Positions 1 to 64,000 of a DNA stretch of 64,000 nucleotides are shown here, piece by piece. The notes beneath the pieces were generated by a model. The model did not search any database, was not told the DNA's origin, and saw only the letters and a program-made list of their open reading frames with translations. This DNA is from Lentzea atacamensis (GTDB lineage Bacteria > Actinomycetota > Actinomycetes > Mycobacteriales > Pseudonocardiaceae): positions 70,811-134,810 of the forward strand of contig NZ_QLTT01000012.1 in NCBI RefSeq assembly GCF_003269295.1, in the 5' to 3' direction. The translations under genes were made by a program, and so were the position numbers. The number at the start of each line of letters is the position of its first letter. Position 1 is the first letter of the stretch.

Positions 1-92
1 TTCAACAGGTGTGCGAGCCGGGGTCTCAGATACAAGTGCGGTCCAAGTTCGCGGGACGCTACTGTTCATCTGTGCCGCGAGATCGTGACTCC

Positions 93-1106
93 GTGGTTGA
101 CCGCGGCGCCGGGTGCCTCCTCGGCGGCGCTCTCGGTGATGCGCTCGGCGCGCCGGTGCAGTACCTCGGCTGGGCCGACATCCAGCGCGAACACGGCGCC
201 GAAGGTGTGCTCGCACCACCGAAGCCCGCGCTCTTCACCGACGACACCCAGCTGACGCTCTTCACCGCCGACGGCTACCTGCGCGCCTGGGTGCGCGGGA
301 AGCACACCGGCCAGTGGGAGCCGTCGGAGATGGTGTGGCACAGCTACCGGCGCTGGTTGATCACCCAGCAGCAACCGGCCCCCGAGCGGGGCGCGGTGGG
401 ACTGCTCGCAGACGAACGGCTGTACGAGAGCCGTTCGCCGGGTTTGACGTGCCTGCGCGCACTCGCCTCGGAAACCATGTCGACACCGCAGAACCCGCAC
501 AACGAGTCGTCCGGCTGCAACGGTGTCACCCGCACCGCGCCCGCCGGCTTCGCGCCGTCCGCAGCGATCGCGTACGACCTGGGCTGCCGGTTCGCGGCGA
601 TCACCCACGGCGGCACCGGTGGCTGGGTGTCCGGCGGTGCGCTGGCGTTGCTGATCCACTTGCTCGCGGTGAAGGGCAGGCCGTTGCGTGAGGCGATCGA
701 CCAGGTCATCGGCCGGGTGCTGCGCGACGACACGTACACGGCCACGGTGCTCACTCGCGCCGTGGTGCTGGCGGAGGAGCACGACGGCCAGTCGTCCGTG
801 CGCGTCGACCGGCTCGGCAGCGGCTGGACCGGTCCGGAGGCGCTGGCGATAGCGGTCTACACCGTGCTGACGCATCCGAAGCCGGTGCAGTTCGTGGACG
901 CGATGCGGGCTGCTGCCAACCACTCCGGTGGCAGCGACGCGACGGCGGCGTTGACGGGCAACGTGCTCGGCGCGCTGCACGGCACAGAAGCGCTGCCCCG
1001 CGACTGGCTGAGCGGCCTCGAGCTGGTGGACGTCCTCGACGAGATGGGCCGCGACCTCGGCCGGTCCGCGGTCAACCTCGAGTTCGACGAAAGCAAGTAC
1101 GTATGA
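93..1106 (+). CDS. ADP-ribosylglycohydrolase family protein
   Basis: Member of the DraG/ARH family, which removes ADP-ribose from modified proteins or small molecules using a binuclear Mg/Mn site. The N-terminal GALGDALGAP segment, FTDDTQLTLF (metal-binding TDD) and the C-terminal NHSGGSDATAALTGN segment with its metal-binding Asp are all visible. I placed the start at the in-frame GTG giving VVDRGAGCLLGGALG because family members begin just before this motif; an upstream GTG at 9 would add 28 residues that look unlike the family. No clear ribosome site supports either choice. About 337 residues, a normal single-domain length. The substrate cannot be read from sequence. Confidence 0.85.
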   Translation: MVDRGAGCLLGGALGDALGAPVQYLGWADIQREHGAEGVLAPPKPALFTDDTQLTLFTADGYLRAWVRGKHTGQWEPSEMVWHSYRRWLITQQQPAPERGAVGLLADERLYESRSPGLTCLRALASETMSTPQNPHNESSGCNGVTRTAPAGFAPSAAIAYDLGCRFAAITHGGTGGWVSGGALALLIHLLAVKGRPLREAIDQVIGRVLRDDTYTATVLTRAVVLAEEHDGQSSVRVDRLGSGWTGPEALAIAVYTVLTHPKPVQFVDAMRAAANHSGGSDATAALTGNVLGALHGTEALPRDWLSGLELVDVLDEMGRDLGRSAVNLEFDESKYV

Positions 1107-1304
1107 GCACGCTGCCGCTGATCACCGTTGCGGGAGAACAGGAACAGCCCACGGGGAGCGCTCCCGAATTCGCTCGTCCGCGGGCTGTTCCGCACGAGTA
1201 GTTGGTCGACAGCAGGCCGGGTCTTGCCCCGAGCGCGAGCTCCGATCCAGCTCTTGATCAACGAAATCCGTGCCCCGGAGTCAAGGCTCCGTTGGGCGGG
1301 CATG

Positions 1305-2045
1305 TTAACAGATGTGTACCGGAAGTCCAGGACTGGAGAACGCTCGACGATCTTCATCGACGATGAAGACCTCGCAGTCCTCCTGTGCGGCCGCCCACTC
1401 GATCCCGTCTCTGCCCAGCGCAAACGCTGCTGTGGCAGTGGTATCGGCGATCGCGAGGTCCTCGGCGAAAACCGTGACCGACAGAATTCCGGTGACGGGC
1501 TGACCGGTACGGCCGTCCAGGATGTGCTGACCGCGTTCGTACAACGCTGACGTGGCAACGGCTCCGTCCCGCACACCGAGCACGACGCAGAGCTGGTCGG
1601 CGATCTCGGGATGGCGAACGCCCACACGCCAAGGCTTTCCCGGTTCCGGCTCACCGGCCGTGACGACGTCGCCGCCCGCGTTCACGCAGTACGTCGACGC
1701 GCCGCCCTCGCGCAGGATGTCGGCGGCGCGCTGCACGGCCCAGCCCTTCACCACCGCGCACGGGTCGAGGCCGCGTCCCGGCACGTTGGCCGTGAACGCG
1801 CCGCCCGTCGACTCCTCGTACCAGTCGCACAGCGAGAGCACCTCGACCAGGTCCGGGGTGAGCTCATCCCTGGTGAGCTCACCCCGGTCCAGTCTGGACA
1901 CTTCACTGTCCGGCTTGAACGGCGAGAACTGGGCGTCCGCCTCCCTCAACCACGCGAACGCCCGCTCGGCCAGTGCGGCGTCCCCGTCACGCAGGTCCAC
2001 CGAGATCGGCAGGCCCATGATGTGCTCGACGCGCCGCACGGACAT
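1305..2045 (-). CDS. apbE: FAD:protein FMN transferase (ApbE family)
   Basis: Transfers FMN from FAD to a Thr/Ser of a target flavoprotein, outside the membrane in most systems. Seen: an HIMGLPISVDL start typical of the family, a KGWAVQRAADIL helix, the VNAGGD nucleotide/metal loop, HILDGRTGQPV, and a C-terminal ADTTATAAFALG metal-binding segment. 246 residues, slightly short. No signal peptide is obvious, so it may act on the cytoplasmic side or be exported in an unusual way. The preceding gene on this strand, whose stop codon directly abuts this start, carries an ApbE-type flavinylation motif, so substrate and enzyme are encoded together. Confidence 0.9.
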   Translation of the reverse strand: MSVRRVEHIMGLPISVDLRDGDAALAERAFAWLREADAQFSPFKPDSEVSRLDRGELTRDELTPDLVEVLSLCDWYEESTGGAFTANVPGRGLDPCAVVKGWAVQRAADILREGGASTYCVNAGGDVVTAGEPEPGKPWRVGVRHPEIADQLCVVLGVRDGAVATSALYERGQHILDGRTGQPVTGILSVTVFAEDLAIADTTATAAFALGRDGIEWAAAQEDCEVFIVDEDRRAFSSPGLPVHIC

Positions 2046-2540
2046 CTACTGAGCCCCGTCGATGGCGGCCTGCAGCGACTGCTTGTAGCCCTCGGAGGTC
2101 GCGGTCGCGCCGGACACCGTGTCGATGTCCGCGCTCTGCGCCTTGAGCGCCGACTCGCGCAGCAACGGCAGCGCCATCCTGGTCGGGTTGCTGTTCGGTG
2201 CCCGCAACGCCTTGACGTCGGTGATCTTGGTGCCCTGGAACGTGACCTGGACCTGCACGGTGCCTTCTGAGGTGTTCACCGCCGGACCGGACACGGTCCT
2301 GGCCTGGGCCTGCTGCTGTTGCTGCGGTTGGGTGGCCGGCGCGGATCCGGTCGCCTTGGGGGCGGAACCTGTCGTCTTCGGCGCGGAACCGGTGGTCTTG
2401 GGCGCGGCCTGGGTCTGCTGCGGGGTTTCCGGCGCGGCGACCTCGGTGAGCTCGCCCTCGTGCGCGGCACCCGGCGAGTACAGCCACACCGGCACCAGGC
2501 CGGCCACGCTCAGCGCCAGAACGGGAATTGCCCTCTTCAC
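2046..2540 (-). CDS. Membrane-anchored FMN-binding domain protein
   Basis: Small extracytosolic electron carrier. An N-terminal hydrophobic segment (residues about 4-25) can act as signal or anchor. It is followed by a low-complexity linker with three near-identical units (TTGSAPK type) and a Gln run, then an FMN-binding domain ending in DTVSGATATSEGY, which contains the SGAT-x-(T/S) motif that ApbE enzymes flavinylate. It sits between the flavocytochrome gene and apbE on the same strand, which fits a chain from cytosolic NAD(P)H through the flavocytochrome to this covalent FMN. The final acceptor is unknown. Confidence 0.85.
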   Translation of the reverse strand: MKRAIPVLALSVAGLVPVWLYSPGAAHEGELTEVAAPETPQQTQAAPKTTGSAPKTTGSAPKATGSAPATQPQQQQQAQARTVSGPAVNTSEGTVQVQVTFQGTKITDVKALRAPNSNPTRMALPLLRESALKAQSADIDTVSGATATSEGYKQSLQAAIDGAQ

Positions 2541-2554
2541 GTCGTCGAACCCTC

Positions 2555-3913
2555 TCAGTTGGCCAGCGCGAAGCGCTCGGCGTGGACCTGGTTGCTGGGC
2601 ACTCCCAGTTCGGAAAGGCTCTGCACCACGGCGTTGGTCATGCCGTTCGGGCCGCAGATGAAGACGTCGCGCTCCTCCACGTCCGGCACCAGCGCGACGA
2701 TGTTGTCCGGACCGAGCAACGGGCCGTTCGCGGTGATGGTCTTCGAGGAGCCGGTGACCAGGCGCAGCACCGCGCCCTTGGCCCTGGCGAGGCCTTCGAT
2801 CTCGTGCAGCAGCACGGCTTCACGCGGGTCGGTCACCCGGTACAGCACCACGACGTGGCCCTTGATCTCCTCCAGCAGCGCGCGGATCGGCGTGACGCCG
2901 ACACCGCCCGCGACGAGGAGCGCGTTGGGCTTGGTCTGGTGCATGGTCGTGAAGGCGCCGTACGGACCCTCGGCGAACACGCGGGTGCCGACCGCGATGT
3001 TGCGGATGTCCGCGCTGCCTTCGCCCAGAGCCTTCGCGGTGAGCCGCAGGTACTTGCCGTTCGGCGCCGCGGACAGCGAGAACGGGTTGGCCTGCCACCA
3101 GCGGTCCTTGGTGAGGAAGCGCCACAGGAAGAACTGCCCGGCCTTGGCGCCCAGCCGGTCGAGGTCCTTGCCCTCGATGTAGACCGAGACCACGTTGTGC
3201 GCCTCCGGCACGACCGCGGCGACCCGGAACTGGTGGCGCCAGTTGCGCCAGAAGGGGAGCACCAGCCGTCCGATCACGACTGCCCCGATGGCGAACGCCC
3301 AGAGACCCCACCAGTAGCCGGTGGCGAGCGCGGACTTGCGGAACGTGCTGCCGACCGCGATCTGGTGCGTGAACGCGAGGAAGATCGCGATGTAGGTGTA
3401 CAGGTGGATGAAGTGCCAGGTCTCGTAGGCCAGCTTGCGCCGCGCGAACCGGGCGGAGACCACGCCGACGACCATGATGATCGCCCACGCCACCAGCGCG
3501 CGGAGGATGCCCTCCAGCTCGGTGGCCTGGCGGACGATCTCGGCGATCGGCCCGTCGGCGCCGGCGTTGCCGAACGCGATGAAGGTCAGGTGGCCGACGA
3601 GCATCCAGAAGATCGTGAAGCCGACCCAGCGGTGCCACGAGGTGAGCTTGTCCATGCCCAGCCGGCGGTCGAGCCAGGGCAGCCTCGCGACGAGCAGCAG
3701 CTGGAACGCCATCGCGAGCGCGCCGTAGAGACCGGTCAGCCTGCCGAAGTTGACCAGCTTGTTCGACCCGACGCCCGCAGCGTTGAACAGGTAGGTCACG
3801 AACGCCGCGTTGGCCAGGAGGAACACGTAGAGGCCGGCTTTGGCCAGCACCTTGTGCGGCGTCGCACGACCGGCCGCGGCCGGTCGCACGGGTTGCTGCA
3901 GGGTGGTCGTCAC
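2555..3913 (-). CDS. Ferric-reductase-like transmembrane flavocytochrome
   Basis: Predicted membrane NAD(P)H oxidoreductase passing electrons across the membrane. The N-terminal half has about six membrane segments with paired His residues (TSWHRWVGF, MLVGHLTF, WHFIHLYTY, LAFTHQIAVG) suited to heme binding. The C-terminal half is a ferredoxin-reductase-like module with FAD site NPFSLSAAP, LLVAGGVGVTPIRAL and the terminal FICGPNGM NAD(P) motif. I chose the GTG at 3913 (VTTTLQQ) because GAGGAG lies six bases upstream; a further upstream start adds 25 unconvincing residues. First gene of the three-gene flavin electron-transfer set, divergent from the two-component system. Confidence 0.85.
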   Translation of the reverse strand: MTTTLQQPVRPAAAGRATPHKVLAKAGLYVFLLANAAFVTYLFNAAGVGSNKLVNFGRLTGLYGALAMAFQLLLVARLPWLDRRLGMDKLTSWHRWVGFTIFWMLVGHLTFIAFGNAGADGPIAEIVRQATELEGILRALVAWAIIMVVGVVSARFARRKLAYETWHFIHLYTYIAIFLAFTHQIAVGSTFRKSALATGYWWGLWAFAIGAVVIGRLVLPFWRNWRHQFRVAAVVPEAHNVVSVYIEGKDLDRLGAKAGQFFLWRFLTKDRWWQANPFSLSAAPNGKYLRLTAKALGEGSADIRNIAVGTRVFAEGPYGAFTTMHQTKPNALLVAGGVGVTPIRALLEEIKGHVVVLYRVTDPREAVLLHEIEGLARAKGAVLRLVTGSSKTITANGPLLGPDNIVALVPDVEERDVFICGPNGMTNAVVQSLSELGVPSNQVHAERFALAN

Positions 3914-4029
3914 GGCGAGCTCCTCGGTCAGGCGGTCGGGTCGGTCGTTCTCGATCCTTGGCTCCCGAGCTGTGCACCCGCTTTGCACGGGCTGTCGACT
4001 TCCTGTCGATCGAGCGAGGGGGCCATCAG

Positions 4030-4746
4030 GTGACGCACCATGAGCACGTGGACAAGGGGAACTCGGTTCGATTGCTCGTCGTGGACGATGAGCCGCACAT
4101 CGCTGACCTGGTCGCGACGGTCGCCCGGTACGAGGGCTGGCAGGCCGCGACAGCGCTCAACGGCGAGGACGCGCTCAGAGAGGCAGCCGAGTTCCAGCCG
4201 GACATCGTCGTGCTCGACCTCATGCTGCCTGACCTGGACGGATTCACCGTTCTTGATCGGATGCGGGCGGCCGGTGCGATGGTCCCGGTGGTGTTTTTGA
4301 CGGCTCGTGACGGCACCGCGGACCGTGTGGCGGGTCTCACTCGCGGCGGCGACGACTACCTCGTCAAGCCGTTCTCGGTCGAGGAGCTGATGGCCCGGCT
4401 CCGTGCCGTGCTGCGCCGCTCGACGGGTCCGTCGTGGAAGCGTTCCGTGTTGAAGGTGTCCGACCTCGTGATGGACGAGGACACGCGTGAGGTCCGTCGT
4501 GGCGGCAAGCTCGTGACGCTGACACCGACGGAGTACGAGTTGCTCAGGTACCTGATGCGCCGCTCACCGGCCGTGCTGACCAAGGCCCAGATCCTCGACC
4601 ACGTGTGGGAGTACGACTTCGGCGGCCGCTCGAACGTGGTCGAGCTGGTGATCTCCCACCTGCGTCGCAAGCTCGACGACGGCCGCGAGCCGTTGATCCA
4701 CACCGTGCGCGGTGTGGGGTACGTGCTCCGCCGAGCAGCCGAATGA
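4030..4746 (+). CDS. OmpR/PhoB-family response regulator
   Basis: DNA-binding response regulator. Receiver domain: LLVVDDEPH acidic pocket, phospho-acceptor Asp in IVVLDLMLPDLDG, switch Thr in FLTARDG, Lys in LVKPFSVEEL. C-terminal winged helix: LTPTEYELLRYLMR and VVELVISHLRRKLDDG to the HTVRGVGYVLR end. The GTG at 4030 has an AGGGGG ribosome site seven bases upstream; a GTG at 4048 is the alternative. The stop overlaps the kinase start as ATGA, so the two are translationally coupled. Divergent from the flavocytochrome operon, which is a reasonable but unproved target. Confidence 0.92.
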   Translation: MTHHEHVDKGNSVRLLVVDDEPHIADLVATVARYEGWQAATALNGEDALREAAEFQPDIVVLDLMLPDLDGFTVLDRMRAAGAMVPVVFLTARDGTADRVAGLTRGGDDYLVKPFSVEELMARLRAVLRRSTGPSWKRSVLKVSDLVMDEDTREVRRGGKLVTLTPTEYELLRYLMRRSPAVLTKAQILDHVWEYDFGGRSNVVELVISHLRRKLDDGREPLIHTVRGVGYVLRRAAE

Positions 4747-6140
4747 AGCCCCTCAGCCAATGGCGCCTGGGTACGCGTCTCGCCCTCGGTCTCGGTGCAC
4801 TGGCCCTCGCGGTGTTCCTCGTCGTCGGCACGATCCTGGTCGTCTCGATGCAGTCGTTCCTGGACACCCAGCTCGACAAGCAGATGCAGATCAGCCAGAC
4901 GAACGCCGCCGACGAGGTGCGGTACCACGAGGACGTCACCAAGATCCCGCAAGGCTGGTACTCGGTCGTCTACAAGGTCGAGAACGGCGAGCTCCGGCCG
5001 AAGGGCGGTGAAGCGCCGAAGGACCGCGAGGAGATGGACGACCTGGCCAAGAAGGCGCTCACCACCGAGGTGATGAGCACCGACTACCTGCGCGACGAGG
5101 GGAAGTTCAGGCTGCGCGCGTGCCCGATCGTCAACAACGAGATCGTGCTGGTCAGCGCCGCCCCGATGCAGGACCTCGACAACACGTTCCGGCAGCTCGT
5201 CACGGTCTGCGTGATCGCATTCGTGCTCGCGTTGGTCGGCCTCGTCGTCGGTGGCAAGGCACTGCTGCGCAAGGGCCTGCGCCCGTTGTCGGACATGGCG
5301 AACACCGCGCACGACATCGCCTCGCACGACCTGACCGACTCCTCCCGCCTGGCGGTGCGCGCGGACAGCAACGGCGGCGGCGTCGAGGTCGACGAGCTGC
5401 GTGAGGCGTTCAACAAGATGCTCGCGCACATCGACACCTCTCTGGCCGCACGCACGGTGGCAGAGCAACGGCTCCGGCGGTTCATCGCCGACGCGTCACA
5501 CGAGCTGCGCACGCCGTTGACGTCGTTGCGCGGCTACGCGGACCTCTTCCGGTACGCGGCGGCCAACGAGCCGGGCGAACGCGAGAAGCACCTGGAGAAG
5601 CTGCGCTCGGAGGCGGCGCGGATGAGCGTGCTGCTCGACGACCTGCTGTTGCTGGCACGCCTGGACTCCGCGGAGTCCGAACCGCCGCTGCGTCTGGAGG
5701 AGCTGGACCTGGCGGTGATCGCCGAGGCCGCGGCAGACGCGTTCCGCGCGGCCCGTCCATCGCACTCGTTGGAGGTCGACGCCGACACGGTGACCATGCG
5801 CGCGGACGCAACCCGGCTGCGGCAGGTCCTCGACAACCTGCTGACCAACGCCGCGGTACACACGCCTGCCGGGACGTCGGTGTCGTTGCAGGTCACGGCA
5901 TCGGACGGCTGGGCGGTGGTGAAGGTGAGCGACACCGGGCCCGGCATCGCGGACGCCGACCAGGAGCGGATCTTCGACAGGTTCTACCGCGTGGACGACT
6001 CGCGAACCCGCCAGCGCGGTGGCAGCGGCCTCGGTCTCGCCGTGGTGCAGTCGCTGGTGCAGGCCCACGGCGGCACGATCGAGCTGACCAGCAGGCCGGG
6101 GGCGACAGTGTTCACGATCCGTCTCCCCCGGCGGCTGTAG
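4743..6140 (+). CDS. Two-component sensor histidine kinase
   Basis: Membrane sensor kinase of 465 residues. Two transmembrane segments (near residues 14-36 and 157-180) bracket an extracytoplasmic sensor region. A HAMP linker follows, then HisKA with FIADASHELRTPLTSL (phospho-acceptor His) and the ATPase domain with NLLTNAAVH (N box), DTGPGI (G1) and GGSGLGLAVV (G2). The start ATG overlaps the regulator's stop. The stop codon lies in the first copy of a 12-bp tandem duplication. The signal sensed is unknown; the divergent electron-transfer genes make a redox, metal or envelope signal possible. Confidence 0.92.
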   Translation: MKPLSQWRLGTRLALGLGALALAVFLVVGTILVVSMQSFLDTQLDKQMQISQTNAADEVRYHEDVTKIPQGWYSVVYKVENGELRPKGGEAPKDREEMDDLAKKALTTEVMSTDYLRDEGKFRLRACPIVNNEIVLVSAAPMQDLDNTFRQLVTVCVIAFVLALVGLVVGGKALLRKGLRPLSDMANTAHDIASHDLTDSSRLAVRADSNGGGVEVDELREAFNKMLAHIDTSLAARTVAEQRLRRFIADASHELRTPLTSLRGYADLFRYAAANEPGEREKHLEKLRSEAARMSVLLDDLLLLARLDSAESEPPLRLEELDLAVIAEAAADAFRAARPSHSLEVDADTVTMRADATRLRQVLDNLLTNAAVHTPAGTSVSLQVTASDGWAVVKVSDTGPGIADADQERIFDRFYRVDDSRTRQRGGSGLGLAVVQSLVQAHGGTIELTSRPGATVFTIRLPRRL

Positions 6141-6162
6141 TCACTCCGACAGTCACTCCGAC
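6139..6162. repeat. 12-bp perfect tandem duplication
   Basis: AGTCACTCCGAC occurs twice back to back. The first copy carries part of the histidine-kinase stop codon, and each copy carries a potential stop codon for the convergent aldo/keto reductase, giving that gene two in-frame stops 12 bases apart. It looks like a slippage duplication exactly between two convergent genes. Confidence 0.9.
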
Positions 6163-7181
6163 TGGGAGCTCGTCGCCCAGAGGTCGATCCCGGACTCGAC
6201 GGCGTACTTGTCGATCTCGGCGAGCTCGTCGTCGGTCAGCGGCGGCGCCTGCAGTGCCGCGAGGTTCTGCTCCAGCTGCCCGACCGACGAGGCGCCGATC
6301 AACGCCGACGTGACGCGCGGGTCGCGGATCGTCCACGTCAGCGCGAGCTGGGCCAGCGACTGGCCACGCGACTTCGCGATGTCGTTCAGCGCACGGATGC
6401 GGCTGAGGTTCTCCTCGGTCAGCAGGCTCGTCGACAGCGACTTGCCCTGCGCCGCACGGGAGTCCGCCGGCACGCCGTCGAGGTAGCGGTCGGTCAGCAT
6501 GCCCTGCGCGAGCGGCGAGAACGCGATGCAGCCCGCGCCGACCTCCTCCAGCGCGTCCAGCAGCTCCGGCTCGATCCAGCGGTTGAGCATCGAGTACGAC
6601 GGCTGGTGGATCAGCAACGGCACACCGGCGCTCCGCAGCAGCTCGGCCGCCTCACGCGTCTTGGTCGGCGAGTAGGACGAGATGCCCACGTAGAGCGCCT
6701 TGCCCTGCTGCACCGCGGACACGAGCGCGCCCATCGTCTCCTCGAGCGGCGTCTCCGGGTCGAACCGGTGCGAGTAGAAGATGTCCACGTAGTCGAGGCC
6801 CATCCGGGTCAGCGACTGGTCGAGCGAGCTCAGCAGGTACTTGCGGCTGCCCCACTCCCCGTACGGCCCCGGCCACATGTCGTAGCCGGCCTTGGTCGAA
6901 ATGACGAGCTCGTCGCGGTACGGCCTGAGATCATCCTTCAGGATCTGCCCGAACGTGATCTCCGCCGAACCGTACGGCGGGCCGTAGTTGTTGGCGAGGT
7001 CGAAGTGCGTGACTCCGAGGTCGAACGCCCGCCGCGCGATGCCGCGACCCAGCTCGTACGGCCGGTCGCCGCCGAAGTTGTGCCACAGGCCGAGCGAGAT
7101 GGCAGGCAGCTTGAGACCGCTGCGGCCCGTCCGCCGGTACGTCATCTGGTCGTAGCGCGCGCTATCCGCGAGGTAGGACAT
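6153..7181 (-). CDS. Aldo/keto reductase (YghZ-like)
   Basis: NADPH-dependent oxidoreductase closely resembling E. coli YghZ (L-glyceraldehyde-3-phosphate / methylglyoxal reductase group). Seen: RRTGRSGLKLPAISLGLWHNFG, catalytic THFDLANNYGPPYGSAE (Asp, Tyr), KAGYDMWPGPYG (Lys), YVDIFYSHRFD (His) and the C-terminal cofactor segment SALIGASSVGQLEQNL. The start ATG gives MSYLADSARYDQ, matching the YghZ N-terminus (MVWLANPERYGQ), so I prefer it over the internal ATG at 7145. 342 residues. It overlaps the start of the divergent gene by two bases, so the two genes share a very compact promoter region. Confidence 0.88.
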   Translation of the reverse strand: MSYLADSARYDQMTYRRTGRSGLKLPAISLGLWHNFGGDRPYELGRGIARRAFDLGVTHFDLANNYGPPYGSAEITFGQILKDDLRPYRDELVISTKAGYDMWPGPYGEWGSRKYLLSSLDQSLTRMGLDYVDIFYSHRFDPETPLEETMGALVSAVQQGKALYVGISSYSPTKTREAAELLRSAGVPLLIHQPSYSMLNRWIEPELLDALEEVGAGCIAFSPLAQGMLTDRYLDGVPADSRAAQGKSLSTSLLTEENLSRIRALNDIAKSRGQSLAQLALTWTIRDPRVTSALIGASSVGQLEQNLAALQAPPLTDDELAEIDKYAVESGIDLWATSSQSE

Positions 7182-8910
7182 GGTGCCCACAATGTCACGT
7201 CCTAGTGAGACAGAGCAGGACATGAAACGGGCCGCCGAGGCGGGCGAGATCCTCCACCTCGGTCGTCGCCATGACAACCTGCTGCGCGCCGAAGTGATCC
7301 GCGACCTGGTGCGGGCGGACGGCCTCGACCCGCGCGGCATCCGGGTGCGCGGCGCGCGGATCACCGGCGAGCTCGACCTGCGCAACATCGAGACCTCGGC
7401 GTCGCTGGAGCTGGACGACAGCATCTTCGAAGAACAACTGTGGCTTTGCGACACGAGCCTGCCCACGTTGACCCTCGACGGTTCCGCGCTGCCGAGGCTC
7501 AACGCGGAAGGCCTCCGCACGCGCTACTTCGGGATGAGGGAGGCCCGCTGCACAGGAGTCGTCGACCTCGACAACGCGCGCATCGACGGCACCCTGTTCC
7601 TCCACGACACCAGCATGTCGACGTTCTACGGCAACGGCCTGCACGTCAGAGGTCACGTGCAGGCCGACGGGCTGTACGTCCACTCCGACCACGTGGGCAG
7701 CGCGCTCTGGCTCGACAGCTGCGACATCGGCGGTGATCTGCAGCTCGAAGGTGCGGTGATCGACAACGCGGCGGGAATGGGTCTGGTCGCCAACAACGCG
7801 AAGATCGGCGGGGACATCCAGCTCAACTCGATCTTCATCAGGGCCGGCGGTGAGGGTGCCGCGGTGCTGCTGATCGACGCCACGGCAGGCGGCCTGCGGA
7901 TGAAGGGAGCGGTGCTGCGCAGCGCCGGGGACACCTCGCTCTGCCTCGACGGCGCGCAGTTCCGGCAGGAGGTGCGGCTCGTAGAAGGATTCGACGCCCT
8001 CTCGCAACGCGCCGCCCACGGCACGATCCGCATGGTCGACACGAAGGTCGGCGCCGGCCTGATCATCAACGGTTCGCTGCGCAACCGTGACGGCCAGGCG
8101 TTGCTGGTGCACAAGACGACCATCGGCGCGAGCATCACCTTCACCAGGACCGAGGTCGAGGCGGACAGCCCGCTGGCCGCGGTGGAGATCAGCGACACGG
8201 GTGTCAGCGGCGAACTCGTCTTCCGGCCCGAGAAGTTGATCAACCACGGCAGCGGCTACGAGCTCGCCCTGCTCGGCACCAGGGTCGGGGACGCGCTGGC
8301 TCTCGACGTCAGCGAGCTGCTCGAGGCCGAGATCTTCACCGCGTCGGTCGACGGCCTGACCTATCCGGAACCGCCTGACGACACCGACGCATGGCTCACG
8401 ATGCTGCGCCATCACTCGTTCAGCTATCACGCCCAGCCGTACCAGCAGCTCGCCGCCGTGCACCGCGCCGCCGGACACGAACACACCGCCCGCAAGGTCC
8501 TGATCGCGCAGCAGAAGGACCTGCGGCACCGCGGCGACCCCGGCAACAAGCTCTGGCACTGGTTCCTCGGCGTCACGCTCGGCTACGGCTACAAACCCTC
8601 CAGAGCGGTCGCCGGACTGCTCGCCGCGTTCCTGCTCGCGGTCTGTCTCGTGTGGACAGCGGGCGCCCACAACGGCTTGTCACCGGCCAAAGATCGCCCA
8701 GCTGACGCCTGTTCACCGGTGAATAGAATCAGTCTTGCGGCGGATCTCGCGATCCCGCTCGTCAAGTTCGGCGGCTCACCGAGGTGCGAACTGGCGAACG
8801 GACCAGCCGGGCAGTGGGCGACCGGAGCAGGGTGGGTGGTGCAGATCCTGGGGTGGTCGTTCGCCACGCTGAGTGTCGCGGGCTTTACCGGACTCGTCCG
8901 CAAAAGCTGA
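7180..8910 (+). CDS. Large repeat-containing protein with C-terminal membrane segments, function unknown
   Basis: 576 residues. The first about 400 residues contain repeated runs of the kind LDLRNIETSASLELDDS, DGTLFLHD, GGDLQLEGAVI and GGDIQLNSIFI, in which hydrophobic residues recur every few positions. This suggests a right-handed beta-helix related to pentapeptide-repeat folds. A charged region follows (AAGHEHTARKVLIAQQKDLRHRG), then two hydrophobic segments (AGLLAAFLLAVCLVWTAG and a last one near the C-terminus). Similar actinobacterial proteins are often labelled membrane-associated oxidoreductase, but no redox motif is visible. The ATG at 7180 has GAGG six bases upstream; an ATG at 7192 is possible. 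Confidence 0.75.
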   Translation: MVPTMSRPSETEQDMKRAAEAGEILHLGRRHDNLLRAEVIRDLVRADGLDPRGIRVRGARITGELDLRNIETSASLELDDSIFEEQLWLCDTSLPTLTLDGSALPRLNAEGLRTRYFGMREARCTGVVDLDNARIDGTLFLHDTSMSTFYGNGLHVRGHVQADGLYVHSDHVGSALWLDSCDIGGDLQLEGAVIDNAAGMGLVANNAKIGGDIQLNSIFIRAGGEGAAVLLIDATAGGLRMKGAVLRSAGDTSLCLDGAQFRQEVRLVEGFDALSQRAAHGTIRMVDTKVGAGLIINGSLRNRDGQALLVHKTTIGASITFTRTEVEADSPLAAVEISDTGVSGELVFRPEKLINHGSGYELALLGTRVGDALALDVSELLEAEIFTASVDGLTYPEPPDDTDAWLTMLRHHSFSYHAQPYQQLAAVHRAAGHEHTARKVLIAQQKDLRHRGDPGNKLWHWFLGVTLGYGYKPSRAVAGLLAAFLLAVCLVWTAGAHNGLSPAKDRPADACSPVNRISLAADLAIPLVKFGGSPRCELANGPAGQWATGAGWVVQILGWSFATLSVAGFTGLVRKS

Positions 8911-8932
8911 CGAACCGTCACGTCGAAATGAG

Positions 8933-8964
8933 ACGAGGGCCCGCCCACCTGGGCGAACCCTCGT
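8933..8964. terminator. Bidirectional hairpin between tRNA-Thr and the upstream gene
   Basis: ACGAGGG pairs with CCCTCGT, enclosing a second CGCCC/GGGCG stem around a four-base loop. It has no T tract, but it lies just beyond the 3' ends of both convergent genes. Confidence 0.6.
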
Positions 8965-8972
8965 TGGACAAG

Positions 8973-9045
8973 AGCCGGCGAGGGGAATCGAACCCCTAAC
9001 CTTTCGCTTACAAGGCGAGTGCTCTGCCAATTGAGCTACGCCGGC
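8973..9045 (-). tRNA. tRNA-Thr (anticodon TGT)
   Basis: Read on the minus strand, a 73-base cloverleaf begins GCCGGCGTAGCTCAATTGG. The acceptor stem GCCGGCG pairs with CGCCGGC, the D arm AGCTCAATTGGCAGAGC is present, and the T arm GGGGTTCGATTCCCC is intact. The anticodon loop is CTTGTAA, giving anticodon TGT, which reads ACA threonine codons. The outermost anticodon-stem pair is a C-A mismatch. CCA is not encoded. Orientation is opposite to both neighbours. Confidence 0.93.
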
Positions 9046-9215
9046 CTGGCTCGTGTTCGCGAACATGGTAAGCGCCCGTTGCGGTAGCTACCTGCGGCGA
9101 ACGGTCTGCTCTCAGTGTGATCGGATTGCTCCGGTCGGAGTCAGGCCAACCAACTGAGTGGATCAAAGCGCCGGAGGGGCCGCCTTGACCAGGTCAGGAG
9201 GGTAACCAACGGACA

Positions 9216-10652
9216 GTGATCATGTCCTCCTTTTCGGGTCGCCCGATCGGAGGTGGCAGACGCCACAGCAACAGTCGAAGGACTCCGCACGATCACACGA
9301 CGGAGGTGCACGAGATTTCCACGAACAACCTGCACGGCCCCTCGCTTCCTGACGACACCACTGTTCACCTGGTACTCGATCTCGCCCTGAAGATCGGCGA
9401 GGTGCAAATGGCCAGTGGGGCGGGTGCGGCAGACGTAACTGCGACGATTCTCTCGGTCACCGAGAGCTATGGACTTCCGCACACCGAAGTCGACGTGATC
9501 TACACCTCAATCAGCGTGTCTTGTCATCGCGGAACTGACGCTCCACCGATCACTGCGGTACGGGTCGTCCGGCAACGCAGTCTCGACTACACGCGACTGG
9601 CCGCCGTCGAGCACCTCGTGCGCAATCTCGGCCCGATCGAGGACGCGCACGCGCAGCTCGAGGACATCACCAACGCCAAGCACCCGTACCCGCGCTGGGT
9701 CGCCACCGCCGCCTGGGCCGGCATGGCCGCGGCCGTCGCGTTCCTCGTCGGCGGCGGGCTGCAGCTCGCGCTCACCGCCGCGTTCGTCACCGCCCTGATC
9801 GACCGGGTCGGCCGGATCCTCAACCGCCGTGCGCTGCCGTTCTTCTTCCAGCAACTCGTCGGCGGTGCACTCGCCACGGGTGCTGCGCTGACCGTCTTCG
9901 CGACGAAGCTGCTGCCCGACGTCCGGCCCAGCCTGCTGGTCGCCGTCGGGATCGTCGTCCTGCTGTCCGGGCTCGCACTGGTGAGCACCGTCCAGGACGC
10001 GATCTCCGGCTACAACGTCACCGCCGCCGGCCGCACGGTCGAGACCGTGCTGCTCAGCGCCGGCCTCATCGCGGGCGTCGCGATCGCGATCCGCACGGCC
10101 GTCCACTTCGGACTGGAGATCCGGCTCACCGACCCGTTGCCGCCGCTGATCTCCGCGGTGCCGATGCAGTTCGCGGCCGGCGCGGCGACAAGTGCGTTCT
10201 TCGCACTCGCCTGCTACGCCCGGCCCCGCGCGCTCGTCGCCGCCGCCATCTCCGGCGCGATCGGCACCGCCTCCTACGGCCTCGTCACGAGCTTCGGCCT
10301 CGACGTGCTGCTCGGGTCCGCGGTGGCCGCTGCGATCACCGGGTTCGGCGGCGCGACGATGACCCGCCGGCTCCGCATCCCGACGCTCGTCGTCGTGCAG
10401 GCGGGAGTCGTTCCGCTGCTGCCCGGCTGGACCACCTACCGGGGGTTGTTCCAGCTCACCGCGGAGGGTGATCCTGCCGGTCTGAGCACGCTGGTGTTCG
10501 CGAGTGGTATTGCTCTCGCCCTGGCCGGAGGGGTGGTGTTCGGCGAGTACCTGGCTCAGCCGGTGCGCACCGGACTCGGCCGTTTGGAGCGCAAGTTCGC
10601 TGGTCCGCGCATGTCCGGGCCTCTCAAACCCACCAAGCGTCGGTTGGAGTGA
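9216..10652 (+). CDS. ThrE-family threonine/serine exporter
   Basis: Integral membrane exporter of the ThrE type, in which the N- and C-terminal modules (DUF1212 plus DUF3815-like) are joined. A soluble N-terminal part contains LALKIGEVQMASGAGAADV and the YTSISVSCHRG segment. About ten hydrophobic helices follow (AAWAGMAAAVAFLVGGG, LLVAVGIVVLLSGLALV, FAAGAATSAFFALACY and others). 478 residues, typical. GTG at 9216 lies after GGAGGG about 13 bases upstream; an ATG two codons later would be too far from that site. Known members export threonine or serine; the substrate here is inferred. Confidence 0.85.
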   Translation: MIMSSFSGRPIGGGRRHSNSRRTPHDHTTEVHEISTNNLHGPSLPDDTTVHLVLDLALKIGEVQMASGAGAADVTATILSVTESYGLPHTEVDVIYTSISVSCHRGTDAPPITAVRVVRQRSLDYTRLAAVEHLVRNLGPIEDAHAQLEDITNAKHPYPRWVATAAWAGMAAAVAFLVGGGLQLALTAAFVTALIDRVGRILNRRALPFFFQQLVGGALATGAALTVFATKLLPDVRPSLLVAVGIVVLLSGLALVSTVQDAISGYNVTAAGRTVETVLLSAGLIAGVAIAIRTAVHFGLEIRLTDPLPPLISAVPMQFAAGAATSAFFALACYARPRALVAAAISGAIGTASYGLVTSFGLDVLLGSAVAAAITGFGGATMTRRLRIPTLVVVQAGVVPLLPGWTTYRGLFQLTAEGDPAGLSTLVFASGIALALAGGVVFGEYLAQPVRTGLGRLERKFAGPRMSGPLKPTKRRLE

Positions 10653-10715
10653 ACGTGGCTGTGACGGGGGTTACACGACACGCCTCGGACACGTGTCCGC
10701 ACTAGCCTCAGAAAT

Positions 10716-12155
10716 GTGAGCATGGACATTGGCGAGAACGGGGCGGAATTCGTAGTCGTGGCCAACCGGCTCCCGGTTGACCTGGAGCGCTTGCCCGACG
10801 GGACAGAACGGTGGAAGCACAGCCCTGGCGGGTTGGTGAGCGCGCTTGAACCATTTCTCCGCTCACACAGCGGCGCCTGGGTCGGCTGGCCCGGTGTGGC
10901 CGACGCGGACGTGGCGCCGTTCGAGGACGACGGCCTGCTGCTGCACCCCGTCCAGCTGTCCGCGAAGGACGTCGAGGACTACTACGAGGGTTTCTCCAAC
11001 GGCACGCTCTGGCCGCTCTACCACGACGTCGTCGCGCAGCCCGCGTTCCACCGGCACTGGTGGAACGCCTACCGGCAGGTCAACCAGCGGTTCGCCGACG
11101 CGACCGCGAAGATCGCCGCGCAGGGCGCGACCGTGTGGGTGCAGGACTACCAGCTGCAGCTCGTCCCCGCGATGCTGCGCGAGCAGCGACCCGACCTGAA
11201 GATCGGCTTCTTCCTGCACATCCCGTTCCCGCCGGTCGAGCTGTTCATGCAGCTCCCGTGGCGCACGGAGATCATCCGCGGCCTGCTCGGCGCCGACCTC
11301 GTGGGCTTCCACAGGCCCGGCGGCGCGCAGAACTTCCTCTGGCTGGCCCGCCGCCTCGTCGGCCTGGAGCCCAGCCGCGGCACCGTCGGTGTCAGGACCC
11401 GGCCAGGTGTCGTGCAGGTCGGCGACCGCACGGTGCGCGTCGGCGCGTTCCCGATCTCGATCGACAGCGCTGGTCTCGACGCGGTGGCGCGGCGCAAGGA
11501 GACGCAGGCCCGCGCGAGGCAGATTCGAGAGGATCTCGGCAACCCCAAGCGCATCCTGCTCGGTGTGGACCGTCTCGACTACACGAAGGGCATCGACGTC
11601 CGGATCCGCGCTCTGTACGAGCTGATCGCGGACGGACGCGTGGACCCGGAGGACGTCACGATGGTCCAGCTCGCGACGCCGAGCAGGGAACGGGTCGACC
11701 ACTACAAGACGATGCGCCAGGACATCGAGCAGTCGGTCGGCCGGATCAACGGCGAGTTCGGACGGGTCGGCAAACCCGTCGTGCACTACCTCCACCAGTC
11801 GGTCAACCGCGAGGAGCTCGTCGCGTTCATGAGCGCGGCGGACGTCATGGTCGTCACGCCGGTTCGTGACGGTATGAACCTCGTGTGCAAGGAGTACGTG
11901 GCCTGCCGATATGATCTTGGTGGAGCTCTGGTGCTCAGCGAGTTCGCCGGCGCTGCCGCAGAACTGACCAGTGCGTTCCTGGTGAACCCCCATGATCTGG
12001 ACGGTGTCAAGAACGCACTGCAGGCCGCCCTCGACATCGATCCCGCTGAAGGCCGCCGTAGGATGCGCGCGCTGCGCCGCCAAGTCCTCACCCACGACGT
12101 TGACCGCTGGGCAAGGTCGTTCCTGGAGGCGTTGGGCACGCAGACCTCGGTCTGA
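10716..12155 (+). CDS. otsA: Trehalose-6-phosphate synthase (OtsA, GT20)
   Basis: Joins glucose from a nucleotide sugar to glucose-6-phosphate, giving trehalose-6-phosphate in the cytoplasm. Seen: [13 protein letters not shown] and the N-terminal GGLVSALEP glycine loop, [48 protein letters not shown] and the [16 protein letters not shown] donor-sugar motif with its acidic residue. 479 residues, full length. The start GTG gives VSMDIGENG; the ATG two codons later is an alternative. It is followed 44 bases later by the phosphatase fusion, forming a trehalose operon. Confidence 0.93.
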
Positions 12156-12199
12156 ATCCTTTCAGATCCCATGACCCATCGAGTGCTCCAGGAGGGGCG

Positions 12200-14728
12200 T
12201 TGACCGCCGAGGCCCTCCCCGCCGACCTGCGGCGAGCGATCTGTCAGCTCGCCCGCACCCCGCGACTGCTGGTCGCCAGCGACTACGACGGAACACTCGC
12301 GCCGATCGTGAGCGACCCGGAGCAGGCCCGCCCGCTCCCGGAGTCGGTGAACGCGCTGCGTTCTCTCGCGAGCCTGCACGAGACCACTTCAGCAGTGATC
12401 TCCGGTCGCGCGCTGCGCGACCTCGCCACACTCTCCCGCCTGCCGGGAGAGGTTCACCTGGTCGGCTCGCACGGCTCCGAGTTCGACGTCGGCTTCGTCC
12501 ACGCGCTGGACGCGAACGCCAAGGCGTTGCTCCGCCGCATCGAAGCCGACCTCGAAGAGATCGTCGACGGCCACGAGGGCGTGCACCTCGAGGTCAAGCC
12601 CGCCTCCGTCGCCGTGCACGTGCGGCGCGCGGAAGCGTCGGTCGGCGAGTCCGTGCTGGACGCCGTCCGCTCCGGCCCGTGCACCTGGGAAGGTGTGCAG
12701 GTCACCGAGGGCAAGGCCGTGATCGAGCTCGCGGTCGTCGAGACCGACAAGGGCCACGCCCTCGACATCCTTCGCCACCAGGTCGGCGCCACCGCGGCGA
12801 TCTTCCTCGGCGACGACGTGACGGACGAGAAGGCCTTCGCGCGCCTGCACGGCCCCGACCTGGGCATCCGGGTCGGCGCCGGTGAGTCGCTCGCCCAGCA
12901 CTACGTGAACGACCCCTCCGACGTCGCGACGGTGCTCGCGTTCCTGCTGGAGGAGCGCCGGGCGTGGCTGCACGGTGACCAGGCCGTGCCGATCGAGCGG
13001 CTGACCATGCTCGCCAACGAGCGTTCGGTCGCGCTGGTCACGCCGGACGCGAAGGTCAACTGGCTGTGCCACCCGGAGCCCGACTCGGCCGCGATCTTCG
13101 CGGACCTGCTGGGCGGACCGGCGGCTGGCCACTTCTCGATCAAGCCGGAGCACGGGTCGCTGCCACTGGGCCAGCGCTACCTGCCGGGCACGATGATCGT
13201 GGAGACCCGCTGGTCGCGACTCCTGGTGACGGACTACCTGGAGCACGACCTCGCCTCGCACCGCACCGACCTGATCCGCCGGATCTCCGGCTCGACCAAC
13301 GCGGTGATCACGTTCGCGCCGCGGCCCGAGTTCGGCCAGGTGCCGGTGCGGTTCCTGCGCGAACGCGACGGTCTGCGCGTGGTCGGCACCTCGGACCCGA
13401 TGGTGCTGCGTTCGCCGGGCGTCGACTGGGAGATCACCTCCGACGGCGTGCAGGAGACCGCACGCGCGGTCGTGCGGCCGCGCGAGGGTGCGCCGGTGTT
13501 GCTGGAACTGCGTTGCGGCACCGACGACCTCTCCGAGCACGCGTTGCCGGAAGCCGTCCGGCGTGACCGTGCGGCCGGCTACTGGTCGGACTGGGCGGCG
13601 GGGCTCAAGCTCCCGCCCGTGCAGACGGACCTGGTGCTGCGCTCGGCGCTGACGCTGCGCGGCCTGGTGCACAAGGAGTCCGGTTCGATCATGGCGGCGG
13701 CCACCACGTCGCTGCCGGAGGAGCTGGGCGGTGTCCGCAACTGGGACTACCGCTACTGCTGGCTGCGTGACGGCGCGATGACCGCGGCGGCACTGGTGTC
13801 GGTGGGCTCCTTCGCGGAGGCCGACGGCTTCCTGGCGTGGCTGCACGGCGTGCTGGAGACCATCCCCGGCCCGGAGCGCCTGCACCCGCTGTACACGTTG
13901 CACGGCACGCAGCTCGGCGCGGAGGCCGTGATCGACACGCTGCCGGGCTACGCGGGTTCGCGTCCGGTGCGCGTCGGCAACCTCGCGAGCCAGCAGGTGC
14001 AGCTCGACGTGTTCGGCCCGGTGGTCGACCTCGTCGTGCAGCTGGCATCGGCGCGTGGCGTGCTGTCGGACCAGGACTGGAAGATGGTCCAGGCGATGGC
14101 GGAGGCCGTCTCCCGACGCTGGCACGAGCCGGACCACGGCATCTGGGAGGAGCGGCACGCGCCGCGCCACCACGTGTACTCGAAGGTCATGTGCTGGCTG
14201 ACGATCGACCGCGCGATCAAGCTCGGCGAGCAGTTCGGCCGCGAGCTGGACCCGTCGTGGGTGCCGTTGCGCGACACGATCGCCACGGACGTGCTGAAGA
14301 ACGGCTGGAACGACGAGGTCCAGTCGTTCACCACGGCCTACGACGGCGACGACCTGGACGCGGCCTCGCTCTTCGTCGGCCTGTCGGGGTTGATCGACCC
14401 GGCCGACGAGCGGTTCCAGTCCACGGTGACCGCCATCGAGGCGGAGCTGCGCTCGGGCTCGACCGTCTACCGCTACCACCGTGACGACGGCCTGCCGGGC
14501 GACGAGGGCGGCTTCCACCTGTGCGCGGCGTGGATGATCGAGGCCTACCTGCTCACCGGTCGCCGCACGGAGGCAGAGGAGCTGTTCGGCCAGATCGTCG
14601 CGGCCGCGGGCCCCACGGGCCTGCTGCCGGAGGAGTACGACCCGGTGGCCGAGCGCTCGCTGGGCAACCACCCGCAGGCGTACTCGCACCTGGGCCTGAT
14701 CCGCTGCGCCCAGCTGCTCTCGCAGTGA
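12200..14728 (+). CDS. Trehalose-6-phosphate phosphatase fused to a GH15 (glucoamylase/trehalase-like) domain
   Basis: An 842-residue fusion. Residues about 20-255 form an OtsB-type HAD phosphatase: DYDGTL nucleophile motif near residue 28, GSHGSEF, and GDDVTDEKAF near 206. Residues about 270-842 form a GH15 module: ANERSVALVTPDAKVNWLC, NWDYRYCWLRDGAM near 513, WLHGVLETI, and the C-terminal LPEEYDP...GNHPQAYSHLGL with candidate catalytic acids. The TTG start has GGAGGGG immediately upstream. The first domain should make trehalose; the second could hydrolyse it or another alpha-glucoside. Mycobacterial OtsB1 also carries a hydrolase domain, but as I recall it is of GH65 type, whereas their GH15 trehalase is separate. 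Confidence 0.88.
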   Translation: MTAEALPADLRRAICQLARTPRLLVASDYDGTLAPIVSDPEQARPLPESVNALRSLASLHETTSAVISGRALRDLATLSRLPGEVHLVGSHGSEFDVGFVHALDANAKALLRRIEADLEEIVDGHEGVHLEVKPASVAVHVRRAEASVGESVLDAVRSGPCTWEGVQVTEGKAVIELAVVETDKGHALDILRHQVGATAAIFLGDDVTDEKAFARLHGPDLGIRVGAGESLAQHYVNDPSDVATVLAFLLEERRAWLHGDQAVPIERLTMLANERSVALVTPDAKVNWLCHPEPDSAAIFADLLGGPAAGHFSIKPEHGSLPLGQRYLPGTMIVETRWSRLLVTDYLEHDLASHRTDLIRRISGSTNAVITFAPRPEFGQVPVRFLRERDGLRVVGTSDPMVLRSPGVDWEITSDGVQETARAVVRPREGAPVLLELRCGTDDLSEHALPEAVRRDRAAGYWSDWAAGLKLPPVQTDLVLRSALTLRGLVHKESGSIMAAATTSLPEELGGVRNWDYRYCWLRDGAMTAAALVSVGSFAEADGFLAWLHGVLETIPGPERLHPLYTLHGTQLGAEAVIDTLPGYAGSRPVRVGNLASQQVQLDVFGPVVDLVVQLASARGVLSDQDWKMVQAMAEAVSRRWHEPDHGIWEERHAPRHHVYSKVMCWLTIDRAIKLGEQFGRELDPSWVPLRDTIATDVLKNGWNDEVQSFTTAYDGDDLDAASLFVGLSGLIDPADERFQSTVTAIEAELRSGSTVYRYHRDDGLPGDEGGFHLCAAWMIEAYLLTGRRTEAEELFGQIVAAAGPTGLLPEEYDPVAERSLGNHPQAYSHLGLIRCAQLLSQ

Positions 14729-14737
14729 GCTGACGTG

Positions 14738-14771
14738 GTGCCGCCGCGGTCTTCCCGGCCGCGGCGGCCAC
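14738..14771. terminator. Hairpin between convergent genes
   Basis: GCCGCCGCGG pairs perfectly with CCGCGGCGGC across a nine-base loop, and flanking GGT/ACC extends the stem with a bulge. It lies between the OtsB-GH15 stop and the end of the convergent SRPBCC gene, so it can serve both. Confidence 0.7.
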
Positions 14772-14772
14772 C

Positions 14773-15174
14773 TCACTTCTCGTCGAGGGTCTTCTTGATG
14801 ACGTCCAGGCAGTGCGCCATCGCCCTGCCCATCGTCTCGGCCAGCTCGTCGGGGAGCACGTCGCGGGTCCACACCATCCGGCAGCGCCGTTCGCCTTCGG
14901 AGACGATCTGCATGGCCGCGTTGTCGTGCTCCGGCGCAACGGTGCCGTCGACCACCGAGTAGGCGATCCGGCGCACGTCGTCGTCGACCGAAACGCGCTT
15001 CTCCCTGACCACGGTGCCGTCGGCGAAGGTGACCGTGCGCTCGCCGGCTTCGGCCGTGGTGTCCACCACGAGCCCCGGCGCCATCCGCGACGGCCCTTTG
15101 GCGAAGTCGCCGATCACGTCCCACACGTCCTCGGCACTGGCCTCGATGACGATCTCCTTGCTGATGTACGCCAT
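14773..15174 (-). CDS. SRPBCC family protein
   Basis: 133-residue START/Bet v1-type helix-grip protein with a hydrophobic ligand cavity. The N-terminal YISKEIVIEASAEDVWDVIGDF strand-helix is the family signature, followed by alternating strands (ERTVTFADGTVV, RRIAYSVVDG, RCRMVWTRDVLP) and the long C-terminal helix LAETMGRAMAHCLDVIKKTL. The start ATG follows the VOC gene's stop by four bases, so they are co-transcribed. Ligand unknown. Confidence 0.8.
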   Translation of the reverse strand: MAYISKEIVIEASAEDVWDVIGDFAKGPSRMAPGLVVDTTAEAGERTVTFADGTVVREKRVSVDDDVRRIAYSVVDGTVAPEHDNAAMQIVSEGERRCRMVWTRDVLPDELAETMGRAMAHCLDVIKKTLDEK

Positions 15175-15178
15175 GTGA

Positions 15179-15529
15179 TCAGCCAACCAGACACAGCAGG
15201 TGGCCCTGCGGGTCCGCGAGCACGGTCCAGCCGTCGCCGGGCTGGAACTCGGGCTTCGTGGCACCCAGCGCGAGCAGTTGCCTGACCGCGAGGTCGAGGT
15301 CGGCGACCTGGAAGTCCAGGTGCGCCTGCTTGGCAGGGCTCGGCCACTTCGGCGGCTCGTAGCCGTCCACCCGCACGAACGCGAGCTGGATGCCGCCGTC
15401 GCCCAGGTAGGCGCTGTCGGCGTCGCTGGAGATCACCTCCCACCCCGTGACCGCGCGGTAGAACTCGGCCAACGGGCCGGGGTCGGCGCAGTCGAGGACG
15501 ATCGTGGTGAGCTGGGCCGGTGCGGACAT
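15179..15529 (-). CDS. VOC family (glyoxalase-like) protein
   Basis: 116-residue vicinal-oxygen-chelate protein made of two beta-alpha-beta-beta-beta units: TTIVLDCADPGPLAEFYRAVTGW, then AHLDFQVADLDLAVRQLLALGA, ending in VLADPQGHLLCLVG. Such proteins are dioxygenases, glyoxalases or resistance binders; catalytic identity cannot be assigned. It is the first gene of a pair with the SRPBCC gene and is divergent from the AraC regulator. Confidence 0.85.
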   Translation of the reverse strand: MSAPAQLTTIVLDCADPGPLAEFYRAVTGWEVISSDADSAYLGDGGIQLAFVRVDGYEPPKWPSPAKQAHLDFQVADLDLAVRQLLALGATKPEFQPGDGWTVLADPQGHLLCLVG

Positions 15530-15634
15530 GATGTCGACTCCTTCTCTTCGGTGCGCCCAGCGTCGCCCGAGGTCAGCCCGCCCGTCTTGAAGATCCTTGC
15601 GGGAATCGTCAGACCCCGCGCCTAACCTGCGAGG

Positions 15635-16429
15635 GTGCTCTCGTTCGTGGGTCTCGCCGCCCGTCCCGAGTTCACCGTCGCCTCGGTGGACTGCCAGGAC
15701 GACCACCGCGGCTGGTCTGCCGAGCCGCCGCGTGCCGACGTGCGGCTCGTGCTCGTACGCCGCGGCGGGTTCCGCCGCCGGGTCCGCGGTGAGTCCGCGG
15801 ATCTCGACCGCACGGTCGGGTACGTCGGGCTGCCCGGCGAGGAGGAGCAGTTCGCGCATCCCGCCGGTGGCGACGTGTGCACCTCGATCAGCCTCACCAC
15901 CGAGCTGTGGCGTGCCGTGGCGGGCGACGCACCACGGTTCAGCAGCTCGTCGCTGTACGTCGACGGCAGGCTCGACCTGGCCCACCGGCGGCTCCTGGCC
16001 GCGACCCGTTCCGGCGACTCGGCCGAGCACCTGGTCGGTCTGGTGGGCGAGGTCGTCCGGCAGGTGGTGGCGACGACGGCCCCGGACGGCGACCGACCCG
16101 GTGCGGGCGACCGGGTGCTGGTGGCGAGGGCGCGCGAGGTGATCGGCGCCGGACATCCCGCCGCGGAGGGGTTGCTCCCGCTCGCCGCGCTGCTGGGTGT
16201 CTCGCCGTACCGGCTCAGCCGGGTCTTCACCCGTGAGCTGGGGGTGTCGCTGACCCGCTATCGCAACCGTGTCCGCGTGGCCCGCGCGCTGGATCGTCTG
16301 GAAGCCGGTGAAACAGGGTTGGCGGGCCTCGCCGCCGAGCTGGGCTTCGCGGATCAGGCCCACCTGTCCCGCACGGTGCGCGAACACCTCGGCCACACCC
16401 CGACCGCACTGCGGAAGCTGCTCACCTGA
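15635..16429 (+). CDS. AraC-family transcriptional regulator
   Basis: 264 residues. A variable N-terminal sensor or dimerisation half is followed by a C-terminal AraC DNA-binding domain with two helix-turn-helix units: LPLAALLGVSPYRLSRVFTREL and LAGLAAELGFADQAHLSRTVREHLGHTPTAL (the second contains the family GF-ADQ-HLSR signature). Starts at GTG. It diverges from the VOC/SRPBCC pair across about 105 bases, so it probably controls that pair and itself. Confidence 0.88.
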   Translation: MLSFVGLAARPEFTVASVDCQDDHRGWSAEPPRADVRLVLVRRGGFRRRVRGESADLDRTVGYVGLPGEEEQFAHPAGGDVCTSISLTTELWRAVAGDAPRFSSSSLYVDGRLDLAHRRLLAATRSGDSAEHLVGLVGEVVRQVVATTAPDGDRPGAGDRVLVARAREVIGAGHPAAEGLLPLAALLGVSPYRLSRVFTRELGVSLTRYRNRVRVARALDRLEAGETGLAGLAAELGFADQAHLSRTVREHLGHTPTALRKLLT

Positions 16430-16435
16430 CGCCGC

Positions 16436-16969
16436 TCAGGGCCGCGGCGGCACCTTCTCGAGAATCTTCGCCGTGCCCGGCGAGCTGCCGTGCAGGGCGA
16501 TCACGTCCCCTCTGACGAGATGAGCCCACGCCGGCGGCACGAACGGCCGCAGCCGCGCCCTCGCACGCTCTCCCGGCCCCAGGACCGGCTTGGACTCGAT
16601 CCACAGCGCGGCCACCCGCCGGTCGTTGCCCGTGAGGTCCCACGTCGGCCGTTCTCCCCTGGCCTGCAACGGTTCGGCGTCGTTCCCGAGCACCAGCTCG
16701 ACCCGCAGCACGCCTTGGATCGACTCCACGCACCGCCATTGGAACCAGGCCTCGTCCTGCTCCAGCTGAATCGCCGCCTCGGCGAGCAGAGCCCAGTAGC
16801 GCGGCGTCTGCCAGGTGTTGCCGTCGAACTCCCCCAGCTGGTCCAGAACCAGCTCCCACTCCTCGTGGTCGAGATGGTCGAGCACGTCCTCGCTCTGCAC
16901 CTCCGCGGGAACCATGCCCGCCGCGAACCGCAACAGCTCACCGATCTCGCGGTCGTGTCTCCCCAACAC
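16436..16969 (-). CDS. Hypothetical protein, paralog of the next small gene, with an added C-terminal domain
   Basis: 177 residues, not recognised. The N-terminal half (VLDHLDHEEWELVLDQL, then WALLAEAAIQLE) matches the neighbouring 73-residue protein in both sequence and spacing. The C-terminal half, with VLRVELVLGNDAEPL, GPGERARARLRPFVPPAW and a terminal VIALHGSSPGTAKILEKV, looks like a small all-beta barrel of the translation-factor domain-3 type; this is inference. GTG start. It lies downstream of radA on the same strand, 49 bases after the small paralog. Confidence 0.65.
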   Translation of the reverse strand: MLGRHDREIGELLRFAAGMVPAEVQSEDVLDHLDHEEWELVLDQLGEFDGNTWQTPRYWALLAEAAIQLEQDEAWFQWRCVESIQGVLRVELVLGNDAEPLQARGERPTWDLTGNDRRVAALWIESKPVLGPGERARARLRPFVPPAWAHLVRGDVIALHGSSPGTAKILEKVPPRP

Positions 16970-17018
16970 GCCAGTATTCGATCACAGTCGCCGTTCCCGC
17001 CGCGGCCAGCCCGAAGCA

Positions 17019-17240
17019 TCAGCGCAGCCGCATCAGCCCGGCAGCCTCCGCCGGCAGTGCCCAGAACTCCTCACCCTGCCAGGCACCGTCGTGGAAGTCC
17101 GCGAGGATGCCGTGCGCGACCTCGAACTCGTTGTGGTCCAGGTACTCCTGGACGTCCGCTCGCGACAGTCCCGCGTCACTGCGCGCTTCATCCGGCACCA
17201 GCGCGGCCGCGCGGCGCAGCAGCGGGTCGAGGTCAGTCAT
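17019..17240 (-). CDS. Small hypothetical protein coupled to radA
   Basis: 73 residues, not recognised. DVQEYLDHNEFEVAHGIL followed by WQGEEFWALPAEAAGLM parallels the first half of the downstream 177-residue protein, so the two are tandem paralogs. Its ATG lies eight bases inside the end of radA (ATGACTGA), indicating translational coupling with that repair gene. It has no membrane segment and no catalytic motif. Confidence 0.65.
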   Translation of the reverse strand: MTDLDPLLRRAAALVPDEARSDAGLSRADVQEYLDHNEFEVAHGILADFHDGAWQGEEFWALPAEAAGLMRLR

Positions 17241-18615
17241 CCTCGCCCTTGGTGCTGCGCCGGCGGTTCAGGCCCAGCACGTCCAGCGCCGACACCAGGT
17301 CGTTCGCCACGAGTGCGCGGACCCCCTCCGGCAGCGGTCCGTGGTCCGGCGGCACCAGCGCCTTCTTGAAGCCGAGCCGCGCGGCCTCCGTGAGCCGCTT
17401 GCCCACCCCGTTGACCCGCCTGATCTCCCCGGCGAGTCCCACCTCGCCGAGCACCACCAGATCGGCGGGCAGCGCGATCTCCCGCTCCGCGGACGCCACC
17501 GCCAGCACCACGGCGAGGTCAGCGGCCGGCTCGACCAGCCGCATGCCGCCGACGGTCGCGGTGAAGACGTCCTTCTGGAACAGGTTGACCTTGCCGCGTT
17601 TCTCCAGCACCGCCAGCGCCATCGAGATGCGCGCCGAGTCGAGCCCGCTCACCGCGCGCCGGGGCGCGGGCAGGTTCGTCTTGGCCACCAGGGCCTGCAC
17701 CTCGCCGAGCATTGGCCGCTTGCCCTCGACGATCACCGTCACGCAGGTGCCCTCGACGGCCTTCTCCCGGCGCGTCAGGAACAACCCGGACGGATCCGGC
17801 ACGCCGACGATGCCGTCGTCGCGCAGCTCGAAACAGCCCACCTCGTCGGCCGCGCCGTAGCGGTTCTTGATGCCGCGCAGCAGCCGCAGGCTCGAGTGCC
17901 TGTCCCCCTCGAACTGCAGCACCACGTCGACGAGGTGCTCCAGAACCCTGGGCCCGGCAACGGATCCGTCCTTGGTGACGTGTCCAACCAGGACAACCGG
18001 CAGCCCGCGTTCCTTGGCCATCGCGATCAGTCCTGACGCGACGGTCCGCACCTGGGTGACACCGCCGGGTACGCCGTCCACGCTCACCGTCGACATGGTC
18101 TGCACCGAGTCCACGATCAGCATCGACGGCTTCACCTGGTCGACCTGCCCGAGCAACGCGCTGAGCTCGCTCTCGGCCGCCAGGTACATCTCGGGGTGCA
18201 GGTTGCCGGTGCGCTCCGCCCGCAGCCGCACCTGGCCCGCGGACTCCTCACCCGTGACGTAGAGGCAGCGCCCGTGGCTCTCGGCCCACCGGTGCGCGGT
18301 CTCGAGCAGCAACGTCGACTTGCCCACGCCGGGCTCGCCGGCCAGCAGCACGACCGCGCCCGGCACCAACCCGCCGCCGAGCACCCGGTCGAACTCGCCC
18401 ACGCCGGTGGACAACGCCCGCGCCGACTCGATGTCGACCTCGCCGATCGGCCGCGCCGCCGACGTGGGCGCCCCCGCCACGACACGGGTCACCGACGCGG
18501 TGCCACGTTCTTCGATGCTGCCCCACGCCTGACATTCGGGGCAGCGGCCGAACCACTTCGCCACCTCGTGCCCGCACTCGGCACAACGGAAGATCGGCCG
18601 CGCTGTCTTCGCCAC
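17233..18615 (-). CDS. radA: DNA repair protein RadA (Sms)
   Basis: RecA-like helicase/branch-migration factor in recombination. N-terminal zinc finger CAECGHEVAKWFGRCPEC, Walker A GEPGVGKST, Walker B LIVDSVQTM, the RadA-specific KNRYG motif, and a C-terminal Lon-like domain (TVGGMRLVEPAADLAVVLAV, GEVGLAGEIRRV). Start is GTG (VAKTARPIFRC), just before the zinc finger. 460 residues, normal. In M. tuberculosis radA is followed by disA; here two small paralogous genes follow instead. Confidence 0.95.
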   Translation of the reverse strand: MAKTARPIFRCAECGHEVAKWFGRCPECQAWGSIEERGTASVTRVVAGAPTSAARPIGEVDIESARALSTGVGEFDRVLGGGLVPGAVVLLAGEPGVGKSTLLLETAHRWAESHGRCLYVTGEESAGQVRLRAERTGNLHPEMYLAAESELSALLGQVDQVKPSMLIVDSVQTMSTVSVDGVPGGVTQVRTVASGLIAMAKERGLPVVLVGHVTKDGSVAGPRVLEHLVDVVLQFEGDRHSSLRLLRGIKNRYGAADEVGCFELRDDGIVGVPDPSGLFLTRREKAVEGTCVTVIVEGKRPMLGEVQALVAKTNLPAPRRAVSGLDSARISMALAVLEKRGKVNLFQKDVFTATVGGMRLVEPAADLAVVLAVASAEREIALPADLVVLGEVGLAGEIRRVNGVGKRLTEAARLGFKKALVPPDHGPLPEGVRALVANDLVSALDVLGLNRRRSTKGEDD

Positions 18616-18653
18616 GCACCGAACGTTAGAGGACGGGTCTGACAGTGTTCTTG

Positions 18654-18683
18654 GCCGCTGCTCCGCAGACGGCGGCGAGTTCG
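18654..18683 (-). repeat. 30-bp inverted repeat, left copy
   Basis: The minus-strand reading begins CGAACTCGCCGCCGTCTGCG and continues identically for 30 bases to the plus-strand sequence at 19400-19429. A flanking GACTT is shared five bases further out. The copies enclose the whole doxX-like gene. In one frame both read ELAAVCGAAA, so they could derive from a duplicated coding end. Confidence 0.9.
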
Positions 18684-18818
18684 CCCGCAAGTCGAACTCG
18701 CGTTCCCAGGTCAGGCACGACGTCAGGAAAACTTCGAAAATTTTTTCGCGGGCTTGTCGATCCGCCGCGGTACCCGTTCGACGCATGAGTGGAAGGACCC
18801 GACAGCCTGGAGGACACA

Positions 18819-19247
18819 GTGACCACCGCTACCGCGACCCAGACCCGCAAGTTCGCCCTCGGCCGCTACGCCACCGTCGTCACCCGCGTGCTGACCGGTC
18901 TGCTGTTCACCACGACCGGCCTCAACGGCTTCCTGATGTTCATGCCCGCCCCGGACCCCAGCACGATGGCACCGGAAGGTGTGGCCTTCACCGCGGCGCT
19001 CTACGCCACCGGCTACATGCTGCAGCTCGCGTCCGGCGTCCAGCTGCTCGCCGGCATCCTGCTGATCATCGGCCGCTTCGTGCCACTGGCGCTCGCGCTG
19101 CTGGCCCCGATGGTCGTGAACATCTTCCTGTTCCACGTGTTCCTGGAGCCGAGCGGCACCGTCATGGCCGTGCTCGTCGTCGCCGCCGAGATCGGCCTCG
19201 CGTGGGCCTACCGCGACAAGTTCCGCCCGATGCTCAAGGCCGCGTGA
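18819..19247 (+). CDS. DoxX family membrane protein
   Basis: 142 residues with four hydrophobic segments: VVTRVLTGLLFTTTGLNGFL, ALYATGYMLQLASGVQLLAG, FVPLALALLAPMVVNIFLF and VMAVLVVAAEIGLAW. DoxX-like proteins are small quinone- or redox-associated membrane subunits. The GTG at 18819 is chosen because GGAGG sits five bases upstream; a longer form from 18789 would lack such a site. It is divergent from radA, followed by a strong terminator, and bracketed by the two 30-bp inverted repeat copies. Confidence 0.82.
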   Translation: MTTATATQTRKFALGRYATVVTRVLTGLLFTTTGLNGFLMFMPAPDPSTMAPEGVAFTAALYATGYMLQLASGVQLLAGILLIIGRFVPLALALLAPMVVNIFLFHVFLEPSGTVMAVLVVAAEIGLAWAYRDKFRPMLKAA

Positions 19248-19256
19248 CCCGGACGC

Positions 19257-19293
19257 GAAAACGCCGCCCCCTCACCAGGAGGGAGCGGCGTTT
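19257..19293. terminator. Strong hairpin terminator after doxX
   Basis: AACGCCGC and CCCTC pair with GAGGG and GCGGCGTT, separated only by a one-base internal mismatch, with a five-base loop and TTT after the right arm. Confidence 0.85.
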
Positions 19294-19399
19294 CACCGTT
19301 TCGATCTTGCGAGTTCGTGTCGGTCGTCCGGTCGCCTCTTCGGTTCAACCGCCGCAGGCGATTCGGGCCGAAGCGGTGGCCGGACGGCCGACTTCTGGA

Positions 19400-19429
19400 C
19401 GAACTCGCCGCCGTCTGCGGAGCAGCGGC
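19400..19429 (+). repeat. 30-bp inverted repeat, right copy
   Basis: Identical over 30 bases to the reverse complement of 18654-18683. It lies in the non-coding gap between the doxX terminator and the 3' end of the LpqE-like gene. Confidence 0.9.
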
Positions 19430-19436
19430 AGAAGGC

Positions 19437-20237
19437 TCAGTGACCGCCGGCTTCGTGGCCCTCGCTCACGCGCTTGTGGTCGGACGGTGCGACGGGCACC
19501 TCCAGCGTCAGGGAGCCGGCCTTCTCGAACAGGAACGTGATCTTGATGGTCTGCGCGGCCACCACTTCGCGGTTCAGCTTCTTCAGCGTGCAGCGGATCT
19601 GCAGCACCTCGAGCGACTGGTCGTGCGCGGCCGACGACGAGGTCGGCGACACCGAGGACGAGCCCGACGGGCCGTTCGACGCCGAGACACCGGACGACGG
19701 GGCACCGGACGACGACGGCACCGAGCCCGAGGTCGGGGCGACCGACGAGGACGACGGGGCACCGGAGGTCGGCGAGACCGACGAAGAAGGCGCCTTCGAC
19801 GAGGACGGGGCGTGCGACGAGGACGGGGCGTGCGAGCCGGACGAAGGCGTGGAGGGCTTCGTCGGCGCGTGCGCGGCGTCGTACTCGGCGCGCAGCGCGT
19901 ACTGCGCCGGGATGTCCTTGCCACCGACGACCTCGGCCTCGCCCTCAGCGGCGTCGGACTTGATCGACAGCAGCTTGTCCGGCGTCGAGCCGGTGTTGGC
20001 GATGACGAACGTCATCGGCGCGTCCTCGCCCTCGTGATAGCGGTTGCCGTCCGGCGGGAACACCAGCATGACGTTGCGCACCGCGATCGGGCCCGCGTTT
20101 CCGCTCGCACCGTCGACGGCGGCGACCTGGGTGTCGGTCTGGGTGACCTGACCGGCGCTGCAGCCGACCGCCACCAGGCCGAGGCCCGCGGCCAGCGCTG
20201 CCGTCACGATCAACCGGCGAGACACTCCTGAGTTCAC
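19437..20237 (-). CDS. LpqE-like lipoprotein with Ser/Pro linker
   Basis: 266-residue exported lipoprotein. A signal segment (LIVTAALAAGLGLVAVGC) ends in a probable lipobox Cys. Next comes a beta domain (AVRNVMLVFPPDGNRY, MTFVIANTGSTPDKLLSI). A low-complexity linker of repeated SSSHAP/SSSKAP/GAPSSS units over about 75 residues interrupts the fold before the last strands (ITFLFEKAGSLTLEVPV). The order radA side - lipoprotein - divergent carD matches lpqE/carD in M. tuberculosis. The start GTG has GAG four bases upstream. Function unknown; related folds bind copper. Confidence 0.78.
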   Translation of the reverse strand: MNSGVSRRLIVTAALAAGLGLVAVGCSAGQVTQTDTQVAAVDGASGNAGPIAVRNVMLVFPPDGNRYHEGEDAPMTFVIANTGSTPDKLLSIKSDAAEGEAEVVGGKDIPAQYALRAEYDAAHAPTKPSTPSSGSHAPSSSHAPSSSKAPSSSVSPTSGAPSSSSVAPTSGSVPSSSGAPSSGVSASNGPSGSSSVSPTSSSAAHDQSLEVLQIRCTLKKLNREVVAAQTIKITFLFEKAGSLTLEVPVAPSDHKRVSEGHEAGGH

Positions 20238-20431
20238 GGCTCCAGCGTCCTTCCTAGGGAACAACCACCAGGCAAAGAGCCTAACCGGGGCCCGGAAAGC
20301 GGACTCGACGTGGTGCCAATCGATCTTGACAAGCCCGTACGTTGCACGCAAACAGGTGGTTTGTCAACCCCCCGCATGGCCCTGACCAGCACTAACGGAT
20401 CATCGACCGGCGTTCGAAGCCTTGCCGGACG

Positions 20432-20440
20432 TGTTAGGAT
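20432..20440 (+). promoter_or_regulatory. Candidate extended -10 of carD
   Basis: TGTTAGGAT fits the extended -10 pattern (TGn then TAGGAT) 28 bases before the carD ATG. The -35 region is poor (GTTCGA at a 17-base spacing). Confidence 0.4.
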
Positions 20441-20467
20441 GGAGGAAGCGAAAGGGGCAGAGGACAC

Positions 20468-20956
20468 ATGGTTTTCAAGGTCGGAGAGACCGTCGTCTAC
20501 CCGCACCACGGTGCCGCTCTCATCGAAGCAATCGAGACCCGCGTGATCAAGGGCGAGGAGAAGAAGTACCTCGTTCTCAAGGTTGCGCAGGGCGACCTCA
20601 CCGTTCGGGTTCCCGCTGACAACGCCGAGATCGTAGGCGTGCGCGACGTTGTCGGCCAGGAAGGGCTCGACCGGGTCTTCGAGGTCTTGCGTGCTCCCCA
20701 CACCGAGGAGCCGACCAACTGGTCTCGGCGGTACAAGGCCAACCTTGAGAAGCTCGCCTCCGGCGACGTGAACAAGGTTGCGGAAGTGGTGCGCGACCTC
20801 TGGCGGCGCGAGAAGGATCGCGGGTTGTCCGCCGGCGAGAAGCGGATGCTGGCGAAGGCGCGGCAGATACTGGTCAGTGAGCTGGCGCTGGCCGAGGGCA
20901 CCGACGAGGACAAGGCCGAGGTTCTCCTCGACGAAGTTCTCGCCACCGCGTCGTAG
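20468..20956 (+). CDS. carD: RNA polymerase-binding regulator CarD
   Basis: 162-residue essential actinobacterial factor that binds RNA polymerase beta and stabilises open complexes at rRNA and other promoters. The N-terminal Tudor-like domain ([30 protein letters not shown]) binds polymerase. The C-terminal helical domain ([40 protein letters not shown]) includes the conserved Trp used at the upstream fork. A ribosome site (GGGGCAGAGG) precedes the ATG. It leads the ispD-ispF run, as in mycobacteria. Confidence 0.97.
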
Positions 20957-20996
20957 GTTTCCAAAATCACACAGAGCATCGGATAACGCTGCAGAC

Positions 20997-21689
20997 ATGA
21001 GTGTTGTCGCGCTCGTGCCCGCGGCAGGGCGGGGTGAGCGTCTGGGCTACGGGATGCCCAAGGCGCTCGTGCCGGTCAACGGGGTACCGCTGTTGACTCG
21101 TGCCGTTCAAGGTCTGTTCGCGTCAGGCCAGGTTCAGCACGTCGTCATCGCCGCTCCACCGTCCGATGTGGATCTAGTGCACACCGCAACCGCCTCGCTG
21201 GCCCCGGCCGGCGGGGCGGTGCACGTGCTTTCAGGGGGCGCCGAACGCACCGACTCGGTGCGCCTCGCCCTCGAACACGCTCTCCGCGTGATTCCGGACA
21301 CCTCGATCGTGCTGGTGCACGACGCCGCTCGTGCCTTCACTCCTCCCGAAGTCATCGCGGGCGTCGTGGCCGCGGTGCGCGACGGGCACGACGCCGTCAT
21401 CCCGGTGCTTCCGGTGGCCGACACGATCAAGCAGGTGGACGAGGTCGGAGTGGTCGTCTCCACACCTGACCGGGCCGGTCTGCGGGTCGTCCAGACCCCG
21501 CAGGGTTTCCGCGCCGAGATTCTCAAAGCCGCCTATCGCTCCGGTATCGCCGCGACTGATGACGCTGGTCTTGTGGAGAAGAACGGCGGCAAGGTCCACA
21601 CGGTTCCCGGACACGCGCACGCCATGAAGATCACCACTCCGTTCGACCTCGCGGTCGCGGAGGCACTTTTCACCGGAGGGCAGCAGTGA
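20997..21689 (+). CDS. ispD: 2-C-methyl-D-erythritol 4-phosphate cytidylyltransferase
   Basis: Third step of the MEP isoprenoid pathway: CTP plus MEP gives CDP-ME. Seen: [26 protein letters not shown] nucleotide loop, [14 protein letters not shown], and [12 protein letters not shown] with FDLAVAEAL at the end. The ATG at 20997 gives [11 protein letters not shown], the family start. 230 residues. Its stop overlaps the ispF start as GTGA. Confidence 0.95.
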
Positions 21690-22180
21690 GGATCGGCCAG
21701 GGCGTCGACGTCCACCCGATCGAAGCAGGTCGTGAGTGCTGGATCGCCGGACTGCTGTGGGAGGGCGTCGACGGTTGCGCCGGTCACTCCGACGGCGACG
21801 TCGCCTCCCACGCGCTGTGCGACGCCCTGCTCTCCGCCGCCGGCCTCGGTGACCTGGGCGCCGTCTTCGGCACGTCCGACCCGCGCTGGTCGGGTGCGCA
21901 CGGAGTGGTTCTGCTCACGGAGGTCCGCCGCCTCATCGAGGAGGCCGGTTTCCGTGTGGGAAACGCCACAGTGCAGGTCATCGGCAACGAGCCGCGCATC
22001 GGCAAGCGCCGCGACGAAGCGCAGAAAACCCTTTCCGAAGCCGTCGGCGGCCCGGTCTCCGTGGCCGGCACCACGACCGACGGACTCGGTCTCACGGGCC
22101 GGAACGAGGGAATCGCGGCGATCGCCACTGCGTTGCTCGTGACATGGCCACCCTCTCAGAACCACAGCGTGCTCTCCTAG
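21686..22180 (+). CDS. ispF: 2-C-methyl-D-erythritol 2,4-cyclodiphosphate synthase
   Basis: Fifth MEP-pathway step, cyclising CDP-ME 2-phosphate with loss of CMP. Seen: [11 protein letters not shown] (metal-binding Asp and His), [27 protein letters not shown], and [23 protein letters not shown]. 164 residues. The 3' end extends 37 bases into the next gene, in a different frame. It is coupled to ispD. Confidence 0.95.
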
Positions 22181-22536
22181 ACGGCGCTAACTACGCCACC
22201 GTCGCGACGCTCGCCAAGGACGGCAGCCCGCAGACGTCAGTCGTCTGGATCAAGCGCGATGGTGACGACGTGCTGTTCTCCACCGTCGTCGGCCGCGCGA
22301 AGGAACGCCACCTGACGCGCGACCCGCGGGTGAGCATCACCGTCATCGACAGCAACAACCCGTACAACTACACCGAGTTCCGCGGTGAGGCGTCGCTGAC
22401 GACCGAGGGCGGGGACGACCTCATCAACGAGCTGGCGCACAAGTACACCGGTGACGACTACAAGGGCGACGTCGGCACGGACAACGTGCGCGTCGTCGTC
22501 CGCGTCAAGGTCGCGAAGACCACGGGGGGCCGCTAG
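22144..22536 (+). CDS. PPOX-class (FMN/F420-dependent) protein
   Basis: 130-residue split-barrel protein of the pyridoxamine 5'-phosphate oxidase-like superfamily. Seen: [51 protein letters not shown] and [11 protein letters not shown], the arrangement of F420- or FMN-binding actinobacterial enzymes. Translation starts within the ispF 3' end. Cofactor and substrate cannot be decided from sequence. Confidence 0.85.
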
Positions 22537-22811
22537 CGCGGCAGCTTGAGCACGGCTTTGCCGCCGTCGAGGTCGATCCGGCTTCGCGGCGGCGCGCCGT
22601 CGCCCTCCTCGTCGCGCAGCTGCCGCTCCTCCTTGCGGTACTCGAGCTCCTCGCGCTTGCCGGCCTCGAACGTCGCGCCGAGCTCGCCGATGCCGGCGCT
22701 GGCCATCGGCGTGCCGGTCCTGCCCCGCACCATCCGCTCGACCACTGCGAGCAGGAACAGGGCCGCCACCAACGCCGGTAACGACATCGCGAACAGGAAC
22801 CCCGGGCTCAT
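22533..22811 (-). CDS. Small membrane protein (DUF6191-like)
   Basis: 92 residues. One N-terminal transmembrane segment (FAMSLPALVAALFLLAVVERMV) is followed by a charged, probably helical cytoplasmic tail (FEAGKREELEYRKEERQLRDEE) and a short beta end. It resembles the small actinobacterial family DUF6191. Convergent with the PPOX gene, overlapping it by four bases. Function unknown. Confidence 0.7.
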   Translation of the reverse strand: MSPGFLFAMSLPALVAALFLLAVVERMVRGRTGTPMASAGIGELGATFEAGKREELEYRKEERQLRDEEGDGAPPRSRIDLDGGKAVLKLPR

Positions 22812-22864
22812 ATCTGGACAACTCCCGCCACGGCGCTGTGGTTCCCGCCACTAACATTCGGCGC

Positions 22865-23809
22865 GTGCCCAAGTACGACGTGTGCCTCTCCTTCGCCGGC
22901 GAAGATCGCTACTACGTCGAAGAGGTGGCCCGCCACCTCACCGATCTAGGCGTCTCCCGCTTCTACGACACCGACGAGCAGGCCGATCTGTGGGGCAAGA
23001 ACCTGGTCGAGCACCTCGACCAGATCTACCGCAAGGACTCCCGCTTCTGCGTGATGTTCATTTCCGAGGCCTACGCGCGGAAGATGTGGACCAAGCACGA
23101 GCGCCAGGCCGCGTTCGACCGGGCTCTGGTCTCCGACATCGAGTACGTGCTGCCCGCGCGGTTCGACGACACCGAGATCCCGGCGCTGCGCGTCGGCACC
23201 GGCTACATCGACCTGCGCAACCGCACCCCGAGGGAACTGGCCGAGATGATCGCGGAGAAGGTGGGGACCGCGATCAGCGCACCCGCTGCGGGCTGGGAGT
23301 ACCAGCTGTTCTCCGACACCGTGACGATGAACCTGCGCAAGCTCAAGGACAAGCAGCTCAGTCACGAGATGGGCTTCGCGTCCGACGTGCGCACGCTGAC
23401 CACGGACACCGAGGCGCTCGACTACTACAAGATGCGCACCGGCGCGTTCGACAAGATCATCAACGGCATCGAGGACCTCCTCTCGCCCGGCAAGCAGCAG
23501 TGGGCGTTCGGCCCGGCGGGCCGGCCTGGTGACAGCGACCGGATCAGGCACCTGGCCGCGCAGTTCGCCAAGTCGTACGAGAGCCTGCTCGACTGGGCCG
23601 CCGACCTGCGCGGCTCCACGACGCCCGCCCGCTTCAGCGGGCTCTACGCGGCCACCGCACAGCTTGCCGACCAGCCGCTCAAGCAGATCGAGGAGTTCGT
23701 GGCCCAGCTCGCGGCCGCCACCGAGCGCAATGCCGGTGACCTGGAGCTGGTCATCTCGTACGAGTGGGCGCCGGTGGAGGCCGAGCTCAAAAAGGTCCAG
23801 ACCACTTAG
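22865..23809 (+). CDS. TIR-domain protein with helical C-terminal domain
   Basis: 314 residues. Residues 1-135 form a TIR domain: YDVCLSFAGEDRYYVEEVARHL (box 1), then FCVMFISEAYARKMWTKHE, where Glu79 sits in the position of the catalytic Glu of NAD-cleaving TIR proteins. Residues about 150-314 are mostly helical (MNLRKLKDKQLSHEMG, LAAQFAKSYESLLDWAADL, ATAQLADQPLKQIEEFVAQLAAATERN) and are not recognised. Start is GTG (VPKYDV). It lies between ispF/PPOX and cysS in the housekeeping block. NADase activity or defence function is inference. Confidence 0.82.
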   Translation: MPKYDVCLSFAGEDRYYVEEVARHLTDLGVSRFYDTDEQADLWGKNLVEHLDQIYRKDSRFCVMFISEAYARKMWTKHERQAAFDRALVSDIEYVLPARFDDTEIPALRVGTGYIDLRNRTPRELAEMIAEKVGTAISAPAAGWEYQLFSDTVTMNLRKLKDKQLSHEMGFASDVRTLTTDTEALDYYKMRTGAFDKIINGIEDLLSPGKQQWAFGPAGRPGDSDRIRHLAAQFAKSYESLLDWAADLRGSTTPARFSGLYAATAQLADQPLKQIEEFVAQLAAATERNAGDLELVISYEWAPVEAELKKVQTT

Positions 23810-23834
23810 CCGCGGAGAACGTAGAGTCGGGAGC

Positions 23835-24458
23835 GTGACGATCCACGCCGCGCTCTTCGACTTCTCCGGCACGCTCTTCCGGCTCGAGCACCCCGAGCTG
23901 GCGTCCAACGCGGACCTGATGCGTGCGCTCACCGCCCCGGTCGGCATCGCCGACGACATGGACCCCGAGCTCGTGGACGCGTGGTACCGCCGCGACCTCG
24001 ACCCTGACGTCCACCGCTGGGTCCACGTCCGAGTGCTCAACGACGCGAACGTGCCCGACGCCGAGGCGCTCTACGACCAGCTGATCGACGCGGAGTCGTG
24101 GCAGCCCTACCCGGACACGAAGGCGGCGCTGGAACACCTCGCCGACGTTCCCGTCGCGGTCGTCAGCAACATCGGCTGGGACATCCGCCCGGTGTTCGAG
24201 CGGTTCGGGCTGACGCACCTCGTGGACGAGTTCGTGCTGTCCTACGAGGAGGGCGTGATCAAGCCGGATCCGAAGATCTTCACCTCCGCGTGTGAACGGC
24301 TGGGTGTCGATCCGCGCCACGCCGTCATGGTCGGCGACAGCGAGGAGGCGGACGGCGGAGCCGAGGCGATCGGCTGCTCCTTCCGGCTTGTCAATCCAGT
24401 TCCGACGAGTGACCGCCCCAATGCTCTTTTGGATGTGGCCCGTACCATTCCCGTGTGA
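23835..24458 (+). CDS. HAD-superfamily hydrolase
   Basis: 207-residue phosphatase-like protein. Motif I is [12 protein letters not shown] (nucleophile Asp; the second acidic position is Ser, as in some HAD subgroups), motif [12 protein letters not shown], motif III Lys in [12 protein letters not shown], motif [18 protein letters not shown]. Start GTG at 23835. Its TGA overlaps the cysS GTG by four bases, so it is coupled to that gene. With Ser in place of the second Asp it may have reduced phosphatase activity or dehalogenase-like chemistry; substrate unknown. Confidence 0.85.
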
Positions 24459-25849
24459 GCCTCCACATCTACGACACCGCGAGCCGGTCCATGCGGGAGT
24501 TCCACCCGCAGGTCAACGGAACGGCGTCGATCTACGTGTGTGGGGCGACCGTGCAGGGCATCCCGCACATCGGGCACGTCCGCAGCGGCCTGAACTTCGA
24601 CGTCCTGCGTCGCTGGCTGGCCCGTGACGGTGCCGATGTGACGCTGGTCCGCAACGTCACCGACATCGACGACAAGATCCTCACCAAGGCCTCCGACCAC
24701 GGTCGGCCGTGGTGGGAGTGGGCGTACACGCACGAGCGCGCCTTCGAGGAGGCGTACGACGCGCTGGGCTGCCTGCCGCCGTCGTACGCGCCGCGGGCGA
24801 CCGGGCACGTGACGCAGATGGTCGAGCTGATGCAGCGGCTGATCGACAAGGGCCACGCCTACGACGTCGACGGTGACGTCTACTTCGACGTGCGCTCGTT
24901 CCCCGAGTACGGCGCGTTGTCCGGCCAGAAGCTCGACTCCGTGGAGCAGGGCGAAGCAGCGGTGCGCGGCAAGCGCGACCCGCGCGACTTCACGCTGTGG
25001 AAGGGCGCGAAGCCCGGTGAGCCCTCTTGGCCGACGCCGTGGGGCAACGGCAGGCCGGGCTGGCACCTCGAGTGCTCGGCGATGGCCACGACGTACCTGG
25101 GCGGCACGTTCGACATCCACGGCGGCGGGATCGACCTGATCTTCCCGCACCACGAGAACGAGCAGGCGCAGTCGCGTGCGGCCGGTGACGGCTTCGCCAA
25201 CTACTGGATGCACAACTACTGGGTGACGTTCTCGGGCGAGAAGATGTCCAAGTCGCTCGGCAACACCGTGTCCATCCCGGTGATGCTCGAGAAGGTCAGG
25301 GCCCAGGAGCTGCGGTACTACCTGGTCGCGCCGCACTACCGCTCGCACATCGAGTACTCGGAAGAGGCTTTGCAGGAGGCGGTGACGTCCTACGGGCGCA
25401 TCGAGTCGTTCCTGCGCCGGGTCGCCGAGCGGGTCGGCCCCATCGAGCTCCGCGGCGACATGTGCCCGGACTTCGTCGTTGCGATGGACAACGACCTGAA
25501 CACCCCGCAGGCCGTGGCCGCGCTGCACAACAAGGTGCGGCAGGGGAACACGGCGCTCGCCGACGGCGACCACGAGACGGCCCGCGAGGCCGCCGAGTGC
25601 GTCCGCCGCATGGCCGACATCCTCGGCGTCGACCCGTTGTCGCCGAAGTGGAACGACCAGTCGTCTGCCGATCTCGGCATGCGGCAGGCGTTGACCACGC
25701 TCGTGGATCGGCTGCTCGTCGAGCGCCAGGAAGCCCGCAAGACCAGGGACTTCGCCCGCGCTGACGCGTTGCGCAAGCAGCTGGACGAAGCGGGCATCGC
25801 CGTCGAGGACACCCCCGACGGTCCGCAGTGGACTTTGAAGGACGACTGA
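24455..25849 (+). CDS. cysS: Cysteinyl-tRNA synthetase
   Basis: Class I synthetase charging tRNA-Cys. Seen: [21 protein letters not shown] (zinc Cys and HIGH motif), WHLECSAM and [11 protein letters not shown] zinc site, and [12 protein letters not shown] (KMSKS loop). 464 residues, typical. GTG start, overlapping the HAD gene. Mycobacteria carry a paralog, MshC, for mycothiol; the length, the intact KMSKS region and the adjacency to rlmB support the CysS assignment here. Confidence 0.95.
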
Positions 25850-25854
25850 CTTCC

Positions 25855-26826
25855 GTGGCTGGCAACTCCAAGCGCAAGGGCGCGATGCGCAATCCGGGCT
25901 CGAAGAAGGGCGCGGTCGTCGGCTCCGGCGGGCAGAAGTCCAAGGGGCTGCAGGGCAAGGGTCCGACCCCGAAGGCGTCGGACCGCCCGAACCACCCCGC
26001 CTACAAGCGGGCCAAGGCGGTCGCGAAGACCGAGGCCGTCAAGACGCAGCGGCGCCAGAAGACCGAGAAGGCCCAGGCCGAGACCGTGGCGGGCCGCAAC
26101 CCCGTCGTGGAGTGCCTGCGCGCGGGCACGCCGGCGACGGCGCTGTACGTGGCGCTCGGCATCGACGCGGACGACCGCGTGGCCGAGGCCGTGCGCCTGG
26201 CCGCCGATCGGGGCATCTCCGTGCTGGAGGTGGCCCGCGGTGAGCTGGACCGGATCACCGGTGGCGCGATGCACCAGGGCCTCGGCCTGCAGGTGCCGCC
26301 GTTCGAGTACGCCTCGCCCGACGAGCTGCTCGACCTCGCACAGCGCGCCGGTGAACCGCCGTTGCTGGTGGCGCTGGACGGCGTGACGGACCCGCGCAAC
26401 CTGGGTGCCGTCGTGCGCTCGGCTGCGGCGTTCGGTGCGCACGGCGTGGTGCTGCCCCAGCGGCGCAGTGCGTCGATGACGGCGGTGGCGTGGCGGACCA
26501 GCGCGGGCACGGCGGCCAAGCTGCCGATCGCGATGGCCACGAACCTCACCCGCACGCTGCGCGACTGGGCGGAGGCGGGACTGATGATCGTGGGCCTGGA
26601 CGCGGACGGCGACGTGGACATCGACGGCCTGGAGCTCGCGACCGGCCCGCTGATCGTCGTGGTGGGCTCGGAGGGCCGTGGCCTCGGCCGTCTGGTCAAG
26701 GAGACCTGCGACCAGACCGTGTCGATCCCCATGGCGCCTGGCGTCGAGTCGCTCAACGCCTCCGTCGCCGCCGGTGTCGTGCTGGCCGAGGTCGCACGTC
26801 GCCGCAGGATCGCGGCCAAAAGCTGA
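25855..26826 (+). CDS. rlmB: 23S rRNA (guanosine-2'-O-)-methyltransferase RlmB
   Basis: SPOUT-class methyltransferase modifying a conserved guanosine of 23S rRNA. A basic unstructured N-terminal extension (residues about 1-75, rich in Lys/Gly) is typical of actinobacterial members. Next come the substrate-binding domain ([12 protein letters not shown]) and the catalytic knot: [33 protein letters not shown] and [21 protein letters not shown]. 323 residues. GTG start five bases after the cysS stop. Confidence 0.93.
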
Positions 26827-26892
26827 CCCTTGCGCCTGACGTTATCGGCTTGTTCGCGACGCTAAGGGCGCCCATTAGCCGACGTTAGTGAT

Positions 26893-26939
26893 CGTTTTCC
26901 TGCCCGCTGAACCGGTTTCGGTCTGGCGGGCAGGAAACG
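26893..26939 (+). terminator. rlmB terminator hairpin
   Basis: CGTTTTCCTGCCCGC pairs with GCGGGCAGGAAACG around an 18-base loop, with one extra T in the left arm. Confidence 0.8.
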
Positions 26940-27210
26940 GCGATCTCGGTTGTCGCCAAGAGCTTGCGGGTGACCGGCATGACAAACGGCAGGGTCTATT
27001 CCGCGGCACTCCCGAGCGCGGGTACGTTCTCTGGTGTTCGCCAATTGCCAGTTGTGCGGGCAGGAGTCGGAGCAGGTTGCACCGCTCGGTCGAGCGCGTG
27101 ACACCCGTTTGGCACCAGTTGACACAGACTGTGACCGTTTGGGGTTCAATCAGGCGAACCCGAGGTCAACTGTGAAGAAGATCAGCCTCACGTTTCGCTA
27201 TTGTAACTAC

Positions 27211-27240
27211 TTTAGGTAACTGGTCTGCTCCGTTTAGGTA
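27211..27240 (+). promoter_or_regulatory. TTTAGGTA direct repeats, candidate operator
   Basis: TTTAGGTA occurs at 27211-27218 and 27233-27240, start to start 22 bases (two helical turns), in an unusually A+T-rich stretch about 160 bases before the MFS start. This geometry suits a dimeric regulator binding one helix face. No regulator is encoded next to it. Confidence 0.4.
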
Positions 27241-27397
27241 CACACTGTGGTAGGACAGACGTTGAACGGTCAGACAGCTTCTACCGTGATTGTCGATAGA
27301 AATTGATTACCACCGGCGGGGGCGACGTGACTCGGCGTAGAGCGAATCAGGACGTGCTGATTCGCCGCGCGCGGGGCGCGGCTCGCCGAGGTCCCGC

Positions 27398-28621
27398 ATG
27401 ACGACCCGCGGCGCTCTCCGCGACCTCGTCGGTTTGCGTGAGTTCCGCGCCATGTGGATCGGTTCGACCGCTTCGACCGCCGGTGACCAACTCGCGGCAG
27501 TGGCATTGTCACTGCTCGTATTCGAACGAACACAATCCGCTGCCTGGACCGCCCTCACCTGGTCGCTGACGCTCTTCCCGCCGCTGATTTCGGGCCCGCT
27601 GCTCGGCTGGGTCGCCGACCGCTTCCCGCGACGCACGGTAATGGTGACGACCGCGTGGTCACAGGCTGTGCTCATGGGCGCGATGGCCATTCCGGGCATG
27701 CCGCTCTGGGCCATGATCGTGCTGCTGGTGGTCGTGCTGGCGATCTCCTCGCCATATCTCGCGGCCCAGGAGGCGAGCCTCCCGCACGTCCTGCCCAAAC
27801 ACCGCTACGACGACGGCGTGGCGCTCTTCGGCACGTCCGTCGACATAGCTCAGATGGCCGGCCTGGCCGCCGCGGGCTTCCTCGTGGCCCACACCAACCC
27901 CGGTGTGGCACTCATGATCAACGCCGGCACGTTCGTCTTCCTGGCGGTCTTGGTGCAGGTGTCCGTGAAGCACCGTCCGGCCGCCGATCCCCTGGGCCGC
28001 AAGAAGAAGGATGATGAGCCCCGCGGCGCGCTGACCCTGCTGGTGTCCGAGCCGCGATTGAGGACGCTGCTGGGCGTCCGCATGCTCGCGGGCCTCGCGA
28101 TGGTCCCGGAAGGACTCGCCGTCCCGTTGGCGGCCAGCCTCAACGCCGTGTGGGCGGTCGGCTTGATTCTCGCGATCGAGCCCGCGGCGAACGTTCTGGG
28201 CGTGGCTCTGCTCTTCCGTCTCGTGCGAGATCCGGCAAAACGTGAACGGCTGATCGGTCCTCTTGCGATCCTGTCGCTGGCGCCTTTGATCATGTTCGCG
28301 TTCAACCCGAACCTGACGTGGACGATCGTTTTGCTCGTGATTGCCGGTATAGGAGGCGCTTATCACACACCGGCTCGTTCGGCGTGGATGCGGCTGCTAC
28401 CGGATCAGTACAGAGGAAGGGCTTACGGCATTGGGCGCGCGGCGTTGCGCTCGAGCCAGGGCGGCGGAATGGCGCTGGCCGGTGTCGTCGCCCATTCGAT
28501 CGGATCGGTCACAGCCACGATCGCGGGAGCGGGCGGTATCGGACTGCTGCTGGCGACGCAGGCCACCATCGCCTGGCGACGTGCGCGCGGTCGCAACGAC
28601 ACGAAGGCGGTGGCAATCTGA
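27398..28621 (+). CDS. MFS transporter
   Basis: 407-residue major-facilitator exporter with about twelve hydrophobic segments. Seen: FRAMWIGSTASTAGDQLAAVALSLLVF in TM1, the loop GWVADRFPRRTVMV (GxxxDRxxRR motif A) between TM2 and TM3, and a central charged loop (KHRPAADPLGRKKKDDEP). It resembles the MFS3 group of drug or macrolide-type efflux proteins. ATG start. The upstream region has the TTTAGGTA repeats. Substrate unknown. Confidence 0.85.
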   Translation: MTTRGALRDLVGLREFRAMWIGSTASTAGDQLAAVALSLLVFERTQSAAWTALTWSLTLFPPLISGPLLGWVADRFPRRTVMVTTAWSQAVLMGAMAIPGMPLWAMIVLLVVVLAISSPYLAAQEASLPHVLPKHRYDDGVALFGTSVDIAQMAGLAAAGFLVAHTNPGVALMINAGTFVFLAVLVQVSVKHRPAADPLGRKKKDDEPRGALTLLVSEPRLRTLLGVRMLAGLAMVPEGLAVPLAASLNAVWAVGLILAIEPAANVLGVALLFRLVRDPAKRERLIGPLAILSLAPLIMFAFNPNLTWTIVLLVIAGIGGAYHTPARSAWMRLLPDQYRGRAYGIGRAALRSSQGGGMALAGVVAHSIGSVTATIAGAGGIGLLLATQATIAWRRARGRNDTKAVAI

Positions 28622-28826
28622 AACAGAACGGTCACCAATAGCGATATCCGTCTAGAGGCACCACAGGATCAAGGTGCACGATTGGAAGCCTGTCGAGGAG
28701 AGGCGGAGTCAGAAGTCACGGTTGCACATGGAGGGCACCTCCTCGTTGCGACGAGCAGCAGCGCGGTAGGTCTACGACCTGGTCAGCGGCGGCTTTGCTC
28801 ATGATGTGCCATGAGCGTAGGGGGTC

Positions 28827-30296
28827 GTGGTGAAGAACAGTTTGACTGATCGCAGGCGATCGCGGGCACTCGGATTGACTCCGATTCGCAACTGGGACCT
28901 TTGGACCGTTGCGCCTAGTGCGATCGCGTACTTTTTCGTGCTCGAAGCGGCTGTCGCCGTGGCCTCCATTTGGCTGCTGACGAAGCTCACCTCGGTCTCG
29001 CCGTCCGACTGGCTCCGCTTCGGCGCGATCATCGCCGCCATCACGATTCACCTGACCGTGGTACGCAGAGCGGAAGAGGCCCGCCGCAACGAGGCCTCCG
29101 GCCCTCACATCGACCTGACCTCGGTCTGGACCTTCGCCGCGGCCGTGGCACTCCCCGGCGGCCTGGCCGTGATCGCCACGATCTGGATGCGCATCCTGAT
29201 CCAGCCGATCGCCCGCCGCCAGCCCTACCGCTTCGTCTTCGGCACCGCCTCGATGCTGGCCTCGACTCTCCTGTCGTGGGCCGTCGTCCACCTTTCGGGT
29301 GTATCACTGGCAGCGACCGGAAACGTGCCGACCGACCTGGGCCTGGTGCTCGTTCTCGCCATGACCGCGGTCCTCTACTGGTTCATCCAGGTGATGACGG
29401 TCGCCGTGGCCTTCAAGATCGTCACCCCGAACTCGAAGGTGCTCGACTTCCTCGGCTCCAAAGTCGACAACATGCTCGAGATGAGCACCCTCGGCGCGGG
29501 CGCCATGCTCGGCATGCTCATGACCACCCACTGGGTGGGCCCGCTGCTCCTGGTCGTCCCGGTGATCCTGGTGAACGCCCTTCTGTCGCGGGCTGGAGAA
29601 CGCCGCGCGCACCTGGAACGCCTCCTCCGCGAACAGGAGCAACTCCACCAACGCCTGGCCGCGGACGCCCACACCGACTACCGCACGGGCCTGCTCAACA
29701 CCAACGGCCTGGCCGAGTACGCGGGCCGCCTGGCCGAACGCTGCCGCATCGACGGCGAACCGATGACCGTCCTGGTGATCGACCTGGACCACTTCAAGCG
29801 CATCAACGACACCTGGGGCCACCCGGCGGGCAACGCCGTCCTGGCCGAGGTGGGCCGGATCCTGCGCGAGAAGCTCCGCCCCGGCGACGTGGCGGGCCGC
29901 GACGGCGGCGAGGAGTTCGTGGTGGCGCTGAAGGACACCCCGGTGGCCCAGGGCGTGACGATCGCCGAACGCATCCGCGAGGCCATCGGCTCACTGGCCG
30001 TCCCGACGACCGACAAGCACCGCAACGTCGTGACCCTGTACGGCCGCGAGACGCAGCCCTCGGAACCGGAAGGCGAGTCGCTGCGGGCGATCTCCGCCTC
30101 GATCGGCGTGGCCGTGATCCCGGACAACGGCCCGGACATGGCCACCGCGCAGCACTCGGCGGACGCGGCCCTCTACAAGGCCAAGGAGAGCGGCCGCAAC
30201 CAGGTCCGCGTGGCAGGCCTGGACATCCCGCCGCGCCTGATGCCTGCTCCGCGCGCGGACGACATCACCAAGCCGATCACCACCCGCACGGCCTGA
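28827..30296 (+). CDS. Membrane diguanylate cyclase (GGDEF)
   Basis: 489 residues. About seven N-terminal transmembrane segments (residues 25-255) form a membrane sensor. A short coiled-coil (AHLERLLREQEQLHQRLAADA) leads into a GGDEF domain: DYRTGLLN, VIDLDHFKRINDTWGHPAGN, and active site GRDGGEEFV, a GGEEF version that is normally active. A longer than usual insertion (residues about 400-425) precedes ISASIGVAVI. It should make c-di-GMP. No EAL domain. GTG start; the 205-base leader has a small CTCGT/GACGAG hairpin. Confidence 0.9.
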   Translation: MVKNSLTDRRRSRALGLTPIRNWDLWTVAPSAIAYFFVLEAAVAVASIWLLTKLTSVSPSDWLRFGAIIAAITIHLTVVRRAEEARRNEASGPHIDLTSVWTFAAAVALPGGLAVIATIWMRILIQPIARRQPYRFVFGTASMLASTLLSWAVVHLSGVSLAATGNVPTDLGLVLVLAMTAVLYWFIQVMTVAVAFKIVTPNSKVLDFLGSKVDNMLEMSTLGAGAMLGMLMTTHWVGPLLLVVPVILVNALLSRAGERRAHLERLLREQEQLHQRLAADAHTDYRTGLLNTNGLAEYAGRLAERCRIDGEPMTVLVIDLDHFKRINDTWGHPAGNAVLAEVGRILREKLRPGDVAGRDGGEEFVVALKDTPVAQGVTIAERIREAIGSLAVPTTDKHRNVVTLYGRETQPSEPEGESLRAISASIGVAVIPDNGPDMATAQHSADAALYKAKESGRNQVRVAGLDIPPRLMPAPRADDITKPITTRTA

Positions 30297-30308
30297 TCCC
30301 GCACTCGA

Positions 30309-31124
30309 TCAGGCGGTACGACGCTGCACGGCCCCGATGCCCCGGCACGCGAGGTAGATGACGAAGCTGACCGCAGTGACCATGGCGGACACTGGCAGTC
30401 CCGGCTGCAGCGACAGCAGAATGCCGCCGACAGCCGCCACCTCCGCGAAGACGACGGAAAGAGCCGTCGCACGGACAGGTGAAGCCGTGACGCGCATCGC
30501 GGCGGCAGCCGGCGTGATCATCAAGGCCAGCACGAGGAGCGCTCCGACGACCTGGACGCTCAGCGCGGTCGCCACACCGACCAGCAGGGCGAAGACGATC
30601 GACAGCGCGCGCACCGGAACCCCGCGCGCGATCGCGACGTCCGGATCGACCGAAGCGAAGAACAACGGCCGGTAGATGAACGCCAGCACGGCCAGCACGG
30701 CGATCGACGCAACCACCAACAGCCACACGTCGGTCGAGTCGACCCCGATGATCTGCCCGACCAGCAGGCTCAGCTTGTTGACCGCACGCCCCTTGTAGAG
30801 CGCGAACATGAGCACGCCCATGCCGAGACCGAACGCCAGAATGGCGCCGATCACCGAGTCCCGGTCGCTGTCGCGCCGACTCAGCAAGCCGAGCAGCAAC
30901 GCGGCGGCCACCGAACCGATCAGCGATCCGTAGCCCACGCTGATACCGAGCAGCAGTGCAGCGGCGCCACCGGTGAACGCGAGCTCGCTGGTGCCGTGCA
31001 CCGCGAACGCCATCTTCCGGGTGACGATCAACGGACCGAGCACACCCGCCACCAACGCGAGCACAGCCGCGGCTACCAGCGCGCTCTGCACGAAGTCGAG
31101 CTCGAGCAGATCGAAGATCGTCAC
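30309..31124 (-). CDS. znuB: Zinc/manganese ABC transporter permease (ZnuB-like)
   Basis: 271-residue permease of the ABC-3 family with about eight membrane helices. It starts VTIFDLLELDFVQSALVAAAVLALVAG and contains RKMAFAVHGTSELAFTGGAAALLLG (family signature) and the coupling-helix region SRRDSDRDSVIGAILAFGLGMG. The start GTG overlaps the ATPase stop by four bases. Third gene of a complete importer. Zinc is favoured by the His-rich binding protein. Confidence 0.88.
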   Translation of the reverse strand: MTIFDLLELDFVQSALVAAAVLALVAGVLGPLIVTRKMAFAVHGTSELAFTGGAAALLLGISVGYGSLIGSVAAALLLGLLSRRDSDRDSVIGAILAFGLGMGVLMFALYKGRAVNKLSLLVGQIIGVDSTDVWLLVVASIAVLAVLAFIYRPLFFASVDPDVAIARGVPVRALSIVFALLVGVATALSVQVVGALLVLALMITPAAAAMRVTASPVRATALSVVFAEVAAVGGILLSLQPGLPVSAMVTAVSFVIYLACRGIGAVQRRTA

Positions 31125-31912
31125 GACGCGGCCTCCGCCGTGAGGTGGTGGGTCTGCTCCTCGCAGGCACCCGCGCCGACGACCAGGATCTGGTCGCGGA
31201 CCCGGACGACCTCGACCGGCGTGCGGTACAGCTCGGACAGCGTCCGTGAGTTCATGACCTCGTCCGGCGTACCGATCCGGAACCGCCCGTTGACGAGGTA
31301 CAGCACCCGATCCACCAACGGCAGCACCGGGTTCAGCTCGTGCGTGACGAACAGGACGGCCGTGTTCGCCTCGCGACGGCGCTTGTCGATCAGCTCGGAC
31401 ACCACGCGCTGGTTCGCGAGGTCCAGGGACAGCAGGGGTTCGTCGCAGAGCAGCACGGTCGGGTCGCCGACGAGTGCCTGTGCGACGCGCAACCGTTGCT
31501 GCTCGCCGCCGGACAGCACGCCGATCGGCTCGTCCGCGTACCTCGTGGCGCCGACGGACGCGATGGCCGCGTCGACGCGGATCCTGCGCTCCCGGCGGTT
31601 GCGCAGGCCGAAGCCCCACCGATGGCCGTCGAGGCCGAGACCCACCAGGTCCCGGCCCCGCAACGTCATGGACACCTCGAGCGCTCGCTGCTGCGGGATG
31701 TACCCGATGGCCCGGTTGCCGCCGGTGACCATGACCGTGCCCGAAGACAAGGGCTGCAACCCGAGCAGCACCTTCATCAGGCTGGTCTTGCCGGACCCGT
31801 TCGGACCGAGGACCGCCAGGAACTCACCGGGCTCGACGTCGAGGTCGAGCCCGTCCCACAAAACCCTGTCCCCGTAGGACAGCCGGGCCCCGCGCAGCGA
31901 GATCGCGGTCAT
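31121..31912 (-). CDS. znuC: Zinc/manganese ABC transporter ATPase (ZnuC-like)
   Basis: 263 residues. Walker A GPNGSGKTS, Q-loop IGYIPQQRALE, signature LSGGEQQRLRVAQAL, Walker B VLLCDEPLLSLD, and H-loop FVTHELN. A short C-terminal extension ends in DQILVVGAGACEEQTHHL, with Cys/His residues that might bind metal (inference). It overlaps both neighbours by four bases. Confidence 0.9.
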   Translation of the reverse strand: MTAISLRGARLSYGDRVLWDGLDLDVEPGEFLAVLGPNGSGKTSLMKVLLGLQPLSSGTVMVTGGNRAIGYIPQQRALEVSMTLRGRDLVGLGLDGHRWGFGLRNRRERRIRVDAAIASVGATRYADEPIGVLSGGEQQRLRVAQALVGDPTVLLCDEPLLSLDLANQRVVSELIDKRRREANTAVLFVTHELNPVLPLVDRVLYLVNGRFRIGTPDEVMNSRTLSELYRTPVEVVRVRDQILVVGAGACEEQTHHLTAEAAS

Positions 31913-32853
31913 GCCTTGAGCGCCTGCGAAAGCGCGTCCACCTGCTTGGTCATCCAGTCAAGGTAGCCGGTCACTCCGGCGGGCAGGGTCTCGGTGACCT
32001 CGACGACCGGCACGCCCGCCGCCTTGGCCTTCTCGACCAGCTGCTTCGTGACCTGGTTCTCGGTCTGGGTGTTGTTGACCAGCACGTTGATCTGCTTGCC
32101 GTCGACCAGCTGGTTCATCTCGGCGAGAGCGGCGGCCGGCACGTCCGACTCCTCCTCGATCGCCTTGCTGAACGCCTCGGGCGTGACGTCGTCCGCCCCG
32201 GTCTCGTCGAGCAGGTAGTGGGCGATCGGCTCGGTCGCGGCGACCTTCTTGCCCTTGCCGATGCCGTCGACCTTCTTCTCCAGCTCCTCCAGCTTGGCGC
32301 TGAAGTCCGCGGTGTTCTTCTCGAACGTCGTCTTCTTGTCCGGCGCGATGGCACCGAGCTCGTTCGCGGCCGCCTCGGCCACCGCGCGCACGGTGTGCAG
32401 GTCGTACCAGACGTGCTCGTTCTCGCTGTGGTCGTGGCCGTCCGCGTCGGGCGCCTCGCTCTTGGGAGCCTCGCTGGTGGGGGCCGGGCTGGTGGGCTCG
32501 GCGTGGTTGTCGCGCAGCGGGAACGCCTCGACCTTCTTGGTCGCGTCGCTGGTGATCAGCTTGGCGAAGAAGTCGTCGTAGCCGCCGCCGTTGAACACGA
32601 CCAGCTTGGCGTCCTTGACCAGCGCGGCGTCCGCGGGCTTGCTCTCGTACGAGTGCGGGTCGGCGCTCGGGTCGTCCAGCAGCGCCTTGACGTCCACCGC
32701 GTCGCCGCCGACAGCCTTGACCACGCTGCCCCACACGTTCGTGGACGCGACGACCTGGATCTTGCCGCTGTCCGCGGACGGCGTGTTCGTCGTGCCGCAG
32801 GCGGCCAGGCTCACCACGGCGAGAGCGCCGACCAGAGCGTTGCGGAGAGTCAT
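31909..32853 (-). CDS. znuA: Zinc/manganese ABC transporter substrate-binding lipoprotein (ZnuA-like)
   Basis: 314 residues. Signal peptide with lipobox LAACG near residue 20; cluster A-1 type fold: VVASTNVWGSVVKAVGG, DPSADPHSYESKPADAALV (metal His), and a charged loop with DADGHDHSENEHVWYD that is His-rich as in zinc-binding ZnuA proteins. The C-terminal VTETLPAGVTGYLDWM is also typical. The ATG at 32853 follows GAGGG; a GTG one codon earlier is possible. First gene of the znuA-znuC-znuB operon. Confidence 0.9.
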   Translation of the reverse strand: MTLRNALVGALAVVSLAACGTTNTPSADSGKIQVVASTNVWGSVVKAVGGDAVDVKALLDDPSADPHSYESKPADAALVKDAKLVVFNGGGYDDFFAKLITSDATKKVEAFPLRDNHAEPTSPAPTSEAPKSEAPDADGHDHSENEHVWYDLHTVRAVAEAAANELGAIAPDKKTTFEKNTADFSAKLEELEKKVDGIGKGKKVAATEPIAHYLLDETGADDVTPEAFSKAIEEESDVPAAALAEMNQLVDGKQINVLVNNTQTENQVTKQLVEKAKAAGVPVVEVTETLPAGVTGYLDWMTKQVDALSQALKA

Positions 32854-32875
32854 CACACCATCCCTCGATCAGGTA

Positions 32876-32891
32876 ATGGAAACCGTTGTCG
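32876..32891 (-). promoter_or_regulatory. Candidate Zur box upstream of znuA
   Basis: Minus strand CGACAACGGTTTCCAT, about 23 bases before the znuA ATG. It is an imperfect dyad resembling actinobacterial Zur sites (TGAAAA...TTTTCA type). The match is partial, so this is a suggestion only. Confidence 0.35.
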
Positions 32892-32910
32892 AGTTCAGTT
32901 TACGACACGA

Positions 32911-32943
32911 GAAAGCCCCCGACGCTCACGCCGGGGGCCTTTC
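32911..32943. terminator. Terminator after the msiK-like gene
   Basis: GAAAGCCCCCG pairs with CGGGGGC-TTTC with one bulged base and a loop of about ten bases, just beyond the msiK-like stop codon on the minus strand. Confidence 0.8.
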
Positions 32944-32952
32944 ACCTGTGAC

Positions 32953-34047
32953 TCATGCCTCCAGGCGCTCGCCCGATTCGGGGTGGAACAGGTGGATCTC
33001 GCTGTGGTCGCGAACCGCGATCTTGACGTGCTGGCCCAGGGTCGGCGGCGTGCGGCCGTCGACGCGGACGACGAAGCGCTGCGACGAGTCGCCGATCTTC
33101 ACAGCACCGTGCACGAGCGCGTCGGCGCCCAGCTCCTCGACCAGCTCGACCGTCATCTCCATGCCCTCTTCACCCGACGGCACGATGCCGAGGGCCTCGG
33201 GACGGATGCCGAAGGTGACCTCGTCCAGACCAACGGCGGCGTCCAGCGCGGCACGCGAGAGCGGCACGATGACGCCGTCGAGCTTCGCGCCCTCCGACGT
33301 GATCGGCACGGTCTTGAGGTTCATGGCCGGCGAGCCGATGAAGCCCGCGACGAACGCGTTGGCCGGGCGGTCGTACAGCGCGCGAGGCGTGTCGCACTGC
33401 TGCAGCAGGCCGTCCTTGAGCACCGCGACGCGGTGGCCCATCGTCATGGCCTCGACCTGGTCGTGCGTCACGTAGATCGTGGTGGTGCCGAGACGCTGCT
33501 GCAGCGCCGCGATGTTCGCGCGGGTCTCGACGCGCAGCTTCGCGTCCAGGTTGGACAGCGGCTCGTCCATGAGGAACACGGAGGGCTCACGCACGATGGC
33601 GCGACCCATCGCGACACGCTGCCGCTGACCACCGGACAGCGCCTTCGGCTTGCGCTCCAGGTACTTGGTCAGGTCGAGCATCTTGGCGGCCTCTTCGACC
33701 TTCGCCTTGATCTCGGCCTTGTTGACGCCGCGCAGCTTGAGCGCGAAGCCCATGTTCTCCGCGACCGTCATGTGCGGGTAGAGCGCGTACGACTGGAACA
33801 CCATGGCGATGTCCCGGCCCTTCGGCGGCACGTTGGTGACGTCCTTGCCACCGATCTGGATGGCGCCCTCGTCGACGTCCTCGAGACCCGCGAGCATGCG
33901 CAGCGCGGTCGACTTGCCCGAACCGGACGGGCCGACCAGCACCAGGAACTCGCCGTCGGACACCTCGAGCGACAGCTCGTCGACCGCGCGAACCGGCGGG
34001 TTGCCGGAGAAGATCCGCGAAGCCTTGACGTAGGACACCTCAGCCAT
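32953..34047 (-). CDS. msiK: Multi-sugar ABC transporter ATPase (MsiK/UgpC-like)
   Basis: 364 residues. Walker A GPSGSGKST, Q-loop MVFQSYALYPHMTV, signature ALSGGQRQRVAMGRAI, Walker B VFLMDEPLSNLDAKL, H-loop YVTHDQVEAM, and a MalK-type C-terminal regulatory barrel (FGIRPEALGIVPSG). In Streptomyces one MsiK energises several sugar importers. The malEFG-type operon nearby has no ATPase, so this protein is the likely partner. ATG at 34047 with AAAGGTG six bases upstream. Tandem LacI-type operators lie upstream. Confidence 0.88.
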   Translation of the reverse strand: MAEVSYVKASRIFSGNPPVRAVDELSLEVSDGEFLVLVGPSGSGKSTALRMLAGLEDVDEGAIQIGGKDVTNVPPKGRDIAMVFQSYALYPHMTVAENMGFALKLRGVNKAEIKAKVEEAAKMLDLTKYLERKPKALSGGQRQRVAMGRAIVREPSVFLMDEPLSNLDAKLRVETRANIAALQQRLGTTTIYVTHDQVEAMTMGHRVAVLKDGLLQQCDTPRALYDRPANAFVAGFIGSPAMNLKTVPITSEGAKLDGVIVPLSRAALDAAVGLDEVTFGIRPEALGIVPSGEEGMEMTVELVEELGADALVHGAVKIGDSSQRFVVRVDGRTPPTLGQHVKIAVRDHSEIHLFHPESGERLEA

Positions 34048-34090
34048 GTGACGCACCTTTCACCCTTGTCTGGGGCGCGACGCTATTCAT

Positions 34091-34127
34091 TGCAAGCGCT
34101 TACGGGAACAGACGTAAGCGCTTACGT
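34091..34127 (-). promoter_or_regulatory. Tandem LacI-family operators upstream of msiK
   Basis: A perfect 16-bp palindrome ACGTAAGCGCTTACGT (34112-34127) and a related TGCAAGCGCTTACG (34091-34104). Their centres are 22 bases apart, two helical turns. The AAGCGCTT core is the LacI/GalR-family operator form. They lie 45-80 bases before the msiK-like start and so probably overlap its promoter. Confidence 0.75.
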
Positions 34128-34128
34128 T

Positions 34129-34920
34129 TCAGAAGGCGTTCACGTTGCGGGCCACCCAGTCGGCGAAACGGGCGGGAGCACGTCCGGTCACCTGCTCCAC
34201 ATGGCCGCTGACCTGCTGCTCCTCCACCGTCGGCGATCCGAGAACTGCCAGCGTTCCGTCCACAACGGGCGGCGGCATGAACTGCAGCATCTGCTCACGA
34301 GCCTCCTCAACGGACTGCTCGACGAACCGGATCTCCCGCCCGATCGCCGACGAAAGCGCTTTCGTCCGTTCAACCGGAGTCAGCGCTTCCGGACCGGTCA
34401 GCACATACGTGCGCCCCTCGTGCCCGCCCTGCAACGCCACCGCCGCGACCGCCGCGATGTCCGCCGGATCGACGAACGGCAGCGCCACGTCCGCGAACGG
34501 CGCCGCGGCCACACCGTGCTCACGGATCGGCCGCACCCAGGCGAAGGTGTTGGTGAAGAACCCGCTCGGCCGCAGGATCGTCCACTCCAGACTCGACTGC
34601 CGCACGGCCTCCTCGAACGACGCCATCCGCGAGTGCGGCACCAGGCCCGGCCGCGTCCCGGCACCCTGCGACGACAGCAGCACCACGCGGCGGACGCCGG
34701 CAGCCTTCGCCACGTCCAGCACACCGGCCACATCGGCGGACGGCCCGAGCAGGTCTCCCGCGAACAGCAGGAACAACGCGTCCGCACCGTCCAGCACGGG
34801 CTCCAGCGTCGACGGGCGCGCAAGATCCACCTGCGGCCGCGACACCCCGCGTGCCTTGTCCCCCAGCAACTCCATCAACGGACGTCCAACGTTTCCGGTC
34901 GCCCCGGTCACCACGATCAC
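34129..34920 (-). CDS. NmrA-like NAD(P)-binding protein
   Basis: 263-residue atypical short-chain dehydrogenase. Seen: VVTGATGNVGRPLMELL (Rossmann glycine motif), RRVVLLSSQGAG, WTILRPSGFFTNTF and the C-terminal segment ARFADWVARNVNAF. Such proteins act as quinone reductases or redox sensors (QorB, NmrA types); no Tyr-x-x-x-Lys pair is obvious. GTG start. Divergent from an HxlR regulator, a common pairing for quinone or electrophile response. Confidence 0.85.
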   Translation of the reverse strand: MIVVTGATGNVGRPLMELLGDKARGVSRPQVDLARPSTLEPVLDGADALFLLFAGDLLGPSADVAGVLDVAKAAGVRRVVLLSSQGAGTRPGLVPHSRMASFEEAVRQSSLEWTILRPSGFFTNTFAWVRPIREHGVAAAPFADVALPFVDPADIAAVAAVALQGGHEGRTYVLTGPEALTPVERTKALSSAIGREIRFVEQSVEEAREQMLQFMPPPVVDGTLAVLGSPTVEEQQVSGHVEQVTGRAPARFADWVARNVNAF

Positions 34921-34977
34921 GTGCAGCTCCTCGTCATTGCTTCGGTATCCCGAGGAAAGCTAACATCGTGGAGTTAG

Positions 34978-34987
34978 TAGGTACCTA
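34978..34987. promoter_or_regulatory. Candidate HxlR-type operator
   Basis: Perfect palindrome TAGGTACCTA in the 84-base gap between the divergent NmrA-like and HxlR genes, 18 bases before the regulator's start. HxlR-family sites often contain GTAC-centred dyads. Confidence 0.45.
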
Positions 34988-35004
34988 GAGGAAAGTGACT
35001 ATCC

Positions 35005-35355
35005 GTGGAGCCCGTACCGGAGCTGGCCTGCCCGATCGCGCCGGTCGTCGACCTGGTCTTCAGCCGCTGGACGACGCCGATCCTGTGGACGCTGCACGAG
35101 TACGGCCGGCAGCGGTTCGTGGAGCTGGAGCGCCGCATCGGCACGATCACGCCGAAGGTCCTCACGCAGCGGCTGCGGCAGATGGAGCGCGACGGCCTGG
35201 TCACGAGGACCTACCACCCGGAGGTTCCGCCGCGGGTGGAGTACGAGATCAGCGAGCTGGGGCGCAGTCTCGCGCCGATCTTCCACCAGCTCGCGGAGTG
35301 GTCGAAGCACAACCTGGCCGACGTCGAGAAGGCCAGGCAGCGCTACGACCGATGA
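35005..35355 (+). CDS. HxlR-family transcriptional regulator
   Basis: 116-residue winged-helix regulator. It begins ELACPIAPVVDLVFSRWTTPILWTL (family Cys near the N-terminus, possible redox or electrophile sensor), followed by RRIGTITPKVLTQRLRQMERDGLV (recognition helix) and RVEYEISELGRSL. GTG start. Divergent from the NmrA-like gene, which is the expected target. Confidence 0.9.
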   Translation: MEPVPELACPIAPVVDLVFSRWTTPILWTLHEYGRQRFVELERRIGTITPKVLTQRLRQMERDGLVTRTYHPEVPPRVEYEISELGRSLAPIFHQLAEWSKHNLADVEKARQRYDR

Positions 35356-35410
35356 GTTTCCGGCGGTGCACCGGTCCACCCCTGCAAAGGCCGAACGCGG
35401 GAGTGAACCG

Positions 35411-35927
35411 ATGGGCAACGTGCGACTGCACTTCTCGATGTCGCTGGACGGCTTCGTGGCTGACCCGCACAACGGCTTCGGCTGACTGTCCCGCACGACC
35501 GACCAGCACGGGTGCGATCCTCGGCGGCAGGAAGGGGTGGGAGGAGGTTCCGGACCCCAGCGCCCCGTACGGCGGCCAGTTCGTGGGAAAGCTCTTCATC
35601 CTGACCCACCACCCCGAGGACGCGACGCCTGCGGAGGGCGTCACGTTCCTGACCTGCGACGTGGCCGAGGCGGTGCGGATCGGCCTCGAGGCTGCGGACG
35701 GCAAGGACCTCGAGGTGTTCTCGCCGACCATCGGCCGTCAGCTGATCGAACGAGGGCTCGTCGACGAGATCACCCTGCACATCGCGCCCGTGCTGCTCGG
35801 CGACGGCCTCCGGCTCTACGACAACCCCGGCGGTGCGCCGATCCACCTGCACCGGCTCGACACCGACGACCCCCACTCGGAGGTGGACGTCCGGTATCGG
35901 CCGGTGCGGGAGACCGTCAGCCCTTGA
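35411..35927 (+). pseudogene. Dihydrofolate-reductase-family (RibD C-terminal-like) gene, broken
   Basis: The ATG at 35411 gives the family start MGNVRLHFSMSLDGFVADPH but hits TGA at 35483. The rest of the domain continues in another frame: STGAILGGRKGWEEVPDP, FVGKLFILTHHPEDATPAEG, LEVFSPTIGRQLIERGLVDEI and LLGDGLRLYDNPGG, ending at 35927. Between the two pieces the usual 30-40 residues are missing, so a deletion and a frame change are both present. The end overlaps the convergent malG-like gene by 11 bases. A sequencing error could explain the frame change but not the missing segment. Confidence 0.75.
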
Positions 35928-36813
35928 CCGCGCCCGAGGCGAGGCCGGTCACCAGGAACCGTTGCACCAGGTAGAAAACGATGATCGCGGGAATGGCGAC
36001 CAGGATGGAGGCGGCGGCCAGGTGGCCCCACTCCGTCCTGTTCTGCTGCACGAACACCTGCAGGCCCACGGCCAGCGTCTTCGACTCGTCCGCCGCCGAC
36101 AGGAACGCCGAGGCGAACGCCACCTCACCCCACGCGGTCAGGAACGCGTAGAAGGACGTGACCGCCAGGCCCGGCTTGGCCAGCGGGAGGATCAGCCGCC
36201 AGAACACGCCGAACGGCGACAGGCCGTCCACGCGTCCGGCCTCGTCGATGTCCGCCGGCACCGTGTCGAAGTAGCCCTTCAACATGTAGGTGCAGAACGG
36301 CACCGCGGTCGTGCAGTAGACCAGCACCAGGCCGATCGACGTCCCGTTCAGGCCGAGCGCGAGCAGGATGTTGTACAGCGGCACGATCAGCACCGCGAAC
36401 GGGAACATCTGCACCAGCAGGAACGACATCATCAGCCCGCGCTTGCCGGGGAACCGGAACCGCGACGCCGCGTAGCCCGCGGTCGCCGAGATGAAGACAC
36501 CGATGACGGTCGTCATCAACGCGATCACCACGGAGTTGCCGAACCAGGCGAGGAAGTCCCCCTTCTCGCCGGCGAGCACGCGGGTGTAGTTGTCCAAAGA
36601 GGACTGGTTGAACAGCGTCGGGGTGGGCTCGACCGCGCGGGCGTCCGGCTTCAGTGAAGTGACGAACACCCAGAAGACCGGGAACACCGCGATGATCGAC
36701 GCGACGACCAGAGCGCTGTGCAGCAACACCGAGGCGCCCCTGGACCGGTCCGCCCGGCGCAACCGGCGCTCGGGAGCCTTGACCACCTGGAGGGACGAAG
36801 CATCGAGCGTCAT
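35917..36813 (-). CDS. malG: Sugar ABC transporter permease (MalG-like)
   Basis: 298-residue inner permease with six membrane helices (HSALVVASIIAVFPVFWVFVTSL, WFGNSVVIALMTTVIGVFISATAGY and others) and the EAA coupling motif DEAGRVDGLSPFGVFWRLILPLAKPGL. The ATG overlaps the malF-like stop as ATGA. Last gene of the operon; no ATPase follows. Sugar specificity (maltose or maltodextrin type) is inferred from family resemblance only. Confidence 0.88.
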   Translation of the reverse strand: MTLDASSLQVVKAPERRLRRADRSRGASVLLHSALVVASIIAVFPVFWVFVTSLKPDARAVEPTPTLFNQSSLDNYTRVLAGEKGDFLAWFGNSVVIALMTTVIGVFISATAGYAASRFRFPGKRGLMMSFLLVQMFPFAVLIVPLYNILLALGLNGTSIGLVLVYCTTAVPFCTYMLKGYFDTVPADIDEAGRVDGLSPFGVFWRLILPLAKPGLAVTSFYAFLTAWGEVAFASAFLSAADESKTLAVGLQVFVQQNRTEWGHLAAASILVAIPAIIVFYLVQRFLVTGLASGAVKG

Positions 36814-37730
36814 CACCACACCTCGCCCTGCTTGCGCAGCGCCCGCCGGTACACCGTGGCGAACACCAACAACACTGAAAGGATCAGCACGCCGTAGGTC
36901 GACGCGATGGCGTAGTCACGGGACGCGCTGGAGAAGAACCGCTCGAACGCGTAGGTGACCAGGATCCGGGAGTTCGGGTTCGGGCCCGCGATCAGGTAGA
37001 TCACCGCGAACATGTTGAACGTCCAGATGATGCCGAGCAGGACCACCGTCGACGACACGGAACGCAGACCGGGCAGCGTGACGTGCCGGAACCGCTGCCA
37101 CGGCGTGGCACCGTCCATTTCGGCCGCTTCGTAGAGATCGCCCGGAATCGACTGCAGGCCACCGAGAAGGGCCACCATCATGAACGGCACGCCCAGCCAC
37201 ACGTTCACGATGATCACGGAGACCAGTGCCCAGTTCGACTGGCCGAGCCACACCGGGTCCGGCAGGCCGACCGCGCGCAGGACCTGGTTGATGATCCCGT
37301 ACTGCGCGTTGAACATGTACTTCCAGGCGAACGCGCTGATGAACGCGGGCACGGCCCACGGCAGGATCAGCAGCACGCGGTAGATCGTGCGGCCGCGCAC
37401 CTGGCGGTTCAGCAGCAACGCCAGGCCGAGGCCGATCGTGTAGTGGAAGAACACGCACGAGAACGTCCAGATCAGCGTGCGGACGAGCGTGTCCCAGAAC
37501 GCGCCGTACGACTCGCCGCCGGACAGGACGCTCAGGTAGTTCTTGAAGCCCACCACGTCGTAGGACGCGGGCCGGTCGAGGACCGGGTTGGCGATGTTGC
37601 CCTCGTTGATGTTCGTGAAGGTGAAGAACACGCCCTGGGCGAGCGGGTAGAGCACCAACACCGCGATGACCACCACGACGGGCAGCACCATCGCATACGC
37701 GTACCAGTACCGGTCCAGGAACCGACGCAC
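36813..37730 (-). CDS. malF: Sugar ABC transporter permease (MalF-like)
   Basis: 305 residues with six membrane helices. N-terminal YAYAMVLPVVVVIAVLVLYPLAQGVFFTF, RTIYRVLLILPWAVPAFISAFAWK, and the EAA motif YEAAEMDGATPWQRFRHVTLPGLR. It is separated from malE by a 13-bp perfect hairpin that probably lowers permease expression relative to the binding protein. Coupled to malG. Confidence 0.88.
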   Translation of the reverse strand: MRRFLDRYWYAYAMVLPVVVVIAVLVLYPLAQGVFFTFTNINEGNIANPVLDRPASYDVVGFKNYLSVLSGGESYGAFWDTLVRTLIWTFSCVFFHYTIGLGLALLLNRQVRGRTIYRVLLILPWAVPAFISAFAWKYMFNAQYGIINQVLRAVGLPDPVWLGQSNWALVSVIIVNVWLGVPFMMVALLGGLQSIPGDLYEAAEMDGATPWQRFRHVTLPGLRSVSSTVVLLGIIWTFNMFAVIYLIAGPNPNSRILVTYAFERFFSSASRDYAIASTYGVLILSVLLVFATVYRRALRKQGEVW

Positions 37731-37749
37731 CGAGACTCTCCCCTCAGGC

Positions 37750-37780
37750 GAACGGCCGGGGCGGAAGGCCCCGGCCGTTC
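37750..37780 (-). terminator. Intra-operon hairpin between malE and malF
   Basis: GAACGGCCGGGGC pairs perfectly with GCCCCGGCCGTTC around a five-base loop. No T tract follows. This is the usual position of a partial terminator or mRNA-stabilising stem that lets the binding protein outnumber the permeases. Confidence 0.8.
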
Positions 37781-37788
37781 AACACCAG

Positions 37789-39045
37789 TCAGCCGATCGA
37801 GTACTCGGGAACGACCTTGTCCTTGTACGCCTTGGCGACGTCGTCAAGGGCAGCCTTGGCGTCCTTCTTGCCGGCGAGGAAGTCCGCGTAGCTGATCTTC
37901 AGCGGGTCGAAGAGCTCGCCGCCCTCCGGGATCCACGGACGCTCGTGCGCGACCTTGGTGACCGGCTCGAACGCGGCGACGACGGCGTTGGCCTTGACGT
38001 CGGCGTTCTGGTAGGCCGACTTGCGGCTCGGCAGCAGGCCCAGCTCCTTGGCGATGGCGGCCTGCGACTCGACCGACGCCATGCACTGGATGAACTTGAT
38101 CGACGACTGCTTGGCCTTGGTGGCCTTGCGGATCACGTAGTCGTGGCCACCGACCGGCGCGCTGCCCTTGCCCGCGGACGGACCGGGAACCGGCGCGATG
38201 CCCAGGTTCGACTTGTCGGTGAACGCGGCGCCCTTGAGGTAGTCGGCGACGGCCCACGGGCCGTTGATGACCATGGCGGCCTCACCGGACGAGAACGCGG
38301 CCTGCATGTTCGAGTACGAGTTCGTCGCGTCGAGCGCCGTGGTCGCGGCCTTGCTGTCGAGCAGGCCCTTCGCGGTCTCCAGCGCCTTCACGTTCTGCGC
38401 GGAGTTCACGACGATCTTCTTGGCGGACGCGTCGACCAGGTCGCCGCCCTCGCCGTAGATGAACGGCAGCGCGTAGTACGCGTCGTTGTTGAGGAAGAAG
38501 GCCTTCTCACCACCCAGCTTGGCGGCCGCGGCCTTGAGCTCGTCCCAGGTCTTGGGCGGCTCGACACCGGCGTCGGCGAGCTTCTTCTTGTTGTAGAGCA
38601 ACGCGAGCGAGTCGGTCACCTGCGGCACGGCGTAGGTCTTGCCCTCGTACTTCGTGGAGCCCAGCGGGGCCTCCAGGAAGTCGGAGGTGTCCTTCGCGAG
38701 GTCGGTGTCCGACAGGTCCTCGACCAGGCCCAGCTTCGCGAGCTGCGGCACCCACGCGACCTCCGCGCGGAAGACGTCCGGGCCCTGACCACCCTGAGCA
38801 GCGGTCTTGTAGTTGTTGAGCGCGCCGTCGAACGCCTGCGTCTCAACCTTGACCTTGTAGCCGCCCTTGGTGGCGCAGTCCTCCGCGATCTTCTTGAACA
38901 CGGGGCTCTCGTTGGGGCCGCTGGTGTCCCAGAAGGTCACTTCGCCCGTGTCGGATCCGCTGCTGCTCGATCCACCACCGCCACAGGCGGTGAGCACGAG
39001 GGCGACACCCGTCGCCATGGCGGTCACGAGGGTTGTCCGTCGCAT
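37789..39045 (-). CDS. malE: Sugar ABC transporter substrate-binding lipoprotein (MalE-like)
   Basis: 418 residues. Signal peptide and lipobox (ATGVALVLTACGGGG), then a type-I periplasmic fold: GEVTFWDTSGPNESPVFKKIA, PDVFRAEVAWVPQLAKLGLV, YAVPQVTDSLALLYNKKKLADAG, EAAMVINGPWAVADYL and the C-terminal VPEYSIG. Family members bind maltose or maltodextrins; specificity is not decided here. First gene of the operon, divergent from a LacI regulator, with TTGCAA-type operators between them. Confidence 0.9.
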   Translation of the reverse strand: MRRTTLVTAMATGVALVLTACGGGGSSSSGSDTGEVTFWDTSGPNESPVFKKIAEDCATKGGYKVKVETQAFDGALNNYKTAAQGGQGPDVFRAEVAWVPQLAKLGLVEDLSDTDLAKDTSDFLEAPLGSTKYEGKTYAVPQVTDSLALLYNKKKLADAGVEPPKTWDELKAAAAKLGGEKAFFLNNDAYYALPFIYGEGGDLVDASAKKIVVNSAQNVKALETAKGLLDSKAATTALDATNSYSNMQAAFSSGEAAMVINGPWAVADYLKGAAFTDKSNLGIAPVPGPSAGKGSAPVGGHDYVIRKATKAKQSSIKFIQCMASVESQAAIAKELGLLPSRKSAYQNADVKANAVVAAFEPVTKVAHERPWIPEGGELFDPLKISYADFLAGKKDAKAALDDVAKAYKDKVVPEYSIG

Positions 39046-39096
39046 CGTTGCTGCCGTTCCCTCCAGCTGGGCCTCATCTCCCGGCGAGATGAGGGA

Positions 39097-39211
39097 CTTG
39101 CAAGGTTTTGCGTCAATGTTGCGGGCGATTTCACTACCGGAACCATGGTCAGGTCAAGGCATCGTCCGTAACCAAGCCGTAACGGCACCGTCTTGCAAGA
39201 GCGCGTTGCAA
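39097..39211. promoter_or_regulatory. TTGCAA-type operators between malE and its LacI regulator
   Basis: CTTGCAAG occurs at 39097-39104 and 39192-39199, and TTGCAA again at 39206-39211, giving a TTGCAA-N7-TTGCAA pair. These resemble MalR-type operators of actinobacteria (CTTGCAG-like half sites). An A/T run follows the pair. They flank both divergent promoters. Confidence 0.6.
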
Positions 39212-39265
39212 AATTTTTCTGAACGCGGCAGGCTTGCGCCGACCCAAGCTGAGCAGGGAGGCAAC

Positions 39266-40303
39266 GTGTCCGGACTGTCCGAGATCGCCAGGGCAGCCGG
39301 GGTGTCCATCTCGACGGTGAGCCGCGTGCTGAACCGCCGGGCCGGCGTCAACGAGGAGACTCGGCAGCGGGTGCTGTCGGTCCTCGCGGAGATGCCCTAC
39401 ACCCCGCGCGGCCTCGGTGCGTTGCAACGCACCGGCGTGATCGGCCTGCTCGTGCCAGAGCTCTCGAACCCGGTCTTCCCCGCGTTCGCCGAAGCCCTGG
39501 AGACGCGTGCGGCCCGCCTCGGCTACTCGTCGCTGCTGTGCAACACCCGCAGCGGCGCTCCGATGGGTGAGGAGGAGTACGTCCGCATGCTCCTGGCCCG
39601 CGGGGTCGAGGGCATGGTGTTCGTGTCACCGGAGATCACCAACGTCGAGGTGCCGCTCGGTCAGGCGCCGCGCCCGAGCTACTACGCGAAGCTCGTGGCC
39701 GACGGCGTCCACATGGTCTTCCTGAACGGTGCCACGCCCGCGCTGGACGTGCCCGACGTGACGGTGGACGAGCAGCTCGCGGGTTACATGGCGACCAAGC
39801 ACCTGATCGAGCTCGGCCACGAGCGGATCGGGTTCGTCTCGGGTCCGGCGCGATCTCTCCCCTCACGCCTGAAGCGCGCCGGGTGGGCCGCTGCTCTCGA
39901 GGAGAACCACCTGCCGGCGGGCTCGGAGTACGTCGCGCACGGGCCGTTCAGTGCGGAAGGCGGCGGCGTGGCCGTGGGGCAGCTGCTCGACACGGTGACG
40001 CCGACAGCGGTGATCTGCTCGTCGGACCACATGGCTCTTGGTGTCATGCGCGAAGCACACCAACGGGGGATCTCCATTCCTGAAGATCTCTCGGTCGTCG
40101 GGTTCGACGACATTCCGCTGGCTGCCTACTCGTCGCCCGCTTTGACGACGCTCGCGCAGCCCATCGAGGAGATGGCGGCCGCCGCCATCGACGAGCTCGT
40201 ACTCCGTCTGGATCCGGATCGCCGCAGGCAGGACAGGGACAACTACACCCGCGTCTTCCGCCCGCGGCTCGTCGTGCGGGAGTCGACGGCGCCTCCCAAG
40301 TGA
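39266..40303 (+). CDS. LacI-family regulator of the sugar importer (MalR-like)
   Basis: 345 residues. N-terminal headpiece LSEIARAAGVSISTVSRVLNRRAGVNEETRQRV with hinge helix, then a periplasmic-binding-type sensor domain (GVIGLLVPELSNPVFPAFAEAL, HMVFLNGATPALDVPDVTVDEQLAGYMATKHL, VICSSDHMALGVMREA, VVGFDDIPLAAYSSPALTTLAQP). GTG start with GGGAGG four bases upstream. Divergent from malEFG, so probably its repressor. Confidence 0.9.
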   Translation: MSGLSEIARAAGVSISTVSRVLNRRAGVNEETRQRVLSVLAEMPYTPRGLGALQRTGVIGLLVPELSNPVFPAFAEALETRAARLGYSSLLCNTRSGAPMGEEEYVRMLLARGVEGMVFVSPEITNVEVPLGQAPRPSYYAKLVADGVHMVFLNGATPALDVPDVTVDEQLAGYMATKHLIELGHERIGFVSGPARSLPSRLKRAGWAAALEENHLPAGSEYVAHGPFSAEGGGVAVGQLLDTVTPTAVICSSDHMALGVMREAHQRGISIPEDLSVVGFDDIPLAAYSSPALTTLAQPIEEMAAAAIDELVLRLDPDRRRQDRDNYTRVFRPRLVVRESTAPPK

Positions 40304-40311
40304 GATGCCGT

Positions 40312-40325
40312 TTGGTCTGGACCAA
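40312..40325. promoter_or_regulatory. Candidate DasR-responsive element (dre)
   Basis: TTGGTCTGGACCAA is a perfect inverted repeat with a two-base centre. It differs at one position from the Streptomyces dre core TGGTCTAGACCA. It lies about 100 bases before the second LacI-family gene. DasR links N-acetylglucosamine metabolism to development in streptomycetes. Confidence 0.55.
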
Positions 40326-40427
40326 CTTCTGAACAAGGCAGATGGGTCAACCAGGGCGGATGCGTCATTTGAGGGACACAGGTCACCCTCGCTTCACGAA
40401 TTGGTTCTGAACCGTTACGGTCACTTC

Positions 40428-41531
40428 ATGGCGCGGTCGATGCATGTGCGACGTCCGGCGACGCTGGCCTCTCTGGCCGCTGAGCTGGGCGTTTCCCGGA
40501 CAACGGTGTCCAACGCGTACAACCGTCCCGACCAGCTCTCCCCCGAGCTGAGGCGGCGGGTGTTGGACACGGCCCGAAGGCTGGGTTACCCCGGCCCGGA
40601 TCCTGTGGCGCGCTCGTTGCGCACGCGCAAGGCGGGTGCGGTGGGCCTGTTGCTCACCGAGAACCTCTCTTATGCGTTCCGCGACCCGGCCGCGATCGGC
40701 TTCCTGGAGGGCCTCGCGCTGGCGTGCGAGGACGCCGGCACCGGTCTGCTGCTCGTCCCGGCCAACCCCGAGCGCGAGGACGTCGCGTCCGTCCACCGCG
40801 CGGGTGTCGACGGCTTCGTCGTCTACTCGGTGCCGGACGACGACCCGCACCTCGCCGCCGTGCTGGAGCGTCCCGTTCCCACCGTCGTCTGCGACCAGCC
40901 CGACCTCGGCACCGTCGACAGGGTCGGCATCGACGACCGCGGCGCGATGTACGAGCTCGCGAAGCACCTGATCTCGCTGGGCCACCGCCGCGTTGGCGTC
41001 GTGTGCATGCGCCTCGCGCGTGACCGCAACGACGGCTTCGTGACCGCGGAACGTCAGCACGCAGCGCACTTCCACGTACAGCGCAACCGCCTGTCCGGCC
41101 TGGCCGAGGCGTTCAGCGAGGCAGGCGTCGACTGGTCGCAGGTGCCCGTCGTCGAGCGCTTCGACCACAACATGGCTTCCGGCGCCTCCGGTGCCGCCCA
41201 GGTGCTCGACAAGGACCCGCAGATCACCGCGTTGATCTGCACCTCGGACGTGCTCGCGCTCGGCGCGATGACCGAGGCCGCGCGACGTGGCCTGCGCGTG
41301 CCGCACGACCTGTCGGTGACCGGCTTCGACGGCATCCGCGAGGCGGAGGCCGCCGCGCTCACGACGGTGCGTCAGCCGGTGCTGGAGAAAGGCCGTGCCG
41401 CGGGCAAGCTGCTGCTCGACTCGAGCGAGCGGACCCGGCCGCGGTCGGTGAACCTCGCGACCGAGCTGATCATCGGCAAGACGTCCGCCGCGCCGCGCGG
41501 TGGAGCCGAAGAACGTTGGTTCGGTCCGTGA
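40428..41531 (+). CDS. Second LacI-family transcriptional regulator
   Basis: 367 residues. Headpiece ATLASLAAELGVSRTTVSNAYNRPDQLSPELRRRVLD, then the sensor domain (AGAVGLLLTENLSYAFRDPAAIGFLEGL, GVDGFVVYSVPDDDP, ALICTSDVLALGAMTEAARRG, LSVTGFDGIREAEAAALTTV). ATG at 40428. Unlike its neighbour, the insert RLARDRNDGFVTAERQHAAHF is long. No obvious target operon adjoins; the tandem operators at msiK are a possible distant target. Confidence 0.88.
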   Translation: MARSMHVRRPATLASLAAELGVSRTTVSNAYNRPDQLSPELRRRVLDTARRLGYPGPDPVARSLRTRKAGAVGLLLTENLSYAFRDPAAIGFLEGLALACEDAGTGLLLVPANPEREDVASVHRAGVDGFVVYSVPDDDPHLAAVLERPVPTVVCDQPDLGTVDRVGIDDRGAMYELAKHLISLGHRRVGVVCMRLARDRNDGFVTAERQHAAHFHVQRNRLSGLAEAFSEAGVDWSQVPVVERFDHNMASGASGAAQVLDKDPQITALICTSDVLALGAMTEAARRGLRVPHDLSVTGFDGIREAEAAALTTVRQPVLEKGRAAGKLLLDSSERTRPRSVNLATELIIGKTSAAPRGGAEERWFGP

Positions 41532-42200
41532 TCACCACTCGAGCCTGAACACCACCGGTGAGCTGGCCTTTCCGGCCAGCTTCGCCACAAGCAGGTAGTC
41601 GCCGGGCCCCAGCCGGGTGTGCGCTCCGCACCCCGGCTTCGAGGTGGAGCCCGCCCACTTCGTGCCGTAGTTGAAGAGCTCCTTGGGCTGCATCACCCGC
41701 ACCTCGGAGCCCGCCGTGGCCAGGCAGTGGTTGCTGGACCACAGCAGCGTCGCGCCGTCCGCGCTCATGACCTGCAGCTCGCGGTGCTGGCGCCCGATGT
41801 CCTTGATGCACGGCACCGGCCCGTTGTTGGCCACGTCCATCGACAGTTCCGGCTGGTCACCGATGGTGTAGAAGGGCTTGTTGGCCTTCGCCACGATCCC
41901 GATCACGTCGTCCGGGCAGGGCTGCGGCGGCCCTGGCGGTGGAGGCGGTGGCGTGGTCTCCGTCGGGGACGGCGGCGCGGTGGTCGACGAGGACGACGGA
42001 ACCGCCGTCTCGGACATGCTCGGCGGTGGGTTGGAGGACGACGCCGCTGCCGCGTTGGTCGGCTGGGCGGAGTCCTCGCCGGATCCGAAGAACCCGACGA
42101 TCCAGATCACGAGCAGCAGTGTGACCAGTGCGGCACCGATCGCGGCGACACGACGGCGCCAGTACACCGAGGAAGGCAGCGGTCCGGTGGGCTCGATCAC
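41532..42200 (-). CDS. Single-pass membrane protein with Pro/Ser-rich linker (Rv3587c-like position)
   Basis: 222 residues. A short cytoplasmic start (VIEPTGPLPSSVYWRRR), one transmembrane helix (VAAIGAALVTLLLVIWIVGFFG), a low-complexity linker of Ser/Thr/Pro with a PPPPPPGPP run, then an exported beta domain with four Cys (QPCPDD, GPVPCIKDI, SNHCLATAG, KPGCGAH) that could form two disulfides. Position next to carbonic anhydrase and mutY matches M. tuberculosis Rv3587c. GTG start is inferred; the stop directly abuts the LacI gene stop. Function unknown. Confidence 0.75.
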   Translation of the reverse strand: MIEPTGPLPSSVYWRRRVAAIGAALVTLLLVIWIVGFFGSGEDSAQPTNAAAASSSNPPPSMSETAVPSSSSTTAPPSPTETTPPPPPPGPPQPCPDDVIGIVAKANKPFYTIGDQPELSMDVANNGPVPCIKDIGRQHRELQVMSADGATLLWSSNHCLATAGSEVRVMQPKELFNYGTKWAGSTSKPGCGAHTRLGPGDYLLVAKLAGKASSPVVFRLEW

Positions 42201-42349
42201 GGCCCGAACGTAGCCGGACGGGGTGGAATCGAGCGGTAGGCGAGCATCGCTCGATCGGCTGAACGTGATATTGGCCGGAAACCCCTTGTGAACGCGCACT
42301 AACTCAAGTTCCATCGAGCGGGGGTCCGCCGGTAGGCCATGGAGGTGTC

Positions 42350-42862
42350 ATGACCGCGATCGACGAACTGCTCAAGCGGAACTACGAGCTCGGGAACGTG
42401 GTTCCTGGAGACCGTTCGTCCGCGAAGCCGTCCCTGCAGGTAGCAATCCTGACCTGCATGGACTCGCGCATCCGGGTGTTCGAGATCTTCGGGTTGAAGC
42501 AGGGTGAGGCGCACGTGCTGCGCAACGCGGGAGGTGTCGTCACCGACGACATGATCCGCTCGCTGGCGCTCAGCCAGCGCAAACTGGGCACGCGCGAGGT
42601 GCTCCTCGTGCACCACACGAACTGCGGCCTGGAGATGGTGACAGAGGACGACTTCAAGGACGAGCTGGAGGCCGAAACCGGCCTGCGCCCGACCTGGGCC
42701 GTCGAGGCGTTCAAGGTGGTCGAGCAGAGCGTGCGCGGTTCGATGGCCCGCCTGCGCCGCAGCCCGTTCATCCCGCACACGGACAAGATCCGCGGGTTCG
42801 TGTACGACGTGCACACCGGTGAGCTGCGCGAGGTCGACGCCGTCGACACCAAAGCCGCCTGA
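42350..42862 (+). CDS. canB: Beta-class carbonic anhydrase
   Basis: 170-residue zinc enzyme interconverting CO2 and bicarbonate. Zinc ligands are visible as CMDSR (Cys, with the Asp-Arg dyad) and HHTNCG (His...Cys). HVLRNAGG is also conserved. ATG start. Upstream of mutY on the same strand with a strong terminator between them. Matches the Rv3588c position of M. tuberculosis. Confidence 0.93.
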   Translation: MTAIDELLKRNYELGNVVPGDRSSAKPSLQVAILTCMDSRIRVFEIFGLKQGEAHVLRNAGGVVTDDMIRSLALSQRKLGTREVLLVHHTNCGLEMVTEDDFKDELEAETGLRPTWAVEAFKVVEQSVRGSMARLRRSPFIPHTDKIRGFVYDVHTGELREVDAVDTKAA

Positions 42863-42873
42863 GTTCTGGTGCT

Positions 42874-42907
42874 GAGGGCCCTTCCGGGAAACCGGCAGGG
42901 CCCTTTG
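42874..42907 (+). terminator. canB terminator
   Basis: AGGGCCCT arms (42875-42882 and 42897-42904) pair perfectly and enclose a GGG/CC inner stem. TTT follows the right arm. It ends a few bases before the mutY start. Confidence 0.85.
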
Positions 42908-42914
42908 CGCGAGA

Positions 42915-43793
42915 ATGGCGGCGATGAATCACGAGTTGCTGCTGGGCTGGTGGGACACCGCCGCACGCGACCTGCCGTGGCGCCGGCCTTCCTGCACCGC
43001 CTGGGGTGTGCTGGTCAGCGAGATCATGCTGCAACAGACGCCGGTGGCCCGCGTCGAACCGATCTGGCACGAGTGGCTGGCGCGCTGGCCGGTGCCGAGC
43101 GCGATGGCCGCGGCGTCGCAGGGCGAGGTGCTGCGCATGTGGGGCAAGCTCGGCTACCCGCGCCGGGCTCTGCGGCTGCACGAGGCTGCTTCCGCCATTG
43201 CCCGCGATCACGGTGATGTCGTGCCCTCGGACGTGGAGACCCTGGAGTCGCTGCCGGGCATCGGCAGCTACACGGCTCGTGCGGTGGCCACGTTCGCGTA
43301 CGGGCAGAAGTGCGCTGTCGTCGACACGAACGTCCGCCGGGTCGTTGCGCGCGCGGTGCACGGTGCCGGTGATGCCGGGCCGCCGTCGACCAAGCGTGAT
43401 CTCCGGGACGTCGAGGCCATCCTGCCGGAGGACCAGGAGGACGCCGCCGTGTTCTCGGCGGCGTTGATGGAGCTCGGGGCGTTGATCTGCACCGCCAAGA
43501 ACCAGAAGTGCGCGGACTGCCCGCTGTACGCCGAGTGCGCGTGGCAGCTGGCCGGCCGCCCCGCCTATGCCGGGCCGGTGAAGAAGGTGCAGCAGTTCGC
43601 CGGCACCGATCGCCAGGTGCGCGGCAAGCTCCTGGACGTGCTGCGCGGTGCGCCCGGTCCGGTGCCCAAGGCGCAGCTCGACATCGTCTGGAACGACATC
43701 ACGCAACGAGAGAAGTGCCTGGTCTCGCTGCTCGACGACGGTTTGGTCGAGCAGACGCGAGACGGCCTGTTCGCGCTACCCGGGGAGCATTGA
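42915..43793 (+). CDS. mutY: A/G-specific adenine glycosylase
   Basis: Removes adenine mispaired with 8-oxoguanine. Seen: LPWRRPSCTAWGVLVSEIMLQQTPVARV (family start), helix-hairpin-helix with catalytic Asp LPGIGSYTARAVATFAYGQKCAVVDTNVRRV, and the iron-sulfur cluster Cys set CTAKNQKCADCPLYAEC. 292 residues, with a short C-terminal recognition part. ATG at 42915; a second ATG at 42924 is possible. TGATG overlap with the next gene. Confidence 0.94.
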   Translation: MAAMNHELLLGWWDTAARDLPWRRPSCTAWGVLVSEIMLQQTPVARVEPIWHEWLARWPVPSAMAAASQGEVLRMWGKLGYPRRALRLHEAASAIARDHGDVVPSDVETLESLPGIGSYTARAVATFAYGQKCAVVDTNVRRVVARAVHGAGDAGPPSTKRDLRDVEAILPEDQEDAAVFSAALMELGALICTAKNQKCADCPLYAECAWQLAGRPAYAGPVKKVQQFAGTDRQVRGKLLDVLRGAPGPVPKAQLDIVWNDITQREKCLVSLLDDGLVEQTRDGLFALPGEH

Positions 43794-44302
43794 TGCACGC
43801 GCTGGTGGCGTTCTTCGACGACGAGGCGGACAAGCAGGTCCGTGACCTGTGGCGGCGGATCGGCGCACGTCACGAGTACCCGCCGCACCTCACCTACGCC
43901 GTCGCGAGCACGATCGGTCCCAAGGTCCGCAAGGAGCTGCGCGAGGACCTCGAACGGCTGTGGATGCCGGATCTCTGGCTGCACACGCTCGGCACGTTCT
44001 CGACGGTCGACAACGTGCTGATGCTCGCCGCTGTCGTCGACGCCGAGCTGCTGGCCGTGCACTCGGCGATCCACGACGTGCTGGCCGGCCACGTGAAGAA
44101 CCCGAGCGCGTACTACCTGCCCGGCAGCTGGGTGCCGCACTGCACGCTAGCCGCGGACATCGACGACGAGGCGATGAAGAAGGCGTTCGCCGAGGTCTTC
44201 CCGGTCGAGCCGATCCGCGCGAAGGTCCGCGAGGTTTCGATCGTCGACACTCAGACCGGCGAGATCGACGTGCTCAAGAAGGCCTCCACGGCACCTCGGT
44301 AG
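43793..44302 (+). CDS. 2H-phosphoesterase-like (2'-5' RNA ligase family) protein
   Basis: 169 residues. Two H-x-T motifs, HLTYA near residue 31 and HCTLA near residue 116, are spaced as in the 2H superfamily, whose members hydrolyse or ligate 2',3'-cyclic or 2'-5' phosphodiester bonds in RNA or nucleotides. Other conserved parts are LHTLGTF and VREVSIVDTQTGEIDVLKK. The ATG overlaps the mutY stop. Substrate unknown; coupling to mutY may be operon convenience. Confidence 0.8.
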   Translation: MHALVAFFDDEADKQVRDLWRRIGARHEYPPHLTYAVASTIGPKVRKELREDLERLWMPDLWLHTLGTFSTVDNVLMLAAVVDAELLAVHSAIHDVLAGHVKNPSAYYLPGSWVPHCTLAADIDDEAMKKAFAEVFPVEPIRAKVREVSIVDTQTGEIDVLKKASTAPR

Positions 44303-44997
44303 ACCCACGGCGCGGTGGCGTGCACGACGTGGCCCGCCTCCGGCACGTACAGGTACTGACCTCGGGAACGCCGCGCGGCCTCCTCCATCTGGCCCGGCAG
44401 CTGACCGCCCTGACCTGCCTCGATGACCAGTGACGGGCACCTCACCTCGTCGATGAACTCCCAGTACGCCCGCGTGCCCCACTCGGCGGCGATCTCGTAG
44501 AGGTCGTCCATCGAGGCGATCAGGTGCCAGCCGTCCTCGCGTTCCTCGAAGTACTCGGCGAACACCTGCGCGCCGAAGAACGACGTCACGTGCGCCACCG
44601 ACTGGAACGGCACCGGCCAGGCGTCGAAGAACCACTTCCACTCGTCGACGGTCCTGCCCCTGTTGTCCGGGGCGAAGTCCTCGACCACAATCGCCCGGAC
44701 CAGGTCCGGACGGGTCGCCGCGAGACACCACGCGTGCAGCCCGCCCATGGAGTGCCCGATCACCACAGCGGGTCCGAGGCCGAGGTCCTCGATCGCCTTC
44801 GCGGCGTCGGCGACGAAGTCCTCGGTGCGGAACGGTCCCCGCTGCGGGTTGCGGCCGTGCCCGCGCTGGTCGATGCCGACGACCCGGCCGAGAGGTTTGA
44901 GCCACTGCGCCACCGGCCACCAGGCAGTGGCCCTGCTCATCAGACCGTGCAGGAGCAGTACGCCTTGCCCAGTTCCGCCGAACTCCACCACCGACAC
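44251..44997 (-). CDS. Alpha/beta hydrolase
   Basis: 248 residues. GVLLLHGLMSRATAWWPVAQWL (oxyanion His-Gly), GIDQRGHGRNPQRG, nucleophile elbow VIGHSMGGLHAWCLA (Ser), and AGHVVHATAPWVYRGAVEAFL (catalytic His). The catalytic acid is probably the Glu/Asp after CPSLVIEAG. GTG start. It overlaps the convergent 2H gene by 52 bases. The position between mutY and mhuD matches Rv3591c of M. tuberculosis. Substrate unknown. Confidence 0.88.
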   Translation of the reverse strand: MSVVEFGGTGQGVLLLHGLMSRATAWWPVAQWLKPLGRVVGIDQRGHGRNPQRGPFRTEDFVADAAKAIEDLGLGPAVVIGHSMGGLHAWCLAATRPDLVRAIVVEDFAPDNRGRTVDEWKWFFDAWPVPFQSVAHVTSFFGAQVFAEYFEEREDGWHLIASMDDLYEIAAEWGTRAYWEFIDEVRCPSLVIEAGQGGQLPGQMEEAARRSRGQYLYVPEAGHVVHATAPWVYRGAVEAFLSTSISPV

Positions 44998-45012
44998 AGG
45001 GATGATTAACGC

Positions 45013-46467
45013 ATGAAGGCCCGTCCGTACCTGATCGCCCTGGTGTTGATCGTGCTCGTCGCCGGCCTGCTCGTCGTGTTCCGCACGCCGGGCGGGGACC
45101 CCGCGAAGCAACAACGCCAGGAGACGTCCCCGCAGGCAGCCGTGGAGGCCGGTGCGGGGGCGGGCGACGCGTACTACCCGACGGACGGCAACAGCGGCTA
45201 CGACGTCACGCTCTACGACCTGGCGATCACCTACGACCCGTCGTCGCAGCAGCTGGACGGCGTCGCTTCCATCACCGCCACCGCCGCCGACGACCTCTCC
45301 CGGTTCAACCTCGACCTGGAGGGCCTGAAGGTCAGCGACGTCAAGGTCGGCGGACAGCCCGCGAAGTTCGCGCAGGAGGGCGACCACGAGCTCGTCATCA
45401 CGCCGTCGTCCCCGATCGCGAAGGGCAAGCCGTTCACCGCGGTCGTCACCTACGGCGGCAAGCCCACGACGATCGACGACGCCTCGCTGGGCCGCAGCGG
45501 TTGGCAGATCTCGTCGACCGGCGGTGCCTTCGCCGCAGGTCAGCCACACTCCGCGACGACCTGGTTCCCTGCCAACGACACCCCGCGCGACAAGGCGGCC
45601 CTGAAGCTCGCGGCCCGCGTCCCGGACGGCTGGACGGCCGTGTCGAACGGTCTCGAGGGCCCTGTGACGCGGGACGGCGGCTGGACGACGTTCAACTGGT
45701 CGGAGGAGACGCCGCTCGCGACGTACCTGGCCACGGTGGCGATCGACAAGTTCGAGATCGTGCGCGGGAAGCTGCCGAGCGGCGCGCCGGTGCTCGACGC
45801 GTACGCACCCGGCACGTCTTCCTCGAAGAAGCCGATCCAGGCTCGGTTGCCCGAGGTCCTGGCGTTCCTGGAGACGAAGTTCGGCCGGTACCCGCAGCGC
45901 GCGGCCGGCAGCATCTGGGTGGCCGACCAGATCGGGTTCTCGCTGGAGACCCAGACCCGGCCGGTCTACGCGTCGTGGGCGGACCTGGAGACGGTCGTGC
46001 ACGAGAACGCGCACCAGTGGTTCGGCGACTCCGTGACGATCGAGAACTGGGCGGACATCTGCCTGAACGAGTGCCTGGCGTCCTACTCGCAGTGGCTGTG
46101 GCTGGAGAAGGAGGGCACCGACCTCGACGAGCGCTACCGCGGTCGGGTGGAGGAGCTGCGCGGCCGGTCGTCGTTCTGGGCTCCGAAGCTCTACGACATG
46201 GGCAAGGGCAACGAGTTCAGGGGCGTCTACGACAAGGGCATCATGGCGATGCACGCGCTGCGCAAGCAGGTCGGTGACGACGTGTTCTTCAAGGCCCTGC
46301 AGTCGTGGACGACCAAGCACCGCGACTCGAACGCCTCGTGGCCGGAGTTCGAGAGCCACTTCAAGGAGGCCTCCGGACAGCAGCTGGACGGGTTCTTCGC
46401 GGCGTGGTTCCGGGGCTCGGGCATCCCGGAAGACCAGTACCTGCTGCCTGTCGGTGTGCGGCGCTAG
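45013..46467 (+). CDS. M1-family metallopeptidase, membrane-anchored or secreted
   Basis: 484 residues. N-terminal hydrophobic segment (YLIALVLIVLVAGLLVVF) as signal or anchor; beta domain (YDVTLYDLAITYDPSSQQLDGVASI); catalytic domain with zinc motif VVHENAHQWFGDSVTIENWADICLNE (HExxH plus the downstream Glu). The aminopeptidase GxMEN motif is absent; the equivalent is AGSIWVADQIGFSLETQTRP. It lacks the large C-terminal helical domain, as in short M1-like actinobacterial enzymes. The start ATG lies 15 bases from the divergent hydrolase start. Confidence 0.88.
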   Translation: MKARPYLIALVLIVLVAGLLVVFRTPGGDPAKQQRQETSPQAAVEAGAGAGDAYYPTDGNSGYDVTLYDLAITYDPSSQQLDGVASITATAADDLSRFNLDLEGLKVSDVKVGGQPAKFAQEGDHELVITPSSPIAKGKPFTAVVTYGGKPTTIDDASLGRSGWQISSTGGAFAAGQPHSATTWFPANDTPRDKAALKLAARVPDGWTAVSNGLEGPVTRDGGWTTFNWSEETPLATYLATVAIDKFEIVRGKLPSGAPVLDAYAPGTSSSKKPIQARLPEVLAFLETKFGRYPQRAAGSIWVADQIGFSLETQTRPVYASWADLETVVHENAHQWFGDSVTIENWADICLNECLASYSQWLWLEKEGTDLDERYRGRVEELRGRSSFWAPKLYDMGKGNEFRGVYDKGIMAMHALRKQVGDDVFFKALQSWTTKHRDSNASWPEFESHFKEASGQQLDGFFAAWFRGSGIPEDQYLLPVGVRR

Positions 46468-46504
46468 CGCCGTGGTCTGAAGACTTGCCGGGCCACGGCG
46501 CTAG
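46464..46504 (+). terminator. Stem-loop overlapping the M1 stop and preceding mhuD
   Basis: CTAGCGCCGTGG pairs perfectly with CCACGGCGCTAG around a 17-base loop. The left arm includes the peptidase TAG and a further 12-bp palindrome GGCGCTAGCGCC. The right arm ends 10 bases before the mhuD ATG. It may be a terminator or a regulatory leader structure. Confidence 0.65.
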
Positions 46505-46514
46505 TGTGGGTCGC

Positions 46515-46826
46515 ATGGCAGTCGTGAAGATCAATGCGATCAAGGTTCCCGAGGGTGCTGGCCCCGAGCTGGAGAAGCGGTTCGCCGCCCGCCTCGGCGC
46601 GGTCGACGACCAGCCCGGCTTCCTCGGCTTCGAGCTCCTGCGCCCGGTCGCGGGAGAGGACCGCTACTTCGTCGTGACGCACTGGGAGACCCACGAGGAC
46701 TTCGTCGCGTGGCGCGACGGTCAGGCCGGCCAGGCTGCGCACTCCGGTGAGCGCGCCAAGCCCGTGTCGACCGGTGCCGATCTGCTGGAGTTCGAGGTCG
46801 TGCTGGGGAGCAAGCCCAAGCAGTGA
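46515..46826 (+). CDS. mhuD: Heme-degrading monooxygenase MhuD
   Basis: 103-residue ABM-fold dimeric enzyme that breaks heme to release iron. The sequence VVKINAIKVPEGAGPELEKR followed by FLGFELLRPV and YFVVTHWET is very close to mycobacterial MhuD as I recall it. Catalytic Asn7, Trp66 and the heme-ligand His (His76 here, one residue later than in M. tuberculosis) are present. The position after a hydrolase and two genes after mutY also matches Rv3592. The stop overlaps the sirtuin start as GTGA. Confidence 0.9.
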   Translation: MAVVKINAIKVPEGAGPELEKRFAARLGAVDDQPGFLGFELLRPVAGEDRYFVVTHWETHEDFVAWRDGQAGQAAHSGERAKPVSTGADLLEFEVVLGSKPKQ

Positions 46827-47626
46827 CAGAGCTCGACCACGCTTACGACCAGGCAGCCGAGCTGATCGCCGGTGCGGACGCGGTGCTCGTCTGCGCCGGC
46901 GCCGGCATGGGCGTCGACTCGGGTCTGCCGGACTTCCGCGGCACCGAGGGCTTCTGGCGGGCCTACCCGCCCTACGAGCGCCTCGGGCTGAAGTTCGAGG
47001 AGATCGCCGACCCGGTGCACTTCGCCGACGATCCCGCGCTGGCGTGGGGTTTCTACGGCCACCGGCTCGGCCTGTACCGCGCGACCGTGCCGCACGAGGG
47101 CTTCGAGATCCTGCGCTCCTGGGGTGCCCGCGTCTTCACGTCCAATGTGGACGGCCAGTTCCAGAAGGCGGGCTTCACGGACGTCGCAGAGGTCCACGGT
47201 TCGATCCACCACGCCCAGTGCGTGGAACCGTGCACCGACGAGATCTGGGAGTGCTCGTTCGACGTTTCCGTGGACCCGGCCACGATGCGCGCGGTGGGCA
47301 CGCTGCCGTCGTGCCCGTCGTGCGGCGGCCTGGCACGGCCCAACATCCTGATGTTCGGTGACTGGGGCTGGGTGCCGCACCGCAGCCAGTCGCAGCTCGA
47401 CGCGCTGACGGCCTGGCGACGCACGCAACAGCACCTGGTCGTGCTCGAGATCGGTGCCGGTACCGCGGTGCCGACCGTGCGGCGTCAGGCAGAACTGGCC
47501 AGCGCCGCTTCCGGTTCGCTGATCCGGATCAACACCCGCGAGCCCGCCGTCCGGCACGGCCGAGGCGTTTCCCTGCCGGTGGGCGCGCTGGAAGCCCTCA
47601 CAGCCTTGGCACGACGAACTGCGTGA
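46823..47626 (+). CDS. Sir2-family NAD-dependent deacetylase (sirtuin)
   Basis: 267 residues. NAD-binding GAGMGVDSGLPDFRGTEGFW, FTSNVDGQF, catalytic His in VAEVHGSIHHAQC, Cys pairs (QCVEPC, CPSC) for a possible zinc site, and C-terminal EIGAGTAVPTVR plus INTREP. The active-site loop RPNILMFGDWGWVPH is unusual compared with the RPxVVxFGE of classical sirtuins, so the acyl specificity could differ. GTG start overlaps mhuD. Confidence 0.85.
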   Translation: MTELDHAYDQAAELIAGADAVLVCAGAGMGVDSGLPDFRGTEGFWRAYPPYERLGLKFEEIADPVHFADDPALAWGFYGHRLGLYRATVPHEGFEILRSWGARVFTSNVDGQFQKAGFTDVAEVHGSIHHAQCVEPCTDEIWECSFDVSVDPATMRAVGTLPSCPSCGGLARPNILMFGDWGWVPHRSQSQLDALTAWRRTQQHLVVLEIGAGTAVPTVRRQAELASAASGSLIRINTREPAVRHGRGVSLPVGALEALTALARRTA

Positions 47627-48572
47627 CGACGGCCCGGTGATCGCTGCCGGGCACGTCGAACACGTCCAGCGTGTCCACCGGGCACCGCGAGTCCACCAGC
47701 ACGTGGTCGATCGTCACCGGCGGCGGCCAGAACCCGCTGTTGCTCGGCCAGGTGTGGATCAGCCCCTTGCCGACCTGGTCAGCGGCGTCCACGTAGCCCT
47801 TGTTGAGCAGCCGCGTGATGCCCACGTGGTCGAGCGTCGCGTTGAAGTCACCCGCGAGCACCCTGATCGCGCCCGTGCTGTCGCGGCTGGGCAGCCCGGC
47901 GAGCTCGCGCTGCCACGCCTCCGGCCCTTCGGTCACGACCGGCGGCAACGGGTGCACCGACACGACCTCGATGTCCTTGCCCGGCAGGTCCACCAGCGCA
48001 CCCGCCTGCTGCAACGTGCCCGGCGGCGTGAGATCCCGGCGCGCGAGCGGGTACTTCGAGGCGATGCCGCTACCCGACCCACCCGGCTCGGCCAGGAAGA
48101 CCCGGTTGGGCAACACCTGGTTGAGGCCCGCCCGTTCGAGATCCCGCACCATCTCGGGCGTGAGCTCCTGCATGGCCAGGATGTCGATGCCGCGAGCCCT
48201 GACCTCCCTGACGATGAAGTCGGCGTCCGCGATGCCGGTGAGAAGGTTCGAGGTCATCAACCTGACCTGCTGCCCCACCCCGTTCGGCCGCGAGTCGGAA
48301 AACGCCCGCGGCGCCACGTTCGCCACCAGCACAATCCCGACAAGCGTCATCGTCAGCCCAACGGCCCACCTCTTGCGAAACAACGCCCCCAGGCCGATGA
48401 GCAGCCCTACGACCGTGATGTACGGGATCAGCGACGTCGTGGCGACCATGTACCTGGTGCCATCGATCCCGAGAATCCTGACCATCGCGGCCGCGACGAA
48501 CGCGACCGCGCACACGACCAGCAGAAAGGTGGCGAATCCGTTCCGCGGTGCCTTGACCTCGGTGGTGACCAC
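47598..48572 (-). CDS. Membrane-anchored endonuclease/exonuclease/phosphatase-family protein
   Basis: About 324 residues. Three N-terminal membrane segments (FATFLLVVCAVAFVAAAMVRIL, LIPYITVVGLLIGLGALF, AVGLTMTLVGIVLVANVA) place an EEP catalytic domain outside the cytoplasm: LMTSNLLTG, DILAMQELTPEM (metal Glu), VVSVHPLPP, VLAGDFNATLDH and PGSDHRAVVTQF (catalytic Asp-His). The start is uncertain: I chose the GTG giving VVTTEVKAPRNG; an ATG at 48716 would add 48 residues and overlap the divergent gene. It overlaps the sirtuin end by 29 bases. Confidence 0.8.
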   Translation of the reverse strand: MVTTEVKAPRNGFATFLLVVCAVAFVAAAMVRILGIDGTRYMVATTSLIPYITVVGLLIGLGALFRKRWAVGLTMTLVGIVLVANVAPRAFSDSRPNGVGQQVRLMTSNLLTGIADADFIVREVRARGIDILAMQELTPEMVRDLERAGLNQVLPNRVFLAEPGGSGSGIASKYPLARRDLTPPGTLQQAGALVDLPGKDIEVVSVHPLPPVVTEGPEAWQRELAGLPSRDSTGAIRVLAGDFNATLDHVGITRLLNKGYVDAADQVGKGLIHTWPSNSGFWPPPVTIDHVLVDSRCPVDTLDVFDVPGSDHRAVVTQFVVPRL

Positions 48573-48714
48573 GTCGTGCAGTCTCGCCGAGTGCTCGTCA
48601 GTCTCCGGTGTGGTCCCCACAGCCAAGGGACGGCCGACGGCCCGTTCGCGTTGCCTGCCGAAGTTGTCAGACCCCTCCGGCATCCTGAGCACACACCGAC
48701 CGGACGGAAGTCTC

Positions 48715-49264
48715 ATGGGAGCCGAGGACTGGCTGCTCTTCTACGCATCCGACGACGTCAGAAGGTCCTGCGCGCGTCACCGAAGATCGACCGCGAGGCC
48801 ACGTCGGCGTTGATCCAGCGGCTTTACCCGTCGCACGAAATCCACCCGATAGCGGACGACTGCCTGGACCCACCGAAGGGCGAGGTTACGCCGCCGTCTT
48901 CCCCGGCCTGGCCATCGTCTGCACCAGGGACGCCGCGAACGACGCCCCGACCCACCCGCCCCCGCACTTCGTCCACGAAGCCGCGGGCCGCATCCTCTAC
49001 CTGCACGCGATGCACAGCGTCGTCGACTTCTTCGCCGACGCGATCTGGGAGCCCGCCGGCACCCTGCGCCGCTCGTTCAGCCTGTCGCCCGACAGCGGCG
49101 TGATCGAGGACATCGGCGCTCCCCTGCCGTTCGAGGAGAAGTACCTGGCGGGCGACCCGGAGTTCCTCGAACAGCTGGAGGAGGACGACGACCATCCGTT
49201 CCGCTTCCACCCGCTCGACCTGGCGGAGATCGTGCTGGTGGGCTACGCCGTGACGCCGCGCTGA
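48715..49264 (+). pseudogene. DUF6928-like gene with two frameshifts
   Basis: A single ancestral protein is spread over three frames. The first piece, from the ATG at 48715, reads MGAEDWLLFYASDDVRR. The second, in another frame, reads KVLRASPKIDREATSALIQR and YPSHEIHPIADDCLDPP. The third reads GYAAVFPGLAIVCTRDAAND, then GRILYLHAMHSVVDFFADAIW, SLSLSPDSGVIEDIG-type sequence and FHPLDLAEIVLVGYAV. The order matches the actinobacterial DUF6928 family as I recall it. Breaks lie near 48760 and 48880. The last 84 residues (49010-49264) remain as an open frame. Confidence 0.75.
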
Positions 49265-49265
49265 C

Positions 49266-50123
49266 TCACACCGCCGCTGCGGGGTGCCTCGGCCGCGCAC
49301 CGGGCATGCGGTCGAGCAGCCCGCAGATCGTGTCGACCACACCCATCAACTGATCCGGTTCGATGTGGTCGCTCAGGACGATGTACACGAACCCCGACTC
49401 GAACGTCAGCCGCAAGCGACTCGCCTCGACCGGCAGGTCGTTCTCCCGGTCCAGCAGCCAGTGCAGCGCATCGAAGTTCAGCTCCCTGCTCGCAGCGGCA
49501 GGATCGCTGCCGTAGGCGAAGAACTCCTGGTCCATCGGTGGCGCCAGCCGCACTCGATGCCATTCGACGTGATCGTTCTGCGCCGTCGACGGCGGCTTGG
49601 ACACAAAGCCTGTCCACAGTCTTTCGATCTGTTCAGGCGTGAGCGGGTTTCCGCTGCTCGTGTACTTGGACGGCCGGATGATCCGCATCGGGGCCATGCG
49701 TGCTGTGGCCACCTCGATCCGGTGCTCCTGAACCCACTTCACTCCGTAGCCGGCGGGGTTGCTCACCCGTACCGACGCCTCGGTGACCCGGACGTGCCAC
49801 TGGCCACGCTGCACGTCCAGTGCCAGGTCCCACCGCGGTTTCGACCGCCGGAGCAACGTCGCGAAAAAGCCTTCGACGTGTTCGACAACCGGCCCGCGGA
49901 CACCTGCCGACCACGCGGCGGTATCTCCCCCTGGCGCGATCACCTGCCCGCCGATGCTGTCCGCCAGTGGAGTCAGCGCGGCGACCTGCTCGGCCCGGGT
50001 CCTCCGGTGAGTGCGGAAGTTCAACCACCGTCGCACGATGAGGAACACGATCGCCAAGGCGACCATGGCCAGGAAAGTGGGGCTGAGCAGGAGGTCCAGC
50101 AAACCCTTTTTCACGTTGTCCAT
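49266..50123 (-). CDS. Membrane-anchored protein, long paralog flanking the type-VII-like operon
   Basis: 285 residues, not recognised. One N-terminal transmembrane helix (FLAMVALAIVFLIVRRWLNF), then a cytoplasmic domain with RRSKPRWDLALDV, GQWHVRVTEASVRV, WVQEHRIEVAT, and the C-terminal FESGFVYIVLSDHIEPDQLMGVVD with LLDRMPGARPRHP. The last segments match the shorter protein at 52351-52881. ATGA overlap with the preceding WXG-like gene, so it ends that operon. It could be a chaperone, receptor or immunity-like partner of the secreted protein; this is inference. Confidence 0.75.
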   Translation of the reverse strand: MDNVKKGLLDLLLSPTFLAMVALAIVFLIVRRWLNFRTHRRTRAEQVAALTPLADSIGGQVIAPGGDTAAWSAGVRGPVVEHVEGFFATLLRRSKPRWDLALDVQRGQWHVRVTEASVRVSNPAGYGVKWVQEHRIEVATARMAPMRIIRPSKYTSSGNPLTPEQIERLWTGFVSKPPSTAQNDHVEWHRVRLAPPMDQEFFAYGSDPAAASRELNFDALHWLLDRENDLPVEASRLRLTFESGFVYIVLSDHIEPDQLMGVVDTICGLLDRMPGARPRHPAAAV

Positions 50124-51247
50124 CAGATGTCCAGGTAGCCCTTGATCTGTTGCTTCGAGTAGTCGGTCCCGGTATCGCGCGCCTCGTTGGCCTGCTGCTG
50201 CAGCGAGGTGTTCCGCAGCCCCTTCTCGTTACGTCCGTCGAGTTGCGCAGCCGCCTCTATGCCGACGGCTTCACCCATCGAACGCCAGAAGCCCTGGTTC
50301 ACCCGTTCGCCGACGATTCCCTTCGAGCTGTTCATCTTGTCAACCCAGCCCTTGTGCAGATCGCGCCTGCCGAGGTTCTTCACGGCACCGTCCGCGACCG
50401 AGACGTTGGCCTTCTTGTCCGCCATGGCCTTCTTCATCGCGGCGCCCACGTTCCTGGTCCTGGTCACCAGGTTGCGCAGGAACTGCACGATCTTGCTCAG
50501 GAACGCTTTGAGCCTGGCAATGATGCGCGACACCCGGCTCGCCGTCGTCGCGGCCCGCACACCGGTCAGGGCTCCCGCTGCGGCGGTCGACGACCCGAAG
50601 CTGGGGACGGCGGCGGCGAGCGCGGGGATCCAGATCATGACCAGCCAGATGATGAACTCGGTCAGGATCGCCTTGAGGAGGTCCTCGATGACCTGCATGA
50701 TCATCGAAGAGGTCAGCAGCAACTCGGACAGCTCACCGGCCTGGCCGATCACCCCGTCGATGCCGCTGGCGAACTCACCCAACTTCGTGGCTGCCGCGTC
50801 GGCCGTTTCGCCACCCCAGCTCTGCACCGAGCTCTGCAGGTCGCTGTTGAACGCCTCCTGCAGCTTGGTGAGACCCGCGGCCAGCTTGCCGAAGTTCTCA
50901 CCGGCCTGCTGGAGCGCCGGGCCGTCGCCGCTGACGAAGTGGATCGCATCCTCCAGCGGCTCACAGATGCTGATCAGGAAGCTCAGGCCCTGGTTGACCA
51001 GCCAGCCGATCGGATCGAACGCGATCTGCCCCGCCTCGCTGAACGAGTTGATCAGCGCGCTGCCTTCGGACGCCAGCGCTGTGATGCCACCCGCTTCTCC
51101 GGTGTTTCCCGCCGCCTCCAAGGCCTTCTTGAAGCTGCCGTAGAACGGTGCGTTCTCGACCGCCTTCTCGGCCGTGGTCTTCTCGCCGATCTTGACCTGG
51201 TTCTCTTCGCCGGTCAGGCCGGGAACGTCGTACGGTTCTTCCGCCAC
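50123..51247 (-). CDS. WXG-like type-VII secretion substrate with membrane-interacting centre
   Basis: 374 residues. Residues about 90-190 form helices with a central WGG turn (SSVQSWGGETADAAATKL), the WXG100-type hairpin. A strongly hydrophobic stretch follows (ILTEFIIWLVMIWIPALAAAV), then a basic helical section (RIIARLKAFLSKIVQFLRNLV) and a polar C-terminal region of about 100 residues (NLGRRDLHKGWVDKMNSS, GFWRSMGEAVGIEAAAQL) that is not recognised and could be an effector domain. Start GTG (VAEEPYDVPG) follows the EspC-like stop by seven bases. Confidence 0.72.
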   Translation of the reverse strand: MAEEPYDVPGLTGEENQVKIGEKTTAEKAVENAPFYGSFKKALEAAGNTGEAGGITALASEGSALINSFSEAGQIAFDPIGWLVNQGLSFLISICEPLEDAIHFVSGDGPALQQAGENFGKLAAGLTKLQEAFNSDLQSSVQSWGGETADAAATKLGEFASGIDGVIGQAGELSELLLTSSMIMQVIEDLLKAILTEFIIWLVMIWIPALAAAVPSFGSSTAAAGALTGVRAATTASRVSRIIARLKAFLSKIVQFLRNLVTRTRNVGAAMKKAMADKKANVSVADGAVKNLGRRDLHKGWVDKMNSSKGIVGERVNQGFWRSMGEAVGIEAAAQLDGRNEKGLRNTSLQQQANEARDTGTDYSKQQIKGYLDI

Positions 51248-51254
51248 GACCGCG

Positions 51255-51569
51255 CTACCCCCGCTCAACCTGAATGCCGTTGAGGAGCTGCTTCAACGCC
51301 TCTTCCTGCTGCGCATAACCCTCCGCGGTGTCGCGGAACTTGCCCGAACCGGACCGCAGGCCGTCCTGCATCGCCTGCATCGTCTCCTTGAGGTCACCGA
51401 GCATCTGCGTGTACTGGTCCTTGACGAAGATTCCGACGACACCCCAGGACTTGTCGCCGACATCGGCCATGGCGATCAGCTCGGCGATCCTGCTCGCCGA
51501 GCTGTGGTGACCGTCGAGCTTGCTCGCGAACTCCCTGAGCTCGTCCGGGTTGACGCTGAACCCGCTCAT
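51255..51569 (-). CDS. EspC-like (ESX-1 secretion-associated) small protein
   Basis: 104 residues. FSVNPDELREFASKLDGHHSSASRI is the family start, and SWGVVGIFVKDQYTQML gives the turn between two helices; the rest is a second helix (LKETMQAMQDGLRSGSGKF...AEGYAQQEEAL). This is the WXG100-sized EspC/DUF2580 type found beside type-VII substrates. ATG overlaps the YbaB stop (ATGA). Probably the co-secreted partner or chaperone of the next gene's product. Confidence 0.85.
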   Translation of the reverse strand: MSGFSVNPDELREFASKLDGHHSSASRIAELIAMADVGDKSWGVVGIFVKDQYTQMLGDLKETMQAMQDGLRSGSGKFRDTAEGYAQQEEALKQLLNGIQVERG

Positions 51570-52219
51570 CGGCCGTCCTCGTCGTCGTAGAGGTTCAGGA
51601 ACTTCCCGTCCTGTTTGGGCGGTGCGGCGGGAGGCGGCTGCGACGACCTCTCGTTCCACGAGTTGCCGCGCATGATGTTCTGGTCGGAGAAGTCGTCGTG
51701 CGGCAGGGGCGCGGGCCTGCGCGGCGGTGCGGGCGGCCTGACTGAGCCGACTTGAGGCATGGGCGGCGGCATCGGGGGATGCTGCGGTGCGGGAGCGACG
51801 GGTGCGGCTTCTTCCGCCCTGACGGTGCGAAGTTCCTCTTTGGACATTCCGAAGAGCTGCGCCTGGGTTTCCAGGACCTGGTCGGACAGCTTCATGTCCG
51901 TGCCGATCGCACCTTCGACGATGTCCGCCTGGCGGCGAGCGGCTTCGGCGACGGCCTGCTGCAACGTCGACATCAGCTCGGCGGCCAGTGCTTGCGGTGG
52001 TCTGCGCATGGCCTGGTCGGTCAGCCTGATGTCCTTGATGGTGCCGGACGGTCCAGCCACGACTGTCACGGCGCGGTCGGCCGAGGTGGCGACCGCTTCC
52101 ATCTCGGTCAGCTGCTGCTGCATCTCGCCGATGTTGGCGAACTGCTGGTCAACGCGCTGCATTCGAGCTTGGAACTGCTCGAACTGAGCGACGAGCTGTT
52201 CGAATGCTGCCGACGGCAC
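51566..52219 (-). CDS. YbaB/EbfC-family protein with proline-rich C-terminus
   Basis: 217 residues. Residues 1-110 form a YbaB-like fold: a long coiled helix (FEQLVAQFEQFQARMQRVDQQFANIGEMQQQL), strands (VTVVAGPSGTIKDIRL) and a closing helix (LAAELMSTLQQAVAEAARRQADIV). Classical YbaB binds DNA; copies next to WXG/EspC genes are common in actinobacteria with unknown role. The C-terminal 90 residues are Pro/Ala-rich and end in LNLYDDEDGR. GTG start with GGGGGAGG six bases upstream. Leads the EspC-WXG operon. Confidence 0.82.
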   Translation of the reverse strand: MPSAAFEQLVAQFEQFQARMQRVDQQFANIGEMQQQLTEMEAVATSADRAVTVVAGPSGTIKDIRLTDQAMRRPPQALAAELMSTLQQAVAEAARRQADIVEGAIGTDMKLSDQVLETQAQLFGMSKEELRTVRAEEAAPVAPAPQHPPMPPPMPQVGSVRPPAPPRRPAPLPHDDFSDQNIMRGNSWNERSSQPPPAAPPKQDGKFLNLYDDEDGR

Positions 52220-52350
52220 AAGAACCTCCCCCAGGGCTTCGCTGGCTCGCAGTGATCGCGAGCGGCGCCATAGTGGCAGGAGGTGTTTCCGGTTCGCGGC
52301 GAAACGGACGAATCGATGTGGCCGAGTGACCCGCGTGACAGACGGGACGG

Positions 52351-52881
52351 TCAGACGACCGCTGTGGGGTCCCTCGGCTCCACGCCGGGCATGAGGTCGA
52401 GCGTCTCCAGGATCATGTCGACGAGGAAGACGAGTTCGTCGGGCCGCACCTGCCCCTGACACACGGTGTGAACGAATCCGTCCTCAAAGGACAGCGAGAA
52501 GAACTCCAGCCGCATCTTTCGCGGCGGCACCATCGTCGCGATCTCGATGCAGTGCTCGTACTCCAGAAGCGCTTCGGTGAACCTCGGCTTCGGGTTGCAC
52601 GCCTCGGTCACGCGTACGTGCCACGGCCCGTGCCGGAAGTCCAGCGACAGCTCGGCTTCCGGCTTCGAGCGCTGCAGCCGGGGTGACCACGCCCCGGCCT
52701 GACCCTGGCCGGACAGGGAGCCGTCCAGCGTCTTCGCGAGCTCGGCCATGGCCGGAGATCGGCTGGCGAGCGCCTCCGAGCGTGCGCGGGCGCGCCGATG
52801 CGGGAGCAGTGCGGCCATGACGACCGAGATGGCGATGACGACCATGACGTGTGGCTGCAGCAGGATCGCCAGGATCTCCAT
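52351..52881 (-). CDS. Membrane-anchored protein, short paralog flanking the type-VII-like operon
   Basis: 176 residues. N-terminal transmembrane helix (VMVVIAISVVMAALLP), then QRSKPEAELSLDFRHGPWHVRVTEA, YEHCIEIAT and FEDGFVHTVCQGQVRPDELVFLVD, ending TLDLMPGVEPRDP. These segments align in order with the 285-residue protein at 49266-50123 but about 100 central residues are absent. It lies 131 bases before the YbaB gene, same strand, so the same ancestral gene sits at both ends of the operon. Confidence 0.75.
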   Translation of the reverse strand: MEILAILLQPHVMVVIAISVVMAALLPHRRARARSEALASRSPAMAELAKTLDGSLSGQGQAGAWSPRLQRSKPEAELSLDFRHGPWHVRVTEACNPKPRFTEALLEYEHCIEIATMVPPRKMRLEFFSLSFEDGFVHTVCQGQVRPDELVFLVDMILETLDLMPGVEPRDPTAVV

Positions 52882-52956
52882 GTGTCCTCCGGCGGAGAAG
52901 GGGACGGTCGTCTTCCTCTAGAGGTGCCGTGAGCGGAGATTGTTGAGTCCGCGGAC

Positions 52957-52995
52957 GAGAACGGCCCCCGGGCGGAGTGCCTGGGGGCCGTTCTC
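52957..52995 (-). terminator. clpC terminator
   Basis: GAGAACGGCCCCC pairs perfectly with GGGGGCCGTTCTC over 13 bases with a 13-base loop, a few bases beyond the clpC stop on the minus strand. Confidence 0.88.
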
Positions 52996-53006
52996 AGCTG
53001 GCTAGA

Positions 53007-55574
53007 TCACTCGGCGTCGTTCGCCGGGGACTCCTGCGGCTCGGTGGCAGCGGGAGCGGCGAGGTCGACCGGCGGGGCGTCCGGAACGCGGTTCGGCTTG
53101 GCCTCGCCGCGGAAGACGAAGCGCGCCTTGTCGTGCTCGTCGGACACGCCGTCCCAGCCCTCGACGTCGGTGATGATGATCTGGCCCGGCTGGATCTCGC
53201 CGAACAGGATCTTCTCCGACAGCTGGTCCTCGATCTCGCGCTGGATCGTGCGGCGCAGCGGGCGGGCGCCCAGCACCGGGTCGAAGCCGCGCTTGGCCAG
53301 CAGGGACTTCGCCCTGTCGGTCAGCTCGAGGGCCATGTCCTTGTTCTTCAACTGGGTCTCGACGCGGGCGATCATCAGGTCCACCATCTTGATGATCTCG
53401 TCCTGAGTCAGCTGGTGGAAGACGATGATGTCGTCGATGCGGTTGAGGAACTCGGGGCGGAAGTGCTTCTTCAGCTCGTCGTTGACCTTGTTCTTCATGC
53501 GCTCGTAGTTGGACGCGGTGTCCTGACCCGAGGTGAAGCCGAGGCCGACTGCCTTGCTGATGTCGGACGTGCCCAGGTTCGACGTGAAGATGATGACGGT
53601 GTTCTTGAAGTCCACCGTCCGGCCCTGACCGTCGGTCAGGCGGCCGTCTTCCAGCACCTGGAGCAGCGTGTTGTAGACCTCCTGGTGGGCCTTCTCGATC
53701 TCGTCGAAGAGCACGACGGAGAACGGCTTGCGGCGCACCTTCTCGGTGAGCTGGCCGCCCTCTTCGTAGCCGACGTAGCCGGGAGGGGCACCGAAGAGCC
53801 GCGACGCGGTGTAGCGGTCGTGGAACTCGCCCATGTCGATCTGAATGAGCGCGTCGTCCTCGCCGAACAGGAAGTTCGCCAGCGCCTTCGAGAGCTCGGT
53901 CTTACCGACACCGGACGGGCCGGCGAAGATGAACGAGCCGGAGGGGCGCTTCGGGTCCTTCAGGCCGGCGCGGGTGCGGCGGATCGCCTGCGACACGGCC
54001 TTGACCGCGTCGACCTGGCCGATGATCCGCTTGTGCAGCTCGTCCTCCATGCGGAGCAGACGCGTGGTCTCCTCCTCGGTGAGCTTGAACACCGGGATGC
54101 CGGTCCAGTTGGCGAGGACCTCGGCGATCTGCTCGTCGTCGACCTCAGCGACGACGTCCAGGTCACCGTCCTTCCACTGCTTCTCCCGCTCGGCTTTCTG
54201 GCCCAGGAGCTGCTTCTCCGCGTCACGCAGCTTGGCCGCGCGCTCGAAGTCCTGCGCGTCGATCGCGGACTCCTTGTCGCGACGCACGTCCGCGATCTTC
54301 TCGTCGAACTCGCGCAGGTCTGGCGGCGCGGTCATCCGGCGGATGCGCATGCGAGCGCCCGCCTCGTCGATGAGGTCGATCGCCTTGTCCGGCAGGAACC
54401 GGTCGTTGATGTACCGGTCGGCCAGCGTGGCGGCGGCGACCAGCGCGGAGTCGGTGATCGAGACGCGGTGGTGCGCCTCGTACCGGTCGCGCAGGCCCTT
54501 GAGGATCTCGATGGTGTGCTCGAGCGACGGCTCGCCCACCTGGATCGGCTGGAAGCGGCGCTCCAGCGCGGGGTCCTTCTCGACGTGCTTGCGGTACTCG
54601 TCGAGCGTGGTCGCACCGATCGTCTGCAGCTCACCACGAGCCAGCATCGGCTTCAGGATCGACGCGGCGTCGATCGCGCCCTCGGCCGCACCCGCGCCGA
54701 CGAGCGTGTGGATCTCGTCGATGAACAGGATGATGTCGCCGCGCGTGCGGATCTCCTTGAGAACCTTCTTCAGGCGCTCTTCGAAGTCACCGCGGTAGCG
54801 GGAGCCCGCGACCAGCGAACCGAGGTCGAGCGTGTAGAGCTGCTTGTCCTTGAGCGTCTCGGGCACCTCGCCCTTGACGACCATCTGCGCCAGCCCCTCG
54901 ACGACGGCGGTCTTGCCGACGCCGGGCTCGCCGATGAGAACCGGGTTGTTCTTGGTGCGGCGGGACAGCACCTGCATGACCCGCTCGATCTCCTTGGTGC
55001 GCCCGATCACCGGGTCGAGCTTGCCCTCACGGGCCGAAGCCGTGAGGTTGCGCCCGAACTGGTCGAGGACCAGGGACGAGGACGGCGTGCCCTCACCACG
55101 ACCGGTCGACTCCGACGCGCCCTTCTCCGTCGAGTAACCGGACAGCAGCTGCAGCACCTGCTGCCGCACCCTGTTGAGGTCGGCACCCAGCTTCACGAGG
55201 ACCTGCGCAGCAACGCCCTCGCCCTCGCGGATGAGCCCGAGCAGGATGTGCTCGGTGCCGATGTAGTTGTGGCCGAGCTGAAGCGCCTCGCGCAGCGAGA
55301 GCTCCAGGACCTTCTTCGCACGGGGGGTGAAGGGGATGTGTCCACTCGGAGCCTGCTGGCCCTGGCCGATGATCTCTTCGACCTGCTGGCGGACGCCCTC
55401 CAGCGCAATCCCCAACGACTCGAGCGCCTTGGCGGCGACACCTTCACCCTCGTGGATCAGACCCAGGAGGATGTGCTCGGTGCCGATGTAGTTGTGGTTG
55501 AGCATCCGTGCCTCTTCTTGGGCAAGGACAACCACCCGCCTCGCGCGGTCGGTGAACCTTTCGAACATTCGCAC
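53007..55574 (-). CDS. clpC: ATP-dependent Clp protease ATP-binding subunit ClpC
   Basis: 855-residue AAA+ unfoldase feeding ClpP. N-domain repeats ([23 protein letters not shown] and [23 protein letters not shown]), first Walker [10 protein letters not shown] and Walker [11 protein letters not shown], a middle UVR-like coiled-coil ([18 protein letters not shown]), second Walker [10 protein letters not shown] and Walker [10 protein letters not shown], the ClpP-loop region, and [14 protein letters not shown]. Standard length and start. It matches clpC1 (Rv3596c) in the conserved order. A possible ClgR site lies 185 bases upstream. Confidence 0.97.
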
Positions 55575-55758
55575 TCCCTGACTGCTGCGTCGGCGGTCCT
55601 CGGCTCCACCGATCTACCCTGGTGAGCGCGGCACCGTGGCTCCACTGTAGTGGGCGGTACCGAGGCCTGTGGTTCCCGTCAGCGGACAGTCGCGTCCGGC
55701 CAACCCTGACACCCGCATCAACGCAGGTCGGGAGCAACGGATTCCACAGATCGGGCGA

Positions 55759-55777
55759 TGTCCGCTGAGCGCGAACA
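55759..55777 (-). promoter_or_regulatory. Candidate ClgR box upstream of clpC
   Basis: Minus strand TGTTCGCGCTCAGCGGACA is a near-perfect dyad (GTTCGC / GCGGAC with a five-base centre), the form of ClgR sites that activate clp genes in actinobacteria. The centre departs from consensus and the distance to the start is long. Confidence 0.4.
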
Positions 55778-55844
55778 ACCAACCGTTGAGCGACACTCCT
55801 GTGATCGGGACCACTCGGACAGGCGCAGGAAGGGCAAACTTGGG

Positions 55845-55863
55845 TAAGGTTAGGCAAGCCTCA
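55845..55863 (+). promoter_or_regulatory. IdeR/DtxR iron box upstream of fhuF-like gene
   Basis: TAAGGTTAGGCAAGCCTCA matches 15 of 19 positions of the iron-box consensus TTAGGTTAGGCTAACCTAA. It ends 24 bases before the TTG start, overlapping the expected promoter, so iron-replete repression is likely. Confidence 0.8.
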
Positions 55864-55887
55864 TTCAGATGAGATAGGACTTGCGCG

Positions 55888-56685
55888 TTGACCGTACCTG
55901 CGAGGGTCTCACAGCAGAACCCGCGTGCGCTCACGCCACTGGCCGAGTCCATCGCCCGCCTGGAGACCGACTCCGAAATCCGGTTCGGCATTCCTCCGAC
56001 TTCCTGGACGATCTGCTCGGACCTGCTGGCCGAACCCGCGCGCTTCGACCTGTGGCGCAAGGACCTGGCCGAATGGATGGCCGAGCAGTACGGCGAGTCC
56101 GACGACCGAGCCACCGCCGGCTACATCATGGGCTGGTACCTGCACATCCCGGGCACCATCGCGGGTCTCCTCTTCCACACGGCCCGCCGCGTCCCCACGC
56201 TCAAGCCCTCCGACATCGCCTTCCGCACCAACACCGACGGCCGCCCCCACCCGGACGGCATCTCCGTCCTCTCCGACGAGTTCGCCTGCCTCCCGGACGA
56301 CCCGGCCTCAAACCACCCGGCAGCCACCGTCGTGGCCAACGAGGCAGCCCTTGCCGCCCTGCTCCGAGCTCGCTATGCCGCCCACGCAGCCCAGTTCGTG
56401 GCCTCCTTCGGCCAGGTGGTCCGCTTCGGCCGCCGCACCCTCTGGGCAGCCGCGACCGACATGCTGGAGTACGGCGCCTGGGCAGCGGGCCGGGTCTGCG
56501 GTGACGAGAACGGCGGCGTGACCGACGCCGCGCTGATCCTGCCGGAGAAGCTCGACCCCTTCGTCTCCGCTTCGACCCTGCACCTCACCACGGAGGGCTG
56601 GAAGCGCAAGCGCAACAGCTGCTGCTTCCACTACGTGCTCCCGGAGGCCGAGCCCTGCACGGCCTGCCCCCGCACCTGCTCCTGA
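55888..56685 (+). CDS. FhuF-like 2Fe-2S ferric-siderophore reductase
   Basis: 265 residues. The C-terminus has the FhuF cluster Cys arrangement SCCFHYVLPEAEPCTACPRTC (C-C-x10-C-x2-C). The upstream part is a helical FhuF-like domain (WYLHIPGTIAGLLFHTARRVP, ARYAAHAAQFVASFGQVVRFGRR). Such proteins reduce ferric siderophores in the cytoplasm to free iron. TTG start with AGGA twelve bases upstream; no better start is near. An IdeR box lies in the promoter region. It works with the siderophore importer 3 kb away. Confidence 0.85.
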   Translation: MTVPARVSQQNPRALTPLAESIARLETDSEIRFGIPPTSWTICSDLLAEPARFDLWRKDLAEWMAEQYGESDDRATAGYIMGWYLHIPGTIAGLLFHTARRVPTLKPSDIAFRTNTDGRPHPDGISVLSDEFACLPDDPASNHPAATVVANEAALAALLRARYAAHAAQFVASFGQVVRFGRRTLWAAATDMLEYGAWAAGRVCGDENGGVTDAALILPEKLDPFVSASTLHLTTEGWKRKRNSCCFHYVLPEAEPCTACPRTCS

Positions 56686-57070
56686 GCAGGCCCGCGAGCC
56701 GCACCCGACAAGTCAGGGAAGGTCCCCCCGCGCCAACGAGGGGACCTCCGCGTCTGCGTCATCCGGAGCTAGCAGAAGGCGCAGGGGCACTGTGGCCCGA
56801 TGTCAGGATCGCTCCGCGACGGGCTTGCCGGTAGGGGTTTCCCGTTGCCAGTGGCACGTTGATTCGACTCCGGCCGGGAATCTTCCGCGACAAGTTGATG
56901 CCCTCCATCATTGACGTGAACACCAGGGGTCCGCGGTAGCGCCAACTGCTGCGGGTTGCCATCCCCCGGTTTGTCATCCGGAGCGAACAGCAAGCGCAGG
57001 AGGTTGTCGACGATGGCGTCAGTGCGCCGTCCCACGCCCATGCCCGGCACGACTGGGCGGCGGTGATCAG
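56686..57070. other. 385-bp interval with terminator and diverged direct repeats
   Basis: No convincing gene. It holds the fhuF-like terminator, then two copies of a 30-base segment (56758-56787 and 56973-57002, 25 of 30 identical). A minus-strand open frame (56769-57116, 115 codons) covers most of it and contains LLRLLFAPDD in the second repeat; the first repeat encodes LRLLLAPDD in a different frame. This looks like a decayed duplicated coding end rather than a live gene. Confidence 0.55.
56721..56746 (+). terminator. Terminator after the fhuF-like gene
   Basis: GGTCCCC pairs with GGGGACC around a 12-base loop, 36 bases after the stop codon. Confidence 0.7.
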
Positions 57071-57340
57071 ATGCCCAGGCCGGAGAAGCCCCTGGACCCA
57101 GCGTCGGGCTGCCCAATAGTGATCTTCGCGCTCGAACTGCGAGATCTGCGTAATACAGCGGCGCTCACCTACGTCGACCTGGCGAGGAAGACCCACTACT
57201 CCGCCAGCTGGCTCTCCAGGACCGCTAACGGAATACAGAAACCGGCGTGGCCGGTGGTGGAAGCGTTCGTGGCGGCCTGCGGCGGGGACGTCGGCTACTA
57301 CGCCGGCCGCTACGACTCCCTGCTCGGGGGATCGCGATGA
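57071..57340 (+). CDS. Small helix-turn-helix protein, first gene of the TIR cassette
   Basis: 89 residues, nearly all one XRE-like DNA-binding domain: IFALELRDLRNTAALTYVDLARKTHYSASWLSRTANGIQKPAWPVVEAFVAACGG is the five-helix core (recognition helix around SASWLSRTANG). No sensor domain. ATG start. Its stop overlaps the next start as ATGA. It and the N-terminus of the next protein are two HTH units in tandem, probably acting on the same promoter. The target is unknown. Confidence 0.75.
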   Translation: MPRPEKPLDPASGCPIVIFALELRDLRNTAALTYVDLARKTHYSASWLSRTANGIQKPAWPVVEAFVAACGGDVGYYAGRYDSLLGGSR

Positions 57341-58539
57341 ACGACTTCGGCAATACGCTGCGCCGCCTGCGCCTCGAGAAGGGCATGTCGCTGGCGAACT
57401 TGGCCAAGCTGACGAACTACTCCAAGGGCTACCTGAGCAAGGTGGAGAGCGGCGTACGGCCGGCATCGGACGGTATCGCTCGCGTGTGCGACGGTGCCCT
57501 GGGCACGAACGGACAGCTGCTGGCCGCCCTGGCCGACGAAACCCGGACGGCCATGGCGAATCGGCTGCCCATCGTCATGCCGGTCGGCTACACCGCGTCG
57601 TCGGACCAGCCGGAGGACGGTTTCCGCGGTGACCTCGACGACTACACCGCGCAGTTCTGGTCGATCTTCGGAACGTTGCGGAGGATGGGGCACACCATGA
57701 GCCCCGAGATCGTCCTTCCCATGGTGCTCGCGAACATCGAGACCGTGAGCAAGGTGCTCCAGTCGGCCAAGGCCGCCCCCACGCACGGGCTCGTCCTGCT
57801 GGCCGCCCGGTTCAACGAGTACGCGGGGTGGATGGCCCAGGAGGCGGGCAGGGACGACCTCTTCCAGCGCCTGACGGCGGAGGCCGTACGCCTGGCCATC
57901 GAGGCGGGCGACCACGAGCTTCCCCAGTTCGCCGTGGTCCGGCAGGCCGATCGGGCCCTGTACAACGGAGATGGACGCGGAATCGTGGACCTGACCGGCA
58001 GAGTCCTCCGCTGTCAGAACATCACGCCACGCACTCGCTCCACCGCGTGGCTGCGGCAGGCACAGGGACACGCGCTGCTCGGAGATCGTTCCAGCTGCCT
58101 GCGCGCCCTGGACAGCGCACGTGAGTCCGACGAGGCCGACCACGCCGAGACCGGGGTGCGGTCGCTCGGTACGACGAGCGTGGGAAATCAGGTCGATGTG
58201 ACCACGGGATGGTCGCTCGTCGACCTCTGCCGCCACGACGAAGCCATTCCCGTACTGCACAAGGTGATCTCTGGAGTTTCCACGGACTCCATGCGCTCAC
58301 GCGTTCGCTTCGGCGTGCGTCTGGCGCTGGCCTACGCTTCGATCGGGGAGAGGGAGCAGGCAAGTCATCTCGTCCACGCGGCACTTCCCGGCCTCCGCCA
58401 GGTCGACTCCGACTCGATTCGCGTCGACCTGAAGGCCCTGGCCGACATGCTCCGGCGCCGATGGGCCCGTGACGTCGCCGTCGCTGACCTGCTCGCGGAA
58501 CTGAGGCCCCAGCTGGGTCGATCGGCCAGGCGCGGATGA
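57337..58539 (+). CDS. XRE-family regulator with helical-repeat sensor domain
   Basis: 400 residues. Residues 1-65 are an XRE HTH (FGNTLRRLRLEKGMSLANLAKLTNYSKGYLSKVESGVRPASDGIARV). Residues about 110-400 are paired helices of TPR-like type (LLAARFNEYAGWMAQEAGRDD, QFAVVRQADRALYNGDGRGIVDL, AWLRQAQGHALLGDRSSCLRAL, VRFGVRLALAYASIGEREQASHLVHAALPGL). This layout occurs in peptide- or protein-sensing regulators. Start and stop both overlap neighbours (ATGA), so it is translated together with the small HTH and the TIR protein. Confidence 0.85.
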   Translation: MNDFGNTLRRLRLEKGMSLANLAKLTNYSKGYLSKVESGVRPASDGIARVCDGALGTNGQLLAALADETRTAMANRLPIVMPVGYTASSDQPEDGFRGDLDDYTAQFWSIFGTLRRMGHTMSPEIVLPMVLANIETVSKVLQSAKAAPTHGLVLLAARFNEYAGWMAQEAGRDDLFQRLTAEAVRLAIEAGDHELPQFAVVRQADRALYNGDGRGIVDLTGRVLRCQNITPRTRSTAWLRQAQGHALLGDRSSCLRALDSARESDEADHAETGVRSLGTTSVGNQVDVTTGWSLVDLCRHDEAIPVLHKVISGVSTDSMRSRVRFGVRLALAYASIGEREQASHLVHAALPGLRQVDSDSIRVDLKALADMLRRRWARDVAVADLLAELRPQLGRSARRG

Positions 58540-58877
58540 ACGTCTTCGTGAGCTACTCCCGTCGGGACAACGAGCAAACCCTGCTCGAGATCGAACGGCT
58601 GATCAGCTGGGGCACGCCCTACATCGACGATCTGCATCACAGCCGACACGGAGGAGATCGGCACGAGGCGGTGGAGTTCGCGCTCCGCGCGTCCCAAGAG
58701 TTCGTGGCGGTCCTGTCCCCTTCGTACCTGCGGACGCCGTGGACGCGATGGGAGTTCGGGTGGGCCGTCGAGAGTGGGATCCCGATGGTCGCCCTGATCG
58801 GGAACTCCAAGCTCGTGCCGATCAACGAGGAAATGAAGTACCGGCTCCTGAACGACCTGACGGCGTTGGCCGCCTGA
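58536..58877 (+). CDS. Minimal TIR-domain protein
   Basis: 113 residues, a TIR domain and nothing else. NVFVSYSRRDNEQTLLEIERLI is box 1; ASQEFVAVLSPSYLRTPWTRWEFGWAVESGIPMVALI has the candidate catalytic Glu73 in the TRWEFGWA helix, as in NAD-consuming TIR enzymes. The middle (TPYIDDLHHSRHGGDRHEAVEFAL) replaces the usual BB-loop region. ATG overlaps the XRE gene stop. As a lone TIR unit it needs a partner for assembly; the upstream repeat protein or the following membrane protein could supply it. Confidence 0.8.
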   Translation: MNVFVSYSRRDNEQTLLEIERLISWGTPYIDDLHHSRHGGDRHEAVEFALRASQEFVAVLSPSYLRTPWTRWEFGWAVESGIPMVALIGNSKLVPINEEMKYRLLNDLTALAA

Positions 58878-58887
58878 CGCTAGGACG

Positions 58888-59133
58888 ATGGCGATGACCT
58901 CACCCGACCAACCGTGCCCGACGTGCGGGCGCGGCCCGGCATCCGCGAACACCCATAACCACGTACTCCTCGGCCTGCGCACAACCTTGATCATTGTCAC
59001 CGCGTTCGCCTGCGCCGGCGTCGTGGGTGTGTTGACCTACTTGGTGAACTACAACGTGCCTGCTGCCATCCTCGCCGGCCTCGGCACGCTGGGTGCCGCT
59101 CTGGTCGGTCTGCACGTGCTCATCGGCCAGTAG
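58888..59133 (+). CDS. Small zinc-ribbon-like two-TM membrane protein, last gene of the TIR cassette
   Basis: 81 residues. An N-terminal CPTCG motif, with nearby His residues (NTHNH), may bind a metal. Two transmembrane segments follow (TLIIVTAFACAGVVGVLTYLV and AAILAGLGTLGAALVGLHVLI). It starts 10 bases after the TIR gene stop, ATG start. Not recognised. Small two-helix proteins next to TIR genes can be membrane effectors or anchors; that is inference. It is convergent with the iron importer operon, one base from its last gene. Confidence 0.72.
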   Translation: MAMTSPDQPCPTCGRGPASANTHNHVLLGLRTTLIIVTAFACAGVVGVLTYLVNYNVPAAILAGLGTLGAALVGLHVLIGQ

Positions 59134-59134
59134 C

Positions 59135-59929
59135 TCAACTCCGGTGGCGCGAACCCACCGGCACAACCAACGGCGTCCCAGAAACCGGATCCTCGACAAC
59201 CCGAGCATCCAAGCCGAAAACATCCAGCAACATGGCCTCGGTCAACACATCCCCAGGCGCCCCCTGAGCCACGATCCGCCCATCCCGCATGGCAACGATG
59301 TTGTCCGCATACCGAGCAGCCAAGTTCAGATCGTGCAACACCATGACGACAGTCCGCCCCATGCTGGAGTGCAACTCCTGCACCAGGTCCAACACGTCGA
59401 TCTGATGCGCAAGATCCAGGTACGTGGTCGGCTCGTCCAGCAGCAACAGATCCGTGCCCTGCGCCAACGCCATGGAGATCCACGCCCGCTGCCGCTGCCC
59501 ACCGGACAGCTCGTCCACGGTCCGCTCGGCCAGGTCCGAGATCCCGGTCATCGCCAACGCGGCATCAACAGCAGCCTCGTCATCCGAGGACCACTGCCGA
59601 TACCAGGACTGATGCGGATGCCGGCCACGAGCAACCAGATCGGCCACCGTCAGCCCTTCAGGCGCCGACGGAGCCTGAGGCAACAACCCCAGCACCCGAG
59701 CCACCTCCCGAGTGGGCATCCGGTCGATCTGCTTGCCGTCCAGCAGAACCGCACCCGACCGTGCAGGCAGCAACCGCCCAAGAGCACGCAGCAGCGTCGA
59801 CTTGCCACACCCGTTGGGCCCGATCACCGCGGTGACGGTCCCGCCGACCACCGACAGGTCCAGGGTGTCGACGACCAGCCGCTCCCCGTACCCGACACAC
59901 AGCGACGAAGCCTCAAGACGCACACTCAT
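59135..59929 (-). CDS. Iron-siderophore ABC transporter ATPase (FecE/FepC-like)
   Basis: 264 residues. Walker A GPNGCGKST, Q-loop GLLPQAPSAPEGLTV, signature LSGGQRQRAWISMALAQ, Walker B LLLLDEPTTYLD, H-loop VLHDLNLAARYAD. This arrangement (TTYLD, HDLN) is typical of siderophore/B12 importers. The ATG overlaps the preceding permease stop. Last gene of the three-gene operon. Confidence 0.92.
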   Translation of the reverse strand: MSVRLEASSLCVGYGERLVVDTLDLSVVGGTVTAVIGPNGCGKSTLLRALGRLLPARSGAVLLDGKQIDRMPTREVARVLGLLPQAPSAPEGLTVADLVARGRHPHQSWYRQWSSDDEAAVDAALAMTGISDLAERTVDELSGGQRQRAWISMALAQGTDLLLLDEPTTYLDLAHQIDVLDLVQELHSSMGRTVVMVLHDLNLAARYADNIVAMRDGRIVAQGAPGDVLTEAMLLDVFGLDARVVEDPVSGTPLVVPVGSRHRS

Positions 59930-60972
59930 ACCCGCGCCTCCCGGCGACTCCGTACCAGCAGGTACATCAGATAAGGCGCTCCGAGCACCGCGGTGACCAC
60001 CCCGACCGGCAGCTCGATGCGATAGATGGTCCGTGCCACCAGATCCGACAGCATGACGAGCACGCCGCCCACCACGACAGACCCGAACAGCGGCGGCTGA
60101 GCGGTTCCGGCGAGCCGCAAAGCGATCTGCGGCGTGGCCAGCGCGACGAACGCGATGGGACCCGCCGCGGCGGTGGCCACGGACGCCAGCACGATCGCCA
60201 CGATGATCAGGAACGACCGCGCCACGTTGACCCGGACGCCCAGCCCGCGCGAGGTCTCGTCGCCGAACTGCAGGGCGCCGAGCACGTGCCCGCCGATCAG
60301 AGCCACGGGAACCAGCACGACCAGCGCGAGGGCGACCGGTACGACGTGCTCCCACCCTCGTCCGTTGAGCGAGCCGGTGATCCACACCATCGCCCGGCCG
60401 GCGTCCTGCACGTCGCCCACGGTCAGCAGGTACTGCGTGAAGTTGCCGGCGACCGCGGTGATGCCGATGCCGATCAGCACCATCCGGAAGCCCTCGATGC
60501 CCTGCCGCCACGCCAGCGCGTAGACCAGCAGCCCGGCGGTCAGGCCGCCTGCCAGACCGGCCAGCGGCAGCCCGATCGACGCCGCGCCGCCGGTCACCAC
60601 GCCGAGCGAGCCGGCGAAGGTGATCACGGAGACCGCGCCCACGCCGGCGCCCCACGTCACGCCCAGGATGTCGGGCGACGCCAGCGGGTTGCGCACGATC
60701 GCCTGGAAGATCGCGCCGGACAGGCCGAGCGCGCCGCCCACGAGCAGGCCGGTCAACGCGCGCGGCAGCCGCAGCTCCGTCACCACGAACTGGTCGCGCC
60801 TGGTCCCTCCGCCGAGCAGTGTGTCGATCACCTGCGCGGCGGTCAGCGGGAAGTCGCCGATCATGATGTCGACGACCAGCACGGCCGCCAGCAGCACGAG
60901 TGCGACCGCCACGACCGCCATTGGTCGGCGGCGCAGTTTGAACGAGGTGACTCCCAGCCTCAGCGCGGTCAA
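59926..60972 (-). CDS. Iron-siderophore ABC transporter permease (FecD-like)
   Basis: 348 residues, about ten membrane helices. LRLPRALTGLLVGGALGLSGAIFQAIVRNPLASPDILGVTWGAG is the FecCD family hallmark, and PIAFVALATPQIALRLAG is the ATPase-coupling region. I chose a TTG start at 60972 because it overlaps the other permease's stop (TTGA) and gives LTALRLGVTSFKLRRRP; an ATG at 60921 would trim 17 residues. Pairs with the next permease as a heterodimer. Confidence 0.88.
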   Translation of the reverse strand: MTALRLGVTSFKLRRRPMAVVAVALVLLAAVLVVDIMIGDFPLTAAQVIDTLLGGGTRRDQFVVTELRLPRALTGLLVGGALGLSGAIFQAIVRNPLASPDILGVTWGAGVGAVSVITFAGSLGVVTGGAASIGLPLAGLAGGLTAGLLVYALAWRQGIEGFRMVLIGIGITAVAGNFTQYLLTVGDVQDAGRAMVWITGSLNGRGWEHVVPVALALVVLVPVALIGGHVLGALQFGDETSRGLGVRVNVARSFLIIVAIVLASVATAAAGPIAFVALATPQIALRLAGTAQPPLFGSVVVGGVLVMLSDLVARTIYRIELPVGVVTAVLGAPYLMYLLVRSRREARV

Positions 60973-61964
60973 ATCTTCACCAGCTTCTTGCGGCGCACCA
61001 GGAAGATGAAGAACGGCGCGCCGAGCAGCGCCAGCATCACGCCGACCTCCACTTCGGACGGACGGGCCACCACGCGGCCGAGGATGTCGGCGAGCAGGAT
61101 CAGGATCGCGCCGACCACCGCGGAGAACGGCAGCAGCCAGCGGTAGTCCGGCCCCGTGAACGCGCGTGCCACGTGCGGCACGACGAGACCGATGAACCCG
61201 ATGGGTCCGCACGCCGCGACAGCCCCGCCCACCAGCAGCGTGATGGCGACGATGCCCAGCGTCCGCGTCATCCCGACGCGCACGCCCAGCGACTTGGCCA
61301 CGTCCTCGCCCAGCGACAACGCGTTGAGGCCGGGCGCGTTGAGCGCCGCCATCACGAGGCCGACCACGAGGAACGGCAGCACCTGGTTCAGCACCGTGAG
61401 GTCGCGGCCCGCGATGGCGCCGACCTGCCAGAACCGGAACGCGTTGAGCGACTGCTGGTCGAGCAGCACGATCGCCGACACCAGGCCGTGCATCAGCGCC
61501 GAGACCGCGGCACCGGCCAACGCCAGCGTCACCGGCGACGGACCGCCCCTGCCCGCCGAGCCGAGCAGGAACACCACCACGCTCGCGATCATCGCGCCGG
61601 CGAAGGCGAACCAGATGTAGCCGACCAGCGACGAGACGCCGAGCAGGAAGATCGAGAGCACGACGGCGAGCGCGGCGCCGTGCGTGACGCCGAGGATGCC
61701 GGGGTCGGCCAGCGGGTTGCGCGTGTGACCCTGCATCAGCGCGCCGCCCACGCCGAGAGCGACGCCCACCACGATGCCGAGCAGCGTGCGCGGGATCCGG
61801 AGTTCACGGATCACCACGTCGTCCTCGACCCCGGTCGGCGTGAAGAGGCCGTGCCACACCCCGGACAGCGGGATCTCCTTCGAGCCGATCGCGATGCTAG
61901 CCAGGCACACGGCGACCAGCACGATCAGCAGGAAGAGCAGGCCGACCAACGACTTACGGCCCAA
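60969..61964 (-). CDS. Iron-siderophore ABC transporter permease (FecC-like)
   Basis: 331 residues, about ten membrane helices. ELRIPRTLLGIVVGVALGVGGALMQGHTRNPLADPGILGVTHGAALAV and PIGFIGLVVPHVARAFTGPDYR are the two family signatures. A TTG start at 61964 is supported by GGAGGGG six bases upstream. First gene of the permease-permease-ATPase operon, divergent from the binding-protein gene; the shared intergenic region carries an IdeR box. Confidence 0.9.
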   Translation of the reverse strand: MGRKSLVGLLFLLIVLVAVCLASIAIGSKEIPLSGVWHGLFTPTGVEDDVVIRELRIPRTLLGIVVGVALGVGGALMQGHTRNPLADPGILGVTHGAALAVVLSIFLLGVSSLVGYIWFAFAGAMIASVVVFLLGSAGRGGPSPVTLALAGAAVSALMHGLVSAIVLLDQQSLNAFRFWQVGAIAGRDLTVLNQVLPFLVVGLVMAALNAPGLNALSLGEDVAKSLGVRVGMTRTLGIVAITLLVGGAVAACGPIGFIGLVVPHVARAFTGPDYRWLLPFSAVVGAILILLADILGRVVARPSEVEVGVMLALLGAPFFIFLVRRKKLVKI

Positions 61965-62004
61965 TGCCCACCCCTCCAAATGCCCGACATATGCTCCGCG
62001 AAAG

Positions 62005-62023
62005 CCAGGTAAGCCTAACCGAA
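62005..62023. promoter_or_regulatory. IdeR/DtxR iron box between importer genes
   Basis: Minus strand TTCGGTTAGGCTTACCTGG matches 15 of 19 positions of TTAGGTTAGGCTAACCTAA. It lies between the divergent permease start and the binding-protein start, so one site can repress both transcripts when iron is sufficient. Confidence 0.82.
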
Positions 62024-62038
62024 TTTCTGGAGTCACCG

Positions 62039-63007
62039 ATGCGAAGACCAGCTCTGATCGGTGTGGCGCTACTCGCGCTCACCGCCTGTGGCCAGACGGC
62101 TACGACGAGCCCGAGTGCGCCAGCCGACCAGGGCTGGAAGCCGGTGACGATCGAGCACGCGATGGGCAAGACCGAGATCAAGGACCGGCCGGTGAAGGTC
62201 GCCGCGCTCGACTCCAGCTACGTGGACGCCGCGCTCGCTCTGGAGACCGAGGTTGTCGCGTACACCCGCTACCGCACCGACTCCGTGCCCGAGTACCTGG
62301 CGGCGGACGCGGCCAAGTACGCGAAGAACGCCAAGGCGGTCGGTGAGCTGGCGAGCCCGAACCTCGAGGAGCTCGCCACCATCGGCCCGGACCTGATCGT
62401 GTCCGCGAAGGTCAGGCACGAGCAGATCTACGACAAGCTGTCCAAGATCGGGCCGACGGTGTTCAGCACGACCACCGGCCCGACGTGGAAGGACAACATC
62501 CGCCTGCTCGGCAGGGCGCTCGGCAAGGAGGAGCTGGCGAACAAGAAGATCGCCGACTACGAGGCACGCGCCAAGAAGGTCGGCGACGCCATCCGCGCCA
62601 AGGCCGGTCACAACCCGTCGATCTCGCTGGCGCGGTTCGTCGGCGGTGAGCAGACCGTGCGGCTGTACACGGAGAAGTCGTTCCCCGGCGGCGTCCTGTT
62701 CGCCGACGCCGGCCTGGCCCGCCCCGCCGGGCAACCGACCTCGGAGAAGATCGCGGTCGACCTCAGCCGGGAGCAGATCTCCTCGCTCGACGCCGAGCGG
62801 ATCTTCGTCTCCGCCTGGACGGACCCGAAGGGCGAAACGGAGAAGATCAAGGAACAATATTTGGCCAACCCGTTGTGGAGTCAACTAAAAGGCCAGAAGC
62901 AGGACGTCTCCGATGTCGTTTGGGTCTCTTCGGTCAGCCTTCAGGGCGCACACGCGATGCTCGACGACCTCGCGAAGGGATTCGGAGTCGATCCAGCCCG
63001 TAGTTGA
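62039..63007 (+). CDS. Iron-siderophore ABC transporter substrate-binding lipoprotein
   Basis: 322 residues. Signal peptide with lipobox ALLALTACGQ; FepB/FecB-type fold: PVKVAALDSSYVDAALALE, GELASPNLEELATIGPDLIVSA, ISLARFVGGEQTVRLYTEKSFPGGVLFADAG and LAKGFGVDPARS. I chose the ATG at 62039 (GGAG seven bases upstream) because it puts the signal peptide at the N-terminus. Siderophore not predictable. Followed by a strong bidirectional terminator. Confidence 0.9.
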   Translation: MRRPALIGVALLALTACGQTATTSPSAPADQGWKPVTIEHAMGKTEIKDRPVKVAALDSSYVDAALALETEVVAYTRYRTDSVPEYLAADAAKYAKNAKAVGELASPNLEELATIGPDLIVSAKVRHEQIYDKLSKIGPTVFSTTTGPTWKDNIRLLGRALGKEELANKKIADYEARAKKVGDAIRAKAGHNPSISLARFVGGEQTVRLYTEKSFPGGVLFADAGLARPAGQPTSEKIAVDLSREQISSLDAERIFVSAWTDPKGETEKIKEQYLANPLWSQLKGQKQDVSDVVWVSSVSLQGAHAMLDDLAKGFGVDPARS

Positions 63008-63023
63008 TCAGTCACCCAAATAA

Positions 63024-63063
63024 CACGAAGGGGTTCCAGGAATCATCCCGGAACCCCTTCGTG
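63024..63063. terminator. Bidirectional terminator between binding protein and lsr2
   Basis: CACGAAGGGGTTCC pairs perfectly with GGAACCCCTTCGTG over 14 bases, with a 12-base loop, between two convergent genes. Confidence 0.9.
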
Positions 63064-63075
63064 ATTTACCGAATT

Positions 63076-63423
63076 TCAGCCCTGCTGGTGGTAGGCGTCG
63101 AGCACCTCGGCCGGGATGCGGCCCCGGTCCGACACCTTCATGCCCTGCTTGCGGGCCCACTCGCGAATGGCCTGGTTCTGCTCACGATCCGCCGATGCCG
63201 GGCGCGCCTTCACACCGGCCGGACGACCGGGGCCAACGCGCTTGCGACCGCCTGCACGACGTGCACTTCCCACGAAGTCGGCCAAGGCATCGCGAAGTTT
63301 GCCCGCATTCCCCGAGGAAAGGTCGATCGTGTAGCTGACACCGTCCAGCCCGAACTCGACGGTCTCCTCCGCAGTGGAGCCGTCCAGGTCGTCGACGAGG
63401 GTCACCGTGACCTTCTGCGCCAT
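63076..63423 (-). CDS. lsr2: Nucleoid-associated silencer Lsr2
   Basis: 115-residue H-NS-like protein that bridges A+T-rich DNA and silences acquired genes. N-terminal dimerisation domain ([34 protein letters not shown]), linker with basic residues ([16 protein letters not shown]), and C-terminal DNA-binding domain [26 protein letters not shown] with the RGR minor-groove hook. ATG start. Position between clpC and lysS matches Rv3597c, with the iron importer and TIR cassette inserted on the clpC side. Confidence 0.96.
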
Positions 63424-63536
63424 GCGTATCCTCCTGGACCCCGAATGCGCGGTCACCCGCACGCCAACTAATGCCTCTTGCGAGGCAGGTTAGCGCACGG
63501 GTGCCGCATTGCACCTATCGACATCCGGAAAGTTAC

Positions 63537-64000
63537 TCATTCAGGGCGAACGAGCGGGAACAAGATGGTCTCCCGGATACCCAGACCCGTGAGGGCCATC
63601 AGCAGCCGATCGATACCCATTCCGACACCACCACTCGGTGGCATTCCGTACTCCAGTGATCGCAGAAAGTCCTCATCGATCGGCATCGCCTCGTGGTCGC
63701 CGGCCGCGCCAAGACGTGCCTGCGCTTCGAGGCGTTCGCGCTCGATGACCGGGTCCACCAGTTCGGAGTAACCGGTTCCCAGTTCGAAACCGCGCACGTA
63801 CAGATCCCACTTTTCGGCGACGCCCGGCTTGCTGCGGTGCTGCCTGGTCAGCGGCGACGTCTCGACCGGGTAGTCGCGCACGAACGTGGGCAGGTAGAGC
63901 GAGTCGCACACCAGGTGCTCCCACAGCTCCTCGACCAGCTTGCCGTGCCCGAACTTGGGGTTGACCTCGAGTTCGTGCCGGTCACAGAGCTTGCGCAGCA
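63537..64000 (-). CDS. lysS: Lysyl-tRNA synthetase, C-terminal part (runs off the window)
   Basis: The last about 153 residues of a class II lysyl-tRNA synthetase. Seen: [60 protein letters not shown], the motif 3 region [21 protein letters not shown], and the terminal [13 protein letters not shown]. Motifs 1 and 2 and the anticodon-binding domain lie beyond the end of the window. It sits upstream of lsr2 on the same strand, as in mycobacteria. Confidence 0.95.

Follow-up and report, generated by a model that had tools for sequence, protein, structure and literature searches.

Closest Described Systems

According to the available part of PMC9503650, TIR genes of firmicute phages lie in conserved neighbourhoods with a gene for a two-transmembrane (2TM) SLATT protein and sometimes with an HTH gene, and a membrane effector regulated by ADP-ribose is predicted for these TIR and SLATT modules. 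SLATT proteins are predicted to be nucleotide-responsive pore formers and occur alongside TIR proteins and further nucleotide enzymes (PMC7159879, available part). For the TM-macro form of ThsA in Thoeris, membrane perturbation is proposed in the part of PMC11204291 that was available.

The cassette analysed here consisted of four genes at 57071–59133 of the window (the whole stretch of 64,000 nt of DNA that was analysed). As in the phage modules, a gene for a small TIR protein stood next to one for a two-helix membrane protein, a pair to which an HTH gene is sometimes added in those modules. As far as the available text on the phage modules goes, the cassette differed from them in showing no SLATT match in the Pfam search, in having two HTH proteins, one of them TPR-like, and in its chromosomal location in an actinomycete-type genome. 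With Thoeris (ThsB and TM-macro ThsA) it shared a putative TIR enzyme with a membrane partner, but the four genes contained no macro, SIR2 or SLOG effector. Membership of Thoeris was rejected, as the HMM scores were far below the cut-offs and no ThsA-type effector (SIR2-SLOG or TM-macro) was present in the operon.

The original prediction had stated that no named system with this composition was known. At the cut-offs of Pfam, NCBIfam and PADLOC, the four genes matched no named system, and the literature searched, which left out most subscription papers and preprints, contained no named system of such composition. The literature searched also contained nothing on "type III Thoeris" and nothing joining FxsC and TIR. 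The statement held at the level of the databases, but the general kind had already been predicted in the available part of PMC9503650: a TIR gene with a 2TM partner, sometimes with an HTH gene, is known as a prediction, and the composition found here appears to be new.

Organization and Genomic Setting of the Cassette

The four genes were intact and located on the + strand. Gene 1 (57071–57340, +) encoded a lone HTH_31 (XRE-type) DNA-binding protein of 89 aa, and gene 2 (57337–58539, +) encoded a 400-aa regulator of the NsdA family with an HTH_31 domain and a TPR-like part. Gene 3 (58536–58877, +) encoded a stand-alone TIR_2 protein of 113 aa with Glu73 in the motif TRWEF, and gene 4 (58888–59133, +) encoded an 81-aa protein with a CPTCG motif and two hydrophobic segments. 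Genes 1 and 2 overlapped by ATGA at 57337 and genes 2 and 3 at 58536, and the gap between gene 3 and gene 4 was 10 bases; the tightly coupled layout on one strand described in the original prediction was confirmed in every part. The third-position GC of genes 1–4 was 0.81–0.87, which fits the 68% GC of the window and indicates the coding sequence of real genes.

The genome assembly around the window comprised 9.3 Mb in 32 contigs. Upstream of the cassette, we took 53007–55574 to be a clpC-like gene and 55888–56685 to be a fhuF-like gene; a leader of 385 bases (56686–57070) separated the latter from gene 1. Downstream, the opposite-strand frame ending at 59135 was presumably an ABC ATPase gene. 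Recognized in this way by sequence, the neighbours agreed with the clpC, fhuF and siderophore importer genes named earlier. The flanks were housekeeping-type genes and no defence island surrounded the window copy.

Recurrence and Distribution of the Cassette

The TIR search of 297 genomes of the family gave 17 genomes at E ≤ 0.001, and six, own genome included, reached 1e-17 or better. The gene 2 search of 390 family genomes gave 19 genomes at 1e-58 or better. In the gene 2 family search 4 candidates were scored per genome, and in the alignment searches 10, so misses were possible.

In a second species of the genus (L031), the four genes had the same order and occupied the equivalent position, with fhuF on one side and the ABC ATPase gene on the other. 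Its identities to the window were 41–42% for gene 1, 52% for gene 2 and 56% over 82 columns for gene 3, with fhuF 85% identical. A genome of another genus (L028) carried the HTH, XRE/TPR and TIR genes in this order at a different site, and then a gene whose 95-aa product has two hydrophobic segments; gene 1 was 37% and gene 2 was 39% identical to the window. The L028 copy lay on a 7,030-base contig of an assembly that was 74% complete. On its 3' side came tniB (4.7e-75) and a gene resembling tniQ (2.8e-5, 25.2 bits at a cut-off of 27, just below it).

When the four proteins were searched against the gene 2 loci by tblastn, no locus other than the window, L031/L037 and L028/L122 had both an upstream lone HTH gene and a downstream TIR gene, and the other gene 1 matches landed on the HTH of gene 2 itself. 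Three copies of the cassette were found in total. As the order recurred in two other genomes, it is more than chance. The co-occurrence of the four genes was thereby supported, with the full set in order in L031 and with genes 1–3 and a differing membrane protein in L028.

Among 24 genomes of the genus, the interval between fhuF and the ABC ATPase gene was cassette-free in 18, occupied in two carriers and interrupted by a contig end in four. The cassette-free interval was 8–586 bases between match ends; one of the 18 (L089) had partial fhuF and ABC matches. The four genomes with the cut interval had no close TIR relative; in G282, one of these four, a 591-aa frame gave a weak match (1.5e-4). 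The two carriers were not sisters in a fhuF tree made with FastTree, which was rooted on G193 and carried no support values, and the two genomes closest to the window genome (G182 and G230) had no TIR match. Repeated gain at one site, exchange from strain to strain, or many losses would all fit, and the cassette is seemingly rare and movable. Near relatives on plasmids or phages were rejected, as searches of 72,556 plasmid records and 50,697 phage records found no TIR relative and the IMG/VR pattern scan gave no confirmed one.

TIR Protein

Gene 3 passed the Pfam TIR_2 model (6.9e-10; 39.9 bits at a cut-off of 28). Residues W69, T70 and E73 were invariant in all six aligned TIR sequences, which also had in common a DDL motif at 31–33, G39 and R42. 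The best solved relatives of the gene 3 profile were the TIR domain protein 7uxr (0.0077) and then AbTir (0.011 and 0.021). The WT..E motif of gene 3 aligned with the AbTir chains, and the Glu aligned with E73 is presumably the catalytic Glu of AbTir. The catalytic Glu position claimed for gene 3 was thus retained. Gene 3 resembled the NAD hydrolase AbTir in its TIR family and in the aligned motif, whereas the similarity at the two E-values given was weak.

The predicted structure of gene 3 was modest (pLDDT 67, pTM 0.61, two input sequences), and residues 26–39, the expected second strand, were mostly of low confidence. In the Foldseek search with this modest model, 48 of the 50 matches listed were TIR proteins by title, with SARM1, plant NLRs, SPARTA, AbTir, ThsB and SpbK among the titles. 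Only one of the matches listed reached E 0.001, and the rmsd was large, about 4–12 Å.

The PADLOC matches of gene 3 were weak (best 0.001; ThsB E 0.005), and its score against NCBIfam ThcB4, 15.3 bits of 220, was far below the cut-off. Sub-cut-off similarity to ThcB4 and FxsC was strongest in the L028 TIR (1.5e-8 and 1.9e-6, respectively).

Membrane Proteins Beside the TIR Subfamily

Hydropathy analysis placed the hydrophobic segments of gene 4 at residues 35–53 and 57–75. Gene 4 had no Pfam match above cut-off, no recognisable ligand-binding domain in Pfam and no PADLOC match; no SLATT match was found in Pfam up to E 1, the SLATT coverage of this library being uncertain. The counterpart in L031 shared 45–50% identity and the CPTCG motif with gene 4, and the 95-aa protein in its place in L028 was without CPTCG and of uncertain relation to gene 4. 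At E ≤ 0.01, the gene 4 search of the 24 genus genomes gave 8 matches in 7 genomes; two of the matches were the cassettes, and the six others, in different settings, had 35–48% identity over 50–78 residues (E 2.6e-9 to 1.9e-5). Since gene 4 has relatives that are not near TIR genes, the cassette is not its only setting, and it looks like a portable two-segment protein more than a dedicated TIR partner. At L151:686–1480 and L152:1785–2594, genes that read as sigma-factor-like each preceded a distant relative of gene 4, which gives a second setting for the two-segment protein.

In three family genomes the TIR gene was paired with a different membrane-protein gene (type B loci: L029:6199–7124, L030:2465–3321 and L032:5907–6790). 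The membrane protein was about 150–170 residues long, its gene ran into the TIR gene with a start/stop overlap, and no HTH gene overlapped the pair or lay directly upstream. Two or three hydrophobic segments were seen by hydropathy in the type B proteins, whose start points were assigned by hand. The class search of 394 genomes gave 12 genomes at 1e-6, and one more strong match was that of G487 (L121, 5.6e-33). At this locus of another family (L121:5935–6863), a type B membrane gene with a broken frame preceded the TIR gene. The L121 pair was located a few kb from genes read as GntR-like and FtsK/TraB-like genes of an integrative element.

A membrane and TIR pair with an ATGA overlap was also found in a cyanobacterium (L018:5402–6300, JAAFHZ010000039.1). 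The GTDB contig scan, which used a single protein and was therefore limited to close relatives, yielded one relative, the TIR protein of this pair, which was 37% identical to the window TIR over residues 1–70. The L018 membrane protein, at 30% identity, kept LD....DQLH and CFE.KK.C. No plasmid match of the type B membrane protein was found and none was confirmed in IMG/VR.

Three type B family proteins were scanned with the PADLOC PDC-M50A HMM, with weak matches for L030 (1.3e-4) and L018 (8.5e-4) and none for L029; by profile, the family was more clearly, if distantly, related to PDC-M50A (hhalign 90%, 1.4e-6). PDC-M50A was found in 5 of 198 genomes of the phylum, and four of the five loci had a ThsB_TIR (PF08937) gene in the short flank, which in L143 was on the other strand; in L145 none was noticed. 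The PADLOC candidate PDC-M50 and the cassette are alike in a small membrane protein near a TIR-type gene, but the four nearby TIR genes of PDC-M50 were ThsB_TIR and the window TIR was TIR_2. Gene 4 showed no relation to the PDC-M50A-like type B profile (hhalign 0.3%, from shallow alignments), and its membership of PDC-M50 was rejected on this result and on the missing PADLOC match.

A membrane-protein gene adjoined the TIR gene in seven of seven strong loci of the same class (own locus included) and in the cyanobacterial L018, in two architectures. Gene 4 had been put forward as a membrane partner of the TIR protein. Such a gene does recur beside the TIR subfamily, but the gene 4 relatives away from TIR genes and the differing protein of L028 weaken the claim for gene 4 itself. 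One TIR subfamily was thus repeatedly paired with membrane proteins of two families that seem unrelated, a direct and testable hint of membrane contact in the action of these TIR proteins.

Regulators and Leader

Pfam HTH_31 matched gene 1 at 3.7e-14 and gene 2 at 1.3e-12. Gene 2 passed the NCBIfam model NsdA_fam_reg (NF053720), a TPR-like regulator model, with 132 bits at a cut-off of 75, and its Pfam TPR match was weak (0.047). The NsdA family includes antibiotic-production regulators. Gene 2 is like the XRE/TPR regulators of this family, but it scored below the cut-offs of the NsdA and NsdB equivalogs (29.7 of 830 and 19.6 of 700 bits, respectively) and differs further in being joined to a TIR gene. 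The PADLOC matches of genes 1 and 2 were at the level of generic HTH proteins (best HTH_VI, 8.6e-8), and the predicted structure of gene 2 was poor (pLDDT 52, pTM 0.33). Gene 2 had two plasmid relatives of ~35% identity, both from Streptomyces, and relatives among phage proteins (best phrog_10886, 2.1e-19).

The leader contained an imperfect 28-nt direct repeat (56758–56785 and 56973–57000; 86% identical, 215 bases apart). In the cassette-free relatives, blastn matches ended no more than about 25 bases from the end of fhuF. No sigma-70-type promoter was found, with 0.3 expected by chance. Three 18-nt direct repeats with a spacing of 22–23 nt lay 5' of gene 1 at L031:4689–4751 and are possible operator sites, and L028 had an inverted repeat. 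A shared operator was rejected, as the three 18-nt repeats, the 28-nt pair of the window and the inverted repeat had no site in common.

Proposed Function and Alternative Explanations

We tentatively propose, with a probability of about 0.45, that the cassette is a TIR/membrane effector module under tight regulation, and a seemingly movable one. Expression of the operon would be held or timed by genes 1 and 2 in response to a cue, and on this cue they would release the operon or the TIR protein. Gene 3 would then act as a TIR enzyme of minimal size, either using up NAD or converting it to an ADP-ribose signal. Gene 4 would be the membrane partner, either as the site of TIR action or as a pore or lesion former switched on by TIR. 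The affected cell would stop growing or die, most likely as a defence against phage or mobile DNA. NADase catalysis, the signal and membrane damage are steps that we infer, as are a role in defence and the repression exerted by genes 1 and 2.

The conserved order, the patchy site, tniB/tniQ at L028, the TIR Glu and its alignment with AbTir, and the pairing of TIR and membrane genes supported the effector module, as did the profile relation of the type B membrane family to PDC-M50A, the TIR and SLATT modules predicted in PMC9503650 and the membrane perturbation suggested for ThsA in PMC11204291. Counted against it were the number of copies (three only), the incomplete L028 assembly, the third copy's lack of a clearly conserved gene 4, the six gene 4 matches outside the cassette, the lack of a defence island and of a plasmid or phage TIR relative, the weak PADLOC matches of the TIR protein, and the antibiotic-production regulators of the NsdA family. 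Of the regulated TIR effector system in the original prediction, the co-occurrence, the TIR signature and the recurring membrane gene were found, but no defence island was present and gene 4 was not exclusive. As the set joins a stand-alone TIR of only 113 aa to a switch of its own and a very small membrane partner, it could easily be cloned whole and tested.

The overlapping genes with HTH partners, tniB/tniQ beside the L028 copy and the patchy distribution would also suit a toxin-antitoxin-like unit for mobile-element maintenance, in which gene 3, alone or together with gene 4, would act as toxin, while gene 2, aided by gene 1, would both repress and neutralise. We consider such a unit rather unlikely, because its regulatory part would comprise 489 residues in two proteins, which is large for an antitoxin, and because the TIR subfamily occurs in type B loci with no HTH gene overlapping or directly upstream. 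A Thoeris-like pair, in which TIR would make a specific nucleotide and gene 4 would be activated as the effector, is more doubtful. In Thoeris, TIR proteins work together with TM-macro effectors (PMC11204291, available part), and sub-cut-off similarity to ThcB4 and ThsB was seen (L028 TIR, 1.5e-8 to ThcB4); however, gene 4, of 81 aa, had no recognisable ligand-binding domain, and no ThsA-type gene was among the four.

The membership of gene 2 in the NsdA family, and the frequent occurrence of its paralogues in a TIR-like, XRE-TPR and TPR triad that looks vertically inherited, would agree with a chromosomal NsdA-like regulatory module that tunes development or secondary metabolism and whose TIR serves as a scaffold for protein binding and has no enzyme role. 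This is improbable in view of the absence of the cassette from most of the genus, the transposition genes beside the L028 copy and the Glu kept in six of six aligned TIRs. Finally, the regulators, the TIR and the membrane gene could have come together by chance in one lineage and have no common function, as the occurrence of gene 4 relatives apart from TIR genes might suggest; the order common to three genomes, one of them of another genus and at a different site, already makes this very hard to believe.

Wider Neighbourhoods of the Gene 2 Family

The gene 2-family scan gave 52 loci, of which some were orthologous and two pairs overlapped, with the query loci and the cassettes L037 and L122 included. 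A divergent 300-aa protein was matched in 32 of these loci, and in 34 a TPR protein that is similar, below the model cut-offs, to a part of AfsR-type regulators. A NUDIX hydrolase was found in nine (eight distinct), one match being partial and more than 1 kb away. Among three 300-aa proteins scanned, two had weak TIR_2 matches (0.011, below cut-off) and one had no match.

These neighbourhoods suggest that the gene 2 regulator family may be linked to NAD/ADP-ribose chemistry; NUDIX and TPR genes are common and the counts come without a background rate, so the neighbourhood counts are no test of this link. It is a long shot that they reflect a theme of actinobacteria that has so far gone undescribed, with XRE/TPR regulators of the NsdA type as dedicated sensors of NAD/ADP-ribose chemistry. 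Such regulators would stand beside a TIR with a catalytic signature, as here, or close to NUDIX hydrolases, or, across the family, beside TIR-like 300-aa proteins that have a TPR partner; in the cassette they would gate a minimal TIR and a 2TM killer.

A triad of the divergent 300-aa TIR-like protein, the XRE/TPR regulator and the AfsR-like TPR protein recurred in L124, L129, L132, L136 and most of L038–L062. The XRE/TPR regulator was located beside a NUDIX hydrolase at L034:4699–6511 and in L048, L058, L063, L123, L134 and L139.
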